The notes under the pieces were generated by a model. The model had not been told where the DNA came from. It made no database searches and saw only the letters and a list, made by a program, of their open reading frames with translations. From NCBI RefSeq assembly GCF_041468085.1, contig NZ_CP121017.1, forward strand, positions 4,251,501 to 4,315,500: 64,000 bases of DNA, read 5' to 3'. Shown piece by piece: positions 1-64,000 of this stretch (position 1 is the stretch's first letter; every line of letters begins with the position of its first letter). The translations under genes were made by a program, and so were the position numbers. Origin of the DNA: Tistrella mobilis. GTDB lineage: Bacteria; Pseudomonadota; Alphaproteobacteria; Tistrellales; Tistrellaceae.

Positions 1-78
1 GACCACTTCCTGGAACCAGGCCGGAAAGTCTTCGGCACGGCTGATACGGATGGCGGTCTTCCGCTGGGCGCTGGACAT
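1..78 (-). CDS. proS: Prolyl-tRNA synthetase, N-terminal 26 residues (cut by window edge)
   Basis: Reading the reverse strand from the ATG at 76-78 gives 26 codons with no stop before the window edge. The peptide contains the stretch RAEDFPAWFQEVV, which I recognise as the conserved N-terminus of the shorter, archaeal/eukaryote-like class II prolyl-tRNA synthetases found in many alphaproteobacteria. The full enzyme would charge tRNA-Pro with proline in the cytoplasm. Only the start is present, so no catalytic motif can be checked, and the Shine-Dalgarno match is weak. The identification rests on this short N-terminal match alone. Confidence 0.65.
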   Translation of the reverse strand, partial: MSSAQRKTAIRISRAEDFPAWFQEVV

Positions 79-223
79 CGGACGGAGGCCCCTGTGTGTT
101 GGACGACGGCTGTTGGACGACGGGGGGTTATGCCGCAATGCGCATCACCCCGAACTCGCCGGCATCATCCACGTTTCAGGGCCGAGAACAAGAGCTTCCG
201 CCCGGCCGGACCGACCTTCAATC

Positions 224-580
224 TCAGAGACTGCCACGGGAGGCCAGGGCAATCCCTACCGCAAGGGGCAGCAGCGGCAGCACTGCCGTGAAGCCGTAAC
301 CACGGATCATCCGCCGCTTCAGTCCGGATCCGCCGCCACCGATAACGATCGCCGCAATCGCGACCGGCAGCCAGCCTGCAAGGCCCAGTGTCACCGCCGC
401 TTCGGCCCCCTCCAGTACCGCGGTCACCGCCACCGCCGCCAGCACGACCACCGCGAGCGCCGCGATGGTAGCGGGCAGGCCGGGGCGCGCCGCAGCGAGG
501 CCAGCGGCAATGCGGCCGGCACCGGCCGTGGCAGGTTTTCGCGGATCGGCAGCGCTGCGAGGATCACGATCGGCGGACAT
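224..580 (-). CDS. Small hypothetical membrane protein
   Basis: This 118-residue reading frame starts at an ATG preceded by GGAG about 10 bases upstream. It has a charged, Ala/Pro-rich N-terminus of about 30 residues, a long Ala/Val/Leu segment (about residues 36-60), a second hydrophobic stretch (about 64-80), a GGGGSGLKRR turn and a third hydrophobic segment (about 96-113). That suggests two or three membrane helices. I do not recognise a family. It is divergent from oxyR and upstream of proS on the same strand. High-GC DNA produces spurious frames, so it may be non-coding; the membrane-like hydrophobicity pattern is the only positive sign. Confidence 0.4.
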   Translation of the reverse strand: MSADRDPRSAADPRKPATAGAGRIAAGLAAARPGLPATIAALAVVVLAAVAVTAVLEGAEAAVTLGLAGWLPVAIAAIVIGGGGSGLKRRMIRGYGFTAVLPLLPLAVGIALASRGSL

Positions 581-711
581 GGGCGGGGCACTCCATCGAC
601 TGGAATGAATCTAAGTTTCACTCTTATATACAGGAGCGCGCCCCGGACTTGTAGAGGCGAATACGGATCGACACGATAGGCAATCCCGATCGCCACGGAG
701 CCTCCCCGCCC

Positions 712-1629
712 ATGACCCTCACCGAACTCAAATACCTGGTGGCCATCGCAGATCACGGTCATTTCGGCCGGGCTGCCGCCGCGGCCGGCGTTGCCCAGCC
801 CACCCTGAGCGCCCAGCTGCGTAAGCTTGAGGACTATCTGGGGGTGGAGCTGGTTGAGCGCAGCCGAAAGGGTGTGCGCCTGACCGCGGCCGGCGAACGC
901 ATCGTGACCCATGCCCGCCGGGCACTGGCGGAACAACAGGCGATCCTGCGGCTGACCCGGCATCGCGCCAGGCCGCTGGAAGGGCCGTACCGGCTGGGCG
1001 CCATTCCGACCCTCGGCCCTTATCTGCTGCCGGCGCTGCTGCCGGCGCTCAAACAGGCACATCCCCTGCTCGACCTGGTCGTGATCGAGGATCTGACCGA
1101 CAATCTGCTGGGGCTGCTCGACGACGGCCGGCTGGATGCCGCCCTGGTGGCCCTGCCGGTCGAGATGCGCGGCCGGCAGGCGGTACCGCTGTTCGACGAA
1201 GGCTTCTTCGCCGTCGAACCCGCAACCGCCGGTGATGACCGATCTGATCGGGCACCCGCGATCAGTGACGCCGAACTATCTGCCGCCCGGTTGCTCGTGC
1301 TCTCCGACGGTCATTGTCTGCGCGATCAGGTGCTCGCCGCCTGCGCCCGCCCCAACCCGAGCGGCGACGATTTCCGGGCCGCCAGTCTGGAGACCCTGCG
1401 CGAGCTGGTCGCCGCCGGCTTCGGCACAACCCTGGTCCCCGCTCTTGCCGCCCGCGCCTGGCAGCGCGGCGGTGAAAGCCGGATGATTTTCCGCCCGGTC
1501 GAAGGCGATGCCGGGCATCGGCGGATCGGCCTGGTCTGGCGGCGCGGGGCCGGTGATGCCGACGCAATGGCCCTGGCTCGTGTCTGTCGGGGCGCCGTAC
1601 CGCCGGAAGTGCGGCCGATCGACAGCTGA
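712..1629 (+). CDS. oxyR: OxyR-type hydrogen peroxide-sensing LysR regulator
   Basis: This 305-residue LysR-family protein has the N-terminal winged helix-turn-helix (about residues 1-60) and a periplasmic-binding-like sensor domain. Residues 199-211 carry the OxyR signature DGHCLRDQ with cysteines at 202 and 211. This spacing matches the Cys199/Cys208 redox pair of Escherichia coli OxyR, which forms a disulfide on peroxide exposure and switches the protein to activation. The length is normal for OxyR. A catalase gene with an OxyR-type operator lies about 8 kb downstream (site at 9334-9375), so both sensor and likely target are in the window. The gene appears monocistronic. Confidence 0.9.
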   Translation: MTLTELKYLVAIADHGHFGRAAAAAGVAQPTLSAQLRKLEDYLGVELVERSRKGVRLTAAGERIVTHARRALAEQQAILRLTRHRARPLEGPYRLGAIPTLGPYLLPALLPALKQAHPLLDLVVIEDLTDNLLGLLDDGRLDAALVALPVEMRGRQAVPLFDEGFFAVEPATAGDDRSDRAPAISDAELSAARLLVLSDGHCLRDQVLAACARPNPSGDDFRAASLETLRELVAAGFGTTLVPALAARAWQRGGESRMIFRPVEGDAGHRRIGLVWRRGAGDADAMALARVCRGAVPPEVRPIDS

Positions 1630-1744
1630 TCACGCGGCCCGGATCCGGGAGCAGCCACCCGATTCCGGGCAAAATCTGCGATTGATTATTATTTGCATAT
1701 GATGCGAGCATCCAGCCTCGGGATCATCCCCAGCAGAGGCATTC

Positions 1745-2617
1745 ATGACGCCCCTCCCCTCCGCCAACGACGATACCGGCCATCGCATCTCCATCTCCCT
1801 CGACGGCGTGCCCGAAACCATGCTCTGGCCGCTCTGGCATCGCGTCGGGCTGGCAGGAACCGGCCGGGTGCCGCAGGAGGAACTGCTCGACGATCCGCTT
1901 GCGGCAGGAGTGCTCGCCCGCATCGATTATGATTTCGCCGGACATTTCGGCCGCCCGCATCCGGCCCACACAATCCGGGCGAAGCTGGGCGACCGGTTGA
2001 TCCGCGACTTCGCCACCATCCATGACCGGCCGATCCGGGTGCTGTCGCTGGGCGAAGGACTGGAGACCCAGCTCTGGCGGGTCGATGACGGCCGCATGGA
2101 GTGGATAACGCTGGATCTGCCCGAGGGCATCGCGCTACGCCAGCGGCTGCTGCCTGCCCATCCACGCAACCGGATGATCGCCGCGTCGGCCTTCTCCCCC
2201 GAAGACTGGATCAGCGACATCGGGACCGACCGGCCATGCTTCGTCAGTGCGGCAGGACTGCTGATGTATGCCCCGGACAGCAGCCCCGTGACACGGCTGC
2301 TGGCGGCACTTGCCACGGGGCTGCCAGGCGGACGGGTCTATTTCGACACGATCCCCGGCTGGTACTCCCGCAAGACACTCCGCGGCCTGAAGGTGACGCC
2401 CGGCTATACCGCCCCTCCGATGCCCTTCGCCCTCACCCTGGCCGGGCTGGATGACTTCGCGGCCGGGGTTGCGGGCTTCCGGGTCGAGCGCAGCTGGACC
2501 TATGCCGACCCCTTCCCGCGGATGATGCCCGTGCTGGCCATGGCCTCACGGATCGGTTTCGTGCGCCGGCACATCGCGCCACTCTTGATCCTGGGCGGCT
2601 TCACGCCGACCCTCTGA
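1745..2617 (+). CDS. Class I SAM-dependent methyltransferase, leucine carboxyl methyltransferase (LCM/TcmP-like) family
   Basis: The 290-residue protein resembles the LCM-type O-methyltransferases (TcmP-like). It has a SAM-binding segment around residues 97-110 (VLSLGEGLETQLWR), followed by the family's W-x-x-LDLPEGI-x-LR block (about 119-133), where the acidic residue normally contacts SAM. The methyl acceptor cannot be read from the sequence. Members of this family often modify small metabolites or polyketides, but no biosynthetic cluster lies beside it. It sits alone between oxyR and a metal exporter on the same strand, with an AT-rich promoter-like stretch at about 1680-1705. Confidence 0.75.
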   Translation: MTPLPSANDDTGHRISISLDGVPETMLWPLWHRVGLAGTGRVPQEELLDDPLAAGVLARIDYDFAGHFGRPHPAHTIRAKLGDRLIRDFATIHDRPIRVLSLGEGLETQLWRVDDGRMEWITLDLPEGIALRQRLLPAHPRNRMIAASAFSPEDWISDIGTDRPCFVSAAGLLMYAPDSSPVTRLLAALATGLPGGRVYFDTIPGWYSRKTLRGLKVTPGYTAPPMPFALTLAGLDDFAAGVAGFRVERSWTYADPFPRMMPVLAMASRIGFVRRHIAPLLILGGFTPTL

Positions 2618-2723
2618 GCAGGCACCGCCCGCTTCTGCGCCAGCCCCCACCACCGGAAGACAACACGCCATCCACAGCCGACCGATTGAAGACTGGCAAC
2701 CGGCACACGGTTTCGGACAGACC

Positions 2724-3713
2724 GTGCGCCGCCCGGTCGAACGCCGGGTCCATGCGGTCATCGCGCTCACCATCGTCACCATGATTGCCGAAGTGGTGGC
2801 CGGCTGGCTGACCGGATCGATGGCGCTGCTTGCCGACGGGCTGCACATGGGCACCCATGCCTTTGCGCTGGGGCTTGCGGCCCTCGCCTATGCGCTCACC
2901 CGTGCCCGGGCACTTGACCGACGCTACAGTTTCGGCAGCGGCAAGATCAGCGAGCTTGCAGGCTTCGCCAGCGCGCTGCTGCTTGGTGTCTCCGCCCTGG
3001 TGATCGCAGGCGAAGCCGTGGCCCGACTGTTCGACCCCAGGCCGATCGCCTATGGCGACGCCATCCTGGTGGCGGTGATCGGGCTGATCGTGAATCTGGC
3101 CTCGGCGGCGCTGCTGGGGCTCGACCATCATCACGGGCATGAACACGGGCATGGGCATCACCATGCACATGACCATGATCACGACCACCATGACCACGAG
3201 CACGACCATGCCCATGAGCATGCCCACGGCCTCGACACCAATGCCCGGGCGGCCCTGCTGCACGTTCTGGCCGACGCCCTGACCAGCCTTGCGGCCATCG
3301 CAGCGATCGGGGTTGCCTGGGCCACCGGATGGCTCTGGGCCGACCCGCTCGCAGCCATGCTTGCGGCAGCGGTCATCCTTAAATGGTCGGTGGATCTGGG
3401 GCGGCAGTCGGCCGGTGTACTGCTCGACCGTCAGGCGCCAGAGGCGATGCGCCGCGACATCACCCGGGCGCTGGAATCCGATGGCGACTCGCAGGTCGTG
3501 GACCTGCATCTCTGGTCAGTGGGCCATCAGGCCTGGACCATGGTTGCCGCGGTCGTCACCCATGGTGATGCCGGCCCCGACGACTACCGCGCCCGCCTGC
3601 CGAAGCGGGCGGACCTGCACCACCCGATCATCGAGGTCAATCGCTGCCGCGGAGAGGTCAATCGCTGTCACGGAGACGGGCCTGCTCATCCGGCATCAAA
3701 CTCGCCGGCCTGA
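2724..3713 (+). CDS. dmeF: CDF-family Co(II)/Ni(II) efflux transporter, DmeF type
   Basis: The protein has the cation diffusion facilitator layout: transmembrane segments from about residue 8, the first metal-site motif LADGLHMGTHA (about 36-46), and a very His/Asp-rich cytoplasmic loop (about residues 134-169, DNA 3124-3233). Further helices with the second HxxxD site follow (HVLADALTS), then a C-terminal cytoplasmic domain. The HMGTHAFALG context and long histidine loop are typical of DmeF exporters of cobalt and nickel. The GTG at 2724 is the first canonical start, but DmeF-like sequence (IEDWQPAHGFG) continues in frame upstream to about 2670, so the real start may be non-canonical. The 3' end carries a 21-bp tandem duplication and overlaps the convergent AraC gene by 56 bp. 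Confidence 0.85.
   Translation: MRRPVERRVHAVIALTIVTMIAEVVAGWLTGSMALLADGLHMGTHAFALGLAALAYALTRARALDRRYSFGSGKISELAGFASALLLGVSALVIAGEAVARLFDPRPIAYGDAILVAVIGLIVNLASAALLGLDHHHGHEHGHGHHHAHDHDHDHHDHEHDHAHEHAHGLDTNARAALLHVLADALTSLAAIAAIGVAWATGWLWADPLAAMLAAAVILKWSVDLGRQSAGVLLDRQAPEAMRRDITRALESDGDSQVVDLHLWSVGHQAWTMVAAVVTHGDAGPDDYRARLPKRADLHHPIIEVNRCRGEVNRCHGDGPAHPASNSPA
3633..3674 (+). repeat. 21-bp tandem duplication at the 3' end of dmeF
   Basis: Two adjacent 21-bp copies (3633-3653 and 3654-3674) differ at two positions and encode EVNRCRG followed by EVNRCHG. The duplication is in frame and lengthens the C-terminus of the exporter. The second copy reaches into the overlap with the convergent AraC-family gene, so it also adds bases to that gene's 3' end. 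Confidence 0.85.
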
Positions 3714-4632
3714 CGACATCCGGCATCAGCATGCCCCGGCGCCAGTCGGCCGGCGCTGCACCGAAGCGGCGCCGGAACAACCGCGCGAAATGGCTGGGAT
3801 TGGTGTAGCCAACCGCCACCGCGGCATCGATCACCCGGGCTCCGTCCTCGATCATCCGGGCGGCCGCATCCAGCCGCGCTGCCTCCAGATGTCCGTGGAC
3901 GGTCCGCCCGATCACCAGGCGGAAGCCCGATTTCAGTTTCTTCTCGTTCAGCCCCACCGTCCGCGCCAACAGCGGGATGGTCCAGGCTTCGTCATGCCGT
4001 TCAACCAGAAGTCGGGCGGCATGCTCGATCCGGCGGCGCTCCGCCGGCACGGGCAGGGTGGCCACGGGCGGCGCTCCGTCGATTTCGGCGATCAGCCAGG
4101 CCAGCGCCTCCAGCGCCTTGGCCTTGAGGAAGACTTGCCGGGCAGTTCCGGTCAGGCGGCAGGCCAGCACCGAACGCCCCACCGCCTCCAGCGCCGTTGA
4201 GGTCGGCCGCCCCAGCAGCAGCACGTCGCGGACGCTGCAATCCGTGGCAAACCCGCGGATCAGTACCGGCAGAGCGGCCAGCCCGAGCCCGGTCAGCAAT
4301 CGGGCCTCGTAGCGGAAATCCAGGCAGAACACACGGGCGCCGGCGGGAATCAGATCCTCGCCCACCGTCGGCCGATTGGCATGGTAAAGCACCGTGGTGC
4401 CGGGGCGGATCTCCAGCGGCCGCCCGCCATCGATCGACAGACTGCCTGCGCCATCGAAGAACATCGAGATCGAGAGCGTCGGCGGACCGGCAATCCGCAG
4501 CCGCTGCTCCGTCTCGGCAATGAAATCGAACCGGTTGACCGCCATGCCCTCGCCGAGCGGTTCGTTGGCCTGCGCCGCGAACCAGGGGGGGGATGGCCCC
4601 AATCCCCTCGGCCTTGAGAGCTGAATTCTCAT
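3658..4632 (-). CDS. AraC-family regulator of siderophore uptake (PchR-like)
   Basis: This 324-residue protein has an N-terminal ligand-sensing region and a C-terminal AraC double helix-turn-helix (about residues 215-300). The second helix contains the conserved VGYTNPSHFARLFRRRFG signature. It is divergent from a TonB-dependent receptor followed by an FptX/RhtX-type permease. That arrangement matches PchR-like activators, which sense an imported ferric siderophore and activate the adjacent receptor operon. The likely role is therefore siderophore-dependent activation of 4872-9323. The start codon is not firmly fixed, because several in-frame Met codons lie within the first 30 residues. Confidence 0.8.
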   Translation of the reverse strand: MRIQLSRPRGLGPSPPWFAAQANEPLGEGMAVNRFDFIAETEQRLRIAGPPTLSISMFFDGAGSLSIDGGRPLEIRPGTTVLYHANRPTVGEDLIPAGARVFCLDFRYEARLLTGLGLAALPVLIRGFATDCSVRDVLLLGRPTSTALEAVGRSVLACRLTGTARQVFLKAKALEALAWLIAEIDGAPPVATLPVPAERRRIEHAARLLVERHDEAWTIPLLARTVGLNEKKLKSGFRLVIGRTVHGHLEAARLDAAARMIEDGARVIDAAVAVGYTNPSHFARLFRRRFGAAPADWRRGMLMPDVVRPASLMPDEQARLRDSD

Positions 4633-4703
4633 CGACCTCCCAGGTCTTCAGCGACGTCATGCTCCGGCTCCGCATCGGGTGGCTGGGAAGAGCATATGAT
4701 TCC

Positions 4704-4724
4704 GCAAGTGAGAATGATTCGCAA
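4704..4724. promoter_or_regulatory. Fur-like iron box
   Basis: The sequence GCAAGTGAGAATGATTCGCAA in the divergent AraC/TonB-receptor interval is imperfectly palindromic, with outer arms TGCGAA/TTCGCA-like. It is close to the TGAGAATGATTCTCA-type Fur boxes seen before bacterial iron-uptake genes. It lies about 150 bp before the receptor start. Iron-responsive repression is inferred from the motif and the gene context. Confidence 0.65.
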
Positions 4725-4871
4725 GAAAGTCCCGACTCGATCAGGATGGGCACCGATCCGGGCGGCGGTGAGAACGGGAACACGCGATGACGGGCCACCT
4801 GTAACCAGCCCGTCTCCGACCGGCCATCGGCCCTGGTTTCGTCGCCCCAATCTCGCCAAGGATCACCCGCC

Positions 4872-6899
4872 ATGCCCCAGCGCTCGTTCCGGTGCCGGAC
4901 TGCGATCCTCGTCGCCCCGCTGCTGGTCACCGCCCCCCTGCCCGCCCTTTCGGCGGATGAGGCGGGTGACAGCGTCCAGCGCCTTGAAGCCCTGACCGTC
5001 ACCGCCACCAAGCGCGATCAGGCCCTGGGCAGCGTCGACGCGGCCGTCTCGGTACGCAGCGGCGAAGAACTCGCCCAGGCCGGCGTAACCCGCCTGGATC
5101 AGCTCGACCGGGTGTTTCCCGGACTGGTGATCCGGGCGCGTGGCAACCGCGCCTATACCGGCGTCACCATCCGCGGCGTCACCTCGCCGGACTACTACAA
5201 CCCGTCGGTGCAGGTCTATGTTGACGGCGTTCCCCAGGACCCGGCGAACTTCGCCCAGGAACTGGTGAATGTGGAGCGGGTGGAACTTCTGCGCGGCCCG
5301 CAGGGCACGCTCTGGGGTCGCAATGCCCATGGCGGCGTGATCAATGTCATCACCCGGACGCCGACAGACCGGGTTGAAGGCCTGGCCGCGGTGACGCTCG
5401 GCATTCCCGAGCGCGGCGCCCAAGCGATGATCTCGGGCCCGCTGGTGCCGGACCGGCTGGCGGCCGAACTGGCGGTGCGCTGGAACCAGGACCAGGGCCA
5501 GGTAGACGACATCGCAACGGGTGCCACCGGTATCGACGAGGGCATCTCGCGTTTTGCCCGGCTGAAACTGCGCCATGCGCCGACCGGCGGCCCGCTCGCC
5601 CTCACGCTCACCGCCACCCGGGAAGAGCTGGAGAGCCATGAGGAGCTGTATATCCGCGAGAGGAACGTCGAAGACCGCAGCTATGACAGCGCCACCCAGG
5701 GCGACCGGGCCTGGCTCGACCGGCAAGTCACGACACTCGCACTCGCCGGCGACTACGACCTTTCGGAAGCGCTTCGCCTGTCGAGCGTGACATCCTGGCA
5801 GAGCCGGGACATGACCCGTGTGATCACGGTGAACACGCCCGAGAGCCAGGACAGCTTTTCGCAGGAACTGCGCCTGGCCTTCCAGGCCGGCGAGCGGGTC
5901 GACGGCGTGATGGGCGGCTTCGTCCAGGATACCGGCTTCACCCGCACGACCCCCGGCTATCCAGGCTATTACGGCCCTGACCGCAACGAGGTCGACACCC
6001 GCTCCTATGCCCTGTTCGGAGAGGCGACCTACGCGCTGACCCCCGTGCTCGACCTCACCGGCGGGCTGCGCTGGTCGCGGGAGGAAGCGGAGATCCGCTA
6101 CGACCGGCCGGGCTCCGGCCCCTATGATTTCCGCTTCCAGGCCCGGGACGATTTCTCGGACATCTCGCCCAAACTGTCGCTCGGCTGGCAGCTTGCGCCG
6201 GATCACAGGGTCTGGGCCACCATTGCCCGGGGCTTCAAGCCCGGCGGCTTCAATCACGCCGTCTCGTCCACCGCCGATGCCCTGCCCTATGACAGCGAGA
6301 CCTCGACCAATTACGAACTCGGCTGGCGCGGCACAGCGGCCGGTGGCCGACTGGACATCGACGCCGCCGTCTATCTGATCACCGCCGCGGACAAACAGAT
6401 CTATACCGGCCCGCTGGGAGCCCAGGTGCTGCGCAATATGGGCGATGCGGCCAGCCATGGCATCGAGGTGGACACCGCCTTTCGCGCCACCCCGGACCTG
6501 ACGCTGCGTGCCGGTGCGACCCTCGGCCGGTCGGAATTCGATGGTGGCCCCTATGACGGCAGGCGGTTGCCCTATGCCCCCGACACCACGCTCAGGGCGG
6601 GGCTGCGCTGGATCGTGCCCCAGACCACCGTGCCGGGCGCCGTGGCGGTCGACCTCGGCGCCGACTGGGTTTCCCGCAGCTGGTTCGACGAAGCCAACAC
6701 CCTCTCGCAAAGCGCCTATGCGCTGCTCGATGCGGCGGTGGAGGTGGATCTCGATGCCGGCTATGCGATCCGGGTCTTCGCCCGCAATCTGACCGACGAG
6801 GTCTACCGCACCTCCAGCTTCGATTTCGGCGGCGGCGACATCCGCAGCACCATCGGTGACGGCCGCACCATCGGCATCACCGGCAGCTGGCGGTTCTGA
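4872..6899 (+). CDS. TonB-dependent outer-membrane siderophore receptor
   Basis: This 675-residue receptor has a signal peptide (cleavage expected near ALSA-DE, residue 28), a TonB-box-like segment (LEALTVTATKRDQ, about 37-49) and a plug domain (about 50-160). The plug contains the conserved VERVELLRGPQGTLWGRNA block and the VINVITRTPT strand. The rest is the 22-strand barrel, ending in an aromatic residue (SWRF). Such receptors import ferric siderophores using TonB energy. The order AraC regulator, receptor, FptX-like permease is the classical pyochelin/rhizobactin-type layout, so a small xenosiderophore is a likely substrate. AAGGA lies a suitable distance before the ATG. Confidence 0.9.
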   Translation: MPQRSFRCRTAILVAPLLVTAPLPALSADEAGDSVQRLEALTVTATKRDQALGSVDAAVSVRSGEELAQAGVTRLDQLDRVFPGLVIRARGNRAYTGVTIRGVTSPDYYNPSVQVYVDGVPQDPANFAQELVNVERVELLRGPQGTLWGRNAHGGVINVITRTPTDRVEGLAAVTLGIPERGAQAMISGPLVPDRLAAELAVRWNQDQGQVDDIATGATGIDEGISRFARLKLRHAPTGGPLALTLTATREELESHEELYIRERNVEDRSYDSATQGDRAWLDRQVTTLALAGDYDLSEALRLSSVTSWQSRDMTRVITVNTPESQDSFSQELRLAFQAGERVDGVMGGFVQDTGFTRTTPGYPGYYGPDRNEVDTRSYALFGEATYALTPVLDLTGGLRWSREEAEIRYDRPGSGPYDFRFQARDDFSDISPKLSLGWQLAPDHRVWATIARGFKPGGFNHAVSSTADALPYDSETSTNYELGWRGTAAGGRLDIDAAVYLITAADKQIYTGPLGAQVLRNMGDAASHGIEVDTAFRATPDLTLRAGATLGRSEFDGGPYDGRRLPYAPDTTLRAGLRWIVPQTTVPGAVAVDLGADWVSRSWFDEANTLSQSAYALLDAAVEVDLDAGYAIRVFARNLTDEVYRTSSFDFGGGDIRSTIGDGRTIGITGSWRF

Positions 6900-6903
6900 G
6901 CCG

Positions 6904-8148
6904 ATGCCTGCCGCTCTTCCGTCCGGCCCGACCCCGCCCGGCAGGGTGCTCGCCGTCATCGCCGGGATCTATATCACCCAGAGCATCGTCGGCGGGCTCA
7001 CCTTCCAGGGCCTGCCGACCAGCCTGAGAGCCGGTGGGGCGGGCTATGACGTGATCGGGCTCGTCTCGCTGCTGATGCTGCCCTGGGCGCTCAAATTCCT
7101 CTGGGCGCCCGCGGTCGAGCGCTTTCGGCGGCCGGTCGACGGCCGGCGGCACAGCCGGAAGATCGTGCTCGGCGGCCAGATCCTGGCCATCCTGAGCATT
7201 GCCCTGCTGACGACCGGGCAGACACCGCCATCGCCCGCCATGATGCTGACCATGCTCGCGGCCGCGGCCCTGGTCACGGCCACCGTCGATATCGGCTGCG
7301 ATGCCTATGCGGTCGAGCAATTGTCCCCACGGCTGCGCGGGCTCGGCAACGTCATGCAGGTCGGCGGTGGTTATCTGGGCGCGCTGATCGGCGGCGGCGC
7401 CTTTCTGGTGCTGCTCGACCATGCCGGCTGGCAGCTCGCGATCCTGGCCATGGTCATGGCCATGACCCTGTTGACCCTGCCGATGGCGGCAACACGCGAG
7501 GGGCGGCCGGCGATCGATCGCGCGGAAGCGGCCGGGCACCGTCCGTCTCTCCGTCGGGCCATTGCACGGCGGGAGGTGCGCGTCGGCCTGGTGATCGTTT
7601 TCGCCGTCCAGGCCGGCCTGCGCCTGGCCATGGGGCTGACGGGGCCGCTGCTGGTCGATCGCGGGGTCTCGCTCGCCACCATCGGCCTGGTGACCGGTGC
7701 GGGCGGCATGGCACTCAGCCTTGCCGGCACCGTCGCCGCCGGCATTGCGCTTCGTCGGATCGACCCCGCCCGCCTGCTCGCACCGCTGGTGGGAATCCAG
7801 GCCCTGCTGCTCAGCAGCATCGCGGCGGTCATTGCCACCGATCTGCCGGCACCGCCGGTGATGGCCGTATTGCTGGCCCTCTCCGTGATCCAGGGTGCCA
7901 GTTTCGTCGCACTCTACACTGCCATGATGGGCTGGGCCGCCTCATCCCAGGCCGGTGTGGACTTCACCCTGCTGCAATGTGCCGATGCCGGGATCGCAGC
8001 CGCCGCCGGACTGTCGGGCGGCCTCATCGCAGCCGCTCTCGGCCTCGATGCCACGTTCGCCCTTGCCGCCGGCGCCGCCGCAGCTGCTGCCCTGTTGACC
8101 CCCCGCCTGCTCCGGCATGGCGCCCGCCCGGAGACCCTGCCGGCATGA
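6904..8148 (+). CDS. RhtX/FptX-type siderophore permease (MFS)
   Basis: The 414-residue protein has about 12 hydrophobic segments and the MFS/AmpG-like pattern. It includes the early GGLTFQGLPTSLR and LPWALKFLWAPAVER segments, which recall FptX/RhtX inner-membrane importers of intact ferric siderophores (pyochelin, rhizobactin). It begins four bases after the receptor stop and overlaps the next gene by 4 bp (ATGA), so translational coupling in one operon is likely. The ATG at 6904 gives the expected N-terminus; upstream in-frame codons lie inside the receptor gene. Substrate identity is inferred from the operon. Confidence 0.8.
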   Translation: MPAALPSGPTPPGRVLAVIAGIYITQSIVGGLTFQGLPTSLRAGGAGYDVIGLVSLLMLPWALKFLWAPAVERFRRPVDGRRHSRKIVLGGQILAILSIALLTTGQTPPSPAMMLTMLAAAALVTATVDIGCDAYAVEQLSPRLRGLGNVMQVGGGYLGALIGGGAFLVLLDHAGWQLAILAMVMAMTLLTLPMAATREGRPAIDRAEAAGHRPSLRRAIARREVRVGLVIVFAVQAGLRLAMGLTGPLLVDRGVSLATIGLVTGAGGMALSLAGTVAAGIALRRIDPARLLAPLVGIQALLLSSIAAVIATDLPAPPVMAVLLALSVIQGASFVALYTAMMGWAASSQAGVDFTLLQCADAGIAAAAGLSGGLIAAALGLDATFALAAGAAAAAALLTPRLLRHGARPETLPA

Positions 8149-9323
8149 CCACGCGCCCCGATTTCCGCCTCCACGCCGTTATCGCCGGTGCTGGCATCGC
8201 CGGGCTCGCCGCCGCCTGGTGGCTCGACCGCATCGGCTGGCACACCACTCTGGTAGAGCGGGCGGCGGATCTGCGCACCGACGGCTATATGCTGGGCCTC
8301 TCAGGCCCCGGACTTGCCGCCGCAACCCGCATGGGCCTGCGCCCCGCCCTCGAAACCCATGGCCGGGAGATCGACGAAAATCTCTATCTCGACGGACGGG
8401 GACGGGAGGTGCTGCGCCTCCGCTATCGCGATCTGCTGCAGGGGATCGACTGGATCACCCTGTCGCGCACCGCATTGGTAGACGTGCTGGCCGGCGCCCT
8501 TCCTGCCTCCGCGACCATCCGCTTCGATGACCGGATCACCGGGATCGACGACCGCCGCGAAGGGCCGGTCGAGGTCACGCTTGCATCGGGCACGACATGC
8601 GCCGCGGATCTGGTGATCGGCGCCGAAGGGTTGCGCTCGGACCTCCGTCGCAGCCATTTCGCACCGGATGAAGCTGCATTGGAGCCGCTCGGCTATGGCG
8701 TCGCCGCCTTCCGCCTGCCCGACACACTGAAGCTGGGCCAGGACTTCCTGTCCTATGCCGAACCGGGCCGCCTGACCGAGTTCTACACTCTGGCCGACGG
8801 CTCGCTGGCCACGCTCTATGCCTGGCGGCGCACCGGGATCGACCTGCCAACGGGCGAGGCCGGGCGGATCCAGGCGCTGAAAGCCGCCTATGCCGGTGCC
8901 CATCCGGCGGTGCTGGCGGCGATCGATGCCCGGGAACCGGCCGATGGGCTCTATTTCGACACCACGCTCATGACGGTCCTGCCACACTGGTCCAAAGGCC
9001 GGCTGCTGCTGCTTGGCGATGCCGCCCATTGCCTCACCCTGCTTTCGGGCCAGGGCGCGGGGATGGCAATCACTTCGGCAGCCCTGCTCGCCGAATGCCT
9101 GCTGCGTCATCCGCTGGATGTGAAACGGGCCCTGGCGGAACACGAAGCCCGGCTACGTCCGGTCATCGATCGGCTTCAGACCCGCAGTCGCAAGCTCGCC
9201 CGACTGTTCATCCCGGCAACACCGGCCGGCTTCCGTCTGCGCAATTTCGCGCTGCGCCATATGCCGGCCCGGCTGCTGGCCCGACAGCTCACCCGGGATC
9301 TGAAGGGAGAGGGGCCGTTCTGA
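8145..9323 (+). CDS. FAD-dependent monooxygenase (PHBH/UbiH-type fold) in the siderophore operon
   Basis: The 392-residue flavoprotein shows an N-terminal GAGIAGLAAAWWLDR dinucleotide-binding motif (about residues 12-26), the middle VIGAEGLRSDLR segment typical of the DG motif region, and the C-terminal GDAAHCLTLLSGQGAGMAI flavin-binding block (about 292-310). It belongs to the aromatic hydroxylase-like FAD_binding_3 group, which uses NAD(P)H and oxygen. Its ATG overlaps the permease stop codon. Placement inside an iron-uptake operon suggests that it modifies an imported siderophore or releases its iron, but the sequence does not show the substrate. The operon seems to end here. Confidence 0.75.
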   Translation: MTTRPDFRLHAVIAGAGIAGLAAAWWLDRIGWHTTLVERAADLRTDGYMLGLSGPGLAAATRMGLRPALETHGREIDENLYLDGRGREVLRLRYRDLLQGIDWITLSRTALVDVLAGALPASATIRFDDRITGIDDRREGPVEVTLASGTTCAADLVIGAEGLRSDLRRSHFAPDEAALEPLGYGVAAFRLPDTLKLGQDFLSYAEPGRLTEFYTLADGSLATLYAWRRTGIDLPTGEAGRIQALKAAYAGAHPAVLAAIDAREPADGLYFDTTLMTVLPHWSKGRLLLLGDAAHCLTLLSGQGAGMAITSAALLAECLLRHPLDVKRALAEHEARLRPVIDRLQTRSRKLARLFIPATPAGFRLRNFALRHMPARLLARQLTRDLKGEGPF

Positions 9324-9333
9324 GCGAACCGGC

Positions 9334-9375
9334 ATTTCATAGTCATTGACTATGAAATAGATGTCAAAAATCGAT
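9334..9375 (+). promoter_or_regulatory. OxyR-type operator upstream of catalase
   Basis: Positions 9334-9358 form a perfect 12-bp inverted repeat around one base. Its centre reads ATAG-N7-CTAT (9339-9353), the OxyR half-site pair. At the 22-bp register expected for the second pair, weaker matches ATGT (9361) and CGAT (9372) follow. The position between the upstream stop and the catalase start fits activation of katA by the OxyR encoded at 712-1629. The arm is AT-rich with no T-run, so a terminator is unlikely. Confidence 0.7.
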
Positions 9376-9463
9376 TTCCACTATGAAAAGCGGGGATGCA
9401 GGATCATGGGCGAAGGCGGACGGCAGCAAGCCGGCGCCAGAGGCATGTGAGGAGGCGAACCCC

Positions 9464-10948
9464 ATGACCACCCGCTATGACGATCCGAAACCGACCGACC
9501 GGCCGACCCTGACCACCGCTGCCGGCGCGCCGGTGGTCAGCAATCAGTACAGCCGCACTGCAGGCCGACGCGGCCCCGTGACGCTCGACGACGTCCACCT
9601 GATCGAGAAGCTGGCCCATTTCAACCGCGAGCGCATCCCGGAGCGCGTGGTCCATGCCAAGGGCTCCGGCGCCTTCGGCACGCTGACCATCACCAACGAC
9701 GTCACCCGCTACAGCAAGGCGAAGGTCTTCGCGGAAGTGGGCAAGAAGACCCCGCTGCTGATCCGGTTTTCGACCGTGGCCGGCGAGCGCGGCGCCGCCG
9801 ATGCCGAACGCGACGTGCGCGGTTTCGCGGTCAAGTTCTACACCGACGAAGGCAATTGGGATCTGGTCGGCAACAACACGCCGATCTTCTTCATCCGCGA
9901 TCCGCTGAAATTCCCCGATTTCATCCACACTCAGAAGCGCGACCCGCGGACCAATCTGCGCAACCCCACCGCCATGTGGGATTTCTGGTCGCGCAGCCCG
10001 GAGAGCCTGCACCAGGTGACGATCCTGTTCTCGGATCGTGGGCTGCCGGCCACTTATCGTCACCAGCACGGCTTCGGCAGCCACACTTTCGGCCTGGTCA
10101 ATACCGCCGGTGAGCGGGTCTGGGTGAAGTTCCATCTGAAGTCCATGCAGGGCATCCGCAACATCACCGATGCCGAATCCGCCGACATCATCGGCCGTGA
10201 CCGCGAAAGCCATCAGGCGGATCTCTATGACGCAATCGAGCGTGGCGACTATCCGCGCTGGCGGATGATGATCCAGGTGATGACCGAAGCCGAGGCACAG
10301 CAGACGCCCTATGATCCCTTCGACCTGACCAAGGTCTGGCCTCATGCGGATTTTCCGCTGATCGAGGTCGGCATCGTCGAGCTGAACCGGAACCCTGAGA
10401 ACTATTTCGCCGAGATCGAACAGTCGATCTTCAGCCCCGGCAACCTCGTGCCCGGCATCACCGCCTCGCCCGACCGCATGCTCCAGGCCCGGTTGTTCGC
10501 CTATGGCGATGCCCATCGCTACCGGGTGGGGGTAAATGCCGATCAGTTGCCGGTGAACCGGCCGGTCGTCCAGGCCCATCCCGCCCATCGCGACGGCGCC
10601 ATGCGCTTCGACGACAATGGCGGCCGGCAGCCCAATTACGAGCCGAATGGCTTCGGAGGGCCGGTAGAGGATCCGACCGCAGGTGAACCACCCCTGCCGC
10701 TCGACGGCCCGGCCGACCGCTACAGCCATCGCGACGGCAATGACGACTACACCCAGGCAGGCAACCTGTTCCGGCTGATGAGCGAGGCTGAACGCGACCG
10801 CCTGATGACCGCGATCGCCGGTGCCATGGCCCCGGTCCCTGAAGACATCCAGCGTCGCCAGATCGGCCATTTCGCCAAAGCCGATCCCGCCTATGGCGCC
10901 GGGGTCGCCGCACGGCTGGGTCTGAGCCTCAGGGACGCGGCCGAATAA
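9464..10948 (+). CDS. katA: Monofunctional heme catalase (small-subunit clade)
   Basis: This 494-residue protein dismutates hydrogen peroxide. It shows the catalytic histidine in [12 protein letters not shown] (His64), the distal asparagine region [11 protein letters not shown] (Asn137/138), SQKR/TQKRDP-like and [17 protein letters not shown] blocks, and the proximal heme tyrosine in [14 protein letters not shown]. The length fits small-subunit (clade 3) catalases. The ATG at 9464 is chosen because GGAGGCG precedes it by about 8 bases; the upstream in-frame extension has no catalase similarity. The OxyR-type site just upstream suggests peroxide induction. Confidence 0.95.
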
Positions 10949-11156
10949 CCTCTGCCTGACCTGCCTTCCCGCCCCCCGATTGCGCCCCGGGGGGTGGCGG
11001 CGGCGGCGGTTTCCTCCGTGTGCCCGCCCGGATGTCCGCCGCCGGCCGCAGGGATCGCCTGCCTCCCGATCCCTGCGGGAGATCGTCGCACGGCCGGTTG
11101 TTGCCGCGACCGGCCGTGCGGCCTACTCTCCACCCATGACGACGGAGCCGGACCCG

Positions 11157-11582
11157 ATGTTGAGCGACACGGCCGACGAGCGCAGGCCAGAGGCGGCCGC
11201 GCCCGACCGGGAGGCTGCGCCGCATCGCCATGCCCGGCTGCTGCGCATTGCCGGCTGGATCTGCGTCGGGCTGGGGGCCGTTGGCGCCGTGCTGCCGCTG
11301 ATGCCGACAACCATTTTCCTGATCCTGGCGGTTGCCTGCTTCATGCGTGCCGATCCGGAGCTTGCCCGGCGGCTGCTGGAGCATCCGCGCTACGGCCCCT
11401 CGATCCGCGCCTGGCGCGAGCGGGGCATCGTGTCGCGCAAGGCCAAGATCGCAGCGGTCGTCGCGATGGCGGCCGGCCTGGTGTTTTCCTGGGCTCTGGG
11501 CGCGCCGGCCATGGTGCTGGCGGGGACCGCGGTCATCCTCATTCCCGTGGCCACCTGGCTGGTGCTGCGTCCGGAAGACTGA
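11157..11582 (+). CDS. DUF454 (YbaN-like) inner-membrane protein
   Basis: This protein of about 141 residues carries the DUF454 pattern. A hydrophobic helix ends in GAVLPLMPTTIFLILA, followed by CFMRADPELARRLLEHPRYGPSIRAWRERG and two further hydrophobic segments. DUF454/YbaN proteins are small inner-membrane proteins of unknown function. The ATG at 11157 has GGAG nine bases upstream; the in-frame ATG at 11136 lacks such a site but cannot be excluded. It is convergent with a TetR gene, whose stop lies three bases beyond. Confidence 0.8.
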   Translation: MLSDTADERRPEAAAPDREAAPHRHARLLRIAGWICVGLGAVGAVLPLMPTTIFLILAVACFMRADPELARRLLEHPRYGPSIRAWRERGIVSRKAKIAAVVAMAAGLVFSWALGAPAMVLAGTAVILIPVATWLVLRPED

Positions 11583-11585
11583 TGC

Positions 11586-12251
11586 TCAGCTCTCGGGAAA
11601 CGGCCCGGGCCGCATACCGCCTGCCGCCGCCAGCAACCGGCGGCCTTCGGCTGTAAGATAAGGCTCGAAGATGCCCATCAGCTGCCAGGCGCCCCAATCG
11701 AGATGCCGACGGGTGATGTCGCCGACCCCGTGGCGCATACGCAGATAGTCGATCCAATAGGTCGCGACGATCCAGGCGTTGACCATCATCCGCTCCAGTT
11801 CGTCGTCATCTGCCACGATCAGCCCGTTTGCCGCCATCGACCGCAGCGCCCGGCGCAGATCCGCCTGGCCCTCATCCGCCAGCGTTTCCAGTTCGGCTTG
11901 CAAACCCGGCGCCAGTCTGCGGACGACCATGGCGTCCCGATAGAAGAACCGCCATTCCCACATCAGACCGAACCAGCCGCGGAAATACCGCGCCGCCCGG
12001 GTCTCTGCCTCGCCCTCCGCCAGATCGGCTGCCGCCACCTCGCGCAGCTCGGCGGCGAAAGCCGCGAACAGGGTCTCGAGGATCTGCTCCTTGCGCTTGA
12101 AGTGGTAATAGAGGTTGCCCTCGTTGATGCCCACTGCCGCCGCGATCTCGGCGGTGGTGACGTCGGCCGTCCCCCGCCGGTTGAACAGTTCCCGGCAGGT
12201 CTCCAGGATCCGCTGTCGCGTTCCCGACCTGCGCCCCGCCACCGTCGCCAT
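11586..12251 (-). CDS. TetR-family repressor of the BVMO/hydrolase operon
   Basis: The 221-residue protein has an N-terminal TetR helix-turn-helix (about residues 10-58; TTAEIAAAVGINEGNLYYHFKRKEQIL) and an all-helical ligand domain with several aromatic residues (WFGLMWEWRFFYRD). It is divergent from a Baeyer-Villiger monooxygenase/hydrolase operon. A perfect inverted repeat lies in the interval, so autoregulation and repression of the monooxygenase are likely. A lipophilic ligand such as a ketone or fatty acid derivative would fit the target genes, but it is not shown by the sequence. Confidence 0.85.
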   Translation of the reverse strand: MATVAGRRSGTRQRILETCRELFNRRGTADVTTAEIAAAVGINEGNLYYHFKRKEQILETLFAAFAAELREVAAADLAEGEAETRAARYFRGWFGLMWEWRFFYRDAMVVRRLAPGLQAELETLADEGQADLRRALRSMAANGLIVADDDELERMMVNAWIVATYWIDYLRMRHGVGDITRRHLDWGAWQLMGIFEPYLTAEGRRLLAAAGGMRPGPFPES

Positions 12252-12281
12252 CCGGCCCCTCCTGCAGCACGTGTTGACGTG

Positions 12282-12301
12282 CCTAAGGTAAACACCTTAG
12301 G
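12282..12301. promoter_or_regulatory. Perfect inverted repeat, probable TetR operator
   Basis: CCTAAGGT-AAAC-ACCTTAGG has two perfect 8-bp arms and sits 31 bp before the TetR start and 110 bp before the divergent monooxygenase. It is the only strong palindrome in this interval, so it is the natural operator candidate. Confidence 0.75.
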
Positions 12302-12410
12302 CTGACTCTCGTGCAAGCGTAACACGCACATCGTCGCGGATCAGAGAGACCGGTGGGGTCCGACCCGAAACATCCGGCCCGTTCCGCGATGCCAGGGAGG
12401 ATCCCCGTTC

Positions 12411-13928
12411 ATGGACACCACCACGATCGGCTCCGGCAATGCCGGGGCCGAAAGCTCTGACCTGCGCGCCGTCGACGTCCTGGTGATCGGCGCCGGCCTG
12501 TCGGGCATCGCCGCCGGCTACCACCTCCAGACCCGCTGCCCCGGCATCGATTATGCCATCCTGGAAGCCCGTGACGCGATCGGCGGCACCTGGGATCTGT
12601 TCCGCTACCCCGGCATCCGCTCCGACAGCGACATGTACACGCTGGGCTTTGGCTTCCGCCCCTGGATCGGCGACAAGGTCTTCGCGGACGGCCCCTCGAT
12701 CCGCGACTATGTCCGCGATACGGCCACGGAATTCGGCATCGACCGACGGATCCTGTTCAATCACCGGGTGGTCTCGGCCGACTGGGACAGCGTAACCGCA
12801 CGCTGGCAGGTGCTCGTAGAAGCAGGGCCCGAGCGGCACCCGCAGCGCTTCACCTGCCGGGTGCTCTATGCCTGCAGCGGCTATTACGACTATGCGGCCG
12901 GCCATATGCCCGACTGGCCAGGCATGGCGGATTTTCGCGGCCACATCATCCATCCCCAGGACTGGCCGGCGGATCTGGACCATCGGGACAAGCGGGTGGT
13001 GGTGATCGGCAGCGGTGCCACGGCCGTCACCCTGGTGCCGGCGCTGGCGGAAAGTGCTGCGCATGTCACCATGCTGCAGCGCTCCCCCAGCTATATCGTC
13101 GCCCGGCCATCCCGCGACGCCGCGGCAGGCTGGCTGCGCCGCCATCTTCCGGAACGTCTCGCCTTCCGGGCGGCCCGGTGGAAGAACGTGCTGCTGTCGA
13201 TCTATTTCTACAACCTCGCCCGCAGGAAGCCAGCGCTGGTGAAGTCGAAAATCCTGGCCGGCGTGCGCCGTCAGCTGGGCCCCGACCAGGACCGCAACTT
13301 CACGCCGGCCTACGACCCCTGGGATCAGCGGCTCTGCCTGGTACCCGACGGCGATCTGTTCCAGGCGATCCGGGCCGGCACCGCCTCGGTCGTCACCGAC
13401 GGCATCGAGCGCTTCACCGGAACCGGCCTCCGCCTCACTTCGGGGGAAGACCTGGCGGCCGACATCGTGGTCGCGGCCACCGGCCTCCGGATGAAGCTGC
13501 TCGCCCATATCACCCTCTCGGTCGACGGCCGGCCGGTACGGATCGGGGAGACGACCTCGTACAAGGGCATGATGTTGAGCGGCGTGCCCAATTTCGCCCT
13601 GGCACTCGGCTATACCAACGCGTCCTGGACGCTGAAATGCGAGCTGAGCGCGTTGCATCTCTGCCGGCTGATCCGCCATATGGATGCGAAGGGTTCAGAC
13701 TGGTTCATGCCCCGCCCGCCCGAGCCCGGCCTCGCCACCCGGCCGGCGATCGACCTCGCCTCGGGCTATGTCCGCCGGGCGGCCGCGGACCTGCCTCGTC
13801 AGGGGGACCGCAAGCCCTGGCGGCTCAATCAGAACTATCTCCTCGATATGGCCGCACTGCGCTACGGTTCGGTGGTCGACGACAACCTTGCCTTCGGGCA
13901 GCGCAGAGATGCGGGAGGTGCAGGCTGA
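12411..13928 (+). CDS. Baeyer-Villiger-type flavin monooxygenase (EthA-like)
   Basis: This 505-residue enzyme has two Rossmann motifs, GAGLSG (about residues 27-32, FAD) and GSGATA (about 200-205, NADPH). Between them is the Baeyer-Villiger fingerprint FRGHIIHPQDWP (175-186), a full match to FxGxxxHxxxWP. It probably inserts oxygen next to a ketone to form an ester or lactone using NADPH and oxygen. The overall pattern resembles mycobacterial EthA-type enzymes. It is followed by an overlapping alpha/beta hydrolase that could hydrolyse the ester product, and is controlled by the divergent TetR gene. Confidence 0.88.
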   Translation: MDTTTIGSGNAGAESSDLRAVDVLVIGAGLSGIAAGYHLQTRCPGIDYAILEARDAIGGTWDLFRYPGIRSDSDMYTLGFGFRPWIGDKVFADGPSIRDYVRDTATEFGIDRRILFNHRVVSADWDSVTARWQVLVEAGPERHPQRFTCRVLYACSGYYDYAAGHMPDWPGMADFRGHIIHPQDWPADLDHRDKRVVVIGSGATAVTLVPALAESAAHVTMLQRSPSYIVARPSRDAAAGWLRRHLPERLAFRAARWKNVLLSIYFYNLARRKPALVKSKILAGVRRQLGPDQDRNFTPAYDPWDQRLCLVPDGDLFQAIRAGTASVVTDGIERFTGTGLRLTSGEDLAADIVVAATGLRMKLLAHITLSVDGRPVRIGETTSYKGMMLSGVPNFALALGYTNASWTLKCELSALHLCRLIRHMDAKGSDWFMPRPPEPGLATRPAIDLASGYVRRAAADLPRQGDRKPWRLNQNYLLDMAALRYGSVVDDNLAFGQRRDAGGAG

Positions 13929-14878
13929 TGCTTCTGCAAACGATCATCGCGCTGGCTGCGACCGGCGGCGGGCTCGCCCTGTTCACCGGCTGGACGGCCA
14001 GCCGGGTGGAGAAGGCGCTGCCGCCCCGCGGCCGGTTCATGGAGATCCGGGGCAATCGCCTGCACTATCTGGACGACGGCACCGGCCCGGACGATGACCG
14101 GCCGGCAGTGGTGATGGTTCACGGCCTCGGCGGCCAGATGCATCACTTCACCCACAGCCTGCTCGGCCGGCTCAGGGGCGATCATCGGGTGATCGTGGTC
14201 GACCGGCCGGGTTCGGGTCATTCCACCCGGCCCGATGATGCGCCCGCCAATGTGCTGGCCCAGGCCGGCGTGATCGCGGATTTCATCCGGGCGCTGAAGC
14301 TGCCGCGCCCGCCGCTGCTGGTCGGCCATTCGCTCGGCGGCGCGATCGCATTGGGCGTGGCGCTGGATCATCCGGAGACGATTTCGGGCGTGGCGCTGAT
14401 CGCCGCTCTCACCCATCCCCAGGAGACGCCCCCCGACATCTTCAAGGGGCTGGCGATCCGCTCCGATACCGCGCGCCGCCTGATCGCCTGGACGCTGGCG
14501 ACGCCGATGTCCTTCCTCCGCGGCCGCAAGGTGCTGGACGAGGTGTTCGGCCCCGATCCGATCCCCGCAGACTTTGCGATCGCCGGCGGTGGCCTGCTCG
14601 GCCTCAGGCCCAAGGCGTTTCGCTCAGCCTCGATCGACATGGTGGCGGCCAATGACGACCTGCCTGCCATGGCTGCCCGCTATCCCGACATCGCCCTGCC
14701 CATCCACATGATCTTCGCCCGCGGCGACCGGATCCTCGACTGGCGCGCCCACGGCGAAGCCCTGCAGGCGAAGCTGCCGGCGCTGCAGCTGACGCTGATC
14801 GACGGCGGACACATGCTGCCGGTGACGGCACCGGATGCGGTCGAGGCCCTGATCCGCAAGGCGACGCAGCGGGCTTGA
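13928..14878 (+). CDS. Alpha/beta hydrolase, membrane-anchored
   Basis: The 316-residue protein begins with a hydrophobic helix (about residues 3-20), then an alpha/beta hydrolase fold with HGLGG (oxyanion region, about 65-69) and the nucleophile elbow GHSLGG (Ser135). An acid is expected near FARGDRILDW, and the catalytic His lies in DGGHMLP near the C-terminus. The start overlaps the monooxygenase stop (TGATG), which indicates translational coupling. A sensible pathway is ketone to ester by the monooxygenase, then hydrolysis here. The substrate is not visible. Confidence 0.85.
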   Translation: MLLQTIIALAATGGGLALFTGWTASRVEKALPPRGRFMEIRGNRLHYLDDGTGPDDDRPAVVMVHGLGGQMHHFTHSLLGRLRGDHRVIVVDRPGSGHSTRPDDAPANVLAQAGVIADFIRALKLPRPPLLVGHSLGGAIALGVALDHPETISGVALIAALTHPQETPPDIFKGLAIRSDTARRLIAWTLATPMSFLRGRKVLDEVFGPDPIPADFAIAGGGLLGLRPKAFRSASIDMVAANDDLPAMAARYPDIALPIHMIFARGDRILDWRAHGEALQAKLPALQLTLIDGGHMLPVTAPDAVEALIRKATQRA

Positions 14879-14883
14879 CCTTT

Positions 14884-14899
14884 AATATGGTGCCATATT
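14884..14899. promoter_or_regulatory. Perfect inverted repeat, probable MarR operator
   Basis: AATATGG-TG-CCATATT is a perfect 7-bp inverted repeat directly before the MarR gene, with a related half (ATATGGCGCC) next to it. The short AT-rich palindrome overlapping the promoter/leader is typical of MarR autoregulation. Confidence 0.65.
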
Positions 14900-14911
14900 A
14901 TATGGCGCCTT

Positions 14912-15412
14912 ATGGAAAGACTGGACACCAAATATCAGGCCCTGATCGACGAGAGCCGACGGCGAGGCCTCACCGGGCTCGACGGGCTCCGGACCTGCAT
15001 GGAGCTGCTGTCGACGGCGCGGGCAATCGATCGCGATTGCGCCATCCGGCTCGGCAATCATGGCCTCTCGGAGGGCAGGTTTGTGCTGCTCTTCCTGCTC
15101 CGCGACCGGACAGAAGGGCTGGCACCGCACGTCCTGGCCGATCGGGCCGGCGTGACCCGTGGCACGATCACCGGCCTGCTCGACGGGCTGGAGCGTGACG
15201 GTTTTGTCCGACGCACGGCTGATCCCGAGGATCGCAGACGGGTCAGGGTGATGCTGACGAAGTCCGGCGAAGCCGTGACGGCCAGGGCGTTCCAGGAGCA
15301 TGCCAGCTGGATCGCAGGGCTGACTGCCGGGCTTTCGGCGGAAGAGCAGGCAGAACTCGTGAGGCTGCTCGGCAAGTTGAGAGCAGGCCTTGCCAGCGAG
15401 GACGGATCATGA
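14912..15412 (+). CDS. MarR-family transcriptional regulator
   Basis: This 166-residue protein has the MarR winged helix: LADRAGVTRGTITGLLDGLERDGFVRR as recognition helix region, then the wing with DPEDRRRVRVMLT (about residues 70-115). It is followed by a dimerisation helix. A perfect palindrome lies immediately upstream. The stop overlaps the ATG of the next gene (ATGA), so the regulator and the HEAT-repeat protein form one operon. The ligand is unknown. Confidence 0.88.
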   Translation: MERLDTKYQALIDESRRRGLTGLDGLRTCMELLSTARAIDRDCAIRLGNHGLSEGRFVLLFLLRDRTEGLAPHVLADRAGVTRGTITGLLDGLERDGFVRRTADPEDRRRVRVMLTKSGEAVTARAFQEHASWIAGLTAGLSAEEQAELVRLLGKLRAGLASEDGS

Positions 15413-16158
15413 AGCCGACGGTCCTCTCCCCCGACCGCCATGCCGCGCTGAATACCGGAGAGGTTGCCGCCACGACCCTCGCCGAATGCCTTGCGGTCGA
15501 TTTCGGAATCCTGATGCGGTCGGTTTTCCCCGATGCCGGTGATCAGGTGCTGCAGGCGATGGATGCGGCGGCGGCGCTCGGCATCTCCCGGCGCATGGCG
15601 CTGGCGGCGGAGCTGATCATCGGCCGTTACAGTCCCGGGGTGATCCCGCGCCTGACCGATCATCCGTCGGATACCGTGCGGGGCTGGGCCTGTTTCGCGG
15701 CAGGCAGGACCGCACCCGCGGATCACGTCTCCTGGCGCGAGGCCATCCGCCCCTTCGCCGATGACGGCCATTTCGGCGTCAGGGAATGGGCCTGGCTGGC
15801 GATCCGTGACCGGATTGCCGCCGATATTCCGGGGGCCATCGCGGCGCTGATGCCCTGGACGGCCGAGACCTCGCCGCGCCTGCGCCGCTTCGCGAGCGAG
15901 GCGACCCGGCCGCGCGGGGTCTGGTGTGCCCATCTGAAGCCGCTGAAGACCGATCCGACCCCAGGCTTCGCCCTGCTCGACCCGCTGAAGGCGGATCCCG
16001 AAACCTATGTTCAGGATTCCGTCGGCAACTGGCTGAATGATGCCGCCAAGGACCGGCCGGAGACGGTGCTGGCGCTCATCAGCCGCTGGCAGGCCGAGAG
16101 CCCGGTACCGGCCACGGCCAGGATCTGCCGGCGGGGGCTGCGCTCGATCCGGGCGTGA
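15409..16158 (+). CDS. HEAT-repeat protein related to DNA alkylation repair (AlkD-like)
   Basis: The 249-residue protein consists of helical pairs and contains the segment SEATRPRGVW..HLKPLKTDP followed by YVQDSVGNWLNDAAKDRPETV. This resembles the C-terminal HEAT repeats of AlkD-like alkylpurine DNA glycosylase/repair proteins, including the SVxNxLND signature. AlkD enzymes remove positively charged alkylated purines. I did not confirm the AlkD catalytic Trp/Asp set, so a non-catalytic HEAT protein is also possible. It is coupled to a MarR regulator by a 4-bp overlap and is convergent with cysA. Confidence 0.7.
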   Translation: MKPTVLSPDRHAALNTGEVAATTLAECLAVDFGILMRSVFPDAGDQVLQAMDAAAALGISRRMALAAELIIGRYSPGVIPRLTDHPSDTVRGWACFAAGRTAPADHVSWREAIRPFADDGHFGVREWAWLAIRDRIAADIPGAIAALMPWTAETSPRLRRFASEATRPRGVWCAHLKPLKTDPTPGFALLDPLKADPETYVQDSVGNWLNDAAKDRPETVLALISRWQAESPVPATARICRRGLRSIRA

Positions 16159-16185
16159 CGCGGGTCAGGGATGACGCGGGTCAGG
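16156..16185 (+). repeat. 16-bp direct repeat across two convergent stop codons
   Basis: TGACGCGGGTCAGG is repeated at 16156 and 16172. The first copy supplies the HEAT-repeat gene stop (TGA), and the second overlaps the cysA stop on the opposite strand. It looks like a small local duplication. Confidence 0.7.
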
Positions 16186-17296
16186 CGGCAACCGACTCGG
16201 TCAGACCGACATCCCAGCCGGTATCGTCGTCGAAAAACAACCGCCCCCGCTTGACCCGGAGCGCGACTGTCCGGCCGTTGGCGAGACCGAGGGCGTCGGC
16301 CTCCTCGCGCGGCAGTTCGGCCTCGACCAGATCCAGCCCGGGTACATCAAGCTCGATGCGCACCGAGGCGCCGAAAGCGACCAGATGGCGCACGGTCGCC
16401 GGCAGCGCATCGGCCGCACCTGCCGGCAGCACCGCCAGATCATGGGGCCGGACATAGAGCGTACCCTGTTCGGCGCGGGTCGCCTCCAGGCCCGCTGGCA
16501 GCGGCAACCCCGCCGTGCCGGCCCCGCTGACGCCGGCGACCTTCAGCCGCCCCGCCTCCACCATCACCGGCAGTTTGTTGACGTTGCCGAAGAACTGATA
16601 CACGAAGGCCGTCGCCGGCCGGTCATAGACCTCGGCCGGGGTGCCGATCTGTTCAATCCGGCCCTGGGACATCACCACCACCCGGTCGGCGACTTCCAGC
16701 GCCTCTTCCTGGTCGTGGGTCACGAAAACACCGGTCAGGCCCAGATCGTCGTGCAGGCGGCGCAGCCAGCGGCGCAGCTCCTTGCGGACCTTGGCATCGA
16801 GCGCACCGAAGGGTTCGTCGAGCAGCAGCACCCGGGGTTCGATGGCAAGCGCACGCGCCAGCGCCACACGCTGCCGCTGGCCACCCGACAGCTGGTTGGG
16901 GAAACGATCCGCCAGGCTTTCCAGCTGCACCATACGCAGCAGCGATGACACCCGCTCGGCAATCTCGGCCCGGCCCGGGCGGCTGGCGCGCGGCCGCACC
17001 GTCAGGCCGAAGGCGACGTTGTCGAAGACGGTCATATGCCGGAACAACGCATAATGCTGGAAGACGAAGCCCACCCGGCGCTCGCGTGCGCCCAGACGGC
17101 CCGCATCTTCACCGCCGAAGCGGATCGCGCCACGGTCGGCGGTCTCCAGCCCGGCGATGATGCGCAGAAGGGTGGTCTTGCCCGATCCCGACGGCCCGAG
17201 CAGTGCCACAAGTTCACCATCGCGGATGTTCAGGTCGACATCGACCAGCGCGTCATACCCGCTGAACCGCTTGGAGAGGCCCTTGATCTCGATCAT
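16181..17296 (-). CDS. cysA: Sulfate/thiosulfate ABC transporter ATP-binding subunit (CysA-like), orphan
   Basis: This 371-residue ATPase has Walker A GPSGSGKT (34-41), a Q-loop in [21 protein letters not shown] that strongly recalls CysA, the signature LSGGQ (136-140), Walker B LLLDEP (157-162), the H-loop THDQEEA, and a C-terminal TOBE-like regulatory region. CysA energises sulfate/thiosulfate import through CysTW with a periplasmic binding protein. None of those partners is within the window, so the ATPase is either an orphan that serves transporters encoded elsewhere or belongs to another CysA-like anion system. Confidence 0.82.
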
Positions 17297-17407
17297 CGTG
17301 CGTGTCCTTTTCCACCACGACCGGAATTGTCCGCGGGGAAAGGGTTCGAGTCAAATGATTTCACAGTCGTACTCAGCGCATACCCGCCATGTCATCCACT
17401 ATATACA

Positions 17408-18349
17408 TTATTTTTTGTGTGATTTTTGCTCGATGCAGGCAATCAGCGTTTCCTTCAGTCCCGGCAGACGCTCCAGGGGAAGGGACAGTTCTGCCTGCGG
17501 GTCAGCCCTGCCGGCAGGGATCAGGGTTCCAGCGAGGCAGATGCTGGCCGGATCATCATATTCGCCAAGCCCGTCGGCAGTGACCGTCACCACCTCCCCC
17601 GGAAGCGGCGGCGCATCGGCGGCACCGCCATGGGGGGCAAGGGCGGCGGCATCGAGGCGCAGCAACACGGTACCGGCACAGCAGGCGGCGCAGGAGGGCA
17701 GATCCCCGGCCGCCTGGCCCAGAGCGGCGGGGACGCCATCAGGCGCATCATCCGGCGCCAGCCCCAGGATCAGCGAGACCAGATCATAAGGTGTCGCCCA
17801 TTGCGCGACGTCCAGGGCCTTGTCGTCGACAGGCGTCGCCGTGTGAATGCCGCCATTGCAGCGGTCCCCCGCCGGCGCCAATACCAGATCCTCCAGCACC
17901 GGCACGCCATTGGCCGTCGCAAGCCGGCCCGACAGCAGCATCGAGAACGCGCCCGTACCGCCGCCATTCTCGACGAGTTCATAGACCAGCCGATCACTGT
18001 CGAAACGGCCGACCAGACGGCTGCCGACCCAGCCCCGCGACCAGCCACCGGGGTTGCCGCCTTCCGGTCCGGCCGGCGGACGAACCATCACCGCCATGTC
18101 CTGGTGACGCTCCGGCATGATCTCTTCTCCCGGACAGCCGGCAAGAGGCAGGCGTTCCAGCGCGGTCTCGCCGGTATAGGCCTGGGAGACCAGGCTGTCG
18201 AAGCAGGCCGGATGAACCCCGGCCGGATCGAAGGACGGCGACGGTACCGCAGACAAGGCGGGGGCAGACAAGGCGGGGGCAGACGAGGCGGGGGCGGCCC
18301 AGGCCAGGCCGGCGATCAGACCGGCGGCGAGCGTGCTGCGGATGCCCAT
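17408..18349 (-). CDS. Hypothetical secreted protein
   Basis: The 313-residue protein has a clear signal peptide (MGIRSTLAAGLIAGLAWA, cleavage around residues 19-24). A low-complexity APALS repeat follows, encoded by a 15-bp minisatellite. The mature part has several cysteines (for example in HPACFDSL, LAGCPGEE, DRCNGG, SCAACCAG and ESLIACIE-like positions), suggesting periplasmic disulfides. I do not recognise a domain with confidence. It lies between cysA and a GcvA-like regulator on the same strand, with 33 bp to the regulator stop. Confidence 0.65.
   Translation of the reverse strand: MGIRSTLAAGLIAGLAWAAPASSAPALSAPALSAVPSPSFDPAGVHPACFDSLVSQAYTGETALERLPLAGCPGEEIMPERHQDMAVMVRPPAGPEGGNPGGWSRGWVGSRLVGRFDSDRLVYELVENGGGTGAFSMLLSGRLATANGVPVLEDLVLAPAGDRCNGGIHTATPVDDKALDVAQWATPYDLVSLILGLAPDDAPDGVPAALGQAAGDLPSCAACCAGTVLLRLDAAALAPHGGAADAPPLPGEVVTVTADGLGEYDDPASICLAGTLIPAGRADPQAELSLPLERLPGLKETLIACIEQKSHKK
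18251..18295 (-). repeat. 15-bp tandem repeat (three copies) in a secreted-protein gene
   Basis: AGACAAGGCGGGGGC occurs at 18251-18265 and 18266-18280, with a one-base variant at 18281-18295. The unit is 15 bp, so copy changes alter the protein by five residues (APALS) without a frameshift, just after the signal peptide. Confidence 0.85.
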
Positions 18350-18382
18350 GACGTCGGATGCTCCTGAATTGCGGGAGAATCC

Positions 18383-19309
18383 TCACTCCCGCCTGGATGG
18401 TTGGGCAGTCAGCGCTTCCTGCCGCAGCCAATCGGTGAAGGCCAGGACCCGCGGATCGTTCCAGCCGGTCTCGGTCGACACCAGATGATAGGCCTGTGCG
18501 GCCTGGATCTGAATGGAAAGTGGCCGCACCAGCCGCCCCGCGGCCAGATGATCGGCGATGAGCGCGCTGCGCCCCATGATCACCCCCTGCCCGGCAACGG
18601 CCGCAGCCACCGCCACACCGGTGTCGTTGATCCGCATCTGCCGGTCCAGATCATCAGGCGGGTTGAGCCCGGCAGTGGCGAAGAAGCTCCGCCAGGAGAC
18701 GGCGACCTCGCCACCTGTCACATCGGCGTCGTGGATCAGGGGCAGATCAAGCAGGGCGGCAGGTTCGGTCACCGGTCCCAGCCGCTCCAGCAGGGCGGGG
18801 CTCATCACCGGCCCGAGCGTCTCGTCCATCAGCCGCTCGGAAACCAGCGGCCCGTCGATCGTCGGCACATAGCGGATGGCGAGGTCGACCGTATCGCGAT
18901 CGAAATCCACCAGCCGGGTCTCGGCACGCAGGAACAGCTCGACATCCGGATAGGCCTCGCGGAACCGGCCGAGCCGAGGCGCCAGCCAAAGACTGGCAAA
19001 GGAAGAGAGCACGCTGACGGTCAATCGCCCGCCCAGATCACGCCCGCGCAGTTCGGCGGTAGAACGGGCGATGCGGTCGAAGCCGTCGGTCAGCCCCGGC
19101 AGATAGGCGCGCCCGGCCGCCGTCAGCAGCAGGCCGTTGGGCAGGCGGCGGAACAGCGTGACGCCAAGCCAGGCCTCCAGCCCCTTGATCTGGTGGCTGA
19201 CCGCAGCCGGCGTCACGTGAAGCTCTTCCGCCGCACGGGCAAAGCTGGAATGACGGGCAGCGGCCTCGAAGGCGCGCAAGCCGTTCAGGGGCGGCAGTTT
19301 ACGGGGCAT
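18383..19309 (-). CDS. LysR-family regulator, GcvA-like
   Basis: The 308-residue protein starts MPRKLPPLNGLRAFEAAARH, a hallmark of GcvA-like LysR proteins. The helix-turn-helix is at about residues 20-45 (FARAAEELHVTPAAVSHQIKGLE) and a type 2 periplasmic-binding effector domain follows. The ATG at 19307-19309 is chosen because the longer frame upstream has no LysR similarity. It is divergent from a DUF1127 gene, a pairing common in alphaproteobacteria. The target and effector are unknown; glycine-cleavage control should not be assumed. Confidence 0.85.
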   Translation of the reverse strand: MPRKLPPLNGLRAFEAAARHSSFARAAEELHVTPAAVSHQIKGLEAWLGVTLFRRLPNGLLLTAAGRAYLPGLTDGFDRIARSTAELRGRDLGGRLTVSVLSSFASLWLAPRLGRFREAYPDVELFLRAETRLVDFDRDTVDLAIRYVPTIDGPLVSERLMDETLGPVMSPALLERLGPVTEPAALLDLPLIHDADVTGGEVAVSWRSFFATAGLNPPDDLDRQMRINDTGVAVAAAVAGQGVIMGRSALIADHLAAGRLVRPLSIQIQAAQAYHLVSTETGWNDPRVLAFTDWLRQEALTAQPSRRE

Positions 19310-19545
19310 GGCGTGTCCGGACCGGGTGCCGTCTCCGGCTCGACAGGCCGTTCCGGCGACGGTGAAGGACGGGCAGGCCTTCATCGTGCCCGTCGCCGCC
19401 CCTCGTGACCCACGAATAGTTTTCCTAAGGGAGTGTACGAGAAAGCCTCGTTTGCCCGCAATCGGCTCAGGGCGGAAGATGCAGTCACCGCCGGAGCCGT
19501 CCCTCTGCCCCCTCCCCCCATCCGGCGGCTCCCTTCCAGCCGGAG

Positions 19546-19806
19546 ATGACGAAGATGACCGTCGTGACCCTGCGGCACCGCGCCGACGCCTGCGCGGGAG
19601 CCGGACTGCCCCCCGTTCGCGCCCAGGCCGCCGTGAAGCCGGTTCACGGCCTGATCGAACGGATGATCGCCACCCTCGGTCTCTGGGCCGAGCGCCACCG
19701 GCAGCGCCGCTGCCTGGCGACGCTCGATGCGCATCTGCTGCGCGATCTGGACATCGACCCGATCGATGCATCGCGGGAGGCGAACAAGCCCTTCTGGCGC
19801 GCTTGA
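19546..19806 (+). CDS. DUF1127 (YjiS-like) small protein
   Basis: This 86-residue protein ends with the DUF1127 signature: RHRQRRCLATLDAHLLRDLDIDP, then EANKPFWR (about residues 49-85). Small arginine-rich DUF1127 proteins in alphaproteobacteria have been linked to phosphate and stress regulation and RNA binding, but the exact role here is unknown. It is divergent from a GcvA-like LysR gene that may control it. In-frame Met codons at residues 1 and 4 make the exact start uncertain. Confidence 0.85.
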   Translation: MTKMTVVTLRHRADACAGAGLPPVRAQAAVKPVHGLIERMIATLGLWAERHRQRRCLATLDAHLLRDLDIDPIDASREANKPFWRA

Positions 19807-19825
19807 CCGCCACATCCGCCCCCGC

Positions 19826-19864
19826 AAAAAAATGGCCGCGGCTCCCGACCGGAGCAGCGGCCAT
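19826..19864 (-). terminator. Rho-independent terminator of the dctPQM operon
   Basis: On the reverse strand the hairpin ATGGCCGC-(GCTCC/GGAGC)-GCGGCCAT (19832-19864) is followed by a run of T residues (19831-19826). It lies 25 bp after the dctM stop at 19889. Confidence 0.9.
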
Positions 19865-19888
19865 TCCCGTTTCAGGCCCTGCACGTCA

Positions 19889-21184
19889 TCAGCCGACCAT
19901 GGCGTTGCCGAACAGGGTGTTGGGCAGCCAGAGCGAGATTTCCGGCACATAGGTGATGATGATCAGGAAGGCGATCAGGATCATCAGCCAGGGCCAGGCT
20001 GCCTTCACCACGCTCAAGACCGGCATCCCCGTTATGCCCGATGTCACGAACAGGTTGAGCCCGACCGGCGGCGTGACCATGCCGATCTCCATGTTCACCA
20101 CCATGATGATGCCGAAATGGATCGGGTCGATCCCGAGGCCGGTGGCGATCGGGAACAGGATCGGCGCCAGGATCAGGATGATCGCAGAAGGCTCCATGAA
20201 GTTGCCGGCGACCAGCAGGATGATGTTGACCACCAGCAGGAATTGCCAGGGCGCCAGCCCGGCTTCGGTGATGCCGCGGGCGATCGACTGCGGGATCTGC
20301 TCGGTGGTCAGCACATGGGCGAAGAGGAAGGCGTTGGCGATGATGAACAGCAGCATCACCGTCACCTTCGCCGCATCGACCAGCACATGCGGCACGTCGG
20401 TGATCTTCAGGTCGCGATAAATGAACAAGGCGACCACGGCGGCGTACACCGCCGACACCGCCGCCGCTTCGGTGGGGGTGAAGATGCCGCCATAGATGCC
20501 GCCCATGATGATCACGATCAGGAGCAGACCCCAGAGTGCCTTGCGGCCGGTGCGGAGCACTTCTGAAAACGGCGCCCGCGGCTGGCGCGGAATGCCGTTC
20601 ACCCGGGCAGAGATGTAGATGGCCACGCCCAGCATCAGTCCGAGCAGGATGCCCGGGATGACGCCGGCCATGAACAGCCGGCCGACCGAGCTTTCGGTCG
20701 CCGCAGCATAGACGACCATCACCAGCGAGGGCGGGATCAGGATGCCGAGGGTGCCGGCGTTACAGACCACGCCCGCAGCAAAGCTCTGTGTATAGCCGGC
20801 GCGGACCATGCCGGCGATCACGATGGACCCGACGGCAACCACCGTGGCGGGCGATGAGCCCGATACCGCCGCGAACAGCATGCAGGCCACCACCGAGGCG
20901 ATGGCGAGGCCGCCATACATGTGGCCGACGCAGGCATTGGCAAAGGCGATCATCCGCCGCGCCACACCGCCTGTGGTCATGAAAGCCCCGGCCAGCACGA
21001 AAAACGGGATGGCCAGCAGGGTATAGAGTTCGGCGGTCTGGAAGAACTTCAGCGCCAGCGACGCCATGCTGTCGTTTGCGAACAGCAGAATGGTGAGCAG
21101 GCTGGACAGGCCGAGCGAGATGGCGATCGGCATCCCGATGATCAGGAAGACGAAGAGCGCCACGAACAGGAAGAGTGTGGTCAC
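19889..21184 (-). CDS. dctM: TRAP transporter large permease (DctM)
   Basis: The 431-residue, very hydrophobic protein has about 12 membrane segments and typical DctM blocks: the N-terminal FLIIGMPIAISLGLSS, SGSSPATVVAVGSI, and the GMVTPPVGLNLFV motif near the C-terminus. It forms the sodium-driven transport channel with DctQ for substrate delivered by DctP. Its ATG overlaps the dctQ stop by 4 bp. The strong terminator follows directly, so it is the last gene of the operon. Confidence 0.93.
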   Translation of the reverse strand: MTTLFLFVALFVFLIIGMPIAISLGLSSLLTILLFANDSMASLALKFFQTAELYTLLAIPFFVLAGAFMTTGGVARRMIAFANACVGHMYGGLAIASVVACMLFAAVSGSSPATVVAVGSIVIAGMVRAGYTQSFAAGVVCNAGTLGILIPPSLVMVVYAAATESSVGRLFMAGVIPGILLGLMLGVAIYISARVNGIPRQPRAPFSEVLRTGRKALWGLLLIVIIMGGIYGGIFTPTEAAAVSAVYAAVVALFIYRDLKITDVPHVLVDAAKVTVMLLFIIANAFLFAHVLTTEQIPQSIARGITEAGLAPWQFLLVVNIILLVAGNFMEPSAIILILAPILFPIATGLGIDPIHFGIIMVVNMEIGMVTPPVGLNLFVTSGITGMPVLSVVKAAWPWLMILIAFLIIITYVPEISLWLPNTLFGNAMVG

Positions 21185-21753
21185 CGGCCCCTCCCTTCCC
21201 GACCGGACGTGCCTGCCGTCGGATCATCCTTGCCCCGCTGGTCGAGGGCCAGGGCCTCGGCCGCCTCGTCGGCGAGCTGGAAGCCGTCGGCCCGCCCGCT
21301 GAGGATCGCCCAGCCCTGCTCGATCAGCCTGAGCCCCAGCAGGGCAAAGCCCACCGGCAGGATGATCGACAGCATCCAGCGCTCCACGGGGATGTCCTCG
21401 GCCTCGATGCCGAGCGTCATCATGCGGTCGGTGTAGTTCCAGGATCCCCAGAACATCAGCCCGGCATAGAGCAGCGCCAGGGCGACGGCCACAAGCCCCA
21501 CCACTCTGCGGGGGGCAGCCGGCATCATCTTCACCACCAGGTCGATGCCGATATGGGCATGGACCCGCACACAGTACGAGATGCCGATCATGATCAGCCA
21601 GGCGAAGAGATAGAAGGTCGCCTCAAGCGCCCAGACCAGGCCGCTGTTGAACACGTAACGCAGCACCACCTGGACGAAGGTGAGCAGCGTCATGGCAGCC
21701 AGGAGGAAGGCGATCGCGCCTTCCTCCAGCCGTCCCCAGATGCGGGCGATCAT
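21181..21753 (-). CDS. dctQ: TRAP transporter small permease (DctQ)
   Basis: The 190-residue protein has four hydrophobic segments and the DctQ features: TFVQVVLRYVFN near residue 25-36, the second-helix FYLFAWLIMIGISYCVRVHAHIGID block and an acidic, disordered C-terminal tail. It is the membrane partner of DctM. It lies 32 bp after dctP and overlaps dctM by 4 bp. Confidence 0.92.
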   Translation of the reverse strand: MIARIWGRLEEGAIAFLLAAMTLLTFVQVVLRYVFNSGLVWALEATFYLFAWLIMIGISYCVRVHAHIGIDLVVKMMPAAPRRVVGLVAVALALLYAGLMFWGSWNYTDRMMTLGIEAEDIPVERWMLSIILPVGFALLGLRLIEQGWAILSGRADGFQLADEAAEALALDQRGKDDPTAGTSGREGRGR

Positions 21754-21785
21754 TGCGGTGATCCCGTGGACGGGGTCGCGGCCGC

Positions 21786-23099
<1,314 letters not shown>

Positions 23100-23681
23100 A
23101 TGAACCGGCTCTGCGTCTTCTGCGGCTCCAATCCCGGCGATGCTCCCGCCTTCACCGAGGCGGCACGGCATCTGGGCCGCGAACTGGCCCGGCGGCAGCT
23201 GGGCCTGGTCTATGGTGGCGGCCGTGTCGGCCTGATGGGCCAGGTGGCGGACGCCACCATGGCGGCGGGCGGCGAGGTGATCGGCATCATCCCCAAGGCG
23301 CTGGAGGACCGTGAAGTCGGCCATCGCAACATCACCGAACTCCGTGTGGTGGGCTCGATGCATGAACGCAAGGCGATGATGGCTGACCTCTCGGACGGCT
23401 TCATCGCCCTGCCCGGCGGGATCGGCACGTTCGAGGAACTTTTCGAGGTCTGGACCTGGGCCCAGCTCGGCAGCCATGCCAAGCCCGTCGGCCTGCTCGA
23501 CGTCGACGGCTTCTATCAGCCGCTGCTCGACTTCCTGCATCACGTGGCGCAGCGCGGCTTCATGAAGCCCCAGCATCTCGATATCCTGCTGGTCGACACC
23601 GATCCTGCCCGGCTGATCGAACGCTTCGCAGCCTATCGCCCGAAGGTCGAGCACAAATGGATCGAGATCGAGGAGCGCTGA
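23100..23681 (+). CDS. LOG-family nucleoside 5'-monophosphate phosphoribohydrolase (TIGR00730 type)
   Basis: The 193-residue protein has the lysine decarboxylase-like Rossmann fold: VFCGSNPG near the start, LVYGGGRVGLMG (about 36-47), the signature PGGIGTFEE (105-113) and the preceding conserved SMHERK. LOG enzymes split ribose 5-phosphate from nucleoside monophosphates; in plants and some bacteria this activates cytokinins. The ATG is preceded by GAGGAGAGAGA. In bacteria the physiological role is usually nucleotide salvage. It is convergent with a MarR gene, with six bases between their stops. Confidence 0.88.
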   Translation: MNRLCVFCGSNPGDAPAFTEAARHLGRELARRQLGLVYGGGRVGLMGQVADATMAAGGEVIGIIPKALEDREVGHRNITELRVVGSMHERKAMMADLSDGFIALPGGIGTFEELFEVWTWAQLGSHAKPVGLLDVDGFYQPLLDFLHHVAQRGFMKPQHLDILLVDTDPARLIERFAAYRPKVEHKWIEIEER

Positions 23682-23687
23682 GCCGCC

Positions 23688-24116
23688 TCAGTCGATCCGG
23701 GCGATCACCTGATCAAGGTCGTCCATCAGCCGGCTGCGCAGATCCGGCCCCAGCAGGTCTGCAAGTTCAGTCTGGGCGGCCCGCCACAGCGGCGCCGCCC
23801 GGCGCAGCACTGCCCGCCCCTCTTCCGTGATGACCAGCAGACGGCGGCGGCGATCATCCGGATCCGCCCGGGTCTCGATCAACCCTGCCTGCTCCATCGG
23901 CTTCAGATTGCGCGTCAGGGTGGTCCGGTCGGTTACCAGCCGCTCCGCCAGCTGGCCAAGCGGCGCCGGGCCGTCGGCCCTCAACAGGGCGAGCACCGGG
24001 AACTGGGTGATCCGGAGCCCGGCCGGCTCCAGCCGCCGGTCGTAGAGCCGCGTGACCTGCCGCGCCGCCTGACGCAGACGCAGGCAGGTGCAGGGAAGAT
24101 CCGTCCCGCCGGTCAT
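23688..24116 (-). CDS. MarR-family regulator paired with a thioesterase
   Basis: The 142-residue protein has a MarR winged helix: LAERLVTDRTTLTRNLKPMEQAGLIETR plus the wing DPDDRRRRLLVITEEG. Residues 8-11 contain a Cys-Thr-Cys (PCTCLRLRQAARQVTRLYD), found in a MarR subgroup whose N-terminal cysteines could sense oxidants; that is an inference. The ATG at 24116 is preceded by GAGAGA and gives the standard N-terminus. A 22-bp perfect palindrome lies between it and the divergent thioesterase. Confidence 0.85.
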   Translation of the reverse strand: MTGGTDLPCTCLRLRQAARQVTRLYDRRLEPAGLRITQFPVLALLRADGPAPLGQLAERLVTDRTTLTRNLKPMEQAGLIETRADPDDRRRRLLVITEEGRAVLRRAAPLWRAAQTELADLLGPDLRSRLMDDLDQVIARID

Positions 24117-24160
24117 TCTCTCTCCTTGCCGTCCATGCTGCACCGCATTACGCTGCAACA

Positions 24161-24182
24161 AAAGAGTGTATATACACTCTTT
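24161..24182. promoter_or_regulatory. 22-bp perfect palindrome, probable MarR operator
   Basis: AAAGAGTGTAT-ATACACTCTTT is perfectly symmetric and lies between the divergent MarR and thioesterase genes. It is AT-rich within GC-rich DNA and is the obvious operator for both promoters. Confidence 0.85.
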
Positions 24183-24212
24183 TACATGGACAAGCAGGAC
24201 GGGAGTTGCTCC

Positions 24213-24734
24213 ATGACCACCGAGATCAGTGCTGCGGCAGCCGAAGCGACCGGGGGCCGGGGTATCGGCGTTGCCAGCCTTGACGAGATCGCCGACATCT
24301 CAGGGCTGGAAATGCTGCAACGCCTCGCCGCGGGGGAACTGCCCCGCCCGCCGATCGGCGCCACGCTGAATTTCGATCCCGAAACGGTAGAGCACGGCCG
24401 TGTGGTCTTTGCCGGCACGCCGCTCTTCGACCATTACAACCCGATCGGCACCGTCCATGGTGGCTGGATCGCGGCAATGCTCGACAGCGCGCTCGGCTGC
24501 GCCGTGCACAGCACCCTGCCCGCCGGGTCGGCCTATACCACGGTCGAGATCAAGGTGAACTATCTGCGCCCGGTGACCACTGCGACCGGGAAGATGCGAG
24601 CCGAGGGCAAGGTCATCCATGTCGGCCGCAGCTTTGCGACCGCCGAGGCCACACTCACCGACGAGGCCGGCAAGCTCTACGCCCATGGCACCACCACCTG
24701 CGCAATCTTCCCGCTGTCACGCCGGGCGGGGTGA
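24213..24734 (+). CDS. PaaI-type hotdog-fold thioesterase
   Basis: The 173-residue protein has the hotdog thioesterase core: FDHYNPIGTVHGGWIAAMLDSALGCAVHS (about residues 70-98, with the HGG substrate loop and the catalytic Asp in MLDSALG), then TTVEIKVNYLRPV and the terminal strands. Such enzymes hydrolyse acyl- or phenylacetyl-CoA thioesters. The ATG at 24213 is preferred because GGGAG precedes it by about 8 bases; the in-frame ATG at 24186 lies just after the operator and has no ribosome site. The divergent MarR gene likely controls it. Confidence 0.85.
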   Translation: MTTEISAAAAEATGGRGIGVASLDEIADISGLEMLQRLAAGELPRPPIGATLNFDPETVEHGRVVFAGTPLFDHYNPIGTVHGGWIAAMLDSALGCAVHSTLPAGSAYTTVEIKVNYLRPVTTATGKMRAEGKVIHVGRSFATAEATLTDEAGKLYAHGTTTCAIFPLSRRAG

Positions 24735-24773
24735 TCCCCGCCCGGACATGATCAGCAGAATCGGCGCCGCGGA

Positions 24774-27700
24774 TCACCAGGAGAAGCGCAGCCCGGCGGT
24801 CAGCCGATGGTCGCCGCCGGTCTCGTCGATCGCACCGGCATAGCCGACACCCAGCGTCACGCCAGGTGCGACATCGGCCTCGACCGCCGCGCCGATCCGG
24901 CCGGTGGTCCGCCCCTGCGAGATACCCTCCACCTGGAAGGTGTTCGCCGGGTCGCCGGTGAAGTGGGCCGTCAGCGTCTGATCGCGATCAAGCAGTTCCT
25001 GCCCGACACCCAGAGTGAAGCTCGGCCGGATCACGGTCTCGCCCTTCGACGCATCGCCATAGGCCGTAGAGAAGCGCACCCCGGCGAAGGCTTCCAACCC
25101 TTCGACCGTGCCCCCCTGGACCACCAGCGCCGCAGCGCCGGCACCGGTTTCGGTGACGTCATCACTCTTCTGCCGGTCATAGATCAGGCGCAGCATCGGG
25201 GTGACGGTCCAGCTCGGGGCCCCCGCCGCCGCCTCGGGCGTGCCCGGTTTCGCCCCAGGCACCACAAGATCGGTCGAAACGCCGATCGCGGCCGTCACCT
25301 GATCGGTATCGAAGCTGCCCCGGGCCGTGCGGTCGGTACCGGTGATCGACCGGTCGGCGTCAGAGGACGACCGGGTATAGGCGACCACCGCATCCAGCGT
25401 CACCGGCCCGGCCGGCACCGCACCATAGCCGCCGACATGCCAGCCGGTGGTGTCGATCCCGGCATCCCGGCTGCGGGCAGTGGTCCGACCGTCGGTCACG
25501 CCGGCTGCAATGCCGAGGCGCGCCGCCTCACCCACTGCAAAGTCGATGCCCACCGCCGTGCCGGCGCTCCGCCAGCGCAGATCGCCCGCCGCATCCTCAC
25601 CGCTGGTCCGGCCGGTATTGCCGAAGCCGGTGATCCAGGCACCGCGATGACCGGCATGGGCGGCGTTTGCCGCCCCGTCGACGAAGGCCCGGCCCGTCCC
25701 GCGCAGATAGCGCCAGTGGCCGGCATATTCGGACCCGGCAAGATCGCCGAGGGCCGCCGCCGCATCGGCATCATCCAGCGCCGCCAGTTCGGTCAGCAAC
25801 TGGTCGCGATCCCCGGTCGCCGTCAACCCCTGGGTCTCCAGCACGGTTGCGACATTGCGGGCATTGCGGGTGGTGGCGAGCGCCCGGAAGCCGTTCTCGG
25901 TATCCACCAGCCTGAGCGAGATCACGTCGCCATCAGCCAGCAGCCGTCCGACCAGACCGGCCCGATCGGTCTCGACCGTATCGAAGGTACCGGTGATGCC
26001 GTCGGCCGCCGTGATCAGCTCGGTGCTGGCATAGCGCGGCGTGCTGCCGTCGAACGAGCTGAGCGACAGCGTGCCGCCCTCGATCGTGGCGGCACCGCCC
26101 ACCACCAGCCGGTCGGTGACCGTGCCGCCCGCACCGTCCGCGGCATATTCCATGGCGAGCGTGCCGGTTGCGGTCTGGGTGAAATCACCGGTGACGGTGA
26201 TGGTGCCGATCGAATTGCCCGGCGCCACCTGGCCCTCGCTGATCAGATCGCCGTCGATCGTGCCATTGCCGGAAAGCGTGCCCGCGGCCCCGACCGTCAT
26301 CTCATCGCCGGTGAAGCGGCCGTCGAGACGGACACCCCCCTCGTTCACATCGAAGGCGGCAGCGAGCAGATTGCCCGAGAAGCGCCAGGTGCCGGCCCCC
26401 TCCTTCTCGATCAGACCGAAACCACCGAGATCATGGGCGAAACTGCCGCCGCCTTCGAAGGTGGCGACGCTGTCTTCCCGATCGTGGGCGGCATCGAGGT
26501 CGTTGATCTCTCCCGCCAGAACGTCGCCATCGATAACGGCGCCGTCCCGCACGGTCAGCCAGCGCTCGTCGGCATCTTCCGAGAAGGTCAGGGCCCAGCC
26601 GTCTTCATTGGCGCCAAGCCGCCCGCCGATATCGGCGATATTGACCATACCCGCGTCATAGATCACACCGCCCCGGATCTCACCGCGGTTGACCAGTGTC
26701 GGAGTATCGATCGACAGGGAGTCCGGGTCGATCGAACTGGTGAAGACGATGCCGAGGGCCGCGGAAATCAGGCCGCCCGCCTGATTCTCGACGGAAGCCT
26801 CACCACCGGCCTGGATCGCCAGGCGCTCTGCCTCGATCACACCGGCATTGACCACGTCGACCAGACCGTCGGCATCGGAAGAAATGGCGACGCCACCGGT
26901 GATCCGGCCTGCGGCCGCATTGGCCAGCATGCCGTCGCCGATAAGGAACATGGCGGGCGCATGCCGCTCGTCATTCCCGCCCGAGATGGCGCCCGCATTC
27001 TCGATGTCGAAGCCGCCTTCGACATCGATGGCACTGATCCCGCCGGTGATCTCGCCGCCCGCCCGGTTGACGATCGACACATCATCGGCCGTGGCGTAGA
27101 CGCCATAATCCTCGCCGGTCAGGAAGCCGGCATTGTCGATGTCGAGCGTATCGACCTCGGCATCAATGGCCGTGACGCCGGCGATGCGCGCGCCCGACAG
27201 ATTGACCACATCAAGCGAACTGGCCTCGGTCTCGTCATCGACGCCGGCCCGGATGCCATAGGCGTTCGTGCCGGCAATCAGACCGGCATTGGTAATCACG
27301 GCACCATCGGCATTTACCAGATCAATCACGGCGGAATTCGGGTTGCCGTCCTCATCGCTCTGGCCGGTTCGGATCACCACACCGCCGCTGCGGTTGTCGA
27401 TCACGGCATCGCTGCCGCTCAGCACCATGCCGCCAGCAATCAACCCGGCCTCATTGCGAATGCGGATATCGGCGCCGGAGGCGCTGACAGCGAAGCTCTG
27501 ACCGGCGATCCGCCCGCCGATATTGTCGAGCACGAAGCCGTCACCGCCGCCCGCCACGATGGCGATATCGCCCAGGATCTGCCCCTCATTGCGGATGGCA
27601 CCGGCATTGCCGTCCACGTCGCCGAGGTCGAGGATCGTGGTTCCTGCCGAGGACACCACGCCACCGGCAGCATTCACCAGGCTGCCACCCGCGAGTTCAA

Positions 27701-30700
27701 TGGCAAGGGGAACGGTCTCTCCGTCCGGATCCCCGGTTGCCATCGCAGTGATGGTACCATGATTGAGGATCGCGCCGCCGCCGAGAGCCACGGCCAGCCC
27801 CCCGGTCGCCTGGATCAGGCCCTCATTGATCAGCTCGGCCGATCCGTCTTCCCCGGTGGCAACGATGCCGATCCCGCCGGAGATCACACCACCCCCGGCA
27901 TTGCGGATCGCACCGCTTCCGAACGCGAGCGCCACTTCATCGCCCGAGATGGTACCGGCGTTGTCGATGAAGGCATTCCCATCGATGCCGATACCAATGC
28001 CACCGCCGCTGATCGTGCCGGTATTGGTGACCGTCACCTCGTCGGATGCAGAAACGACAAGGCCTGCGCCAAAGAGGCCGATGATGCTGCCGCCGTTCGC
28101 GATCTCGACGGTATCACCGGTCACCACCAGCCCACCGTCGGTGCCGCTGATCACGCCCGCATTTTCAAGCGTTACGTCGGTCCCGGCAAATGCGTTGCCC
28201 GCAGTGCCGGCAATGACGCCGGTACCGGAGTTGTTCAGGCTGACGGCACCGTCGGCGACAACCGACAGCCCGGCCACGTAACCTGCATTATCGAAGGTCG
28301 CATCGCCCGCCGCCTGAATGACGGCGCCATAGCCTTCGCCATCGATCACGCCGTTGATGTCATTGGTGACGGCAACCTCGCCGCCATCCACCGCCAGCCC
28401 CGCCTCTGCCCCGACGATGACCCCGCCATTGGCAATATCGACACTTTCGCCGACAACGATCAGAGCCGTGCCGCCACCACCGCGGATCAGAGCGCCTTCG
28501 CCATTCGACACCGCGATGTCATCTCCGTGCAGCAATATGCCGCTCGCGCCGTCGCTGACGATCACACCGCTGTTGCCGAGCAGAACTTCGGCTGCCGCCA
28601 CATCGATCGCAAGGCCGTCAGCCGCCACGATGGTGTTGGTATTGGCGATCTCCAACCCGCCGATGATGTCGGCCGCCAGCGCCACGCCGTCCCCACGCGC
28701 CTGGATCAGGCCATCATTGGCAATGGCGGTCGTCAGCTCCCCGGCATCGTCGGCGACGTCACCGATCATCACCGCGCCGGCACCGCTTTCGATCACGCCG
28801 GTATTGGCGATCAGCCCGCCGCTGCCGGCCAGGATGGCGACGCCTTCCGCATCGTCACCGCCGAAGGTCGGATCGGTGGACGAGATGCGCCCGGCATTGG
28901 TGAGCGACGCCGTGCCCGCCAGCAGAAGGGCCGGTCCGGCGGCCTCGATGACCCCGCCCGCAGCATTGCCGACCACCGCATCGCCTTCGACGGTGATCGC
29001 AATGCCCTGCGCGGACCTGATGAGGCCGGCATTGGTGATCAGCGCTTCGCCCGTCAGCTGGATGGCCGTGCCTTCGGCGACGATCTCGCCGCCTGCCCGG
29101 TTCTCGATGATCGCGCCGTCCATCGCGTGGACGGCAGCGTCGTCGCTCCGGATCCGACCGATATTGTCGAGCGTGAGCGAGCCCAGGGTGACGATGCCGA
29201 ACACGGAGCCCGAGACGGTGCCGCTGTTGACGACGCTGGTGGCGCTGGCTTGCGAGCCGACGATCCCGCTGCCACCATCCGCCCCCTCAATGCTGCCCGT
29301 ATTGACGACGCTGCCCCTGCCGTCCTGGATGAGCACACCTGCCGCGCCGCCCGTGACGGTTCCGGCATTGCTGATCGATCCGGCATGGCCGTCTTCGTCG
29401 GCCACCAGATATACGGCGACGCCCCCCGCCACCACCGACCCGCCGGCGAGGTTGTCGAGCGCGCCGCCGGTCAGAACCACGGCATCACCGAGCGATGTGA
29501 TGCTCCCCGAATTGCGGACGGAACCATTGGCCGCGGCAACCGCATTGCCGGCCATGGCGTCGATCGTCCCGGCATTGTCGACCGACGGCCGTACCCCGCC
29601 TCCCCCGACCAGGACAACGCCGCTGGCACCGGTGATCACACCGCCGTCACGATTGACGATCGTACCATCCGCGCCATAGACGGCCACGTTGCCGCCCGAG
29701 ACCCGACCGGCATTATCGAGAGCGAGCGTGCCTTCGGTGCCGATACCGACCGCCCGACCGGTGATTGTGCCACTGTTGACGACGCTGGTGCCGCCGGTCA
29801 CGCCACTTGCAATGCCGACACCACCGCCACCGTCGATGGTGCCTGTATTGATGACACTGCCCGTGCCCCCCAGGAGGGTCAGGGCGGAGGTGCCGCCTGT
29901 GATGACGCCGGCGTTGTCGACCACGACCACGTCGCTGATCAGTCCATTGCCTTCATCTGCCGCCACGACACCTGCCGCGGCATTCTTCAGCTCGGCCGAA
30001 GCACCGCCTTCAAGGTAAATGCCGTTGATGAAGCCGGCATTATCGAGCACCGCTCCATTGCCGGCATTGAGGGCAACACCCATTCTGTCGCCGGCGATCA
30101 CGCCGCCCGCCCGGTTGGTGACCATGGTCTCGTCGCCGATGACGGCAAGGCCTGCAATGATCTGGGCGTCTCCGTCGGAGCCGCCGCCGATGATGGTTCC
30201 TGCATTGTCGATGATGGCTGTACCGGCCCTGAGCGTAACGCCCTCCAGGCCGGCCGCGCTGATGATGCCGCCCTGAAGGTTAGAGATCGTCACGCGTCCT
30301 GCAACAGCGACCCCGACCCCGTGCCCCGGCCCTTCAGAGCGGATCAGACCGGCGTTTTCGATCACCGTCTCGCGGGCAGCCGGATCCTCGTCCCCCGTCC
30401 CATCCGACACCGCAATGCCGGCCCAGCGGCGGTTGAGGATCACGCCACCCGCAAGATTGTTGATATGGCTGCCGCTACCCACGGCCACGGCACCATCCGG
30501 GACATCGTCGGGCACGACCCCATGAACAGTGACGATCTGCCCGGCGTTGACCACATCGGCGGCACCGGTGGTGAAAACCGCCGTCCCCCAGGTCAGGATC
30601 TCAGCCCCGGCGGCATTGGTCAGGGTGGCATCACCGTCGATCAGGAAGCCGGTCCCGCCGGCGACCAGTCCTTCGTTGACGATATGGGTGACATCGGCAG

Positions 30701-32663
30701 TGGCGCTGACGGCCGGAGCCAGGATGCCGTCGATCGTGCCCCGGTTTTCGATCCGGATCACGTCGCCGGAAAGCACGGCCGCGCCGTTGAAGCCGGTGAT
30801 CCGGCCGCCTGCCTCATTGATCAGGATGGTCTCTGCCGGCCGGGCGGCGCCCGCGCGGGTGCCGGCGATCAGGCCGATTTCACTGCCCTTGCCTGCCGCG
30901 CTGCCTTCGATGATGCCGGCATTCTCAACCAGCACGGTGCCGCGACCAGTGACGAGGTTGTCGGTTTCCGCGGTGATCGATCCGCCAGCCAGATTCCGCA
31001 GCACGGCCTGTGTTCCGCCGTCGATCATCACGCCGTTCGAAACACCTGCATTGATCAGCCCGGCACTGTTGCCTGCCTCGACGGTGACACCGGCCTCCCG
31101 CCCCAGCACCATGCCGCCGGCCTGGTTCACGACCATGGCCGTGTCGGCCTGGATCGCGATGCCACCGGACACCGGCAATCCGCTGTTTGCGCCGCCAGCA
31201 ATCGTACCGGCATTGGTCACATCCACCATATCGCCACGGATGGCGAGGCCGATCCCGTCGCCCAGGATAACGGCATCCGACCGGTTCATGACACTGACCG
31301 TACCGGCATCGATGCGCACGCCGTCGGCATCGTAGCTCTGCAGGGTGCCGGCATTGTCGAGCATGACCTCGCTACCGGCAGCCGTCAGCGCGACGTCCCC
31401 GCTGAGCACCATGCCACCGATCCGATTGCCGATCCCGACACCGCCCATTGCGGCGGCGATGATGCCGGTTCCCCGATCCGAGAGAATCTTGCCGGCATTG
31501 TCGATGTCGATCGCGCCACCCATTACCTGAACGCCGCCAATGCTGCCGCGGATCTCGCCGGTGGTGCCGTTCTGCAGGTTGATCGCAGCCGGGAAGCGTT
31601 CGGGGCTGCCGATTTCGATGCCGTAACCGGCGGCGTCCGAAATCACGCCGTCATTCTCCACCGTCACCGTACCGGTGCCGGTAACCAGGTTGACGGTCTG
31701 GGCGGTAATGGTGCCCCCTTCGGCATTGCGCAGCACGGCCGCGGCTCCGCCATCCAGGATGACGCCATTGGTCGTGCCGGCATTCTCCACCGTCGCCGTA
31801 CCGGCCGCCTGCACGGTGATGCCCGCACTGCGCCCAAGAGCCGTGCCGGTGGCGCCGTTTACCACCCGCGCCTCCGCCGACTGCACGGCGATACCACCCG
31901 ACACCTCGAGCGGGCTGCGATAGCCGCCCGAGACCACACCATCATTGGTGACGTCGACGGTCCCGCCCGTGACACCAAGGCCGACGGCCTCACCGATGAT
32001 CACGCCATTCGTGCCGTTGGCGACGATCACCTCGCCGGCATTGATCAGCGCACCATCGGTCTGATTGCTCTGGATGGTCCCTTCATTCCCGATGACGGCT
32101 TGCGCGGCCTGTACAAGCAGGGCCGGCCCTTCCGCGAAGATCGCACCGCTCGCGCGATTGTCCAGGGCGAAGACGCCGGTCCCGGCAGCGACCAGGCCGG
32201 CGCCCGCCTGCCCGGTGATCACGCCGGCATTCTCGACCGCAAGCCCGGCGGTGCCATCGGGGTCCGCCATCTGCACACCGGCGGCACCGGTTATCCGGGC
32301 ATCGGTGTCATTGACCAGGGTGCTGCCGACCAGCCCCACGCCTACGCCCCCGGCCGTGACCTCGCCACGGTTCTCCAGCGTCCAGCCCGGAGTTTCCGAC
32401 GACACGGCCGGCTCATCGCCAGCGACCGTCCGGGCGGAACCTGCGACGATCTCCACCGCCGTTGGCAGATCCGACAAGGCCTCAAGCCTGAGCGGCACGT
32501 CACCAGACCCGACCTGAATGGTGTCGGCCAGAACCTCGTCCCGACTGCCCACGCCCCAGACCATCACGGTCATGGCGGCACCAGCCATCAGGTGGCGCCT
32601 GAGATGGATGAGACGTCGGGACAGGTCGACCTCACGGTCCAGGGAACGGGGGTGGCCAGCCAT
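24774..32663 (-). CDS. Giant autotransporter adhesin-like protein (2,629 residues)
   Basis: It begins with an extended signal region (cleavage expected near VLADTIQ, residue 46). About 2,200 residues of parallel beta-helix-like repeats follow, built around variants of NAG-x-I-x-G and V-x-N-x-GG-x-I, with no catalytic domain that I can recognise. Next come a GTLSLSSFDG / ITGTFDT autotransporter junction and a C-terminal beta-barrel of about 290 residues that ends LTAGLRFSW. The barrel inserts in the outer membrane and the passenger is displayed or released (type Va secretion). AAGGA precedes the ATG. A roughly 244-residue block recurs within the passenger. The gene is monocistronic. Adhesion is an inference from architecture. 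Confidence 0.9.
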   Translation of the reverse strand: MAGHPRSLDREVDLSRRLIHLRRHLMAGAAMTVMVWGVGSRDEVLADTIQVGSGDVPLRLEALSDLPTAVEIVAGSARTVAGDEPAVSSETPGWTLENRGEVTAGGVGVGLVGSTLVNDTDARITGAAGVQMADPDGTAGLAVENAGVITGQAGAGLVAAGTGVFALDNRASGAIFAEGPALLVQAAQAVIGNEGTIQSNQTDGALINAGEVIVANGTNGVIIGEAVGLGVTGGTVDVTNDGVVSGGYRSPLEVSGGIAVQSAEARVVNGATGTALGRSAGITVQAAGTATVENAGTTNGVILDGGAAAVLRNAEGGTITAQTVNLVTGTGTVTVENDGVISDAAGYGIEIGSPERFPAAINLQNGTTGEIRGSIGGVQVMGGAIDIDNAGKILSDRGTGIIAAAMGGVGIGNRIGGMVLSGDVALTAAGSEVMLDNAGTLQSYDADGVRIDAGTVSVMNRSDAVILGDGIGLAIRGDMVDVTNAGTIAGGANSGLPVSGGIAIQADTAMVVNQAGGMVLGREAGVTVEAGNSAGLINAGVSNGVMIDGGTQAVLRNLAGGSITAETDNLVTGRGTVLVENAGIIEGSAAGKGSEIGLIAGTRAGAARPAETILINEAGGRITGFNGAAVLSGDVIRIENRGTIDGILAPAVSATADVTHIVNEGLVAGGTGFLIDGDATLTNAAGAEILTWGTAVFTTGAADVVNAGQIVTVHGVVPDDVPDGAVAVGSGSHINNLAGGVILNRRWAGIAVSDGTGDEDPAARETVIENAGLIRSEGPGHGVGVAVAGRVTISNLQGGIISAAGLEGVTLRAGTAIIDNAGTIIGGGSDGDAQIIAGLAVIGDETMVTNRAGGVIAGDRMGVALNAGNGAVLDNAGFINGIYLEGGASAELKNAAAGVVAADEGNGLISDVVVVDNAGVITGGTSALTLLGGTGSVINTGTIDGGGGVGIASGVTGGTSVVNSGTITGRAVGIGTEGTLALDNAGRVSGGNVAVYGADGTIVNRDGGVITGASGVVLVGGGGVRPSVDNAGTIDAMAGNAVAAANGSVRNSGSITSLGDAVVLTGGALDNLAGGSVVAGGVAVYLVADEDGHAGSISNAGTVTGGAAGVLIQDGRGSVVNTGSIEGADGGSGIVGSQASATSVVNSGTVSGSVFGIVTLGSLTLDNIGRIRSDDAAVHAMDGAIIENRAGGEIVAEGTAIQLTGEALITNAGLIRSAQGIAITVEGDAVVGNAAGGVIEAAGPALLLAGTASLTNAGRISSTDPTFGGDDAEGVAILAGSGGLIANTGVIESGAGAVMIGDVADDAGELTTAIANDGLIQARGDGVALAADIIGGLEIANTNTIVAADGLAIDVAAAEVLLGNSGVIVSDGASGILLHGDDIAVSNGEGALIRGGGGTALIVVGESVDIANGGVIVGAEAGLAVDGGEVAVTNDINGVIDGEGYGAVIQAAGDATFDNAGYVAGLSVVADGAVSLNNSGTGVIAGTAGNAFAGTDVTLENAGVISGTDGGLVVTGDTVEIANGGSIIGLFGAGLVVSASDEVTVTNTGTISGGGIGIGIDGNAFIDNAGTISGDEVALAFGSGAIRNAGGGVISGGIGIVATGEDGSAELINEGLIQATGGLAVALGGGAILNHGTITAMATGDPDGETVPLAIELAGGSLVNAAGGVVSSAGTTILDLGDVDGNAGAIRNEGQILGDIAIVAGGGDGFVLDNIGGRIAGQSFAVSASGADIRIRNEAGLIAGGMVLSGSDAVIDNRSGGVVIRTGQSDEDGNPNSAVIDLVNADGAVITNAGLIAGTNAYGIRAGVDDETEASSLDVVNLSGARIAGVTAIDAEVDTLDIDNAGFLTGEDYGVYATADDVSIVNRAGGEITGGISAIDVEGGFDIENAGAISGGNDERHAPAMFLIGDGMLANAAAGRITGGVAISSDADGLVDVVNAGVIEAERLAIQAGGEASVENQAGGLISAALGIVFTSSIDPDSLSIDTPTLVNRGEIRGGVIYDAGMVNIADIGGRLGANEDGWALTFSEDADERWLTVRDGAVIDGDVLAGEINDLDAAHDREDSVATFEGGGSFAHDLGGFGLIEKEGAGTWRFSGNLLAAAFDVNEGGVRLDGRFTGDEMTVGAAGTLSGNGTIDGDLISEGQVAPGNSIGTITVTGDFTQTATGTLAMEYAADGAGGTVTDRLVVGGAATIEGGTLSLSSFDGSTPRYASTELITAADGITGTFDTVETDRAGLVGRLLADGDVISLRLVDTENGFRALATTRNARNVATVLETQGLTATGDRDQLLTELAALDDADAAAALGDLAGSEYAGHWRYLRGTGRAFVDGAANAAHAGHRGAWITGFGNTGRTSGEDAAGDLRWRSAGTAVGIDFAVGEAARLGIAAGVTDGRTTARSRDAGIDTTGWHVGGYGAVPAGPVTLDAVVAYTRSSSDADRSITGTDRTARGSFDTDQVTAAIGVSTDLVVPGAKPGTPEAAAGAPSWTVTPMLRLIYDRQKSDDVTETGAGAAALVVQGGTVEGLEAFAGVRFSTAYGDASKGETVIRPSFTLGVGQELLDRDQTLTAHFTGDPANTFQVEGISQGRTTGRIGAAVEADVAPGVTLGVGYAGAIDETGGDHRLTAGLRFSW
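30876..32066 (-). repeat. Long-period (about 244-codon) repeats in the autotransporter passenger
   Basis: Protein residues about 200-350 and 443-596 align with a constant offset of 244. For example, SGGIAVQ at 255 matches SGGIAIQ at 499, and AVLRNAEGG at 309 matches AVLRNLAGG at 553. A third, more diverged copy contains SAELKNAAAGVVAADEGN further on. Short NAG-type repeats are nested within each block. This indicates growth by duplication of large passenger modules. Confidence 0.8.
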
Positions 32664-32878
32664 GATGCGGGCATCCTTCAGACGAGACGAACCGACGCCG
32701 GAGCCGCGCGCTCCGACCGAGCGTCAAAGATGTCCGAGCGAGCAGCCGCGCCGGAAGACCCGCAGGTTGAAAGGTCAACCCGGGTTTACATGGCCTTAAC
32801 CCCGTCTCACGGTTTCCCTTGGCGGCATCAGCCCCGGTCGGGCATGCTGTCCCGCATGCACCGAGGATTGGCCTGCGC

Positions 32879-33619
32879 ATGACCTCCGACCAACCCCCGA
32901 AGTCGCGTCCGGGCAGATCCGTCCGGTCCGCACCCGGCCTGCTGCGCCGGGTGCTGCGGGCGATGCGGGCCGTGTTGCTGGCGGTGCTGGCGATCTGGGC
33001 GGCGATGCTGGTCGCCTATCGCTGGATCGACCCGCCGGCAACGCCGCTGATGCTGATCCGCCTGGTCGAAGAGGGGCGGCTGGACTACAGGCCACGCACC
33101 CTGGACCAGATCGCCCGTACCCTGCCGAATTCGGCGATCGCGGCCGAAGACAACAATTTCTGCAGCCATTTCGCCGTGGACTGGACCGCAGTCGGCCAGG
33201 CCATCGACGAATGGCGCGATGGCCGGCCGCTGCGCGGGGCCAGCACCATTACCATGCAAACGGCCCGTAACCTGTTCCTCTGGCCGGGGGGCGGCTTTCT
33301 GCGCAAGGCGCTGGAGGTGCCGCTCGCCTTTGCGATCGAGATCCTCTGGCCGAAATGGCGAATCATCGAGCTTTACGTGAACGTCGCAGAAATGGGACCG
33401 GGCCTCTATGGCGCCGAAGCGGCCGCCCAGGCTCATTTCGGCAAGCCCGCCGCGGCCCTGACCGCGCGGGAGGCGGCGCTGCTCGCCGCGGTTCTGCCCA
33501 ACCCGCGCCGCTGGAGCGCATCGGAACCGACACGCTACATCCAGCGCCGGGCCGGCGTCATCGCCCGCCGTGTGGGGCAGTTGGGGCCGGCGACAGCCTG
33601 TGCGGCGGCGCCGGCCTGA
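32879..33619 (+). CDS. mtgA: Monofunctional peptidoglycan glycosyltransferase MtgA
   Basis: The 246-residue protein has one N-terminal membrane helix (about residues 29-48) and a GT51 domain. The catalytic glutamate is in IAAEDNNFCSH (Glu90), followed by RGASTITMQTARNLFLWP and YVNVAEMGPGLYGAEAAA. It polymerises lipid II glycan strands without a transpeptidase domain. The length is standard. The ATG at 32879 is chosen because the upstream in-frame residues have no membrane or family features and overlap the leader of the divergent autotransporter. Confidence 0.93.
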   Translation: MTSDQPPKSRPGRSVRSAPGLLRRVLRAMRAVLLAVLAIWAAMLVAYRWIDPPATPLMLIRLVEEGRLDYRPRTLDQIARTLPNSAIAAEDNNFCSHFAVDWTAVGQAIDEWRDGRPLRGASTITMQTARNLFLWPGGGFLRKALEVPLAFAIEILWPKWRIIELYVNVAEMGPGLYGAEAAAQAHFGKPAAALTAREAALLAAVLPNPRRWSASEPTRYIQRRAGVIARRVGQLGPATACAAAPA

Positions 33620-33629
33620 GCCATCCGGT

Positions 33630-34517
33630 TCAGCCGAGGCCGTGGTTACGGAACCAGGCGAGACAGCGCGCCCAACCATCCTTTGCAGCCTCGGGCCGAT
33701 AGCTCGGCCGGTAATCGGCATGGAAGGCGTGGGGCGTGTCGGGATAAACGACGATCTCCGATGCCGTCGCCGCCGGTGTACCGGCAGCGGCGAGCGCGGC
33801 GCGCATCTGATCCACCGTCGCAACCGGAATACCGCTGTCGGCCCCGCCGTAAAGGCCGAGCACCGGCCCCGACAGATCGGCAGCCACATCCACCGGCTGG
33901 CGCGGTGTGATCTCGTTCGCCGCACCGACCAGTCGCCCATACCAGGCGACACCGGCCTTCACCTTCGGATTATGGGCGGCATAGAGCCAGGTCGTGCGCC
34001 CGCCCCAGCAAAAGCCGGTGATGCCCAGCCGCTCGGGATCCCCGCCGCGTTCGGCAGCGGCATGGGCGGCAATGGCATCCAGATCCGCCATCACCTGGGC
34101 ATCCGGCGTCTTCGAGACCACGGTCGAGATGATGGTCTGCACGTCAGGCAGCTTCGTAACGTCCCCCTGACGTGCGAAGGGATCGAAGGCGATCGCGAGA
34201 AAGCCTTCGTGTGCGAAGCGCCGGCAGACATCGGCGATGTGCTCGTGCAGGCCGAAGATTTCGGGCGCGACCAGGATGGTGGCGAGTCTTTCGCCCCCCG
34301 CCGGCCGGGCGAAATAGCAGGGCACGTCGAAGCCCGAGACCGGCAGGGTGAAGGCACCCGCCTCCAGCCCCGCGGCATCGGTCGTGATCCGCGTCTCCGC
34401 CCGCACGGGCCTGGCGGCCAGCGCAAAACCCACCGCCAGCGAGCCGAGGGTAAAGTCGCGGCGGGTGACGTCCACAGGCGGCACGAGGCTCGCCAGGTCA
34501 GATGAATGATTGGTCAT
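33630..34517 (-). CDS. Dienelactone hydrolase-family protein with a Tat signal
   Basis: The 295-residue protein begins with a twin-arginine signal (TRRDFTLGSLAVGFALAA, about residues 18-35), so export of the folded protein is expected. The DLH fold has the nucleophile Cys170 in GFCWGG, Asp227 (YGGADSG) and His263 (DTPHAF), matching the Cys-Asp-His triad of carboxymethylenebutenolidases. It probably hydrolyses a lactone or ester in the periplasm. It is convergent with mtgA, with stops ten bases apart. The natural substrate is unknown. Confidence 0.87.
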   Translation of the reverse strand: MTNHSSDLASLVPPVDVTRRDFTLGSLAVGFALAARPVRAETRITTDAAGLEAGAFTLPVSGFDVPCYFARPAGGERLATILVAPEIFGLHEHIADVCRRFAHEGFLAIAFDPFARQGDVTKLPDVQTIISTVVSKTPDAQVMADLDAIAAHAAAERGGDPERLGITGFCWGGRTTWLYAAHNPKVKAGVAWYGRLVGAANEITPRQPVDVAADLSGPVLGLYGGADSGIPVATVDQMRAALAAAGTPAATASEIVVYPDTPHAFHADYRPSYRPEAAKDGWARCLAWFRNHGLG

Positions 34518-34653
34518 TTTTCTGGATCTCCGGCAAGGGGCGCGGTGGACGTCACCACCGCTTCCTTTGCCAGATGGCCTGATATGCCCCGGTCGACCAG
34601 CGTCTTACGCGAAACGCTGCATCCACGGGAATGCACCAATCCGCGTTGACGAC

Positions 34654-35499
34654 CTAGTCGAGCAGGTCCGGCTGTTCCTTGACGATCCGGGCATAGAGCG
34701 GCTGGAACTGGAACCAGCCGGCCTGGGCGGTGCCGGTGACCGAATAGGCCTGGGCGGCCGAGGCATCGGAGATGACCTTGGGCGTGCCTGCCGCCTCTGC
34801 CATCAGCTGGACCTGGCAGCAGCGCTCCATCGCCACATACCACCAGACAGCCTCGTCGACCGAGGCACCGACGGTGAGCAGGCCGTGGTTCTGCAGGATC
34901 GCGGCCTTGTTGTTGCCCAAGGCCCGCGCGATCCGGTCGCCCTCGTCCAGTTCGACAACCACACCGCCGAAATCGTCATAGACGGCATGGTCGTTCCAAA
35001 AGGCGCAGGAATCCTGGGTGATCGGCTGAAGCGGCCGCCCCAGCGTCGACCAGGCACGGCCATAGACCCCGTGGCTGTGGGCCGCGGCCATCACATCCGG
35101 GCGGGCCTTGTGGATGCGGGAATGGATGGCGAAGGCCGCCGCATTGCAGATCGCATCACCATCGACCACCTGCCCCTCTTCATCGACCCGGATCAGGTTC
35201 GACACCTTGATCTGACTGAAGTGAACGCCGAAGGGATTGGTCCAGAAAGTGGTCGGATGCTCGGGATCGCGGACCGTGATATGGCCGGCCACGCCTTCAT
35301 CCAGGCCGAAGCGCGAGAAGATCCGGAAACCGGCGGCAAGACGCTGCTTGGCATGAAGCCGGGCCTCCTCCACCCGCTCGAAGCGGGGCGGTCGGGGCAG
35401 GTTGCCGTAGCGGGCAGCGGCAGCACTCATCGGCCCCGGATCCGTCGCGGGGCGCTTTGCTGCGGGATCGGCAGCCGGGGCGGGATGCTGGGCGGTCAT
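34654..35499 (-). CDS. Class II aldolase/adducin-family protein
   Basis: The 281-residue protein has the class II aldolase/adducin fold. An N-terminal DEGVAGHITVRDPEHP segment is followed by WTNPFGVHFSQIKVSNLI, the metal-binding HSHG in MAAAHSHGVYGR, and the later ILQNHGLLTVG histidine motif. It resembles the adducin-like group with no fixed activity (aldol cleavage, decarboxylation or hydroxy-acid dehydrogenation in relatives). The ATG at 35499 lies four bases after the stop of the upstream HD-domain gene, so both form an operon. Confidence 0.82.
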   Translation of the reverse strand: MTAQHPAPAADPAAKRPATDPGPMSAAAARYGNLPRPPRFERVEEARLHAKQRLAAGFRIFSRFGLDEGVAGHITVRDPEHPTTFWTNPFGVHFSQIKVSNLIRVDEEGQVVDGDAICNAAAFAIHSRIHKARPDVMAAAHSHGVYGRAWSTLGRPLQPITQDSCAFWNDHAVYDDFGGVVVELDEGDRIARALGNNKAAILQNHGLLTVGASVDEAVWWYVAMERCCQVQLMAEAAGTPKVISDASAAQAYSVTGTAQAGWFQFQPLYARIVKEQPDLLD

Positions 35500-35503
35500 G
35501 GCA

Positions 35504-36106
35504 TCAGTCCTCCATCGCCTTTTTGTAGACCGACTGCTTCGGCGCGGCGAACACCCGCCGCAGCATGGGCTCGAAGGCTTCAAGCGGCATACACGCGGCA
35601 TCGGCATCGAAGGCCGGCGCATCGTATTTTTCGCAGAAGGCCGCCGTGCGGTCGAAATTCGGATGCCCCCGGAACTGTTCCCGGATGTCACGGTCCAGCC
35701 CGATGTGGTGGAAGAAGTAATAGCCCTGGAACAGACCGTGTTTCTCCACCATCCAATGATGCTCCGGCTCGACGAAGGGCTTCACGATCGCGGCCGCGAT
35801 ATCCGGATGGTTATAGCTGCCGAGCGTATCCCCGATATCATGGAGCAGGGCACAGACGACATATTCCTCGCTCTCGCCGGCCTGATGGGCAAGCGTGGCG
35901 GTCAACAGCGAATGATGCAGCCGATCGATCGGAAATCCGCCGAAATCACCATCCAGCAGTTTCAGATGATCCAGGATCCGGTCGGGCAGCGCCCTCGCAT
36001 AGCCGCGGAAGCTGCCGGCGATCTTCGCCCAATCCTCGGCGGTGCCCTCCTGCATGCGGCGAAAGCCGGCGCGGGCTTCGGCATCGGGCGGCGTGATGGC
36101 GTTCAT
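35504..36106 (-). CDS. HD-domain protein, PhnZ/MIOX-like diiron oxygenase candidate
   Basis: The 200-residue protein shows the HD arrangement: HHSLLTATLAHQAGESEEYVVCALLHDIGDTLG (His64/65, His89-Asp90), then Asn-His100 and EPEHHWMVEKHGLFQGYYFFHH (His116-123 region). This pattern is closer to PhnZ/myo-inositol-oxygenase-like HD oxygenases, which carry a mixed-valent diiron centre, than to HD phosphohydrolases. It forms an operon with the aldolase-like gene and is divergent from a Crp/Fnr regulator. An oxidative C-C or C-P cleavage step followed by an aldolase-type step is a plausible pathway; phosphohydrolase activity remains possible. Confidence 0.75.
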   Translation of the reverse strand: MNAITPPDAEARAGFRRMQEGTAEDWAKIAGSFRGYARALPDRILDHLKLLDGDFGGFPIDRLHHSLLTATLAHQAGESEEYVVCALLHDIGDTLGSYNHPDIAAAIVKPFVEPEHHWMVEKHGLFQGYYFFHHIGLDRDIREQFRGHPNFDRTAAFCEKYDAPAFDADAACMPLEAFEPMLRRVFAAPKQSVYKKAMED

Positions 36107-36275
36107 GTGACGGCTCGTCCTCCCTCTCAATCTTTGACGGGGCCGGGTTGTCGCCCCTTGCCCGAACGTTGGTTCAGGGACAAACATGCTAGGATCATGT
36201 GTCTCCCGCCGTCTGTCGGCCCTGCGACAGTCCGGGCAACCATCCCCTCTCTTCCTTGAGCCGCTGCCCCGTCAG

Positions 36276-36959
36276 ATGACCATCCCCTTCGCCGACCAGA
36301 GCGGCTTCCTTTCCTCCTCTCTGCCCGAGGACACGGTACGGCGCCTGACGGATGCCGGCAGCCGGCGACGGGTGCCGGATGGCGGGCTGATTCATGCCAA
36401 GGGCGACGAGGCCGATGCCTTGTTCGGCGTCCTCTCGGGCGCAGTTCGTATCGCCTCAGCCGGCGATGACGGCCGGGAACTGGTTCTGGCCGTGCTGGAG
36501 CCGGGGGCCTGGTTCGGTGAAATCGCCCTCATCGATGGTGGCCGTCGCACCCATGACGCGGTGGCGCTGGGCGAGAGCGAGCTGATCGTAGTACCGAAGG
36601 CCGCCTTCGTACGCCTGCTTGCAGAACATCCGCCACTGTCGGAACATCTTCTGGTTCTGCTCTGCCGCCGGCTGCGCATGACCTTTTCAGCTCTCGAAGA
36701 CGAAGCCTTTCTGCCCCTCGACCGCCGGCTCGCCAAGCGCCTGCTGGCGCTGGCCGATGCCTATGGAGAGGTCGAAGGCACCGCCACACGGATCGCCCTG
36801 CATCTGCCGCAGGAGGAATTGGGTCACATGCTCGGCACGTCGCGCCAGACCGTCAATCGCCTGCTCGGCGCCTGGGCGCGCGACGGGCTGATCGCCCGCG
36901 CCTATGGGCGGGTGACGATCACGGACCGGGCCGCCCTGGACCGGATCGCCCGCGGATGA
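36276..36959 (+). CDS. Crp/Fnr-family transcriptional regulator
   Basis: The 227-residue protein has an N-terminal cyclic-nucleotide-binding-like domain (about residues 18-130, with DALFGVLSGAVRI and PGAWFGEIALIDGG) and a C-terminal winged helix (LPQEELGHMLGTSRQTVNRLLGAW, about 171-194). There is no cysteine cluster like that of Fnr, so oxygen sensing through an iron-sulfur centre is unlikely. It is divergent from the HD/aldolase operon and overlaps the next gene by 4 bp. The effector is unknown. Confidence 0.85.
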   Translation: MTIPFADQSGFLSSSLPEDTVRRLTDAGSRRRVPDGGLIHAKGDEADALFGVLSGAVRIASAGDDGRELVLAVLEPGAWFGEIALIDGGRRTHDAVALGESELIVVPKAAFVRLLAEHPPLSEHLLVLLCRRLRMTFSALEDEAFLPLDRRLAKRLLALADAYGEVEGTATRIALHLPQEELGHMLGTSRQTVNRLLGAWARDGLIARAYGRVTITDRAALDRIARG

Positions 36960-37585
36960 CGGCGGGCGGCGAGGAGCGTCTGCCCCTGAGAATCTGCGTG
37001 ATCGGCGACAGTTTCGTGGCCGGTGCGGGCGACAGCACCTGCCTGGGCTGGGCGGGCCGCGTGGCGGCAAAGGCCATCGCACGCGGTGCCGATCTCACCC
37101 TCTACAATCTGGGCATCCGCCGCGACACCAGCCGCGACATCGCCGAACGCTGGCTGAGCGAAAGCCGCGCCCGGCTGCCGGAGGGCGTCGACGGCCGGCT
37201 GATCTTCGCCTTCGGGGTCAATGACCGCATGGAGGCGCCCACGCCCTCTGGCACCAGGCTGCCGATGGCCGAAAGTCTCGCCAATGCCGAGGGCATTCTG
37301 AGGGTTGCCGGCGCCCGCCGGCCCGTGCTGATGGTCGGTCCGCCGCCGATCGCGGAAGACGAGCCCAATCTGCGCATCCGGGCATTGAGCGACGCCCTCG
37401 GGCCGATCTGCCGGCGCCTGGACGTGCCATGGCTGCCGGTCTTCGATGCCCTGGCCGCAGATCCGGTCTGGATGGCAGAGGTCCGTGCCGGCGATGGTGC
37501 CCATCCGGATGCCGCAGGATATGAACGCCTTGCCACGTTGATCGAAGGCTGGCCGGCCTGGCGGGCCTGGACCGGCAGCACCTGA
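36956..37585 (+). CDS. SGNH/GDSL hydrolase
   Basis: The 209-residue protein carries the GDSL-type block I motif ICVIGDSFVAG (about 13-23, nucleophile Ser), Gly and Asn of blocks II/III (YNLGIRRDTS; FAFGVNDRMEA), and block V DGAHPDAAGYERLA (catalytic Asp and His). Members hydrolyse esters, lipids or acetylated sugars. No signal peptide is visible, so it is probably cytoplasmic. The ATG overlaps the stop of the Crp-like gene, which suggests co-translation. Confidence 0.85.
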   Translation: MTAGGEERLPLRICVIGDSFVAGAGDSTCLGWAGRVAAKAIARGADLTLYNLGIRRDTSRDIAERWLSESRARLPEGVDGRLIFAFGVNDRMEAPTPSGTRLPMAESLANAEGILRVAGARRPVLMVGPPPIAEDEPNLRIRALSDALGPICRRLDVPWLPVFDALAADPVWMAEVRAGDGAHPDAAGYERLATLIEGWPAWRAWTGST

Positions 37586-37601
37586 CACGGCCTTGGCCGG
37601 G

Positions 37602-38603
37602 TCAGCGCGGCATCTTTGCAATCTCGGCCATCAGCCAGTCCCGAAAGGCCGACACCGCCGGCCGGCGCAGCCCGGCTTCGGTTGCAACCAGATAATAACC
37701 CCAGCCGTCATCAGCACTGATGTCGGGGAAAAGCGGCACCAGCCTGCCGGCCGCGATCGCATCGGCCGTAAGCGACGGCCGGCCGATGGCGATGCCCTGA
37801 CCGGCTTCCGCCGCCTCGATCACCGCAGTCGATTCACTGAAGACCGGTCCGCCCGGCCCGGCGGCGATCACCTCCGGCATCGCCACCCCCGCCGCCCGGA
37901 ACCAGCAGCCCCAATCATCGAGTTCGGCGAAGTGCAGTCGCACCTGATCCAGCAGGCAGGCGGGCGCAAAATCAGTGCGGGCACGCAGCGCGGCGGCCAA
38001 AGCAGGCGCTGCGACCGGGGTGAGGGGTTCGGGACCGAGCGGCAGCACCACCAGACCGCGCCAGTCCCCGCGCCCCCAGCGCAGGGCGATATCGGCCTCG
38101 CCGCGGGCGAGGTCGACATGGTGACGCTGGCTGTCGAGACGCACGGCCAGATCGGGCTGCGCCTTCAGGAACCCGCCGATGCGGGGGGCCAGCCAGAGGC
38201 TTGCAAAACTCGGCGCCACGCCGACGGTCAGGATGCCGGGCGCCGTGCGGGCCAGCGCCCGTTCATAGGCATGGGCCATCCCGTCCAGCGCCTGATGGGC
38301 GGCATCGGCAAGGTCGGCACCGACAGCGGTCAGGCGGACCCCGCGGGCTTCGCGTTCGAACAGCTTCAGCCCCAGCCGGTCTTCCAGCGTCTTCACCTGC
38401 TGGCTGACGGCCCCGGGGGTAAGGCCAAGCTCTCCTGCTGCCGCCGCCATGCCGCCCAGCCGCGCCGCGGCGGTAAAGGCCCGGATCGCATTCAGCGGCA
38501 GGCGCGCAATAGTGCGCGCCCGCGCGATCTCGGGCCGAAGCGCCGGATCGGCATGGGCGCCCCCCGGTTCGGGATTGGGATCGCGGAGCGGAGCATCTGC
38601 CAT
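37602..38603 (-). CDS. LysR-family regulator, GcvA-like
   Basis: The 333-residue protein has a helix-turn-helix after a Pro/Arg-rich N-terminal extension (about residues 1-35). The LPLNAIRAFTAAARLGGMAAAAGELGLTPGAVSQQVKTLE segment places it in the GcvA group. The effector domain follows with SFASLWLAPRIGGF. The ATG at 38603 has the longest plausible N-terminus; starts within the extension are possible. It directly follows the IleRS-like gene (stop at 38611), with an interval of about seven bases, so the two genes may be co-transcribed. Confidence 0.82.
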   Translation of the reverse strand: MADAPLRDPNPEPGGAHADPALRPEIARARTIARLPLNAIRAFTAAARLGGMAAAAGELGLTPGAVSQQVKTLEDRLGLKLFEREARGVRLTAVGADLADAAHQALDGMAHAYERALARTAPGILTVGVAPSFASLWLAPRIGGFLKAQPDLAVRLDSQRHHVDLARGEADIALRWGRGDWRGLVVLPLGPEPLTPVAAPALAAALRARTDFAPACLLDQVRLHFAELDDWGCWFRAAGVAMPEVIAAGPGGPVFSESTAVIEAAEAGQGIAIGRPSLTADAIAAGRLVPLFPDISADDGWGYYLVATEAGLRRPAVSAFRDWLMAEIAKMPR

Positions 38604-38610
38604 GCGCCGA

Positions 38611-39777
38611 TCATGCCGTGGCGGGAAGAACCGGTCCAGGGGCAGCAAGCCGTGCTATGGGGGCCGCACCTGCCGGAAGGCTGCGAAGGCGCAGGCGCCC
38701 CACCCCCAGCAGACGGGCAAGTTCACCATCGCGGAAGGGCGGCCGCCGGTCGGCAGGCAGATCCAGTTCGACGACGGTATCCGCCCCGAAAGTCTTCCCC
38801 GCTGCAACATCCCGCACCAGGGCCCGCAGCCGGTCCAGGCGCCGGTTGGCGAGGATCGTTCCCGGCGTCGCCCAAAGCGGATCCACCGACGGCCAGAGAC
38901 GTTCATGAACGCTGCCGGCCCCGGCACCCCAGCGCGCCAGCCAGGCTTCTTCGGCGGTAAAGGGCAGAAGCGGCGCAACCCAGGCGACCAGATGGTTGAA
39001 GGCGCGGGCGGCGACCGCCGCGACCGCCCGCCGCCCCGAGGCATCCGCATCGGCCGCCAGCAGCCCGGCCCGCAATCCCGCCCAGCCGGTGGTCAGCTCA
39101 TCGGCGCAGAACCGTGTCAGCCGGGCCAGCATCGCCGGCAGATCGGCCGCCTCCAGATCGTCGCGCAGCTCGGCATCGATCTCGACCAGCCGGGTGAGCA
39201 GCAGGATCTCGGGCAGATCGAGCCGGTCGACCGGCGGAAGCAGCCCGGCCGGTGCCACCGACAGATGATCGAGCATCCGGCCAAGGGTCACACGGATGCA
39301 CTGGAATGCGGCAGAAGCGTCGGCATCGTCACCGGCCGCAAACCGTGCACGGAGCAGATCGGCACCCTCCTGGTCCGCATGCCCGGCCCAACGCCGCCAC
39401 TCGGCGCCGGCGTCACTCTGGGGGGCATCGGCATCCGCCAGCAGGCCGAGCCGCCGGCCGGCGGCATGGGCGGCCCCGGCCGGGGGGGGCGTGTCGAACC
39501 CGGCCATGCGCCGGGCGCGCGCCAGCATGTCCTGGCAGAGAGCCTCCTCGACCACGCCTGCGCCCGGCGGCAGGATCCCGGGCATGTCGGGCAGGGCCGC
39601 GCGCGGCCGGCCGGCGCAGGCGCTGCGGACACGGCGATGCAGGCGCATCTCGGTCCACGCCTCCACGAGCCTGGTTTCGCGTGCGGGATCAGCCTCGACG
39701 GAGAAGGTCAGATGCCCGGAGACGGAAGGATGATCGGAAAAGGGCGTGGCGGTGGCCTGAAGAAGCAGCTCGGTCAT
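38611..39777 (-). CDS. Stand-alone protein resembling the C-terminal part of isoleucyl-tRNA synthetase
   Basis: The 388-residue protein has no catalytic HIGH or KMSKS motif. Residues about 188-320 nonetheless resemble the anticodon-binding helical domain of IleRS: LPEILLLTRLVEIDAELRD (like the R-x-x-ELD helix), LTRFCADELTTGW (like LTNFC-DLS), then the hallmark WVAPLLPFTAEEAWLARW (266-283) and SVHERLWP. The N-terminal 150 residues are not recognised. It may be a degenerate IleRS fragment, a paralogue adapted to tRNA or peptide binding, or part of a split regulator; the open frame and normal codon use argue for a maintained gene. A LysR gene follows seven bases downstream. Confidence 0.6.
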   Translation of the reverse strand: MTELLLQATATPFSDHPSVSGHLTFSVEADPARETRLVEAWTEMRLHRRVRSACAGRPRAALPDMPGILPPGAGVVEEALCQDMLARARRMAGFDTPPPAGAAHAAGRRLGLLADADAPQSDAGAEWRRWAGHADQEGADLLRARFAAGDDADASAAFQCIRVTLGRMLDHLSVAPAGLLPPVDRLDLPEILLLTRLVEIDAELRDDLEAADLPAMLARLTRFCADELTTGWAGLRAGLLAADADASGRRAVAAVAARAFNHLVAWVAPLLPFTAEEAWLARWGAGAGSVHERLWPSVDPLWATPGTILANRRLDRLRALVRDVAAGKTFGADTVVELDLPADRRPPFRDGELARLLGVGRLRLRSLPAGAAPIARLAAPGPVLPATA

Positions 39778-40107
39778 GATCGGATCCCGTCGGTCGTACC
39801 GCCCCGCCGGGCGGTCCTTCCGATGCGAAACCGGGACCTCGTCTCCGAGCGGTCAGGCGGTGCCTGTATCGTCGCTCCGGCGCCCTATGACGACGCCGGT
39901 CCCGGCCTCCGCAGAGACCGGGCGGGAAATTCGCGCAATCGATACCGATACCAGGCAGCGGCCACGGGCGGCCGGGGAGCGGCGGGCATGCGTGCAGATG
40001 CCGACGATCATGACTGCCCTCCTCTCCTGCGCGTGACGAACCTGTGCGGGGAAGCCTGCGCGATGGCGCACCTCTCCGTCAAGAACGATCTGCCGGGGGG
40101 GTGCCCG
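39778..40107. other. Intergenic interval without a recognisable gene
   Basis: This 330-bp stretch separates the IleRS-like gene and the chemoreceptor, both on the reverse strand. I see no conserved frame, palindrome or terminator with a T-run. It must hold the promoter of the IleRS-like gene. Confidence 0.4.
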
Positions 40108-42192
40108 TCAGCCGGCGCGGATCCGCGCCAGGATCTCACGTACCACCTGGTCGAGCCGCGAAACAGTCGTGGTGAGTTCCTCGGTACCAGCCAGTACCGC
40201 ATCGGCGGCATCGCCGGTCCGGTCGGAGGCCTGCCCCACCTCGGCCGCGCGCACCGACACCCGGTCGGTTGCGGTGGCGGCTTCCTGGACGTTGCGGGCG
40301 ATTTCGGCGGTGGCGGCCCCCTGCTGATCGATGGCCGAGGCGATGGTGAGCGCAATCTCGTGCATCTCACGAATGCTGACCGTCACCCGGTCGATCGCCG
40401 TGCCCATATCGGCCGCAGCGCCCTGGATCTCGCCCAACCGCCCCGAAATATCGGCGGTCGCCCGCGCAGTCTGATCGGCCAGCGCCTTCACCTCGGATGC
40501 GACCACGGCAAAGCCCTTGCCGGCCTCGCCGGCACGGGCCGCCTCGATGGTGGCATTCAGCGCCAGAAGATTGGTCTGGCCGGCGATGTCGCCGATCAGC
40601 GACACCACCTGGCCGATCACACGGCCCGTCTCGGCCAGCCGCTTCGCCTGGCTGTCAGCACTGCCCGCCTCTTCGACCGCCCGATCGGCGGCACCGCGGG
40701 CCCGACCGACCTGGGAGCCGATCTCACCGATCGAGGCCGACAATTCTTCCGCCGCGGCGGAGACGGTCTGGACATTGGCGGCAGCCGCTCGCGATTCGGC
40801 ATCCACCGCCCGTGCACCATCGATCGATGTCGCCGACATCTGGCCCATCCCGACTGCGGTGTCGCGCATCCGCGCCGCCGCGGTGATCAACTCCTGCAGC
40901 ATCCGGCCCGCCTCCTGTTCAAAAGCGTCGGCGATCCGCCGGCGTTCGGATGCAAGCTCCGCTTCATGGGCCTCGCGCCGTCGCTCTGCCTCGTGGGCCA
41001 GTTCGTCGGCGCGGGCCAGACCGTCGCGGAACACGACCACAGTGCGGGCCATGGCACCGATTTCGTCGGCCCGGGCCGTTGCCGGCACCTCGATCGCGCG
41101 ATCGCCCTCGGCCAGCTGATGCATGGTACCGGTCAGCCGGCGGATCGGTGCGGCAATCGCGTGCCCCATCCAGAACAGCGCGAGCCCGGCACCCAGGGCG
41201 ATCACCACCAGGCCGATCGACAGCCGTCGCTCCACGGCGCGGGCTTCGGCGAAGACCGCCGCCTCTGGCACCGTGACCAGCACCGTCCAATGTGCCGCAC
41301 CACGGCCCGGATCCACCGGCAGCGCCCGGACCAGAACCGGGCCGGCGGGCCCGGCCACCTCGGCACCATCCAGCGCCCTTTCGACCGGCCCGCTCGCCGT
41401 TGCCTTCAGGATGCCGGCAATCGCCGGGGCCGTCGCCGGCTTCCCGCGGCGCGCGTCGTCGGGATGAACCACCCACAATCCGTCGGCGGACAATACCGCC
41501 ACCTGGCCGCTGCCGAAGGGTCTGGCCGCACCGATCCGCCGCTGCAGGTCATCGAGGCCCAGATCGACGGTGGCGACGCCGACCGGCTTGCCCGCCCGCA
41601 GAATGGGGGCAGCGGCCGTGGTCATCAGCACATCCCGCCCGGCGACGGGATAAAGATAGGGCTCGGTCACCAGGCTGCGGCCGGCACGCATGGGCGCGCC
41701 ATACCAGGCGTCCGCCGCCGCATCCATGATCAACGGCTCGGTCACCACGCCGCCATCAGCGGTGCGCGACATATAGGGCACGAACCGGCCTTCGGCGTCA
41801 CCGAGACCGGTGTTGCGGAAATCGGCATCCCGCCCGTCGGGCAGGCCGGGCTGCCAGCCAAGGCCACCGCCGACCACCCCCGCCTCGGCCGCGATCACCC
41901 CGTGCAATGCCGCGGCCAGGGCCGTGCGATCGGTGACGCCGGCAGCCAGCATGCCGGTCTGCCCGGCCGCCATCGTCTCGGCCAGGGCAACGGCACGGCC
42001 GATCTCTTCCGCCACCACCGCCGCCTGGCCGGCTGCCGTCTCCGCCAGAATCCGGTCGGCCGCAAGCCGCGCCGCCTCTTCCTGGGTCCGCAGCACATAG
42101 GCAGTCGCCAGCCCGAAGCCGACGAGCAGGATCCCACCGCCCAGCACCAGGATGCGCAGGCGCAGGGATCTGAAGATACCGCGTCCGGCCAT
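40108..42192 (-). CDS. Methyl-accepting chemotaxis protein with periplasmic dCache-like sensor
   Basis: The 694-residue receptor has an N-terminal membrane helix (about 10-31), a large periplasmic domain (about 35-325) with dCache features ([51 protein letters not shown]), and a second helix (about 327-345). A HAMP domain and a signalling domain follow, with the hairpin tip [33 protein letters not shown]. It senses a small ligand outside and controls CheA. No C-terminal CheR-docking pentapeptide is visible. It stands alone between reverse-strand genes; the ligand cannot be predicted. Confidence 0.9.
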
Positions 42193-42373
42193 GTCGCCCT
42201 CCGTCCATGTCGTGTGTCCGATCTATCACACCAACCATGACGCGCGGATGACGATCCGGCTGTGGTTCAGCGGCATTCCCCCTCACCCCCAGAAATCCTC
42301 GATGGACCCACGCCCGCAGATGGGCGAGGCTTCATACGTTCCTCCGCCAGGCCCTCGCCGGATATGCGCCCCC

Positions 42374-42943
42374 ATGCCCGATACTGCCCCAGCCCATACA
42401 CCGCTCGTCACTGCCCTGCCGGTGCCGATCATCCGGCCTCTCGTCGATGCCGATGGAGACGGGCTGATCGCCCTCATCGATCTCTGCTGGTCCGCCTATC
42501 CGGGCTGCATCCTGGATGTCGATGGTGAACTGCCGGAGCTGCGCCACTATGCCAGCCATGTCGATGCCCGTGGCGGTGCCGCCTGGGTGGCCGTTGCAGG
42601 CGGCGATCCCGCTGCCCCGGCAACGGCGGACACGATCCTGGCCAGTTGCGCGGTGATGGCGGCAGAGGGCGAAGCAGCGGGCCATTTCGAGTTGTTCAAA
42701 CTGTATGTCTCACCACGGGCACGGCGGCTCGGCCTCGCCCGACGGATGCTGGTGCGCGCCATCGAACACGCCCGCAACGCCGGTGGCCGGCATCTGATGC
42801 TCTGGACAGATACCCGTTTCGCCGAGGGCCATGCCTTCTACGAGGCGCACGGCTTCGTACGGGCCCCCGTGACCCGCGAGCTTCACGATCTCAGCCGTTC
42901 GGTCGAATACCGCTACGACCTGCCGCTCGGATCCGACGCATGA
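42374..42943 (+). CDS. GNAT-family N-acetyltransferase
   Basis: The 189-residue protein has a GNAT fold with the acetyl-CoA motif A region (LYVSPRARRLGLARRMLVRAIEHARNAG, about 115-142) and a C-terminal FYEAHGFVRAPVTRELHD segment. The ATG at 42374 follows the promoter interval divergent from the chemoreceptor. It overlaps the next gene, an EamA permease, by 4 bp, so the two are likely co-expressed. The acceptor is unknown. Confidence 0.82.
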   Translation: MPDTAPAHTPLVTALPVPIIRPLVDADGDGLIALIDLCWSAYPGCILDVDGELPELRHYASHVDARGGAAWVAVAGGDPAAPATADTILASCAVMAAEGEAAGHFELFKLYVSPRARRLGLARRMLVRAIEHARNAGGRHLMLWTDTRFAEGHAFYEAHGFVRAPVTRELHDLSRSVEYRYDLPLGSDA

Positions 42944-43851
42944 GTGCGTCTGGCGGAACCGAAGCCGCCGGCACCCGGCCGGTCGGGGCGATGCTGCTGG
43001 CGGTCTGCCTGCTCTCGACCATGGATGTGGTGGTGAAGCTGCTGGGCGGCGATCACGGCATCGGCCAGATCGTGCTGCTCAAATCCGCGGCCTCCCTGCC
43101 CTGGGTCGGGCTCTGGTGGCTGCTCAGGCCCGAGCGCAGCACCTGGCGACTGGCCCGGCCGGCGGCTCATCTGCTGCGCGGTGTGCTGCTGGCGATCGCA
43201 GGTTTCGGCTTCTTTACCGCCTTCACCCTGCTGCCGCTGGCAGAGGCCTATGCCATCCTCTTCACGGCCCCGATCGTGACCGTGCTGCTCGCCTGGGCAC
43301 TGATGGGGGAACGGCCGGGCAAGGGGGCGGGCATCGCCCTCTCGGCCGGTTTCCTGGGCGTGCTGGTGGTCGCCTCGCCGGGGTTGATGGTCCAGGACGA
43401 TCAGGGCCATGGCCCGCTGACGGGCTATGTGGCGGCGCTGATCGGCACGGTCGGCTATGCCGGCGTCATCGTGACCACCCGCAAGCTGGCGCCCTCGGAG
43501 GGCATCGGGGCGCTGGCGCTGAGCGCCAACCTGGTCGCGGGCACGGTTGCAATTCCGGTGGCGCTGATCGACTGGACGCCGGTCTCGGCCACCCAGCTTG
43601 CCGGCTATCTGGTCGTGGCCGGGCTGAGTGTCAGCGGAATCGCGCTGATTTCCTGGGCCTTGGCCCGGGTCGAAGTGCAGCGGGTGGCCCCGCTGGAATA
43701 CACCGCTTTCGCCTGGGCCGTGCTCTATGACTGGGCGATCTGGCGGACGACGCCGGGCCTGGCCTCGATCATGGGGGCTGCGATCATCGTCAGCGCCTGC
43801 CTTTGGCTGGAGACCCGCCGCGCCGCCGGACAGAGGCGGGCGGCGGGCTGA
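42940..43851 (+). CDS. EamA/DMT-family transporter
   Basis: The 303-residue protein has about ten hydrophobic helices in two EamA halves. The first contains GFGFFTAFTLLPLAEAYAILFTAPIVTVLLAW, typical for drug/metabolite transporters. The second includes ISWALARVEVQRVAPLEYTAFAWAVLYD. Such proteins export metabolites or small molecules across the inner membrane. The ATG overlaps the stop of the GNAT gene, so an acetylate-then-export pairing is possible but unproven. Confidence 0.85.
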   Translation: MSASGGTEAAGTRPVGAMLLAVCLLSTMDVVVKLLGGDHGIGQIVLLKSAASLPWVGLWWLLRPERSTWRLARPAAHLLRGVLLAIAGFGFFTAFTLLPLAEAYAILFTAPIVTVLLAWALMGERPGKGAGIALSAGFLGVLVVASPGLMVQDDQGHGPLTGYVAALIGTVGYAGVIVTTRKLAPSEGIGALALSANLVAGTVAIPVALIDWTPVSATQLAGYLVVAGLSVSGIALISWALARVEVQRVAPLEYTAFAWAVLYDWAIWRTTPGLASIMGAAIIVSACLWLETRRAAGQRRAAG

Positions 43852-43897
43852 CTTCGGGGGGACGCCAGGGGTTGATGGTGCGGGTTGATCCCCGCCA

Positions 43898-45466
43898 TCA
43901 ACCCCGCGCAGCCATGTCCTTCAGCTGCGCCTTCAGCACCTTGCCGGTGGCGGTTGCCGGGAAGGCATCCATGATCACGAACTCGGCCGGGCGCTTATAG
44001 GGCGCCAGCCGTTCCGCAACCCAGCCGGCGAGCGCCTCGCGGGTCAGCACCCGCCCCGGCACCGGCTGGACGAAGGCCACCACCTCTTCATTGCCGGGGA
44101 CCGTCCGGCCGACCACGGCCGACTGCGCCACATCGGGATGGGCGTTCAGCACCCCCTCCACCTCGGGCGGGTAGACGTTGAAACCCGAGCGGATGATCAG
44201 CTCCTTGGCCCGCCCGGCGATGAAGATCCGGCCACCCTCGACACGCGCCAGATCACCGGTGTCGAACCAGCCTCCCGGCTTCATCACCTCGGCCGTCAAC
44301 TCCGGCGCCTTGTAATAGCCCTTCATCACCCCGGGGCTGTGGATCCAGAGCCGGCCGACCTGGCCGTCGGGCAGGTCGCGGTCGTCGGCATCGACCACCT
44401 TGACCGCCATATTCGGCAACGGCCGGCCGACGCTGTCGTCGATGGCCGGTTCCGCGGGGGTGGTCTGCGACACAGCAGAGGTCGTCTCGGTCAGGCCGTA
44501 ACCGTTGTGGAGCGAGGTTCCCACCAGCGCCTCGGCCGCTGCCTTCACGGCCGGATCCAGCGGCGAACCGCCCGCCGAGCAATAGCGCAGATATGGCCGG
44601 GCGATCGATGTCTGGCCGCGCGATTTCAGCACCGCCAGCAGGCGCTGATACATCGCAGGCACGCCCTGGAACATGGTGACGCCCTCGTCCGCCAGCGCGC
44701 GGAAGACGGCATCGGGGTCGAAACGCGGCGCCAGGCGCAGCGTCGCCCCACGCATCATCGATCCGGTCAGCACCGACGACAGGCCGAAGATGTGCGACAT
44801 CGGCAGCACGGCATAGACCACGTCGCGATGGGTGATCTGGCGGCCGCGGCCGGATTCATCCGCCACCAGGATCAGATTGGCGTGGGTGATCATCACACCC
44901 TTGGGATTGCCGGTGGTGCCGGTGGTATAGACCAGCGCCGCCACCTGCCCCGGGCCCTCTTCCACCGGCTCGGGCATCGCCTCCGGGTTTTCGGGCGACA
45001 GCATCACCCGGCCCAGCGCGCCCAGATCGATCTCCCCGGCCCCGGCCCTCGCACCATGGGCGGCAGCCTCAGGCGATACGCCGCTGGTATAAAGGATGCG
45101 CCGGGCCCCCGAATGGGCCGCGATCCGGTCCACCTCCGCCCCGGTCAGCCGGGCATTGAGCGGGATGACCCAGACATCGCGGCGGCTGGCGGCCAGGATC
45201 GCGCCGACCAGGGCGGGCGCATTCTCCGAGACCACCAGCAGCCGGTCCCCCGGCCGCACGCCCCAACCGTCGAGCCGGCGGGCCAGGGCCTCGCTCTCGG
45301 CCATCAGTTCGGCAAAGCTGATCCGGCCGTCGTCATGGATGATCGCAGGCTTGTCCGGATGGGCGCGGGCGGCCGCCTCCATCACCTCGTGCAGGCGTCG
45401 ATAGCGATGCGGGTTGCCGACGTGATCCTCGAACCGTGGCGCCGCGGCGGGGGCGTCGGCGGTCAT
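43898..45466 (-). CDS. Acyl-CoA synthetase (class I adenylate-forming enzyme)
   Basis: The 522-residue enzyme activates a carboxylic acid by adenylation and CoA transfer. It has the P-loop YTTGTTGNPKGVMITHAN (about residues 171-188), the YGLTETTSAVSQ motif, the WFDTGDLAR adenine region and the C-terminal PRxxxK-type end FPATATGKVLK with the catalytic lysine. It lies in an operon with an acyl-CoA dehydrogenase (4-bp overlap). Chain length cannot be inferred; medium or long-chain and aromatic acids are possible. Confidence 0.88.
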   Translation of the reverse strand: MTADAPAAAPRFEDHVGNPHRYRRLHEVMEAAARAHPDKPAIIHDDGRISFAELMAESEALARRLDGWGVRPGDRLLVVSENAPALVGAILAASRRDVWVIPLNARLTGAEVDRIAAHSGARRILYTSGVSPEAAAHGARAGAGEIDLGALGRVMLSPENPEAMPEPVEEGPGQVAALVYTTGTTGNPKGVMITHANLILVADESGRGRQITHRDVVYAVLPMSHIFGLSSVLTGSMMRGATLRLAPRFDPDAVFRALADEGVTMFQGVPAMYQRLLAVLKSRGQTSIARPYLRYCSAGGSPLDPAVKAAAEALVGTSLHNGYGLTETTSAVSQTTPAEPAIDDSVGRPLPNMAVKVVDADDRDLPDGQVGRLWIHSPGVMKGYYKAPELTAEVMKPGGWFDTGDLARVEGGRIFIAGRAKELIIRSGFNVYPPEVEGVLNAHPDVAQSAVVGRTVPGNEEVVAFVQPVPGRVLTREALAGWVAERLAPYKRPAEFVIMDAFPATATGKVLKAQLKDMAARG

Positions 45467-46617
45467 GAACGGGCCTCGCGGATCATGTTGCGGGCGATCA
45501 CGATCTGCTGGATCTGGCTGGTGCCTTCATAGAGCCGGAACAGGCGGACATCGCGATAGAAACGCTCGACACCGTAATCGGCGATATAGCCGGCGCCGCC
45601 CAGGATCTGCACCGCCCGATCCGCCACCCGGCCGACCATCTCGGACGCGAAGAGCTTGCAGCACGAGGCGAGCATGTTGACGTCCTCGCCGGCATCGCGG
45701 CGGCGGGCGGCATCTTCGACCATGCAGCGCGCGGCGTAGGCCTCGGTACGGCTGTCGGCAAGCATGGCCTGAATCAGCTGGAATTCGGCGATCGGCTGGC
45801 CGAACTGACGGCGGTCCATGGCATAGCTGAGGGCGTCATGGATCAGGCGCTCGGCCACGCCGACACAGACCGACGCGATATGCAGCCGGCCGCGATCCAG
45901 CACCTTCATCGCGGTCTTGAAGCCCACGCCTTCGACGCCGCCGATCACCGCCGAGGCCGGCACGCGGCAATCCTCGAAGATCACATCCGCCGTATGGGCG
46001 CCGCGCTGGCCCATCTTGCGATCGGGCTTCGCCACCGTCAGACCGGGCGTGCCGCGCTCGACGATGAAGGCCGAGATGCCCGAGGCCCCGCGCTTCTCGG
46101 GGTCGGTTCGCGCCATCACCGTATAGATGCCGGCCTCGGGCGCATTGGTGATGTAGCGCTTGGTGCCGTTGAGCACATAGCCGTCACCGTCGCGCCGGGC
46201 ACTGGTCCTGAGGCTCGCCGCATCCGAGCCGCTTTCCGGTTCGGTGAGGCAGAAGGATCCGATCACCTCGCCCGAGGCCAGCTTCGGCAGCCACTGCGCC
46301 TTCTGTTCGGCGGTGCCGTCCATCACGATGCCCTGGGCGCCGATGCCGTTATTGGTGCCGAGCAGCGACCGGAAGGCGGGCGATGTCCAGCCCAGTTCGA
46401 AGGCGACCTTCACCTCTTCGGTCATCGACAGCCCGAGCCCGCCGAACTCTTCCGGAATCGACAGACCGAACAGGCCGAGCTCACGCATCTCGGCGACCAC
46501 CTCATGCGGGATCTCGTCGGTCTCGGCGACCTGATGCTCCAACGGCACCAGCCGCTCACGCACAAAGCGCCGGACGGTGCCGACCAGCTGTTCCAGGGTT
46601 TCGGGATCGAGGGCCAT
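45463..46617 (-). CDS. Acyl-CoA dehydrogenase
   Basis: The 384-residue flavoprotein has the ACAD fold with FCLTEPESGSDAASLRTSARRDG (FAD/substrate region), the YITNAPEA block, GVEGVGFKTAMKVLDRGRLHIAS, and a C-terminal ILGGAGYIADYGVERFYRDVRLFRLYEGTSQIQQIVIAR with the Glu in YEGTSQ as the catalytic base. It introduces a trans-2,3 double bond and passes electrons to ETF. Together with the adjacent acyl-CoA ligase it forms a two-step activation/oxidation operon for an unidentified acid. Confidence 0.92.
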   Translation of the reverse strand: MALDPETLEQLVGTVRRFVRERLVPLEHQVAETDEIPHEVVAEMRELGLFGLSIPEEFGGLGLSMTEEVKVAFELGWTSPAFRSLLGTNNGIGAQGIVMDGTAEQKAQWLPKLASGEVIGSFCLTEPESGSDAASLRTSARRDGDGYVLNGTKRYITNAPEAGIYTVMARTDPEKRGASGISAFIVERGTPGLTVAKPDRKMGQRGAHTADVIFEDCRVPASAVIGGVEGVGFKTAMKVLDRGRLHIASVCVGVAERLIHDALSYAMDRRQFGQPIAEFQLIQAMLADSRTEAYAARCMVEDAARRRDAGEDVNMLASCCKLFASEMVGRVADRAVQILGGAGYIADYGVERFYRDVRLFRLYEGTSQIQQIVIARNMIREARS

Positions 46618-47001
46618 GATTCGGGGAATTCCTCAACGCGGGCGAAGCGGATGCGGCGGGGATCGCAGCACGGCTGCAGACGAGAACGGCGGCCGCCACG
46701 TCGCCGGATGGCGGAGGGGTATCGCAACCGGCCACCGTCCTCATCGCCCGAAACGATAGAGGGGGGCGCGGGCATGGGTCAAATCAGCGGAATGTGTGGC
46801 CGCATAGTGGAATTTGATGAATGCGGACACCGTCGATGATCTACGTTCCGGCATACCGGTATCAGTATAACTTCGCCCCCGGCCTGGGTGACGATTGTGA
46901 TGCAGAACATTTCACCCTGGACGGCCTCGCCATTTTTGATGATGATCATCATATATAATTCGAAACCGCACCGGGCGGAACGGCTTGGAGGGACAAGGAC
47001 G
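46618..47001. promoter_or_regulatory. Divergent acyl-CoA / SDR intergenic region with a palindrome
   Basis: This 384-bp interval has no convincing gene. The right half is AT-rich (about 46850-46965), in contrast to the rest. It holds the perfect 14-bp palindrome ATGATGATCATCAT (46939-46952), whose central 12 bases recur at 62335-62346 before the RiPP-like locus. The ribosome site GGAGGGACAAGGA directly before 47002 fixes the SDR start. Confidence 0.45.
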
Positions 47002-47805
47002 ATGACAGCAGGCATAGGCACGGCACTGGTCACTGGTGCCTCCTCAGGGATCGGGGCGGTCTACGCCCGGAGGCTGGCGCGGCGCGGACATGATCTGATC
47101 CTGGTCGCGCGCGACCGGCTGCGGCTTGAGGCGGCGGCCGAACAGATCGCAGCCGAATACGGCGTGGCTGTGGAGGTTCTGGTCGCCGATCTGGCTGCCG
47201 CCGAGGGGCTGGATGCGGTCGCGGCGCGGATCGAGGCGGATCCGGCCCTGTCTCTGTTGGTGAATGCGGCGGGGCTGGGGCCCGCCGGGCCGGCGCTGGC
47301 GACCCCGCCGCAGGGCTATGACGCGATGCTCACCCTGAACGTGGGCGCGCTGCAGCGGCTGACGCTGACCGCGGCGCAGGTCTTCGCCGGGCGTGGACGG
47401 GGTACGATCATCAACCTCGCCTCGGTGGTCGCCCTGATCCCCGAGCGGATGAACGCCCCCTATGTCGCCGGTAAGGCTTTCGTCCTGGAGCTGACCCGGG
47501 CACTTGCAGCCGAACTCGCCGGCAGCGGCGTCCGCTTCCAGGCGGTGCTGCCCGGGCTCACCCGCACCGAGATCTTCGATCGCGCCGGCGGCAGCCTGGA
47601 CCATTTCCCCACCCATATGGTGATGGAAGCCGGGGACATGGTCGACGCCGCCCTTGCCGGGCTGGATGCGGGTGAGCTGGTCACCATTCCATCCCTGCCC
47701 GATGCGGCCGACTGGGCGGCCTATGACGCCGCCCGGGCGAGGCTTGCCCCCAACCTGTCGCATGACCGGCCGGCGGCCCGCTATCTGGCCACGACCCCGG
47801 CCTGA
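47002..47805 (+). CDS. Short-chain dehydrogenase/reductase
   Basis: The 267-residue SDR has the cofactor motif TGASSGIG (about 10-17), the central NAAG variant (VNAAGLGP), and Ser plus Y-x-x-x-K as active site (NLASVVALIPERMNAPYVAGK). A strong ribosome site (GGAGGGACAAGGACG) supports the ATG at 47002. It probably oxidises or reduces a hydroxy/keto group with NAD(P). A drug-efflux MFS gene follows about 60 bp downstream on the same strand. Confidence 0.87.
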   Translation: MTAGIGTALVTGASSGIGAVYARRLARRGHDLILVARDRLRLEAAAEQIAAEYGVAVEVLVADLAAAEGLDAVAARIEADPALSLLVNAAGLGPAGPALATPPQGYDAMLTLNVGALQRLTLTAAQVFAGRGRGTIINLASVVALIPERMNAPYVAGKAFVLELTRALAAELAGSGVRFQAVLPGLTRTEIFDRAGGSLDHFPTHMVMEAGDMVDAALAGLDAGELVTIPSLPDAADWAAYDAARARLAPNLSHDRPAARYLATTPA

Positions 47806-47867
47806 GCCAGGACCATAATCATGATAATCAGCATATAAACGCCGTTTGATCTTCAGGAGGTCTGGCC

Positions 47868-49082
47868 ATGTCGGCTGCCGAAACCGCCACGCCCGCCGCA
47901 GCCACGGCGGCACCCCGCCGCCTCAGCGGGGGCATGCTGGCCCTGCTCGCCGGGCTGGCCGCGCTGGGCACGCTCTCGACCAACATCATCCTGCCGGCCT
48001 TCCCCTCGATGGCGGCAGCGCTCGATGTGCCGGCGCGGGATCTGGGCCTCACCCTCACCAGTTTCTTCCTGGCCTTTGCGGTCGGACAGCTGGTGGTCGG
48101 GCCGGCCTCGGACCGGTTCGGCCGCCGGCCGCTGGTGCTCGGCGGTCTGATGCTGTTCGTGATCGGCTCGGCGATCTGCTGGGCGGCGCCCGATTTCGGC
48201 ACGCTGATCACCGGCCGCGTGGTGCAGGCGGCTGGTGTCTGCGCCGCTTCGGTGCTCTCCCGCGCCATCGCCCGTGACCTCTATGACGGCGAGGCCCTGG
48301 CCCGGGCGCTGGCCTTGACCATGGTCGCCATGGCGGCGGCGCCGGGCTTCTCACCGCTTCTCGGCAGCGCGCTCGACACGGCCTTCGGCTGGCGGGCGGC
48401 CTTCGTACTGGTGGGCGTGGCCGGCATCCTGCTTGCCGTCGCCCATCTGGCGGTGGTGGGGGAGACCCATCCGGCCGACCGCCGGCGCCCCGCGGGCATC
48501 GGCGGCATCGCCCGGGCCTATATCGAGCTCGCCCGCGACCGGCGCTTCATCCTGCCGGCCGGCGCCGTCTCGCTGGTGCTCGGCGGGCTCTATGCCTTCT
48601 TCGGCGCCACGCCGGCCATTCTGATGACCGACATGGGCTTCACTTCGCTTGAGCTGGGGCTGTTCTTCGCTGCGACCGTCTTCGTCGTGTTCGGCGCCGG
48701 CTTCGCCGCACCGCGCCTGGCCCATGCCTTCGGTGCCCGCCGCGTGGCCCGCGCCGGCGCTCTGCTGGCCCTTGCAGGCGGTCTGGTGCTGGCCGCGGGC
48801 GGCAGCACGCCCGGGATCGGCATCTTCACGGCGGCGCTTTCGGTGTTCCTGTTCGGGATGGGGCTGGTCAACCCGCTCGGCACCGCCATCACCCTCCAGC
48901 CCTTCGGCAGTCGGGCCGGCCTCGCCTCGGCCCTGCTCGGCTTCCTGCAGATGGCCATGGCGGCGCTCGCCACATTGCTGGTGACGGCCCTGCCGCTGCC
49001 GCAGACCCTGGCGATGGCGGTGGTGCTCGCCAGCGCCTCGGGGTTTGCCGCGGTCGCATTCATAGCCTCAGGAGATAAGTGA
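47868..49082 (+). CDS. Bcr/CflA-type multidrug efflux MFS transporter
   Basis: The 404-residue protein has about 12 helices and the MFS motif [17 protein letters not shown] (about residues 81-95). The first helix segment [16 protein letters not shown] and the [23 protein letters not shown] block fit the Bcr/CflA (DHA1) subgroup that exports drugs and other small molecules by proton antiport. AGGAGG precedes the ATG. The substrate is not known. Confidence 0.88.
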
Positions 49083-49204
49083 CCGCTCGCTCAGGTACAA
49101 GAGCCCCGCAAGGTAATGCAGCGTTGCAGCGAGGAAGGCTTGACCGGACGGGTGATCCTGCCGTCTCGTCTTTTGCCGCATCCACTTCCGTTGCAAGGCG
49201 CCAG

Positions 49205-50905
49205 ATGCAGTTCCTCACCGCAACCAGCCTGCGCGTCAGGCAGATCCTGGGCTTCGCCGTCCTGCTCCTGATGCTGGCGGCGCTCACGGCCGTCGGCATC
49301 TCGCAGGTCGACACGATCGACGACACCCTGACCCGGATCAACACCGTCAATTCGGTCAAGCAGCGTCACGCGATCAATTTCCGGGGCAGCGTCCATGACC
49401 GGGCGATCGCGCTTCGTGACCTCGTCCTGATCCAGGATGCCGCCGAACGGCGAAAGGTCATGGCCGATATCCGCCGGCTGGAGGGCTTCTATGCCGAGGC
49501 GGCCCGTGCCCTGGACGGCATGATCGCCGCAGGCGCGGAAATGACGGCGGACGACCGCACCCGGCTCGACCGGATCAAGGCGGTCGAGGCGCGAACAATG
49601 CCCATCGCCGCCCAGATCATCCGGTTGAGCGACGCCGGCGACAGCGCCGGCGCGACACAGCTGCTGATCACCAGCGCCCGGCCCGCCTTCACCGACTGGC
49701 TGGCCGCGATCAACGCCTTCATTGACCTGCAGGAGGTCAAGAATCAGGAGGCGGGTGCCATCGCGGCCGCCAAGGCAAGCGGCTTCCGGGAGTTGATGAT
49801 CATTGCCTGTGCCGTCGCCCTGGCTGTGGGCCTGCTCTTCGGCCTCTGGTCGGTGGCGGCCCTTAAGCCGCTGCGCCGGCTGACCGGCGTGATGCTCACC
49901 CTCGCCCGTGGCGACCTGACCGTCGAGGTGCCGAAAGTCGCCAGCCGCGACGAGATCGGCGACATCGCCGGCGCAGTTGCGATCTTCAAGGCCAATGCAA
50001 TCGAGGCAGCCGATTTCCGGGCCCGGCAGGAAACCGCGGAGCGTGATGCCCAGGCACGCAAAAAGGCTGAGATGGCGAGCCTGGCCCAGAGCTTCGAAAG
50101 CCAGGTTCAGGGCGTGGTGACGGGGCTTTCGGGCTCGGCGGATCAGCTCCGCAGTTCTGCCCGCGCCCTCTCGGGCACCGCAGAAGACACCGAACGCCGG
50201 GCGCATCAGGTGCTGCGTTCGGCCGAGGCCGCCTCGACCAATGTCCAGACCGTCGCCGCCGCCACCGGCCAGCTTTCGGCGTCGAGCAACGAGATCGGCC
50301 GGCGGATCGAGGAAAGCGCTGTCAAGGCGCGCGCGGCCGCCGATCAGGCCGAAGGCACCAATGCCGTGGTCCAGGGCCTGCGGGAGAAGGCGGAGCGGAT
50401 CGGCAATGTGGTCAAGCTGATCTCCGACATCGCGGAACAGACCAATCTGCTGGCGCTCAACGCCACCATCGAGGCCGCCCGGGCCGGAGATGCCGGCCGC
50501 GGCTTCGCCGTGGTCGCCAATGAGGTGAAGTCCCTCGCCACTCAGACGGCGACGGCCACCAGCGACATTGCCGCCCAGATCACCGACATCCAGTCGGTCA
50601 CCCGCGACGCCGTCGGCGCCATCCAGGGGATCGCCGCGGCGATCCGCGAGGTCGACGGCATCGCCGCCACCATCGCCGCCGCGGTCGAGGAACAGAATGC
50701 AGCGATCGGCGAGATCGGCCGCAATGTCGATCAGGCCTCACGCGGTACCGGCGAAGTCAGCGAAGCGATCGCGGGCGTCGGCGAAGCGGCCTCGCGCACC
50801 GGCAGCGCCGCCGCCCAGCTGCTCGGCGCATCGGAAGAGCTGTCGCGTCAGGCAGGCGCCCTGCAGACCCAGCTCGACCGGTTTCTGGCTGGCATCCGGG
50901 CCTGA
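49205..50905 (+). CDS. Methyl-accepting chemotaxis protein with four-helix-bundle sensor
   Basis: The 566-residue receptor has a first membrane helix (about residues 13-33), a helical periplasmic domain with the 4HB_MCP-like pattern ([27 protein letters not shown]), a second helix (about 190-212) and a HAMP domain ([22 protein letters not shown]). The signalling domain has the tip [37 protein letters not shown]. The ATG at 49205 is preferred: the longer frame from 49079 overlaps the MFS stop and has no conserved start. It is the second of three chemoreceptors here. Confidence 0.9.
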
Positions 50906-51334
50906 TCAGGCGAGCAGATCGAGCGTGGCGGGATCCGGCAGCCCGCCACACCAGCGGTCGAGGGCCGCCTGGAAAACCGGCTGCCCCGACACCGCCCCGA
51001 ACAGGGTGACGCAGGACCGGAATTTCAGGTCGTCCGGGCTGCCGAAAAGCGCGTACAGCGATGCGGAGGGGGCGGCGGTCGCCGTCTCCACCGCACAGAC
51101 CAGTCGCGGGCCCAGCACCGGATGGGCAAGATAGGCCCGGGCCTCGTCGGCATCGCCGATGCCATAGCGCTGCGCCGTGGGGCTGCGGCCAAGGGCGCGC
51201 AGCTGCGGGAAGATGAACCACATCCAGTGGCTGCGTTTCGCGCCTGCCCGCAGCTCCGCCAGCGCCTGATCGAAGACCGGCGCCTGGGCGGTCACGAAGC
51301 GCGCAAGATCATAAGGGTCGTCAGCCGGCGTCAT
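50906..51334 (-). CDS. DUF1810 protein
   Basis: The 142-residue protein begins with DPYDLARFVTAQAPVFDQALAELRAGAKRSHWMWFIFPQLRALGRSPTAQRYGI, the strong DUF1810 pattern, followed by AYLAHPVLGPRLVCAVE. The function of this bacterial family is unknown. Met at 51334 is chosen; the frame upstream runs through a 19-bp tandem repeat and has no family similarity. Its stop meets that of the chemoreceptor gene (convergent). Confidence 0.82.
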   Translation of the reverse strand: MTPADDPYDLARFVTAQAPVFDQALAELRAGAKRSHWMWFIFPQLRALGRSPTAQRYGIGDADEARAYLAHPVLGPRLVCAVETATAAPSASLYALFGSPDDLKFRSCVTLFGAVSGQPVFQAALDRWCGGLPDPATLDLLA

Positions 51335-51360
51335 TGAACCTGTCCTTCGTGATGGCCCCG

Positions 51361-51398
51361 GTCGCTTTCTCCGGAAAGAGTCGCTTTCTCCGGAAAGA
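51361..51398. repeat. 19-bp tandem repeat
   Basis: GTCGCTTTCTCCGGAAAGA occurs twice in tandem at 51361-51379 and 51380-51398. Each unit holds the inverted segment TTTCTCCGGAAA. It lies between the divergent DUF1810 and AraC genes and could carry a duplicated regulator site. Confidence 0.7.
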
Positions 51399-51484
51399 AT
51401 GGCGATGACGGCAAGCGCGATCAAACCGGCCCTGGCCGATCATGCCATCATCATGTGGTCGAGAACGTCGAGGAGAGGCAAAGC

Positions 51485-52330
51485 ATGGCCGATACGCCGG
51501 TGGACAGGGTGCTCTGGTTCATCGACGGCCATTATCGCGAGGCGCTGGACCTGGACCGCATGGCCGAGGTTGCGGGCGTGTCGCGTTTTCACCTCTGCCG
51601 GGCCTTTGCCGCCGCCACCAGCGGCACGGTGACCGGCCGGCTGCGCGAGGTGCGCCTGCTCGCCGCCGCCCGTCAGCTGGCGACCGGCGCGCCGGACATC
51701 CTGACCGTGGCGCTGGATTGCGGCTACGGCTCTCACGCGGCTTTCACCCGCGCCTTCCGCAGCCGCTTCGGGCTGCCGCCCGACCGGTTTCGCGCCGCCG
51801 CCCTCGCCGATCCATCCCGCTTCCCGCTTTCGGAGACCGCGATCATGCAGCCAACCATCCTTCAGAACCTGCCGCCCCCGCGCACCGAGCGCCTCGGCCC
51901 CTTGCGCGTCGCCGGCCTCAGCGGCCATTACGACCTCAGCACCATCGGCACCATCCCGGCCCTGTGGCAACGGCTGGTGATGGAATACGAGCCCCTGCCC
52001 GGGCGGCTGGACGGCGTGTCGCTGGGTGTGTGCTATGGCGGGGATCCCGAGGGCGGGCTCGACTATCTGGCCGGCGCCCAGGTCACCGGCTTCGACGGCC
52101 TGCCGGCAGAGCTGACCCGTCTGGAGCTGCCGGCGCGCAGCTATCTGGTCTTCGCCTGGCCGGGGCACATCACCGAGATCCGCAGCCTGGTCCACACGAT
52201 CTGGAACCATTGGCTGCCGAGCCATGGTGTGACCCCGGCACGGGCGCCGGATTTCGAGCGTTACCCCGAGAGCTTCGACGGGGCGACCGGCGATGGCGGC
52301 TACGAAATCTGGATCCCGCTGGACGACTGA
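51485..52330 (+). CDS. AraC-family regulator with GyrI-like effector-binding domain
   Basis: The 281-residue protein starts with an AraC DNA-binding domain (about residues 3-108; MAEVAGVSRFHLCRAFAAA and CGYGSHAAFTRAFRSRFG). After a linker comes a GyrI/Rob-like effector domain (about 125-281) with a YPESFDG segment and a final EIWIPLDD strand. This Rob/SoxS-like architecture binds lipophilic or cationic small molecules. The ATG at 51485 is preceded by GAGGAG. The target genes are unclear; the SDR gene on the other strand (52333-53094) is convergent. Confidence 0.88.
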   Translation: MADTPVDRVLWFIDGHYREALDLDRMAEVAGVSRFHLCRAFAAATSGTVTGRLREVRLLAAARQLATGAPDILTVALDCGYGSHAAFTRAFRSRFGLPPDRFRAAALADPSRFPLSETAIMQPTILQNLPPPRTERLGPLRVAGLSGHYDLSTIGTIPALWQRLVMEYEPLPGRLDGVSLGVCYGGDPEGGLDYLAGAQVTGFDGLPAELTRLELPARSYLVFAWPGHITEIRSLVHTIWNHWLPSHGVTPARAPDFERYPESFDGATGDGGYEIWIPLDD

Positions 52331-52332
52331 CC

Positions 52333-53094
52333 TCAGCGCACCGCCGAGACCCCGCCATCGACCACCAGCGCCGTGCCGGTGGTGAAGCTCGACATGTCGC
52401 TTGCCAGATAGAGGGCCGAGCGGGCGATCTCGGCGGGGTCCGCCAGACGCTTCAGCGCATGCAGCCCTTCGACATGGGCGCGGATCGCGGGATCGGGCAT
52501 GGCATCACGGCCCATCGGCGTATCGGTCCCGCCGGGCAGCAGTGCATTCGCACGGATGCCCTGCTGCCCGTATTCGGCCGCAATCGCACGGGTCAGGCCG
52601 ACCACCCCGGCCTTGGCCGCCGCATAGGCACCCATCATCGGAAAACCGACCACGGGGCCCACGAAGCTCGACGTGAAGATCAGCGAACCGCCGCCCCGGG
52701 CGATCATCGCCGGAATCTGGTGCCGCGCGCCCAGGAAAGCGGCGGTCAGGTTCACATCCAGCACCATCCGCCAGTCCGCTTCGTCGAGCCCGGTCACCGG
52801 CACCGCCGGGCCGGTCGCCCCGGCATTGTTGAACGCAATGTCGAGCCCGCCGAATTGCCCCTCGGCGGCCTCGACCGCCGCCCGGGCCACGGCGTCGTCG
52901 CCCACATCCCCTGCGACCGCCACCGCTTCCCCATCCCGGGCGGCGATCTCTTCCACCAGCCGGTCGAGTTCCGCGCGCCGGCGGGCGACCACCACCAGCC
53001 GCGCGCCTTCGGCCGCAAACAGTTTCGCGGCCTCATAACCGATCCCGGAACTCGCCCCGGTCACGATCGCCACCTTTCCCTCAAGCTGCGACAT
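52333..53094 (-). CDS. Short-chain dehydrogenase/reductase
   Basis: The 253-residue classical SDR has TGASSGIG (about 12-19), NNAG (about 87-90), the active-site Ser in FTSSFVGPV, and YAAAK (Tyr-x-x-x-Lys). Its C-terminal SSFTTGTALVVDGGVSAVR fits the FabG-like group. GGAGGAGCGACCG precedes the ATG, supporting this start. NAD(P)-dependent oxidoreduction of an alcohol or ketone is the role. It is upstream of no other gene on its strand until the Lrp gene, and is transcribed toward the AraC stop. Confidence 0.9.
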   Translation of the reverse strand: MSQLEGKVAIVTGASSGIGYEAAKLFAAEGARLVVVARRRAELDRLVEEIAARDGEAVAVAGDVGDDAVARAAVEAAEGQFGGLDIAFNNAGATGPAVPVTGLDEADWRMVLDVNLTAAFLGARHQIPAMIARGGGSLIFTSSFVGPVVGFPMMGAYAAAKAGVVGLTRAIAAEYGQQGIRANALLPGGTDTPMGRDAMPDPAIRAHVEGLHALKRLADPAEIARSALYLASDMSSFTTGTALVVDGGVSAVR

Positions 53095-53187
53095 CGGTCG
53101 CTCCTCCTGCGTTGTCGATGGCAGGAGCATCGCCATGGGATCGACGGCCGGCCATCCGGCTGCGGTCACGGCATCCGAGGTTCCGCG

Positions 53188-53649
53188 TCACACCGGCTGC
53201 CGGTTGCGGATCACCGTCCGGATCGCAAAGCTCGACTGGATGCGTGCCACGCCCGGCATGCGTGAGAGCACCTCCTTGTGGACGCGCTCATAGGCGGCCG
53301 CATCCTCGGTTTCCACGCGGAGCAGATAGTCCGACAGACCGGTCATCAGATAGCACTCCCGCACCTCGGGGCAGCGGCGGACCGCCATCTCGAACCGGTT
53401 CAGCACCTCCTCGGTCTGGCGCTCCAGGGTGATCTGGACGATGACCACCGTCGGTTCCTCGTCGGCAGGCAGATCGATGAGCGCGGTATAGCCGCGGATC
53501 ACCCCGGATTTCTCCAGCAATCTCAGCCGTCTGAGGCAGGCCGATTGCGACAGCCCCACCGCCTCGGCAAGGCGGGCATTGCTCATACGACCGTCTTTCC
53601 GGAGGAGGCGGACGATGCGGTCGTCGACCGGGTCGAGGCGTAGCGGCAT
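53188..53649 (-). CDS. Lrp/AsnC-family regulator of alanine catabolism
   Basis: The 153-residue protein has the Lrp helix-turn-helix (about residues 8-50; LAEAVGLSQSACLRRLRLLEKSGVIRGYTALID) and the RAM ligand domain with CPEVRECYLMTGLSDYLLRVE. It is divergent from alanine racemase and dadA, the arrangement of DadR/Lrp-type activators that respond to L-alanine. That regulation is inferred from position. Confidence 0.88.
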   Translation of the reverse strand: MPLRLDPVDDRIVRLLRKDGRMSNARLAEAVGLSQSACLRRLRLLEKSGVIRGYTALIDLPADEEPTVVIVQITLERQTEEVLNRFEMAVRRCPEVRECYLMTGLSDYLLRVETEDAAAYERVHKEVLSRMPGVARIQSSFAIRTVIRNRQPV

Positions 53650-53800
53650 GATCTGCGGTTTCCTTCGCAGAAAATTGTGTAGTTGGCATTATCTTCGATG
53701 ATTCTGCGCCAGATCGGCAAGACAATCGACGATCTTTGTTCATACGCTGTGTGGAGTGCCATCCCCGCCCGAGCCGACCGCCGATCGAAAGCCGCATGCC

Positions 53801-54967
53801 ATGAATGTGAGCGTCAGCGCCGCCCTGTCCGACCGGGAAACGACGCCTTCCCGTACCGCGGAAGATGCCGCAGCGGCCCGTGCCGGGGCCTTTCTGACCA
53901 TCGATCTTGCTGCACTGCGCGAGAATTATCTCGCCCTCCGCACCCGTCTCGGCGGGCGGGCCTGTGCGGCGGTGGTCAAGGCCGATGCCTATGGGCTGGG
54001 TGCCACGCGCATCGCACCGGTCTTTCATGACGCCGGCTGCCGGCATTTCTTCGTTGCCCATCTGGATGAAGGCCTGGCGCTGAAGCAGGCACTGCCGGAC
54101 GATTGCGCGATCATGGTTCTGCATGGGCCGATGCCCGGTGCCGAGGCCGATTGCGCCCATGCCGGGCTGGTGCCGGTGCTGAATTCGATGGAGCAGATAG
54201 AGGCCTGGGGCGGCCTTGCCCGGGCGCTGGGCCGGCGGCTGCCGGCCTTCGTGCAGATCGACAGCGGCATGTCGCGCATGGGCCTGCCCGAGGCCGACAT
54301 CACCCGCATCGCCGCCGCACCCGAGCTGCTGGACGGGATCATCGTCGAGGCGGTGATGAGCCATCTGGCCTGCGCCGACGAGCCCGATCATCCGGCCAAT
54401 GCCGAGCAGCTGGCGAATTTCCGCCGCCGCAAGGCGTTGCTGCCCGATGCCCCCGCCTCTTTCGCCAATTCGAGCGGCATCTTCCTGGGCCCTGATTATC
54501 AGTTCGATCTGGCCCGCCCGGGTGCCGCACTCTACGGCCTGAACCCGCAGCCGCATCTGCCCAATCCGATGAAGAGCGTGGTCCGGCTGACGGCCAAGGT
54601 GGTGCAGATCCGCGAGATCCCGGCGGGCGCCCATGTCGGCTATTCCTGGCGCTTCCGTGCCGAACGGCCGACCCGCATCGCCACCGTTTCGGTCGGTTAT
54701 GCCGATGGCTGGCTGCGCAGCCTGAGCGGCCGCGGCTCCGCCCTGATCAGCGGCCGGGGGGCACCGATCGCCGGCCGGGTGTCGATGGACAGCATCACCG
54801 TCGACGTGACCGACCTGCCCCCCGAGGCCGTGAAACCCGGCAGCCTGGTCGAGCTGATCGGTCCCGATCAGAGCCCGGACGCCGTCGCGGCCGTGGCCGG
54901 CACCATCGGCTACGAAGTGCTCACCAGCCTGGGCAACCGCTATCACCGCCGCTACCTGAACGGCTGA
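53801..54967 (+). CDS. alr: Alanine racemase (catabolic DadX type)
   Basis: The 388-residue PLP enzyme has the fold III motif [12 protein letters not shown] with the PLP lysine (Lys60) and the catalytic tyrosine in GYSWRF (Tyr281), with [14 protein letters not shown] and [13 protein letters not shown] near the end. It interconverts L- and D-alanine. Because it is followed by D-amino acid dehydrogenase and faces an Lrp regulator, it is more likely the catabolic DadX form than the cell-wall form. The ATG at 53801 is chosen over the upstream frame, which has no racemase similarity. Confidence 0.9.
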
Positions 54968-55049
54968 GCACCGCACGAGCCGTCCCGCCACCCACACCCC
55001 ACGCATCCCGGCGGCCCCTGCCGCCACCTTCGAAGACTGGGCAGAGCCT

Positions 55050-56306
55050 GTGAAGATCATCATCCTCGGTAGCGGCGTTCTTGGTGTCGCGTCGGCCTAT
55101 TACTTGGCCCGCAAGGGGCATGAGGTCACCGTCGTCGACCGCCAGCCGGCGGCGGCGATGGAGACGAGCTTCGGCAATGCGGGCGAAGTCTCTCCCGGCT
55201 ATTCGGCCCCCTGGGCCGGGCCGGGCGTGCCGCTGAAGGCGATCAAGTGGCTGACCATGGAGCACGGGCCGCTGAAGATCCGGCCCAAGCTGTCGATGCA
55301 TCAGTGGTCGTGGCTGGCGCAGATGCTGGCCAACTGCACCAGCGAGCGCTATGCGGTCAACAAGGCCCGCATGGTGCGCATCGCCGAATACAGCCGCGAC
55401 TGCCTGAAGGAGCTGCGCGCCGAGATCGGCATCAGCTATGACGAGCGCACCATGGGCACGCTGCAGCTGTTCCGCAAGCAGGAGCAGCTGGACGGCATCG
55501 ATGGCGACGTGAAGGTGCTGAAGGACAGCGGCGTCGCCTTCGAGGTGCTGGATCGCGACGGCTGCATCAGGGCCGAGCCGGGCCTCGCCCGCGTGCGCGA
55601 CAAATTCGTGGGCGGGCTGCGCCTGCCGGGCGACGAGACCGGCGACTGCCACATCTTCACCCAGAACCTGGCCGCCGAGGCCGAACGGCTGGGTGTGACC
55701 TTCCTCTACGACACCAGCATCCAGGCGCTTGCGGCGGAAGGCGACCGGATCACCGGCGTCTCGACCAGCCGCGGCGTGCTGACCGCCGATCGCTATGTGG
55801 TGGCGCTGGGCAGCTATTCGCCGCTGCTGCTGAAGCAGATCGGCATCAAGGCGCCGATCTATCCGGTGAAGGGCTATTCGATCACGGTGCCGATCACCAA
55901 CAGCCAGCTGGCGCCGGTCTCGACCGTGATGGACGAGACCTACAAGATCGCCATCACCCGGCTGGGCGACCGGATCCGGGTCGGCGGCACCGCAGAACTC
56001 GCCGGCTTCGACCTTGCGCTCCGCGACGGTCGCCGCAAGGCGCTGGAGCATTCGGTCTCGGATCTTTTCCCCGAGGGTGGCGACGTGGCGGCGGCCAGCT
56101 TCTGGTGCGGCCTGCGCCCGATGACGCCGGACGGCACGCCGATCATCGGCGGCACGAAATATCGCAATCTCTGGCTCAACACCGGCCATGGCACGCTGGG
56201 CTGGACGATGTCGTGCGGCTCGGGCCGGGTGCTGGCCGATCTGATCTCGGGCGACCGGCCCGATATCGATACCCATGATCTGGCCATCGACCGCTACGCC
56301 GCCTGA
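55050..56306 (+). CDS. dadA: D-amino acid dehydrogenase small subunit
   Basis: The 418-residue flavoprotein begins with [28 protein letters not shown] (FAD Rossmann motif) and has the DadA blocks [14 protein letters not shown]-like ([15 protein letters not shown]), YPVKGYSIT and the C-terminal [20 protein letters not shown]. It oxidises D-alanine to pyruvate and passes electrons to the quinone pool. It starts at a GTG, which gives the usual N-terminus. The gap to the racemase gene is 82 bp, so Lrp, Alr and DadA form one L-alanine use pathway. A terminator follows at 56369-56400. Confidence 0.93.
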
Positions 56307-56368
56307 TCGACCCGTCTCGCTTTCCTTCGCCGGCCCTGTTCCGATCCAAGCTCCGGTCCGGCGCGAAG

Positions 56369-56405
56369 ACGCCCCCGCCACCTTCGGGTGACGGGGGCGT
56401 TCTTC
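56369..56405 (+). terminator. Rho-independent terminator after dadA
   Basis: ACGCCCCCG...CGGGGGCGT forms a 9-bp stem, extended by CACC/GGTG around a TTCG loop (56369-56400), followed by TTCTTCGTT. It ends the alanine operon. Confidence 0.8.
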
Positions 56406-56429
56406 GTTGCAGGCGGCGGGTGGCCCTCC

Positions 56430-58127
56430 TCAGGCCACCTTCACCTCTTCGATGAAGCGGGTGACGTCGCCGCGGAGCACATCGGCACGCTGGGCCAGGC
56501 TGCCGCCGGCGGTGAGCACCTGCCGGCCGGCAGCACCGGTGCGGCTGGCTTCGGCCGAGACCTTGACCACGGTTTCCGCCACGTCGCGGGTGCCGTTGGC
56601 CGCTTCCGAAATGCTGCGGGCGATCTCGGTTGCCGCGGCGGCCTGCTGCTCCACGGCAGAGGCGATGGTGGTCGCGATGGCATCGACTTCCGACACCCGA
56701 CGGCCGATGCCGCCGATGGCTTCCACCGCCGCGTCGGTCTCGGCCTGAACGGCACGGATCTGGGCGGCGATCTCCTCGGTCGCCTGGCTGGTCTGGCGGG
56801 CGAGGTTCTTCACCTCGGCAGCCACCACCGCGAAACCCTTGCCGGCATCACCGGCGCGCGCCGCCTCGATTGTGGCATTCAGCGCCAGCATGTTGGTCTG
56901 GGCGGCGATGCCGTTGATCAGGTCGACCACACGGCCGATCCGATCGGCCGCATCGGCCAGGCCATGGACAGTGGAAGCGGTGGCATCGGCCTCGCGCACC
57001 GCCAGAGCGGTGATGCGCGCACTTTCGGTCACCTGGCGGCCGATCTCGCGGATCGAGCTGGTCAGCTCGTCGGTCGCCGCCGCAACGGTCTGGACATTGG
57101 TCGAGGTCTGTTCGGTGGCAGCCGAGGCCGAGCCGGCATGGGCATTGGTCTGTTCAGCGATGCGCGTCATCTCGACCGCAGTCGCCTCAAGCTCGTTCGC
57201 AGCCCCGGCCACCTGATCCACCAGTTCGGCGATTTCGAGGTCGAAATCACGCACCAGCGCCTCGATGCGGGCGGCCCGGGCATCGCGGGCAGCCTGTTCG
57301 GCGTCATGCTCTGCCTGCAGACGAAGGCGTTCGCGGGCATTGTCGCGGAAGACCTCCAGCGCACGCGCCATGTCACCCAGCTCGTTGCGCCGGTCGGTGC
57401 CACGGATATCAACCGTCACATCGCCATCGGCCAGGCGGCGCATGGCGCCGGTCAGGCCGCGCAGCTCACGCGACAGGCCGCGGGCATTGAGGGTGGCAAG
57501 CCCGATCAGAACCAGTGCCAGCCCCCCGGCCCAAAGGGCGTTGCGCAGCATCGCCGCCCGAAGTTCGGCATTCAGATCGTCGATATAAACGCCCGATCCG
57601 ATCACCCAACCCCATTCCGGCACGAGCTTCACATAGGACAGCTTTTCCACCGGCTGGGTGCCGCCCGGGCGAGGCCAGTGATAGGTCAACAGCCCGGACT
57701 TTGCCGGCCCGGTTGCCGTGTCGACCATCTTGTGAAAGATCAGATCGCCGGTCGGGTCCTTGAAATCGCTCATATCCTGGCCGTTCAGCCGCGGCTGGAT
57801 CGGATGCATCACCATCCGGTAGTCCAGGTCGTTGACCCAGACATATTCACCATCATTGAAGCGCATCGCCTCCAGCGCCCGGAGCGCCTCTGCCTTGGCC
57901 TCATCAACGGTGGCGGGGGTCGCGCGTTTCACTTCGGCCATAACGATGGCTGCGGCCGCATCGACGGAGGAGCGGACCAGCCGCTCGCGATCCTGCAACA
58001 TCTGAGCGCGCTGGTCGAAGGCGCCAATCATCGCGAGGGCCAGGAGACCGATGGCGGACAGCCCGACCATCGCGGCGAGCCTGAAGGCGATGGTCGCGTT
58101 CCTGACGCGCGGCAACGAGAGCGACAT
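56430..58127 (-). CDS. Methyl-accepting chemotaxis protein with sCache domain
   Basis: The 565-residue receptor has an N-terminal helix (about residues 15-37), a periplasmic single-Cache domain (about 45-190) with the typical [23 protein letters not shown] and [20 protein letters not shown], a second helix (about 193-210) and a HAMP domain. The signalling domain tip is [33 protein letters not shown]. sCache receptors of this type often bind short organic acids or amines; the ligand is not shown. The third chemoreceptor of the window. Confidence 0.92.
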
Positions 58128-58520
58128 GATATGTGCCTTCCCGATCTTGACGACCGGCCGCGGGGGCGAGCCGGCCCTTCTTTTTGTGAAGACAACCGGT
58201 CGATGTCGGCCCCTTGCGGACCTGGGCGCGACATCCCGGCTGCCGGACCCCGTCCGGCAGCCGCGAGACTAGGTCTTGCACCATGAACCCGCCTTGATCT
58301 GTGCCAAAGCGCAGACCTGATCGCCACATCTGCGACGGAATGCCGCAGATCACTGCGCGATATCGGTCTTGTGGTCTTCCGCACGGGAAAATTCACAGCA
58401 ACAGGCTAGACTGTCGGCGTTCCGTGATCCGTCGCGGGATCACGACGCGTAGTTCAAGCCATGGCCACCCACAATCGGCCGGCCCACGAAGGCGATGACG
58501 CCTCCACGAGGACGAGACAG
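58128..58520. other. Divergent chemoreceptor / cytochrome c' intergenic region
   Basis: This 393-bp interval has no convincing gene. It must carry the two divergent promoters. The right part (58300-58420) is somewhat less GC-rich. I see no clear operator. Confidence 0.4.
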
Positions 58521-58961
58521 ATGAGCTTGTTGACCAGGATCGGCGCCGTCTGCGCCCTGACCGTCACCATCGCGGCCGGCGTTGCCTACGCCCAGTCCGA
58601 TGTGATCAAGGAACGCCAGGACGGCTTCCAGGCCATGCGCAAGCAGCTGGGCGCCGTGAAGGCCGCGGTGGAAGGCGGCGGCCCGGCCGATGCCGTGATC
58701 GCCCCGGCCGAGGCGATGATCGCCTATGCCGAGCGCATCCCCGCGCTGTTCCCCGCCGGATCGGACAGCGGCGACACCAAGGCGCTGGCCACCATCTGGA
58801 CGGACCGCGCGGGCTTCGAGGCGGCCGCCCGCAATTTCCGTCAGGCCGCGCAGGAACTGGCCGATACCGGCCGGTCGGGCGACATGGACGCCGTCGCGGC
58901 GGCCTTCGGCGATGTCGGTAAGGCCTGCGGCGCCTGTCACAACGACTATCGCGGGAAGTGA
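58521..58961 (+). CDS. Cytochrome c' (periplasmic)
   Basis: The 146-residue protein has a signal peptide (cleavage near AYAQSDV, residue 24) and a four-helix bundle ending in the C-type heme motif CGACH (136-140) close to the C-terminus, as usual for cytochrome c'. The conserved RQDGFQAMRKQLGAVK segment starts the mature protein. Cytochromes c' bind NO or CO and can protect from nitrosative stress. The ATG at 58521 gives the standard signal peptide. It is convergent with a cytochrome b561 gene, which often serves as electron partner. Confidence 0.9.
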   Translation: MSLLTRIGAVCALTVTIAAGVAYAQSDVIKERQDGFQAMRKQLGAVKAAVEGGGPADAVIAPAEAMIAYAERIPALFPAGSDSGDTKALATIWTDRAGFEAAARNFRQAAQELADTGRSGDMDAVAAAFGDVGKACGACHNDYRGK

Positions 58962-58982
58962 GCCGGCATCTCCCCGACAGAA

Positions 58983-59012
58983 AAACGGCGACACCCCGGG
59001 GTGTCGCCGTTT
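58983..59012. terminator. Bidirectional terminator between the two cytochrome genes
   Basis: AAACGGCGACACCCC-GGGGTGTCGCCGTTT is a perfect palindrome with A/T tracts on both sides. It lies between the convergent cytochrome c' and cytochrome b561 genes and can stop both transcripts. Confidence 0.88.
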
Positions 59013-59037
59013 CCGTATCTGCGGGACCGGCAGCCCC

Positions 59038-59745
59038 CTACCCGCCCCAGATCATAATCGCCACCACGACCGCGATCCCGACTGCAAGGGCCAGGACGGC
59101 GCGGGGCAGGGAGCCCGCCCGCGGCGGCAGCGGCTTCACTTCCACTGGCGACACCCAGGGCTTGTAGCCGGTGATCATGGGCCAGATCAGATTCTGGCGG
59201 CGGGCGATCCAGTAGAGCAGCACCGCCGCGACATGGATGCCGATCACCCAGGGCAGGATGCTGCCCAGCACTTCGTGGATCGCGGTGATCTGCAGGCGGG
59301 TGTCGTATGACACCAGTTCTCCCAGCGGGCCCACGAACAGGATGTCGTCGTCGGTGAACAGGCCCAGCGTCACCTGCAGGCCGATCAGCCCCAGCAGCAG
59401 CAGCACCATCCAGCCGCCGGCGGCATTGTGCCCCGCCTCCGGCGGTGCCGTCCTGGCGTCGCGCAGCTCGCGCAGATGCAGCGCCACAGCGGTCGGCCCG
59501 CGCACGAAATCGGTGAACCGGGCATGGCGACCGCCGATCACCCCCCAGATCAGGCGGAAGACGATCAGCACGATGATCGCATAGCCGCACCAGACATGAA
59601 CCTGGCGCGGGCCCTCGCCCGTCGCCCAGGCTCCGATCACGGCTGCGGCCAGCAGCCAGTGGAACAGGCGGGTCGGCAGATCCCAGACCAGAGCCCCCTT
59701 CGGCTTCGCGCCGCCGGGGCCGGATCGGGAGGTGGCGTCGGACAT
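59038..59745 (-). CDS. Cytochrome b561 (prokaryotic, membrane)
   Basis: The 235-residue protein has the di-heme b561 pattern: WDLPTRLFHWLLAAAVIGAW (first helix with axial His), RQVHVWCGYAIIVLIVFRLIWGVIGG, VTLGLFTDDDILF, AIHEVLGSILPWVIGIHVAAVL (second pair of His), and a final helix. It moves electrons between quinol and periplasmic cytochromes. It pairs with the convergent cytochrome c' gene, a common arrangement. It is the first gene on its strand left of the collar cluster. Confidence 0.9.
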   Translation of the reverse strand: MSDATSRSGPGGAKPKGALVWDLPTRLFHWLLAAAVIGAWATGEGPRQVHVWCGYAIIVLIVFRLIWGVIGGRHARFTDFVRGPTAVALHLRELRDARTAPPEAGHNAAGGWMVLLLLGLIGLQVTLGLFTDDDILFVGPLGELVSYDTRLQITAIHEVLGSILPWVIGIHVAAVLLYWIARRQNLIWPMITGYKPWVSPVEVKPLPPRAGSLPRAVLALAVGIAVVVAIMIWGG

Positions 59746-59887
59746 GATCTCGCCCTCTTTATCTTCGTTCGGTCACGCCGGATATGCGGCAGCCGGGGCC
59801 GCGGCCTCTTCAACATGTCGCGGGACGAAGCCTTCAGGCAAGGCCGCAGGGCGACGCCCCCCCGCCGGCGTGCGGATTGCCACGCAG

Positions 59888-59923
59888 AAAAAACCGGCGC
59901 CGCCCCCGATGGGACGACGCCGG
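59888..59923 (-). terminator. Rho-independent terminator of the collar operon
   Basis: On the reverse strand CCGGCG...CGCCGG closes a stem with GGG/CCC inside (59894-59923) and is followed by six T residues (59893-59888). It lies about 40 bp after the last collar gene stop at 59962. Confidence 0.8.
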
Positions 59924-59961
59924 CTGCAGATCGGGAACCCGTCGAGACCGATTCGGATACC

Positions 59962-60516
59962 TCAGGGGCGTACCGGGAAGTAACCGCTGGTGCAGATGCA
60001 GAAGTTCATCGCCAGGGTCGGCTGCCGGTTCTCATGGGCCTGACCGCCACCGGCAACGCCGATGGTGCGGGGGTCCATCTCCACGATCGGCGACGGGGTT
60101 GGAAGTGGTGAAGGCACAGCCCCGAACGGAACGGCAGCCGTCGCACGTCCGATCACCGCAGCGCTGGACGGGCTCAGGGTGATGTTGCTCGTCACCGTCT
60201 GAATGGTCGCGTTGACGCCATGGCTGTGACTGGCGATCTGGGTCATGCCCAGCGTCACGGTCATCGTCCCGATCTTCTGGCCGACGGAGCGCGGGGTGAG
60301 CCCGAGCCCGGTGCCCATGCCGACCGGCACCCGCCCCCGCAGATCGGGCAGGTTGTACGTCTGGTTCGTGACGCTGCCGCCATACTGGGTGCCGATGATG
60401 GCGTAGAGCACCTGATTCTGCTGCACGGTCATCTGCTGCCCGTTGCAGTAGGCCCAGTCATAGGGGGCGAATGCGAAGGCGAACACCCGGATTTCGCCGG
60501 TAAAGGGATCTGCCAT
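59962..60516 (-). CDS. Tail-collar (microcystin-dependent protein-like) protein 3
   Basis: The 184-residue protein has an N-terminal phage-tail Collar domain: FTGEIRVFAFAFAPYDWAYCNGQQM, then YNLPDLRGRVPVGMGTGLG. A beta-rich middle part follows, and the C-terminal signature GGGQAHENRQPTLAMNFCICTSGYFP. The family is annotated as microcystin-dependent proteins (COG4675), of unknown function, and resembles phage tail fibre tips. GAGGAGAG precedes the ATG at 60516. It is the last of three tandem copies, ten bases after the second copy's stop. Confidence 0.88.
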   Translation of the reverse strand: MADPFTGEIRVFAFAFAPYDWAYCNGQQMTVQQNQVLYAIIGTQYGGSVTNQTYNLPDLRGRVPVGMGTGLGLTPRSVGQKIGTMTVTLGMTQIASHSHGVNATIQTVTSNITLSPSSAAVIGRATAAVPFGAVPSPLPTPSPIVEMDPRTIGVAGGGQAHENRQPTLAMNFCICTSGYFPVRP

Positions 60517-60526
60517 GACACTCTCC

Positions 60527-61084
60527 TCAGGGCTTGACGGGATAATTGCCCTGAAGGGCGATGATGAAGTTGATGACAAGGCCCGGCATGATGTTCGCGT
60601 GGGGCTGGTTACCGCCCGTCGACAAGATCATCTGAGGCGCCATGGTCGCGAAATTCTGCGTCGGCGTGGTGGTGAAGGGCGTCGTATTATACATGCCGGT
60701 GAAGGTCGAGGCACTGACCGGCACATTGATCGCCAGCATGTTCCCGGTCGGAACTTCCAACGTCGCGGGCTGGGGATAGGCGTAAAAAGGATGGTTATGC
60801 GGTGGCATGGTCGCCTCGACGATCGTCACCTGCTCGGCGCCGAAAGACTGTCCCCGCGGATGGTTCTCGGTCATGTTCGGGCCCTGGCCGGCATGAACTG
60901 CAAGCCGCCCGCGCAGATCCGGCAGGGCAAAATTGGTGGTACCGTTGCCTCCGTAAACCGTGCCCAGGATCGAGTACAAAGCCTCATTGCCCTGGATGTT
61001 GAGAAGCGCCCCATTGCACAACGCCCAGTTCTCGGGTGCGTAGCCGCCGGCGAACATTCTGATTTCGCCAAGATATCCGTCCAT
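60527..61084 (-). CDS. Tail-collar (microcystin-dependent protein-like) protein 2
   Basis: The 185-residue protein repeats the same plan: GYLGEIRMFAGGYAPENWALCNGALL, FALPDLRGRLAVHAGQGP, a Thr/Pro-rich middle with a HNHP-type histidine segment, and a final NQPHANIMPGLVINFIIALQGNYP. The C-terminal motif (QPHAN-x-MPGLVINFIIA) differs from the QPHENxQP form of its two neighbours. This suggests specialisation of the three copies. It lies between copy 1 (46 bp) and copy 3 (10 bp), in one operon. Confidence 0.88.
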   Translation of the reverse strand: MDGYLGEIRMFAGGYAPENWALCNGALLNIQGNEALYSILGTVYGGNGTTNFALPDLRGRLAVHAGQGPNMTENHPRGQSFGAEQVTIVEATMPPHNHPFYAYPQPATLEVPTGNMLAINVPVSASTFTGMYNTTPFTTTPTQNFATMAPQMILSTGGNQPHANIMPGLVINFIIALQGNYPVKP

Positions 61085-61130
61085 TGAACCAACTTTCTTC
61101 TATGAGACTCGACGACACTGAAAGCCGTGA

Positions 61131-61700
61131 TCAGGACCGCGGCGGCCAGAGCCCCAGATTCGCAATACAATAATAAACGGCGAGGCTGGGCTGCTCGTTC
61201 TCATGAGGCTGCCCGCCTCCTTCATATGTCACAGCGTCAGCCCTGAGCGGCGTGAGCGACGCATTGCCGGGCGCATCACCATAAATTTCAGGCCCGTCAT
61301 TCTGAGTCGCGTTCGTCCCTGGGTTGGAAAGCAGCGTCTTGAAGCCTGTGGTCGTTACCGGAACGGATGTCTGTCCCTGAGTGCTCAAGGCCTGAGCGCT
61401 GTGAATGTGAGGTGGAATCTGGTTGACCGTCAGCGTCACACCCTGCAGCCCGGTGGCGTTACCCATCTGATAAGTGGCCGTGCCTGTCATATCGCTATAG
61501 CTGCCAAAATGCAGGGGCGATCGCCCCCGAAGATCCGGCAGTTTGAACGTCGTCGGCCAGTTGCCGCCATAGGCGTTGCCAATCAGTGCGGCAAGTGCCT
61601 GATTCTGGCTTACCTGCAGTTCCTGCCCTTCACACGGAAGCCAACCATTCGGTGCATACCCGAATGGAAAGATGCGGATTTCTCCGAGAAACGGATCCAT
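61131..61700 (-). CDS. Tail-collar (microcystin-dependent protein-like) protein 1
   Basis: The 189-residue protein has FLGEIRIFPFGYAPNGWLPCEGQEL, FKLPDLRGRSPLHFGSYSD, and a C-terminal GGGQPHENEQPSLAVYYCIANLGLWP. It is the first of three tandem collar genes on the reverse strand. Upstream on the same strand lie an AT-rich interval, a strong terminator and the 44-residue RiPP-like peptide gene. There are no other phage structural genes nearby, so a prophage origin is unlikely. Confidence 0.88.
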   Translation of the reverse strand: MDPFLGEIRIFPFGYAPNGWLPCEGQELQVSQNQALAALIGNAYGGNWPTTFKLPDLRGRSPLHFGSYSDMTGTATYQMGNATGLQGVTLTVNQIPPHIHSAQALSTQGQTSVPVTTTGFKTLLSNPGTNATQNDGPEIYGDAPGNASLTPLRADAVTYEGGGQPHENEQPSLAVYYCIANLGLWPPRS

Positions 61701-61984
61701 CTCCTACACTACTCCTTGCTCTTTTTACCAGCCGAACGCCGCTTGCCCAGGCAAGCATCAGGTGCCCGACTTGACGCAGGGCACGATGGGGCTTCCCAAA
61801 AACAAATCGACGAGGCCAAGCACCTGCACCACATCCGAAAGTGGAGCGCCTATTGCAACCACAATCATACTCTTTAAAAAGAGCGTTCAGAACTAATTAT
61901 TTCAGAGTTGCGCCAACCAGCCCGATGGGCAACCAACCTTCAGCAAAATCAGGTCGGTGCCCCTGACTCAGGATGAGTCAACAT
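61701..61984. promoter_or_regulatory. AT-rich leader of the collar operon
   Basis: This interval before collar gene 1 has no convincing gene. It becomes AT-rich toward 61860-61990 and contains the perfect palindrome CTCTTT-AA-AAAGAG (61870-61883). The collar promoter should be here, because a terminator isolates the operon from the upstream peptide gene. Confidence 0.5.
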
Positions 61985-62014
61985 AAATAAAGGGGGGCTT
62001 GAACCAAGCCCCCC
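61985..62014 (-). terminator. Rho-independent terminator after the RiPP-like peptide gene
   Basis: On the reverse strand GGGGGGCTT-GGTTC-AAGCCCCCC (62014-61992) is followed by TTTATTTAT. The stem is nine bases and perfect. It lies 34 bp after the peptide stop and separates it from the collar genes. Confidence 0.9.
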
Positions 62015-62047
62015 TCCGCAGATCAAACATGCTGCAAAGCAACTATG

Positions 62048-62182
62048 TCAGGAAAGATATTCCGGCACTTCATCACTAGGCGCCCCACCACCTTGCGTCT
62101 CCTTAGACGCATGTTCTATAAGCAACAGTGGCTTACTCCACTCCTTGGCCACCTTCTGCGATTCGTTCGTCTGATCTGCCAT
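62048..62182 (-). CDS. 44-residue RiPP precursor candidate with lasso-type leader and core
   Basis: The ATG at 62182 is fixed by GGAGGGG, with GGAGG ending five bases before it; the longer upstream frame lacks any such site. The peptide contains W15-S-K-P18-x-L20 and T29-Q-G31, close to the Y-x-x-P-x-L...T-x-G leader pattern of lasso peptide precursors. If cleavage follows Gln30, the 14-residue core starts Gly-Gly-Gly and places Asp at core position 7 and Glu at 8, where the lasso ring normally closes, and ends in Ser. A PqqD-like recognition element is encoded 1.3 kb away, but no cyclase or protease is present in the window. The leader has His/Glu where Gly is usual. Function is inferred from pattern only. 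Confidence 0.6.
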   Translation of the reverse strand: MADQTNESQKVAKEWSKPLLLIEHASKETQGGGAPSDEVPEYLS

Positions 62183-62511
62183 TGCCCCCTCCATATGGTT
62201 AAAGCAGATAAAATCCTTTAAAATTTGTTGCACGCATGAAGAGATTTTGTCAATACCTATTCGATTCGAAGCGGCCCTCGCTTATATATTCTATCGTGAA
62301 ATTATACGATGTGTCACTCATGAGAGATATCATCTGATGATCATCACTTCCTTCAGCACAAAATAAAGACAACCGTCTCCGCCTTAATGCTCTCACACAC
62401 ATGAGCCAGCCTTGAAACTTCCGTGAGCAATACCCCCCGATTGAGATAGCCTCGATACCTAATTATATGGCATTTTCTGTTTTTCCGCACCACGTCAGGA
62501 GATCATCTATA
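62183..62511. promoter_or_regulatory. AT-rich divergent control region of the peptide and DUF6916 genes
   Basis: This 329-bp interval is clearly AT-rich compared with the GC-rich window. On the plus strand TTGAGA (62441-62446), 17 bases, then TATATG (62464-62469) forms a sigma-70-like promoter 43 bp before the DUF6916 start. On the minus strand TTGACA (62253-62248) is a perfect -35 hexamer before the peptide gene, but its -10 is poor. The palindrome TGATGATCATCA (62335-62346) is shared with the interval at 46939-46952. Confidence 0.6.
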
Positions 62512-62832
62512 ATGCCTGTTCTCCGGAATCTCTCCGAACTCACAGCCACCGATTTTGAAGCAGCAATCGGCACGGCTTTCGTTGTACCAGGTGAAACATC
62601 CGACACCCCGATCGAGATCCTCACCCTGCGGCGGGTTGAACGGCGCAAGCCATCGCCGCCGGCCTTCGCAGAGCATTACAGCCTCATGCTCCGCGGCAGC
62701 CGGACCGACGTCTCCATCGATCCGCAGATGGTGCTGCTTGAGCACGAGACGCTGGGCGTCCTGCATCTGTTCATGAGCCCCTTCGGTCTGACCCCCGAAG
62801 GCCTGGTGCGCTATCAGATCGTCTTCGCCTGA
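62512..62832 (+). CDS. DUF6916-like small protein
   Basis: The 106-residue protein resembles the family I know as DUF6916: NLSELTATDFEAAIGTAFVV at the start, a central HYSLMLRG block, then VLLEHETLGVLHLFMSPFG and a final YQIVFA. Relatives are often found next to tail-collar genes, and the function is unknown. AGGAG ends ten bases before the ATG at 62512. It is divergent from the peptide gene and convergent with the acetyltransferase (stops six bases apart). No signal peptide is visible, so it is probably cytoplasmic. Confidence 0.7.
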   Translation: MPVLRNLSELTATDFEAAIGTAFVVPGETSDTPIEILTLRRVERRKPSPPAFAEHYSLMLRGSRTDVSIDPQMVLLEHETLGVLHLFMSPFGLTPEGLVRYQIVFA

Positions 62833-62838
62833 CGGCGA

Positions 62839-63402
62839 TCAGCCGCCTTCAAACGGCAGATCGTCGTCCGGATGACCGGCGCCCCAGGTCATGAACATGT
62901 AGGGCCCCTGGGGCTTGCGGTCGACGAAGCCGAGCCGCTGATACAGCCGCCGGGCCGGGTTGTAGCTTTCCACATGCAGCCCGACATAGCGGCCGGTGCG
63001 CGCGGCTTCGTCGAGCAGAACCCGGATGATGGCCGAGCCGATGCCTTGCCCGGTGAGCATCGGCACCAGGATGATATCCACCAGCCGGATTTCGTGCACG
63101 CCGCCCCGGTCGATATACAGCCGCCCCACCGGCGCGCCGTTCTGCGTGATGATCAGAAAGGCGGTGGTGGTGTAATGGGTGGTGTAGTGATTGTCCTGCA
63201 GCCGGAACTGATCGGCCAGGAAGCTGCGTCGCACGGCATCGGGCCAGCCCGCGGCTTCAAGTTCCGCCCAACGGAACGAGATATACAGCTCGCGCAGGAA
63301 GTCGGTGTCCTGGGGCGTGCGCGGCCGGACGGCGAAGCCTTGGGTTGCAAGCGCCGGCGGCATCTCGAAACTGAGATCGGGGGCGGGCGTGGTTTCGGAC
63401 AT
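62839..63402 (-). CDS. GNAT-family acetyltransferase in the collar/RiPP-like locus
   Basis: The 187-residue protein has a GNAT core with VGRLYIDRGGVHEIRLVDIILVPMLTGQGIGSAIIRVLLDEA (acetyl-CoA motif A, GQGIGS) and LHVESYNPARRLYQRLGFVDR (motif B). The N-terminal region has TDFLRELYISFRWAEL. Such a protein may acetylate an amine, possibly on the peptide product, but a role in general detoxification is equally possible. It lies downstream of the PqqD-like gene (gap of 126 bp) on the reverse strand. Confidence 0.82.
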   Translation of the reverse strand: MSETTPAPDLSFEMPPALATQGFAVRPRTPQDTDFLRELYISFRWAELEAAGWPDAVRRSFLADQFRLQDNHYTTHYTTTAFLIITQNGAPVGRLYIDRGGVHEIRLVDIILVPMLTGQGIGSAIIRVLLDEAARTGRYVGLHVESYNPARRLYQRLGFVDRKPQGPYMFMTWGAGHPDDDLPFEGG

Positions 63403-63528
63403 GAGGCACTGCCTGGCGACGGAGTGAGGGGGAAGCCACAGATCATGGCTGCACCCCCAAACCATCCCACGCAGCGGTCGTCCGCGTCCAGGCGAAGTTG
63501 CGCCGGCGGCGGGCCGGGCTATGACGGA

Positions 63529-63810
63529 TCAGGCGGCGACGCGCACCAGGTCGTGCTCGGCCATCCGTTCCAGAAGCTCCATCAGATCGGCGCGGATCTC
63601 TTCGGCATCGCCCTCGTAATCGGCGACCAGCGCGGCATGCAGATCGGCCACCGAAACCGGAGCGGCCATCCGCTCCCAGATATCGGAGCCGATCTGGTCC
63701 AGGCCGTAATAATTGCCCTTGTCGACATGCATCAGCACCACCTCGCCATCGATCTCGGCGATCATCAGATCGTCATTGCGGGTGACGGTGGTCTCGGGCG
63801 TGATCGGCAT
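63529..63810 (-). CDS. PqqD-like RiPP recognition element protein
   Basis: The 93-residue protein has the PqqD fold pattern: TVTRNDDLMIAEIDGEVVLMHVDKGNYYGLDQIGSDIWERM, then a helical part with ALVADYEGDAEEIRADLMELLERM and a final LVRVAA. Stand-alone PqqD-like proteins of this kind (for example lasso B1 proteins) bind leader peptides and present them to modifying enzymes. The ATG at 63810 is preceded by GAGGAC; the upstream frame reaching 63984 has no similarity. No radical SAM, B2 protease or cyclase gene is inside the window. Confidence 0.82.
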   Translation of the reverse strand: MPITPETTVTRNDDLMIAEIDGEVVLMHVDKGNYYGLDQIGSDIWERMAAPVSVADLHAALVADYEGDAEEIRADLMELLERMAEHDLVRVAA

Positions 63811-64000
63811 CGGACAGGTCCTCTGGTGCGTCTGCTGCGGCGGGCCGGCCGGTGAACGATCGGCGACCTCTGTCGGTGAAATATATCGAGCACGGCGCCT
63901 GAAAGCGCCATGATCAAGTGCATCGGCCGCCGGAAAAATATGTGGGACATACCCTGGCCGTGCTCCGCTTTCCGTTTCATGCAACCAGAACAGAGCACAG

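Follow-up and report, generated by a model that had tools for sequence, protein, structure and literature searches.

The ORF at 38611..39777 (reverse strand) of the window, i.e. the whole 64,000 nucleotide stretch of Tistrella DNA analyzed here, encodes an internally deleted IleRS paralogue of 388 aa (mini-IleRS) and not a detached domain. The explanation favored in this study, with a probability of about 0.7, is that an ileS gene was duplicated and then lost its middle, and that its helical remnant has since served as a protein for binding or regulation, without catalysis. Such a protein would probably be co-expressed with the neighboring LysR regulator, and would probably bind an RNA or protein partner and act in regulation.

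The ORF starts with ATG, contains no internal stops and has ordinary codon use (GC3 of 0.78, compared with 0.74–0.87 in the neighbors), the last of these as stated in a preliminary description of the gene. The IleRS-type anticodon-binding-like domain named in that description was recovered by Pfam Anticodon_1 (PF08264) on residues 193–324 (39.4 bits, cut-off 25.1, E 7e-10). NCBIfam IleRS models matched within residues 192–299 and far under their cut-offs, as expected of a fragment; for TIGR00392 the score was 29.3 bits against a cut-off of 621.4, so that the score of a whole IleRS protein was not reached.

Two blocks were detected with a profile built from 66 IleRS (63 mostly alphaproteobacterial by title, and three of Tistrella). 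The first (residues 25–96, 39490..39705, reverse strand; profile nodes 36–110) spans the N-terminal region of IleRS up to and including the helix in which HIGH would be expected, and scored 22.8 bits (the two orthologues reached 15.2 and 13.6) compared with 6.5 for the best of 20000 shuffles, 11328 of which reported a score. The second (residues 156–322, 38812..39312, reverse strand; nodes 685–849) comprises the end of the stem-contact region and the anticodon-binding domain, and scored 94.4 bits compared with 4.8 for the best of 5000 shuffles (2940 reporting a score). Since both scored far above the shuffles, there are two IleRS blocks and not one, and the former description as a lone C-terminal domain has to be revised: the N-terminus is also kept, and the middle and the zinc tail are lost. 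In a protein search of 96 genomes, residues 25–101 also matched IleRS in several (e.g. 2.1e-6 in G016), in a stretch about 570 aa N-terminal to the one matching the anticodon part. A phmmer search of PDB sequences with the whole mini-IleRS sequence found Priestia IleRS1 (4.3e-7), with two stretches that were each weak alone (0.011 and 1.3), the N-terminal one aligning mini-IleRS 31–101 with IleRS 21–93. For the C-terminal part (residues 331–388, 38614..38787, reverse strand), which was modelled like the IleRS C-terminal region and lacks the zinc knuckles, no sequence match to the IleRS profile was found. A scarcity of lysine (0–1 per mini protein) was considered as a special trait and dropped, as the surrounding genes are mostly lysine-poor too (0.3–3.5%).

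Between the two blocks, about 575 profile positions (nodes 111–684) were unmatched, and this missing middle corresponds to the Rossmann core, the CP1 editing domain and KMSKS. The absence of a catalytic core, already asserted in the preliminary description, was also seen with the catalytic-domain Pfam families, none of which was found on the whole of mini-IleRS up to E 1, nor when its N-terminal 138 aa were searched by themselves with a limit of E 10. KMSKS was not found in the mini-IleRS sequences of the window and of T. mobilis, and at the position of the HIGH signature (residues 62–81, 39535..39594, reverse strand) the region aligned, with the motif erased in all three orthologues. According to the accessible text of PMC10485003, both signature motifs are essential for ATP binding and transition-state stabilization, and swapping HIGH left IleRS1 inactive. 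From the known chemistry of IleRS, the loss of the signature motifs and of the core would leave mini-IleRS without aminoacylation; by sequence it is predicted to be catalytically dead, with no isoleucine activation, no tRNA charging and no editing. The C-terminal zinc-binding CxxC pair is likewise absent, the resident IleRS having CARC and CDRC. In bacterial IleRS the zinc-binding C-terminal peptide is essential for aminoacylation, and one title in the reference list names RNA recognition for it (PMC4861432, in its accessible sections).

Of the positions with a conservation of 90% or more across 37 IleRS, mini-IleRS keeps 15 of 30 in residues 25–101. In residues 188–330, 29 of 42 such positions are kept, but seven near-invariant ones at residues 231–242 (39052..39087, reverse strand), namely F231, Y232, D234, K237, D238, Y241 and C242 in IleRS letters, were replaced in all three orthologues. 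Ordinary tRNA-Ile recognition is therefore doubtful, and these replacements make an IleRS-like specific recognition of the tRNA-Ile anticodon unlikely. The equivalent of K237 is presumably a residue of E. coli IleRS near the anticodon, which served as a lead only, no report of it being found in the literature search. Net charge is uninformative on tRNA binding, the IleRS anticodon domain itself being slightly acidic (-3 in mini-IleRS and -2 in the same region of the resident IleRS, with an average of -2.2 for 30 IleRS; the minis carry -4 to -6).

Structure prediction bore out the likeness to IleRS. AlphaFold2 with a 40-row alignment (three minis and 37 IleRS) gave a model with pLDDT 82 and pTM 0.85, of which the best VIA-align match was 1qu2, an IleRS with tRNA (Z 28.4, 354 residues, rmsd 4.6, model range 3–383); Foldseek matched the same entry at E 1.1e-8. 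With the three minis alone pLDDT was 43 (poor), and the top Foldseek matches were still IleRS (E 1.6e-3 and above). The confidence of the fold predicted for mini-IleRS thus depends on the IleRS sequences aligned with it.

A search of the genome (6.3 Mb, four contigs) with PF08264 found five places, four of which were assigned by NCBIfam to ValRS, IleRS, LeuRS and MetRS (using short loci for all but IleRS), the fifth being mini-IleRS. Besides the latter there is one intact ileS (TIGR00392, 858.5 bits), and mini-IleRS is not the broken remnant of an otherwise missing ileS, a possibility raised in the preliminary description. The resident IleRS has 953 aa, with HIGH at about residue 66 and KMSKS at 611 (numbering from MSVDYK), and also has the editing region, the anticodon domain and both zinc CxxC pairs. 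All three Tistrella genomes gave one full-length IleRS match each in addition to the mini.

Between the window genome and T. mobilis, mini-IleRS showed a dN of 0.100, a dS of 0.435 and a dN/dS of 0.23 over 387 codons (0.18–0.35 by segment); between T. mobilis (L007) and G001 the ratio was 0.17. The anticodon segment had the lowest dN but also the lowest dS, so that its dN/dS (0.20–0.21) is ordinary. Six neighboring genes ranged from 0.049 (LysR) to 0.213 (GNAT), and the resident IleRS had a dN/dS of 0.081 with a dN of 0.016, about six times lower than that of the mini. Protein identity was the lowest among the compared genes (83.5%, with 87–98% for the six neighbors and 96.9% for IleRS), indicating weak constraint. 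Neutral decay was simulated from mini-IleRS with 205 changes and four equilibrium GC values (500 runs each), and gave a mean pN/pS of 0.97–1.13 and a minimum of 0.58, compared with the observed 0.284. No stops arose with a chance of 0.09–0.56 in these simulations, so that the absence of stops alone is no proof of selection. Unchanged synonymous sites did not form significant runs within the gene (longest unchanged-codon run 14, shuffle P 0.10). Mini-IleRS is under purifying selection as a protein. An ileS pseudogene, which the intact frame had earlier been taken to argue against, was rejected: the disrupted frame and neutral pattern of a pseudogene were not seen, the frame being open in all three genomes, with one in-frame codon indel, no frameshifts and a dN/dS of 0.17–0.23.

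These data also bear on the idea of a slowly decaying relic, whose frame would stay open chiefly because the coupled lysR is driven by translation running through it; this is an unlikely explanation. The fast protein change relative to IleRS, the many conserved residues that are gone and the closeness of the lysR ATG in all three genomes are consistent with it, but the low dN/dS in every segment (at most 0.35), the lack of frameshifts and a pN/pS well under the simulated minimum are not, and coupling alone requires an open frame and not a conserved protein. The probability that the ORF is due to chance, or is an antisense artefact of GC-rich DNA, is negligible. Long antisense ORFs do lie over the gene (1263 aa on the opposite strand), but the homology to IleRS, far above shuffles, refutes this explanation, and the mini frame is the most conserved of the six (83.5%). 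It is followed by one at 80.1% that is interrupted by stops in both species; the antisense frame that is open reaches only 64%.

It is conceivable, though doubtful, that mini-IleRS still binds tRNA-Ile or tRNA-like RNA through its anticodon domain, as a chaperone, decoy or charging sensor. The predicted anticodon-domain fold, although model-dependent, the near-invariant positions kept in residues 188–330 and the low dN of the anticodon segment (with its ordinary dN/dS) would favor such binding, and the net charge is no objection to it; the replacements at residues 231–242, which include the K-D pair, and the absence of the zinc-binding C-terminal peptide speak against it. IleRS is monomeric, and the resident enzyme is complete (HIGH, editing, KMSKS, anticodon domain and zinc tail), so that a complementary loss is not seen. 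Both points make it quite improbable that mini-IleRS is a partner subunit of the resident IleRS, in the way that SLIMP is for metazoan mitochondrial SerRS. What the two would share is that SLIMP is likewise a synthetase paralogue whose active site has collapsed and which evolves faster (accessible text of PMC10570016). The retention of an ileS-derived remainder as a non-catalytic binding or regulatory protein is the reading preferred here.

In all three Tistrella genomes, 7 nt separate the stop of mini-IleRS from the ATG of the LysR-type regulator (GcvA-like; 37602..38603, reverse strand), and the neighbor already proposed as a possible partner is therefore a constant one. Its product scored 260.7 bits against the GcvA model, which did not reach the cut-off of 288, and a LysR search at 1e-60 found it in three of 59 genomes, all Tistrella. 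The order MCP, mini-IleRS, LysR on the same strand, with a convergent GDSL hydrolase, was kept in all three. The intergenic stretch upstream of mini-IleRS (39778..40107, reverse strand; 330 nt) was 93.6–95.7% identical between species (329 columns). This exceeds the values for the mini gene (84%) and MCP (89–90%), is close to that for LysR (94.5–95.6%) and lies at the upper limit of what four other short stretches between or near gene ends showed (56–94%). It may be a control region. In this stretch no Rfam family was found at E 1, RNA folding was not unusual (z -0.52) and no sigma-70-type promoter or terminator was found by consensus, so that it is the spacing of the two genes that points to co-expression. 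A 52-codon upstream ORF (40011-39853, reverse strand), preceded by a purine-rich stretch, was considered as a leader peptide and rejected, as the T. mobilis substitutions appeared by eye to be mostly non-synonymous.

Three further observations were made in this and other parts of the window. At 39853-40011 (reverse strand) the window genome and G001 are identical, whereas T. mobilis, which is more closely related to G001, shows several base differences; local recombination is a possible cause. An open frame of 1263 aa (38449-42240, forward strand) runs antisense to mini-IleRS and MCP and is poorly conserved as a protein, which is typical of GC-rich coding DNA. An ORF of 2629 aa (24774-32663, reverse strand) carries a C-terminal autotransporter beta-domain at residues 2342–2608; the part of its counterparts that lies inside the loci L036 and L119 aligned at 51–68%, compared with 83–100% for the surrounding annotated genes, and the passenger may vary fast.

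Orthologues, the search for which had been proposed as a check, were found full length and in synteny in all three Tistrella genomes searched, and the mini of T. mobilis KA081020-065 (L036) is identical to that of G002. Of 387 alphaproteobacterial genomes (with up to four candidates scored per genome), 334 matched at 1e-5 and 53 did not. The three Tistrella, each at 1e-197 or below, were alone in surpassing 1.3e-23, the value of the best non-Tistrella match, which lay in a 966-aa frame. Among 397 genomes of the phylum, one matched at 1e-30, namely the genome itself, and G001 and G002 were not among the matches. Six peptide patterns retrieved 227 relatives from a collection of 84,980 species, and only T. 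mobilis was full length in the best 80; divergent orthologues could escape these patterns. Frame lengths were compared at 107 loci (the best 80 of the 227, and 27 of 30 from the 96-genome search), where among the frames listed (up to 1100 aa; 31 touching a locus edge) only that of L036 was short. Within the listed matches of the 387 genomes and the 96-genome search, other short frames occurred in six genomes, none of them a mini, and each of these genomes has a KMSKS frame. Those of G146 (in two pieces), G191, G341, G072 and G089 belong to IleRS truncated by the boundary of the retrieved sequence, and that of G062 is a frame broken near a masked stretch. In G131 (L136) and G284 (L135), of one alphaproteobacterial family, frames of 1269–1288 aa surround the IleRS match and are longer than most others listed, possibly by an extension or an upstream open frame.

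A mobile origin was rejected. No match was obtained by tblastn in 50,697 phage records, the single match in 72,556 plasmid records was an ordinary Acetobacter ileS, and none of 44 pattern stretches in a scan of viral contigs was a relative of mini-IleRS. The structure search of BFVD gave two matches with E < 0.001, both of them viral IleRS. A careful tree of the anticodon part placed the minis beside the Tistrella IleRS (support 37/0), and in a quick tree they were unplaced, on a branch of 6.3.

A more specific proposal, that a genus-specific dead mini-IleRS and the LysR of its operon form a switch sensing amino-acid or tRNA status, is speculative and unlikely. If true, a synthetase scaffold without its catalytic and editing parts would have been reused as a bacterial ligand-binding regulator. 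If mini-IleRS is functional, it shows that a class I synthetase can have its tRNA-docking scaffold domesticated separately, and it offers a small protein, from a genus that can be cultured, for testing this. The usual route of paralogues is here reversed, with the catalytic and editing middle lost and two flanking pieces kept under selection; as a generalization from the accessible text of a review (PMC9437257), synthetase paralogues mostly reuse the active site or keep the catalytic domain.

With an intact parental enzyme alongside and maintenance by selection, mini-IleRS fits the class of aaRS-like paralogues. No comparable bacterial case of a truncated, free-standing or catalytically empty IleRS paralogue was recognized in a literature search covering titles and the starts of abstracts, mostly outside subscription papers. 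Bacterial type 1 IleRS (ileS, TIGR00392; 1qu2, 8c9e) shares with it the N-terminal block, the stem-contact region and the anticodon domain, arranged in the same order and with a like fold in the model, but mini-IleRS is without the catalytic core, editing domain, HIGH, KMSKS and zinc tail (388 versus 953 aa). IleRS2 and SbzA, the two entries of the IleRS row of a table in PMC9437257, are likewise duplicated IleRS with an added role; the text available from that source describes IleRS2 as an IleRS resistant to mupirocin and SbzA as transferring Ile from Ile-tRNA, whereas mini-IleRS has no catalytic core. Glu-Q-RS (YadB), in the same text, is also a synthetase gene reduced by domain loss, but it keeps the catalytic domain without the anticodon domain, the reverse of mini-IleRS. 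The nearest conceptual analogue is SLIMP, a synthetase paralogue marked by domain collapse, an ablated active site and faster evolution than in the parent enzyme (PMC10570016, in the sections available). SLIMP, however, is of class II, its catalytic domain is degenerate but present whereas mini-IleRS has lost the catalytic core, and it is the obligate partner of a complementary truncated SerRS, a complement of a kind not seen for mini-IleRS.
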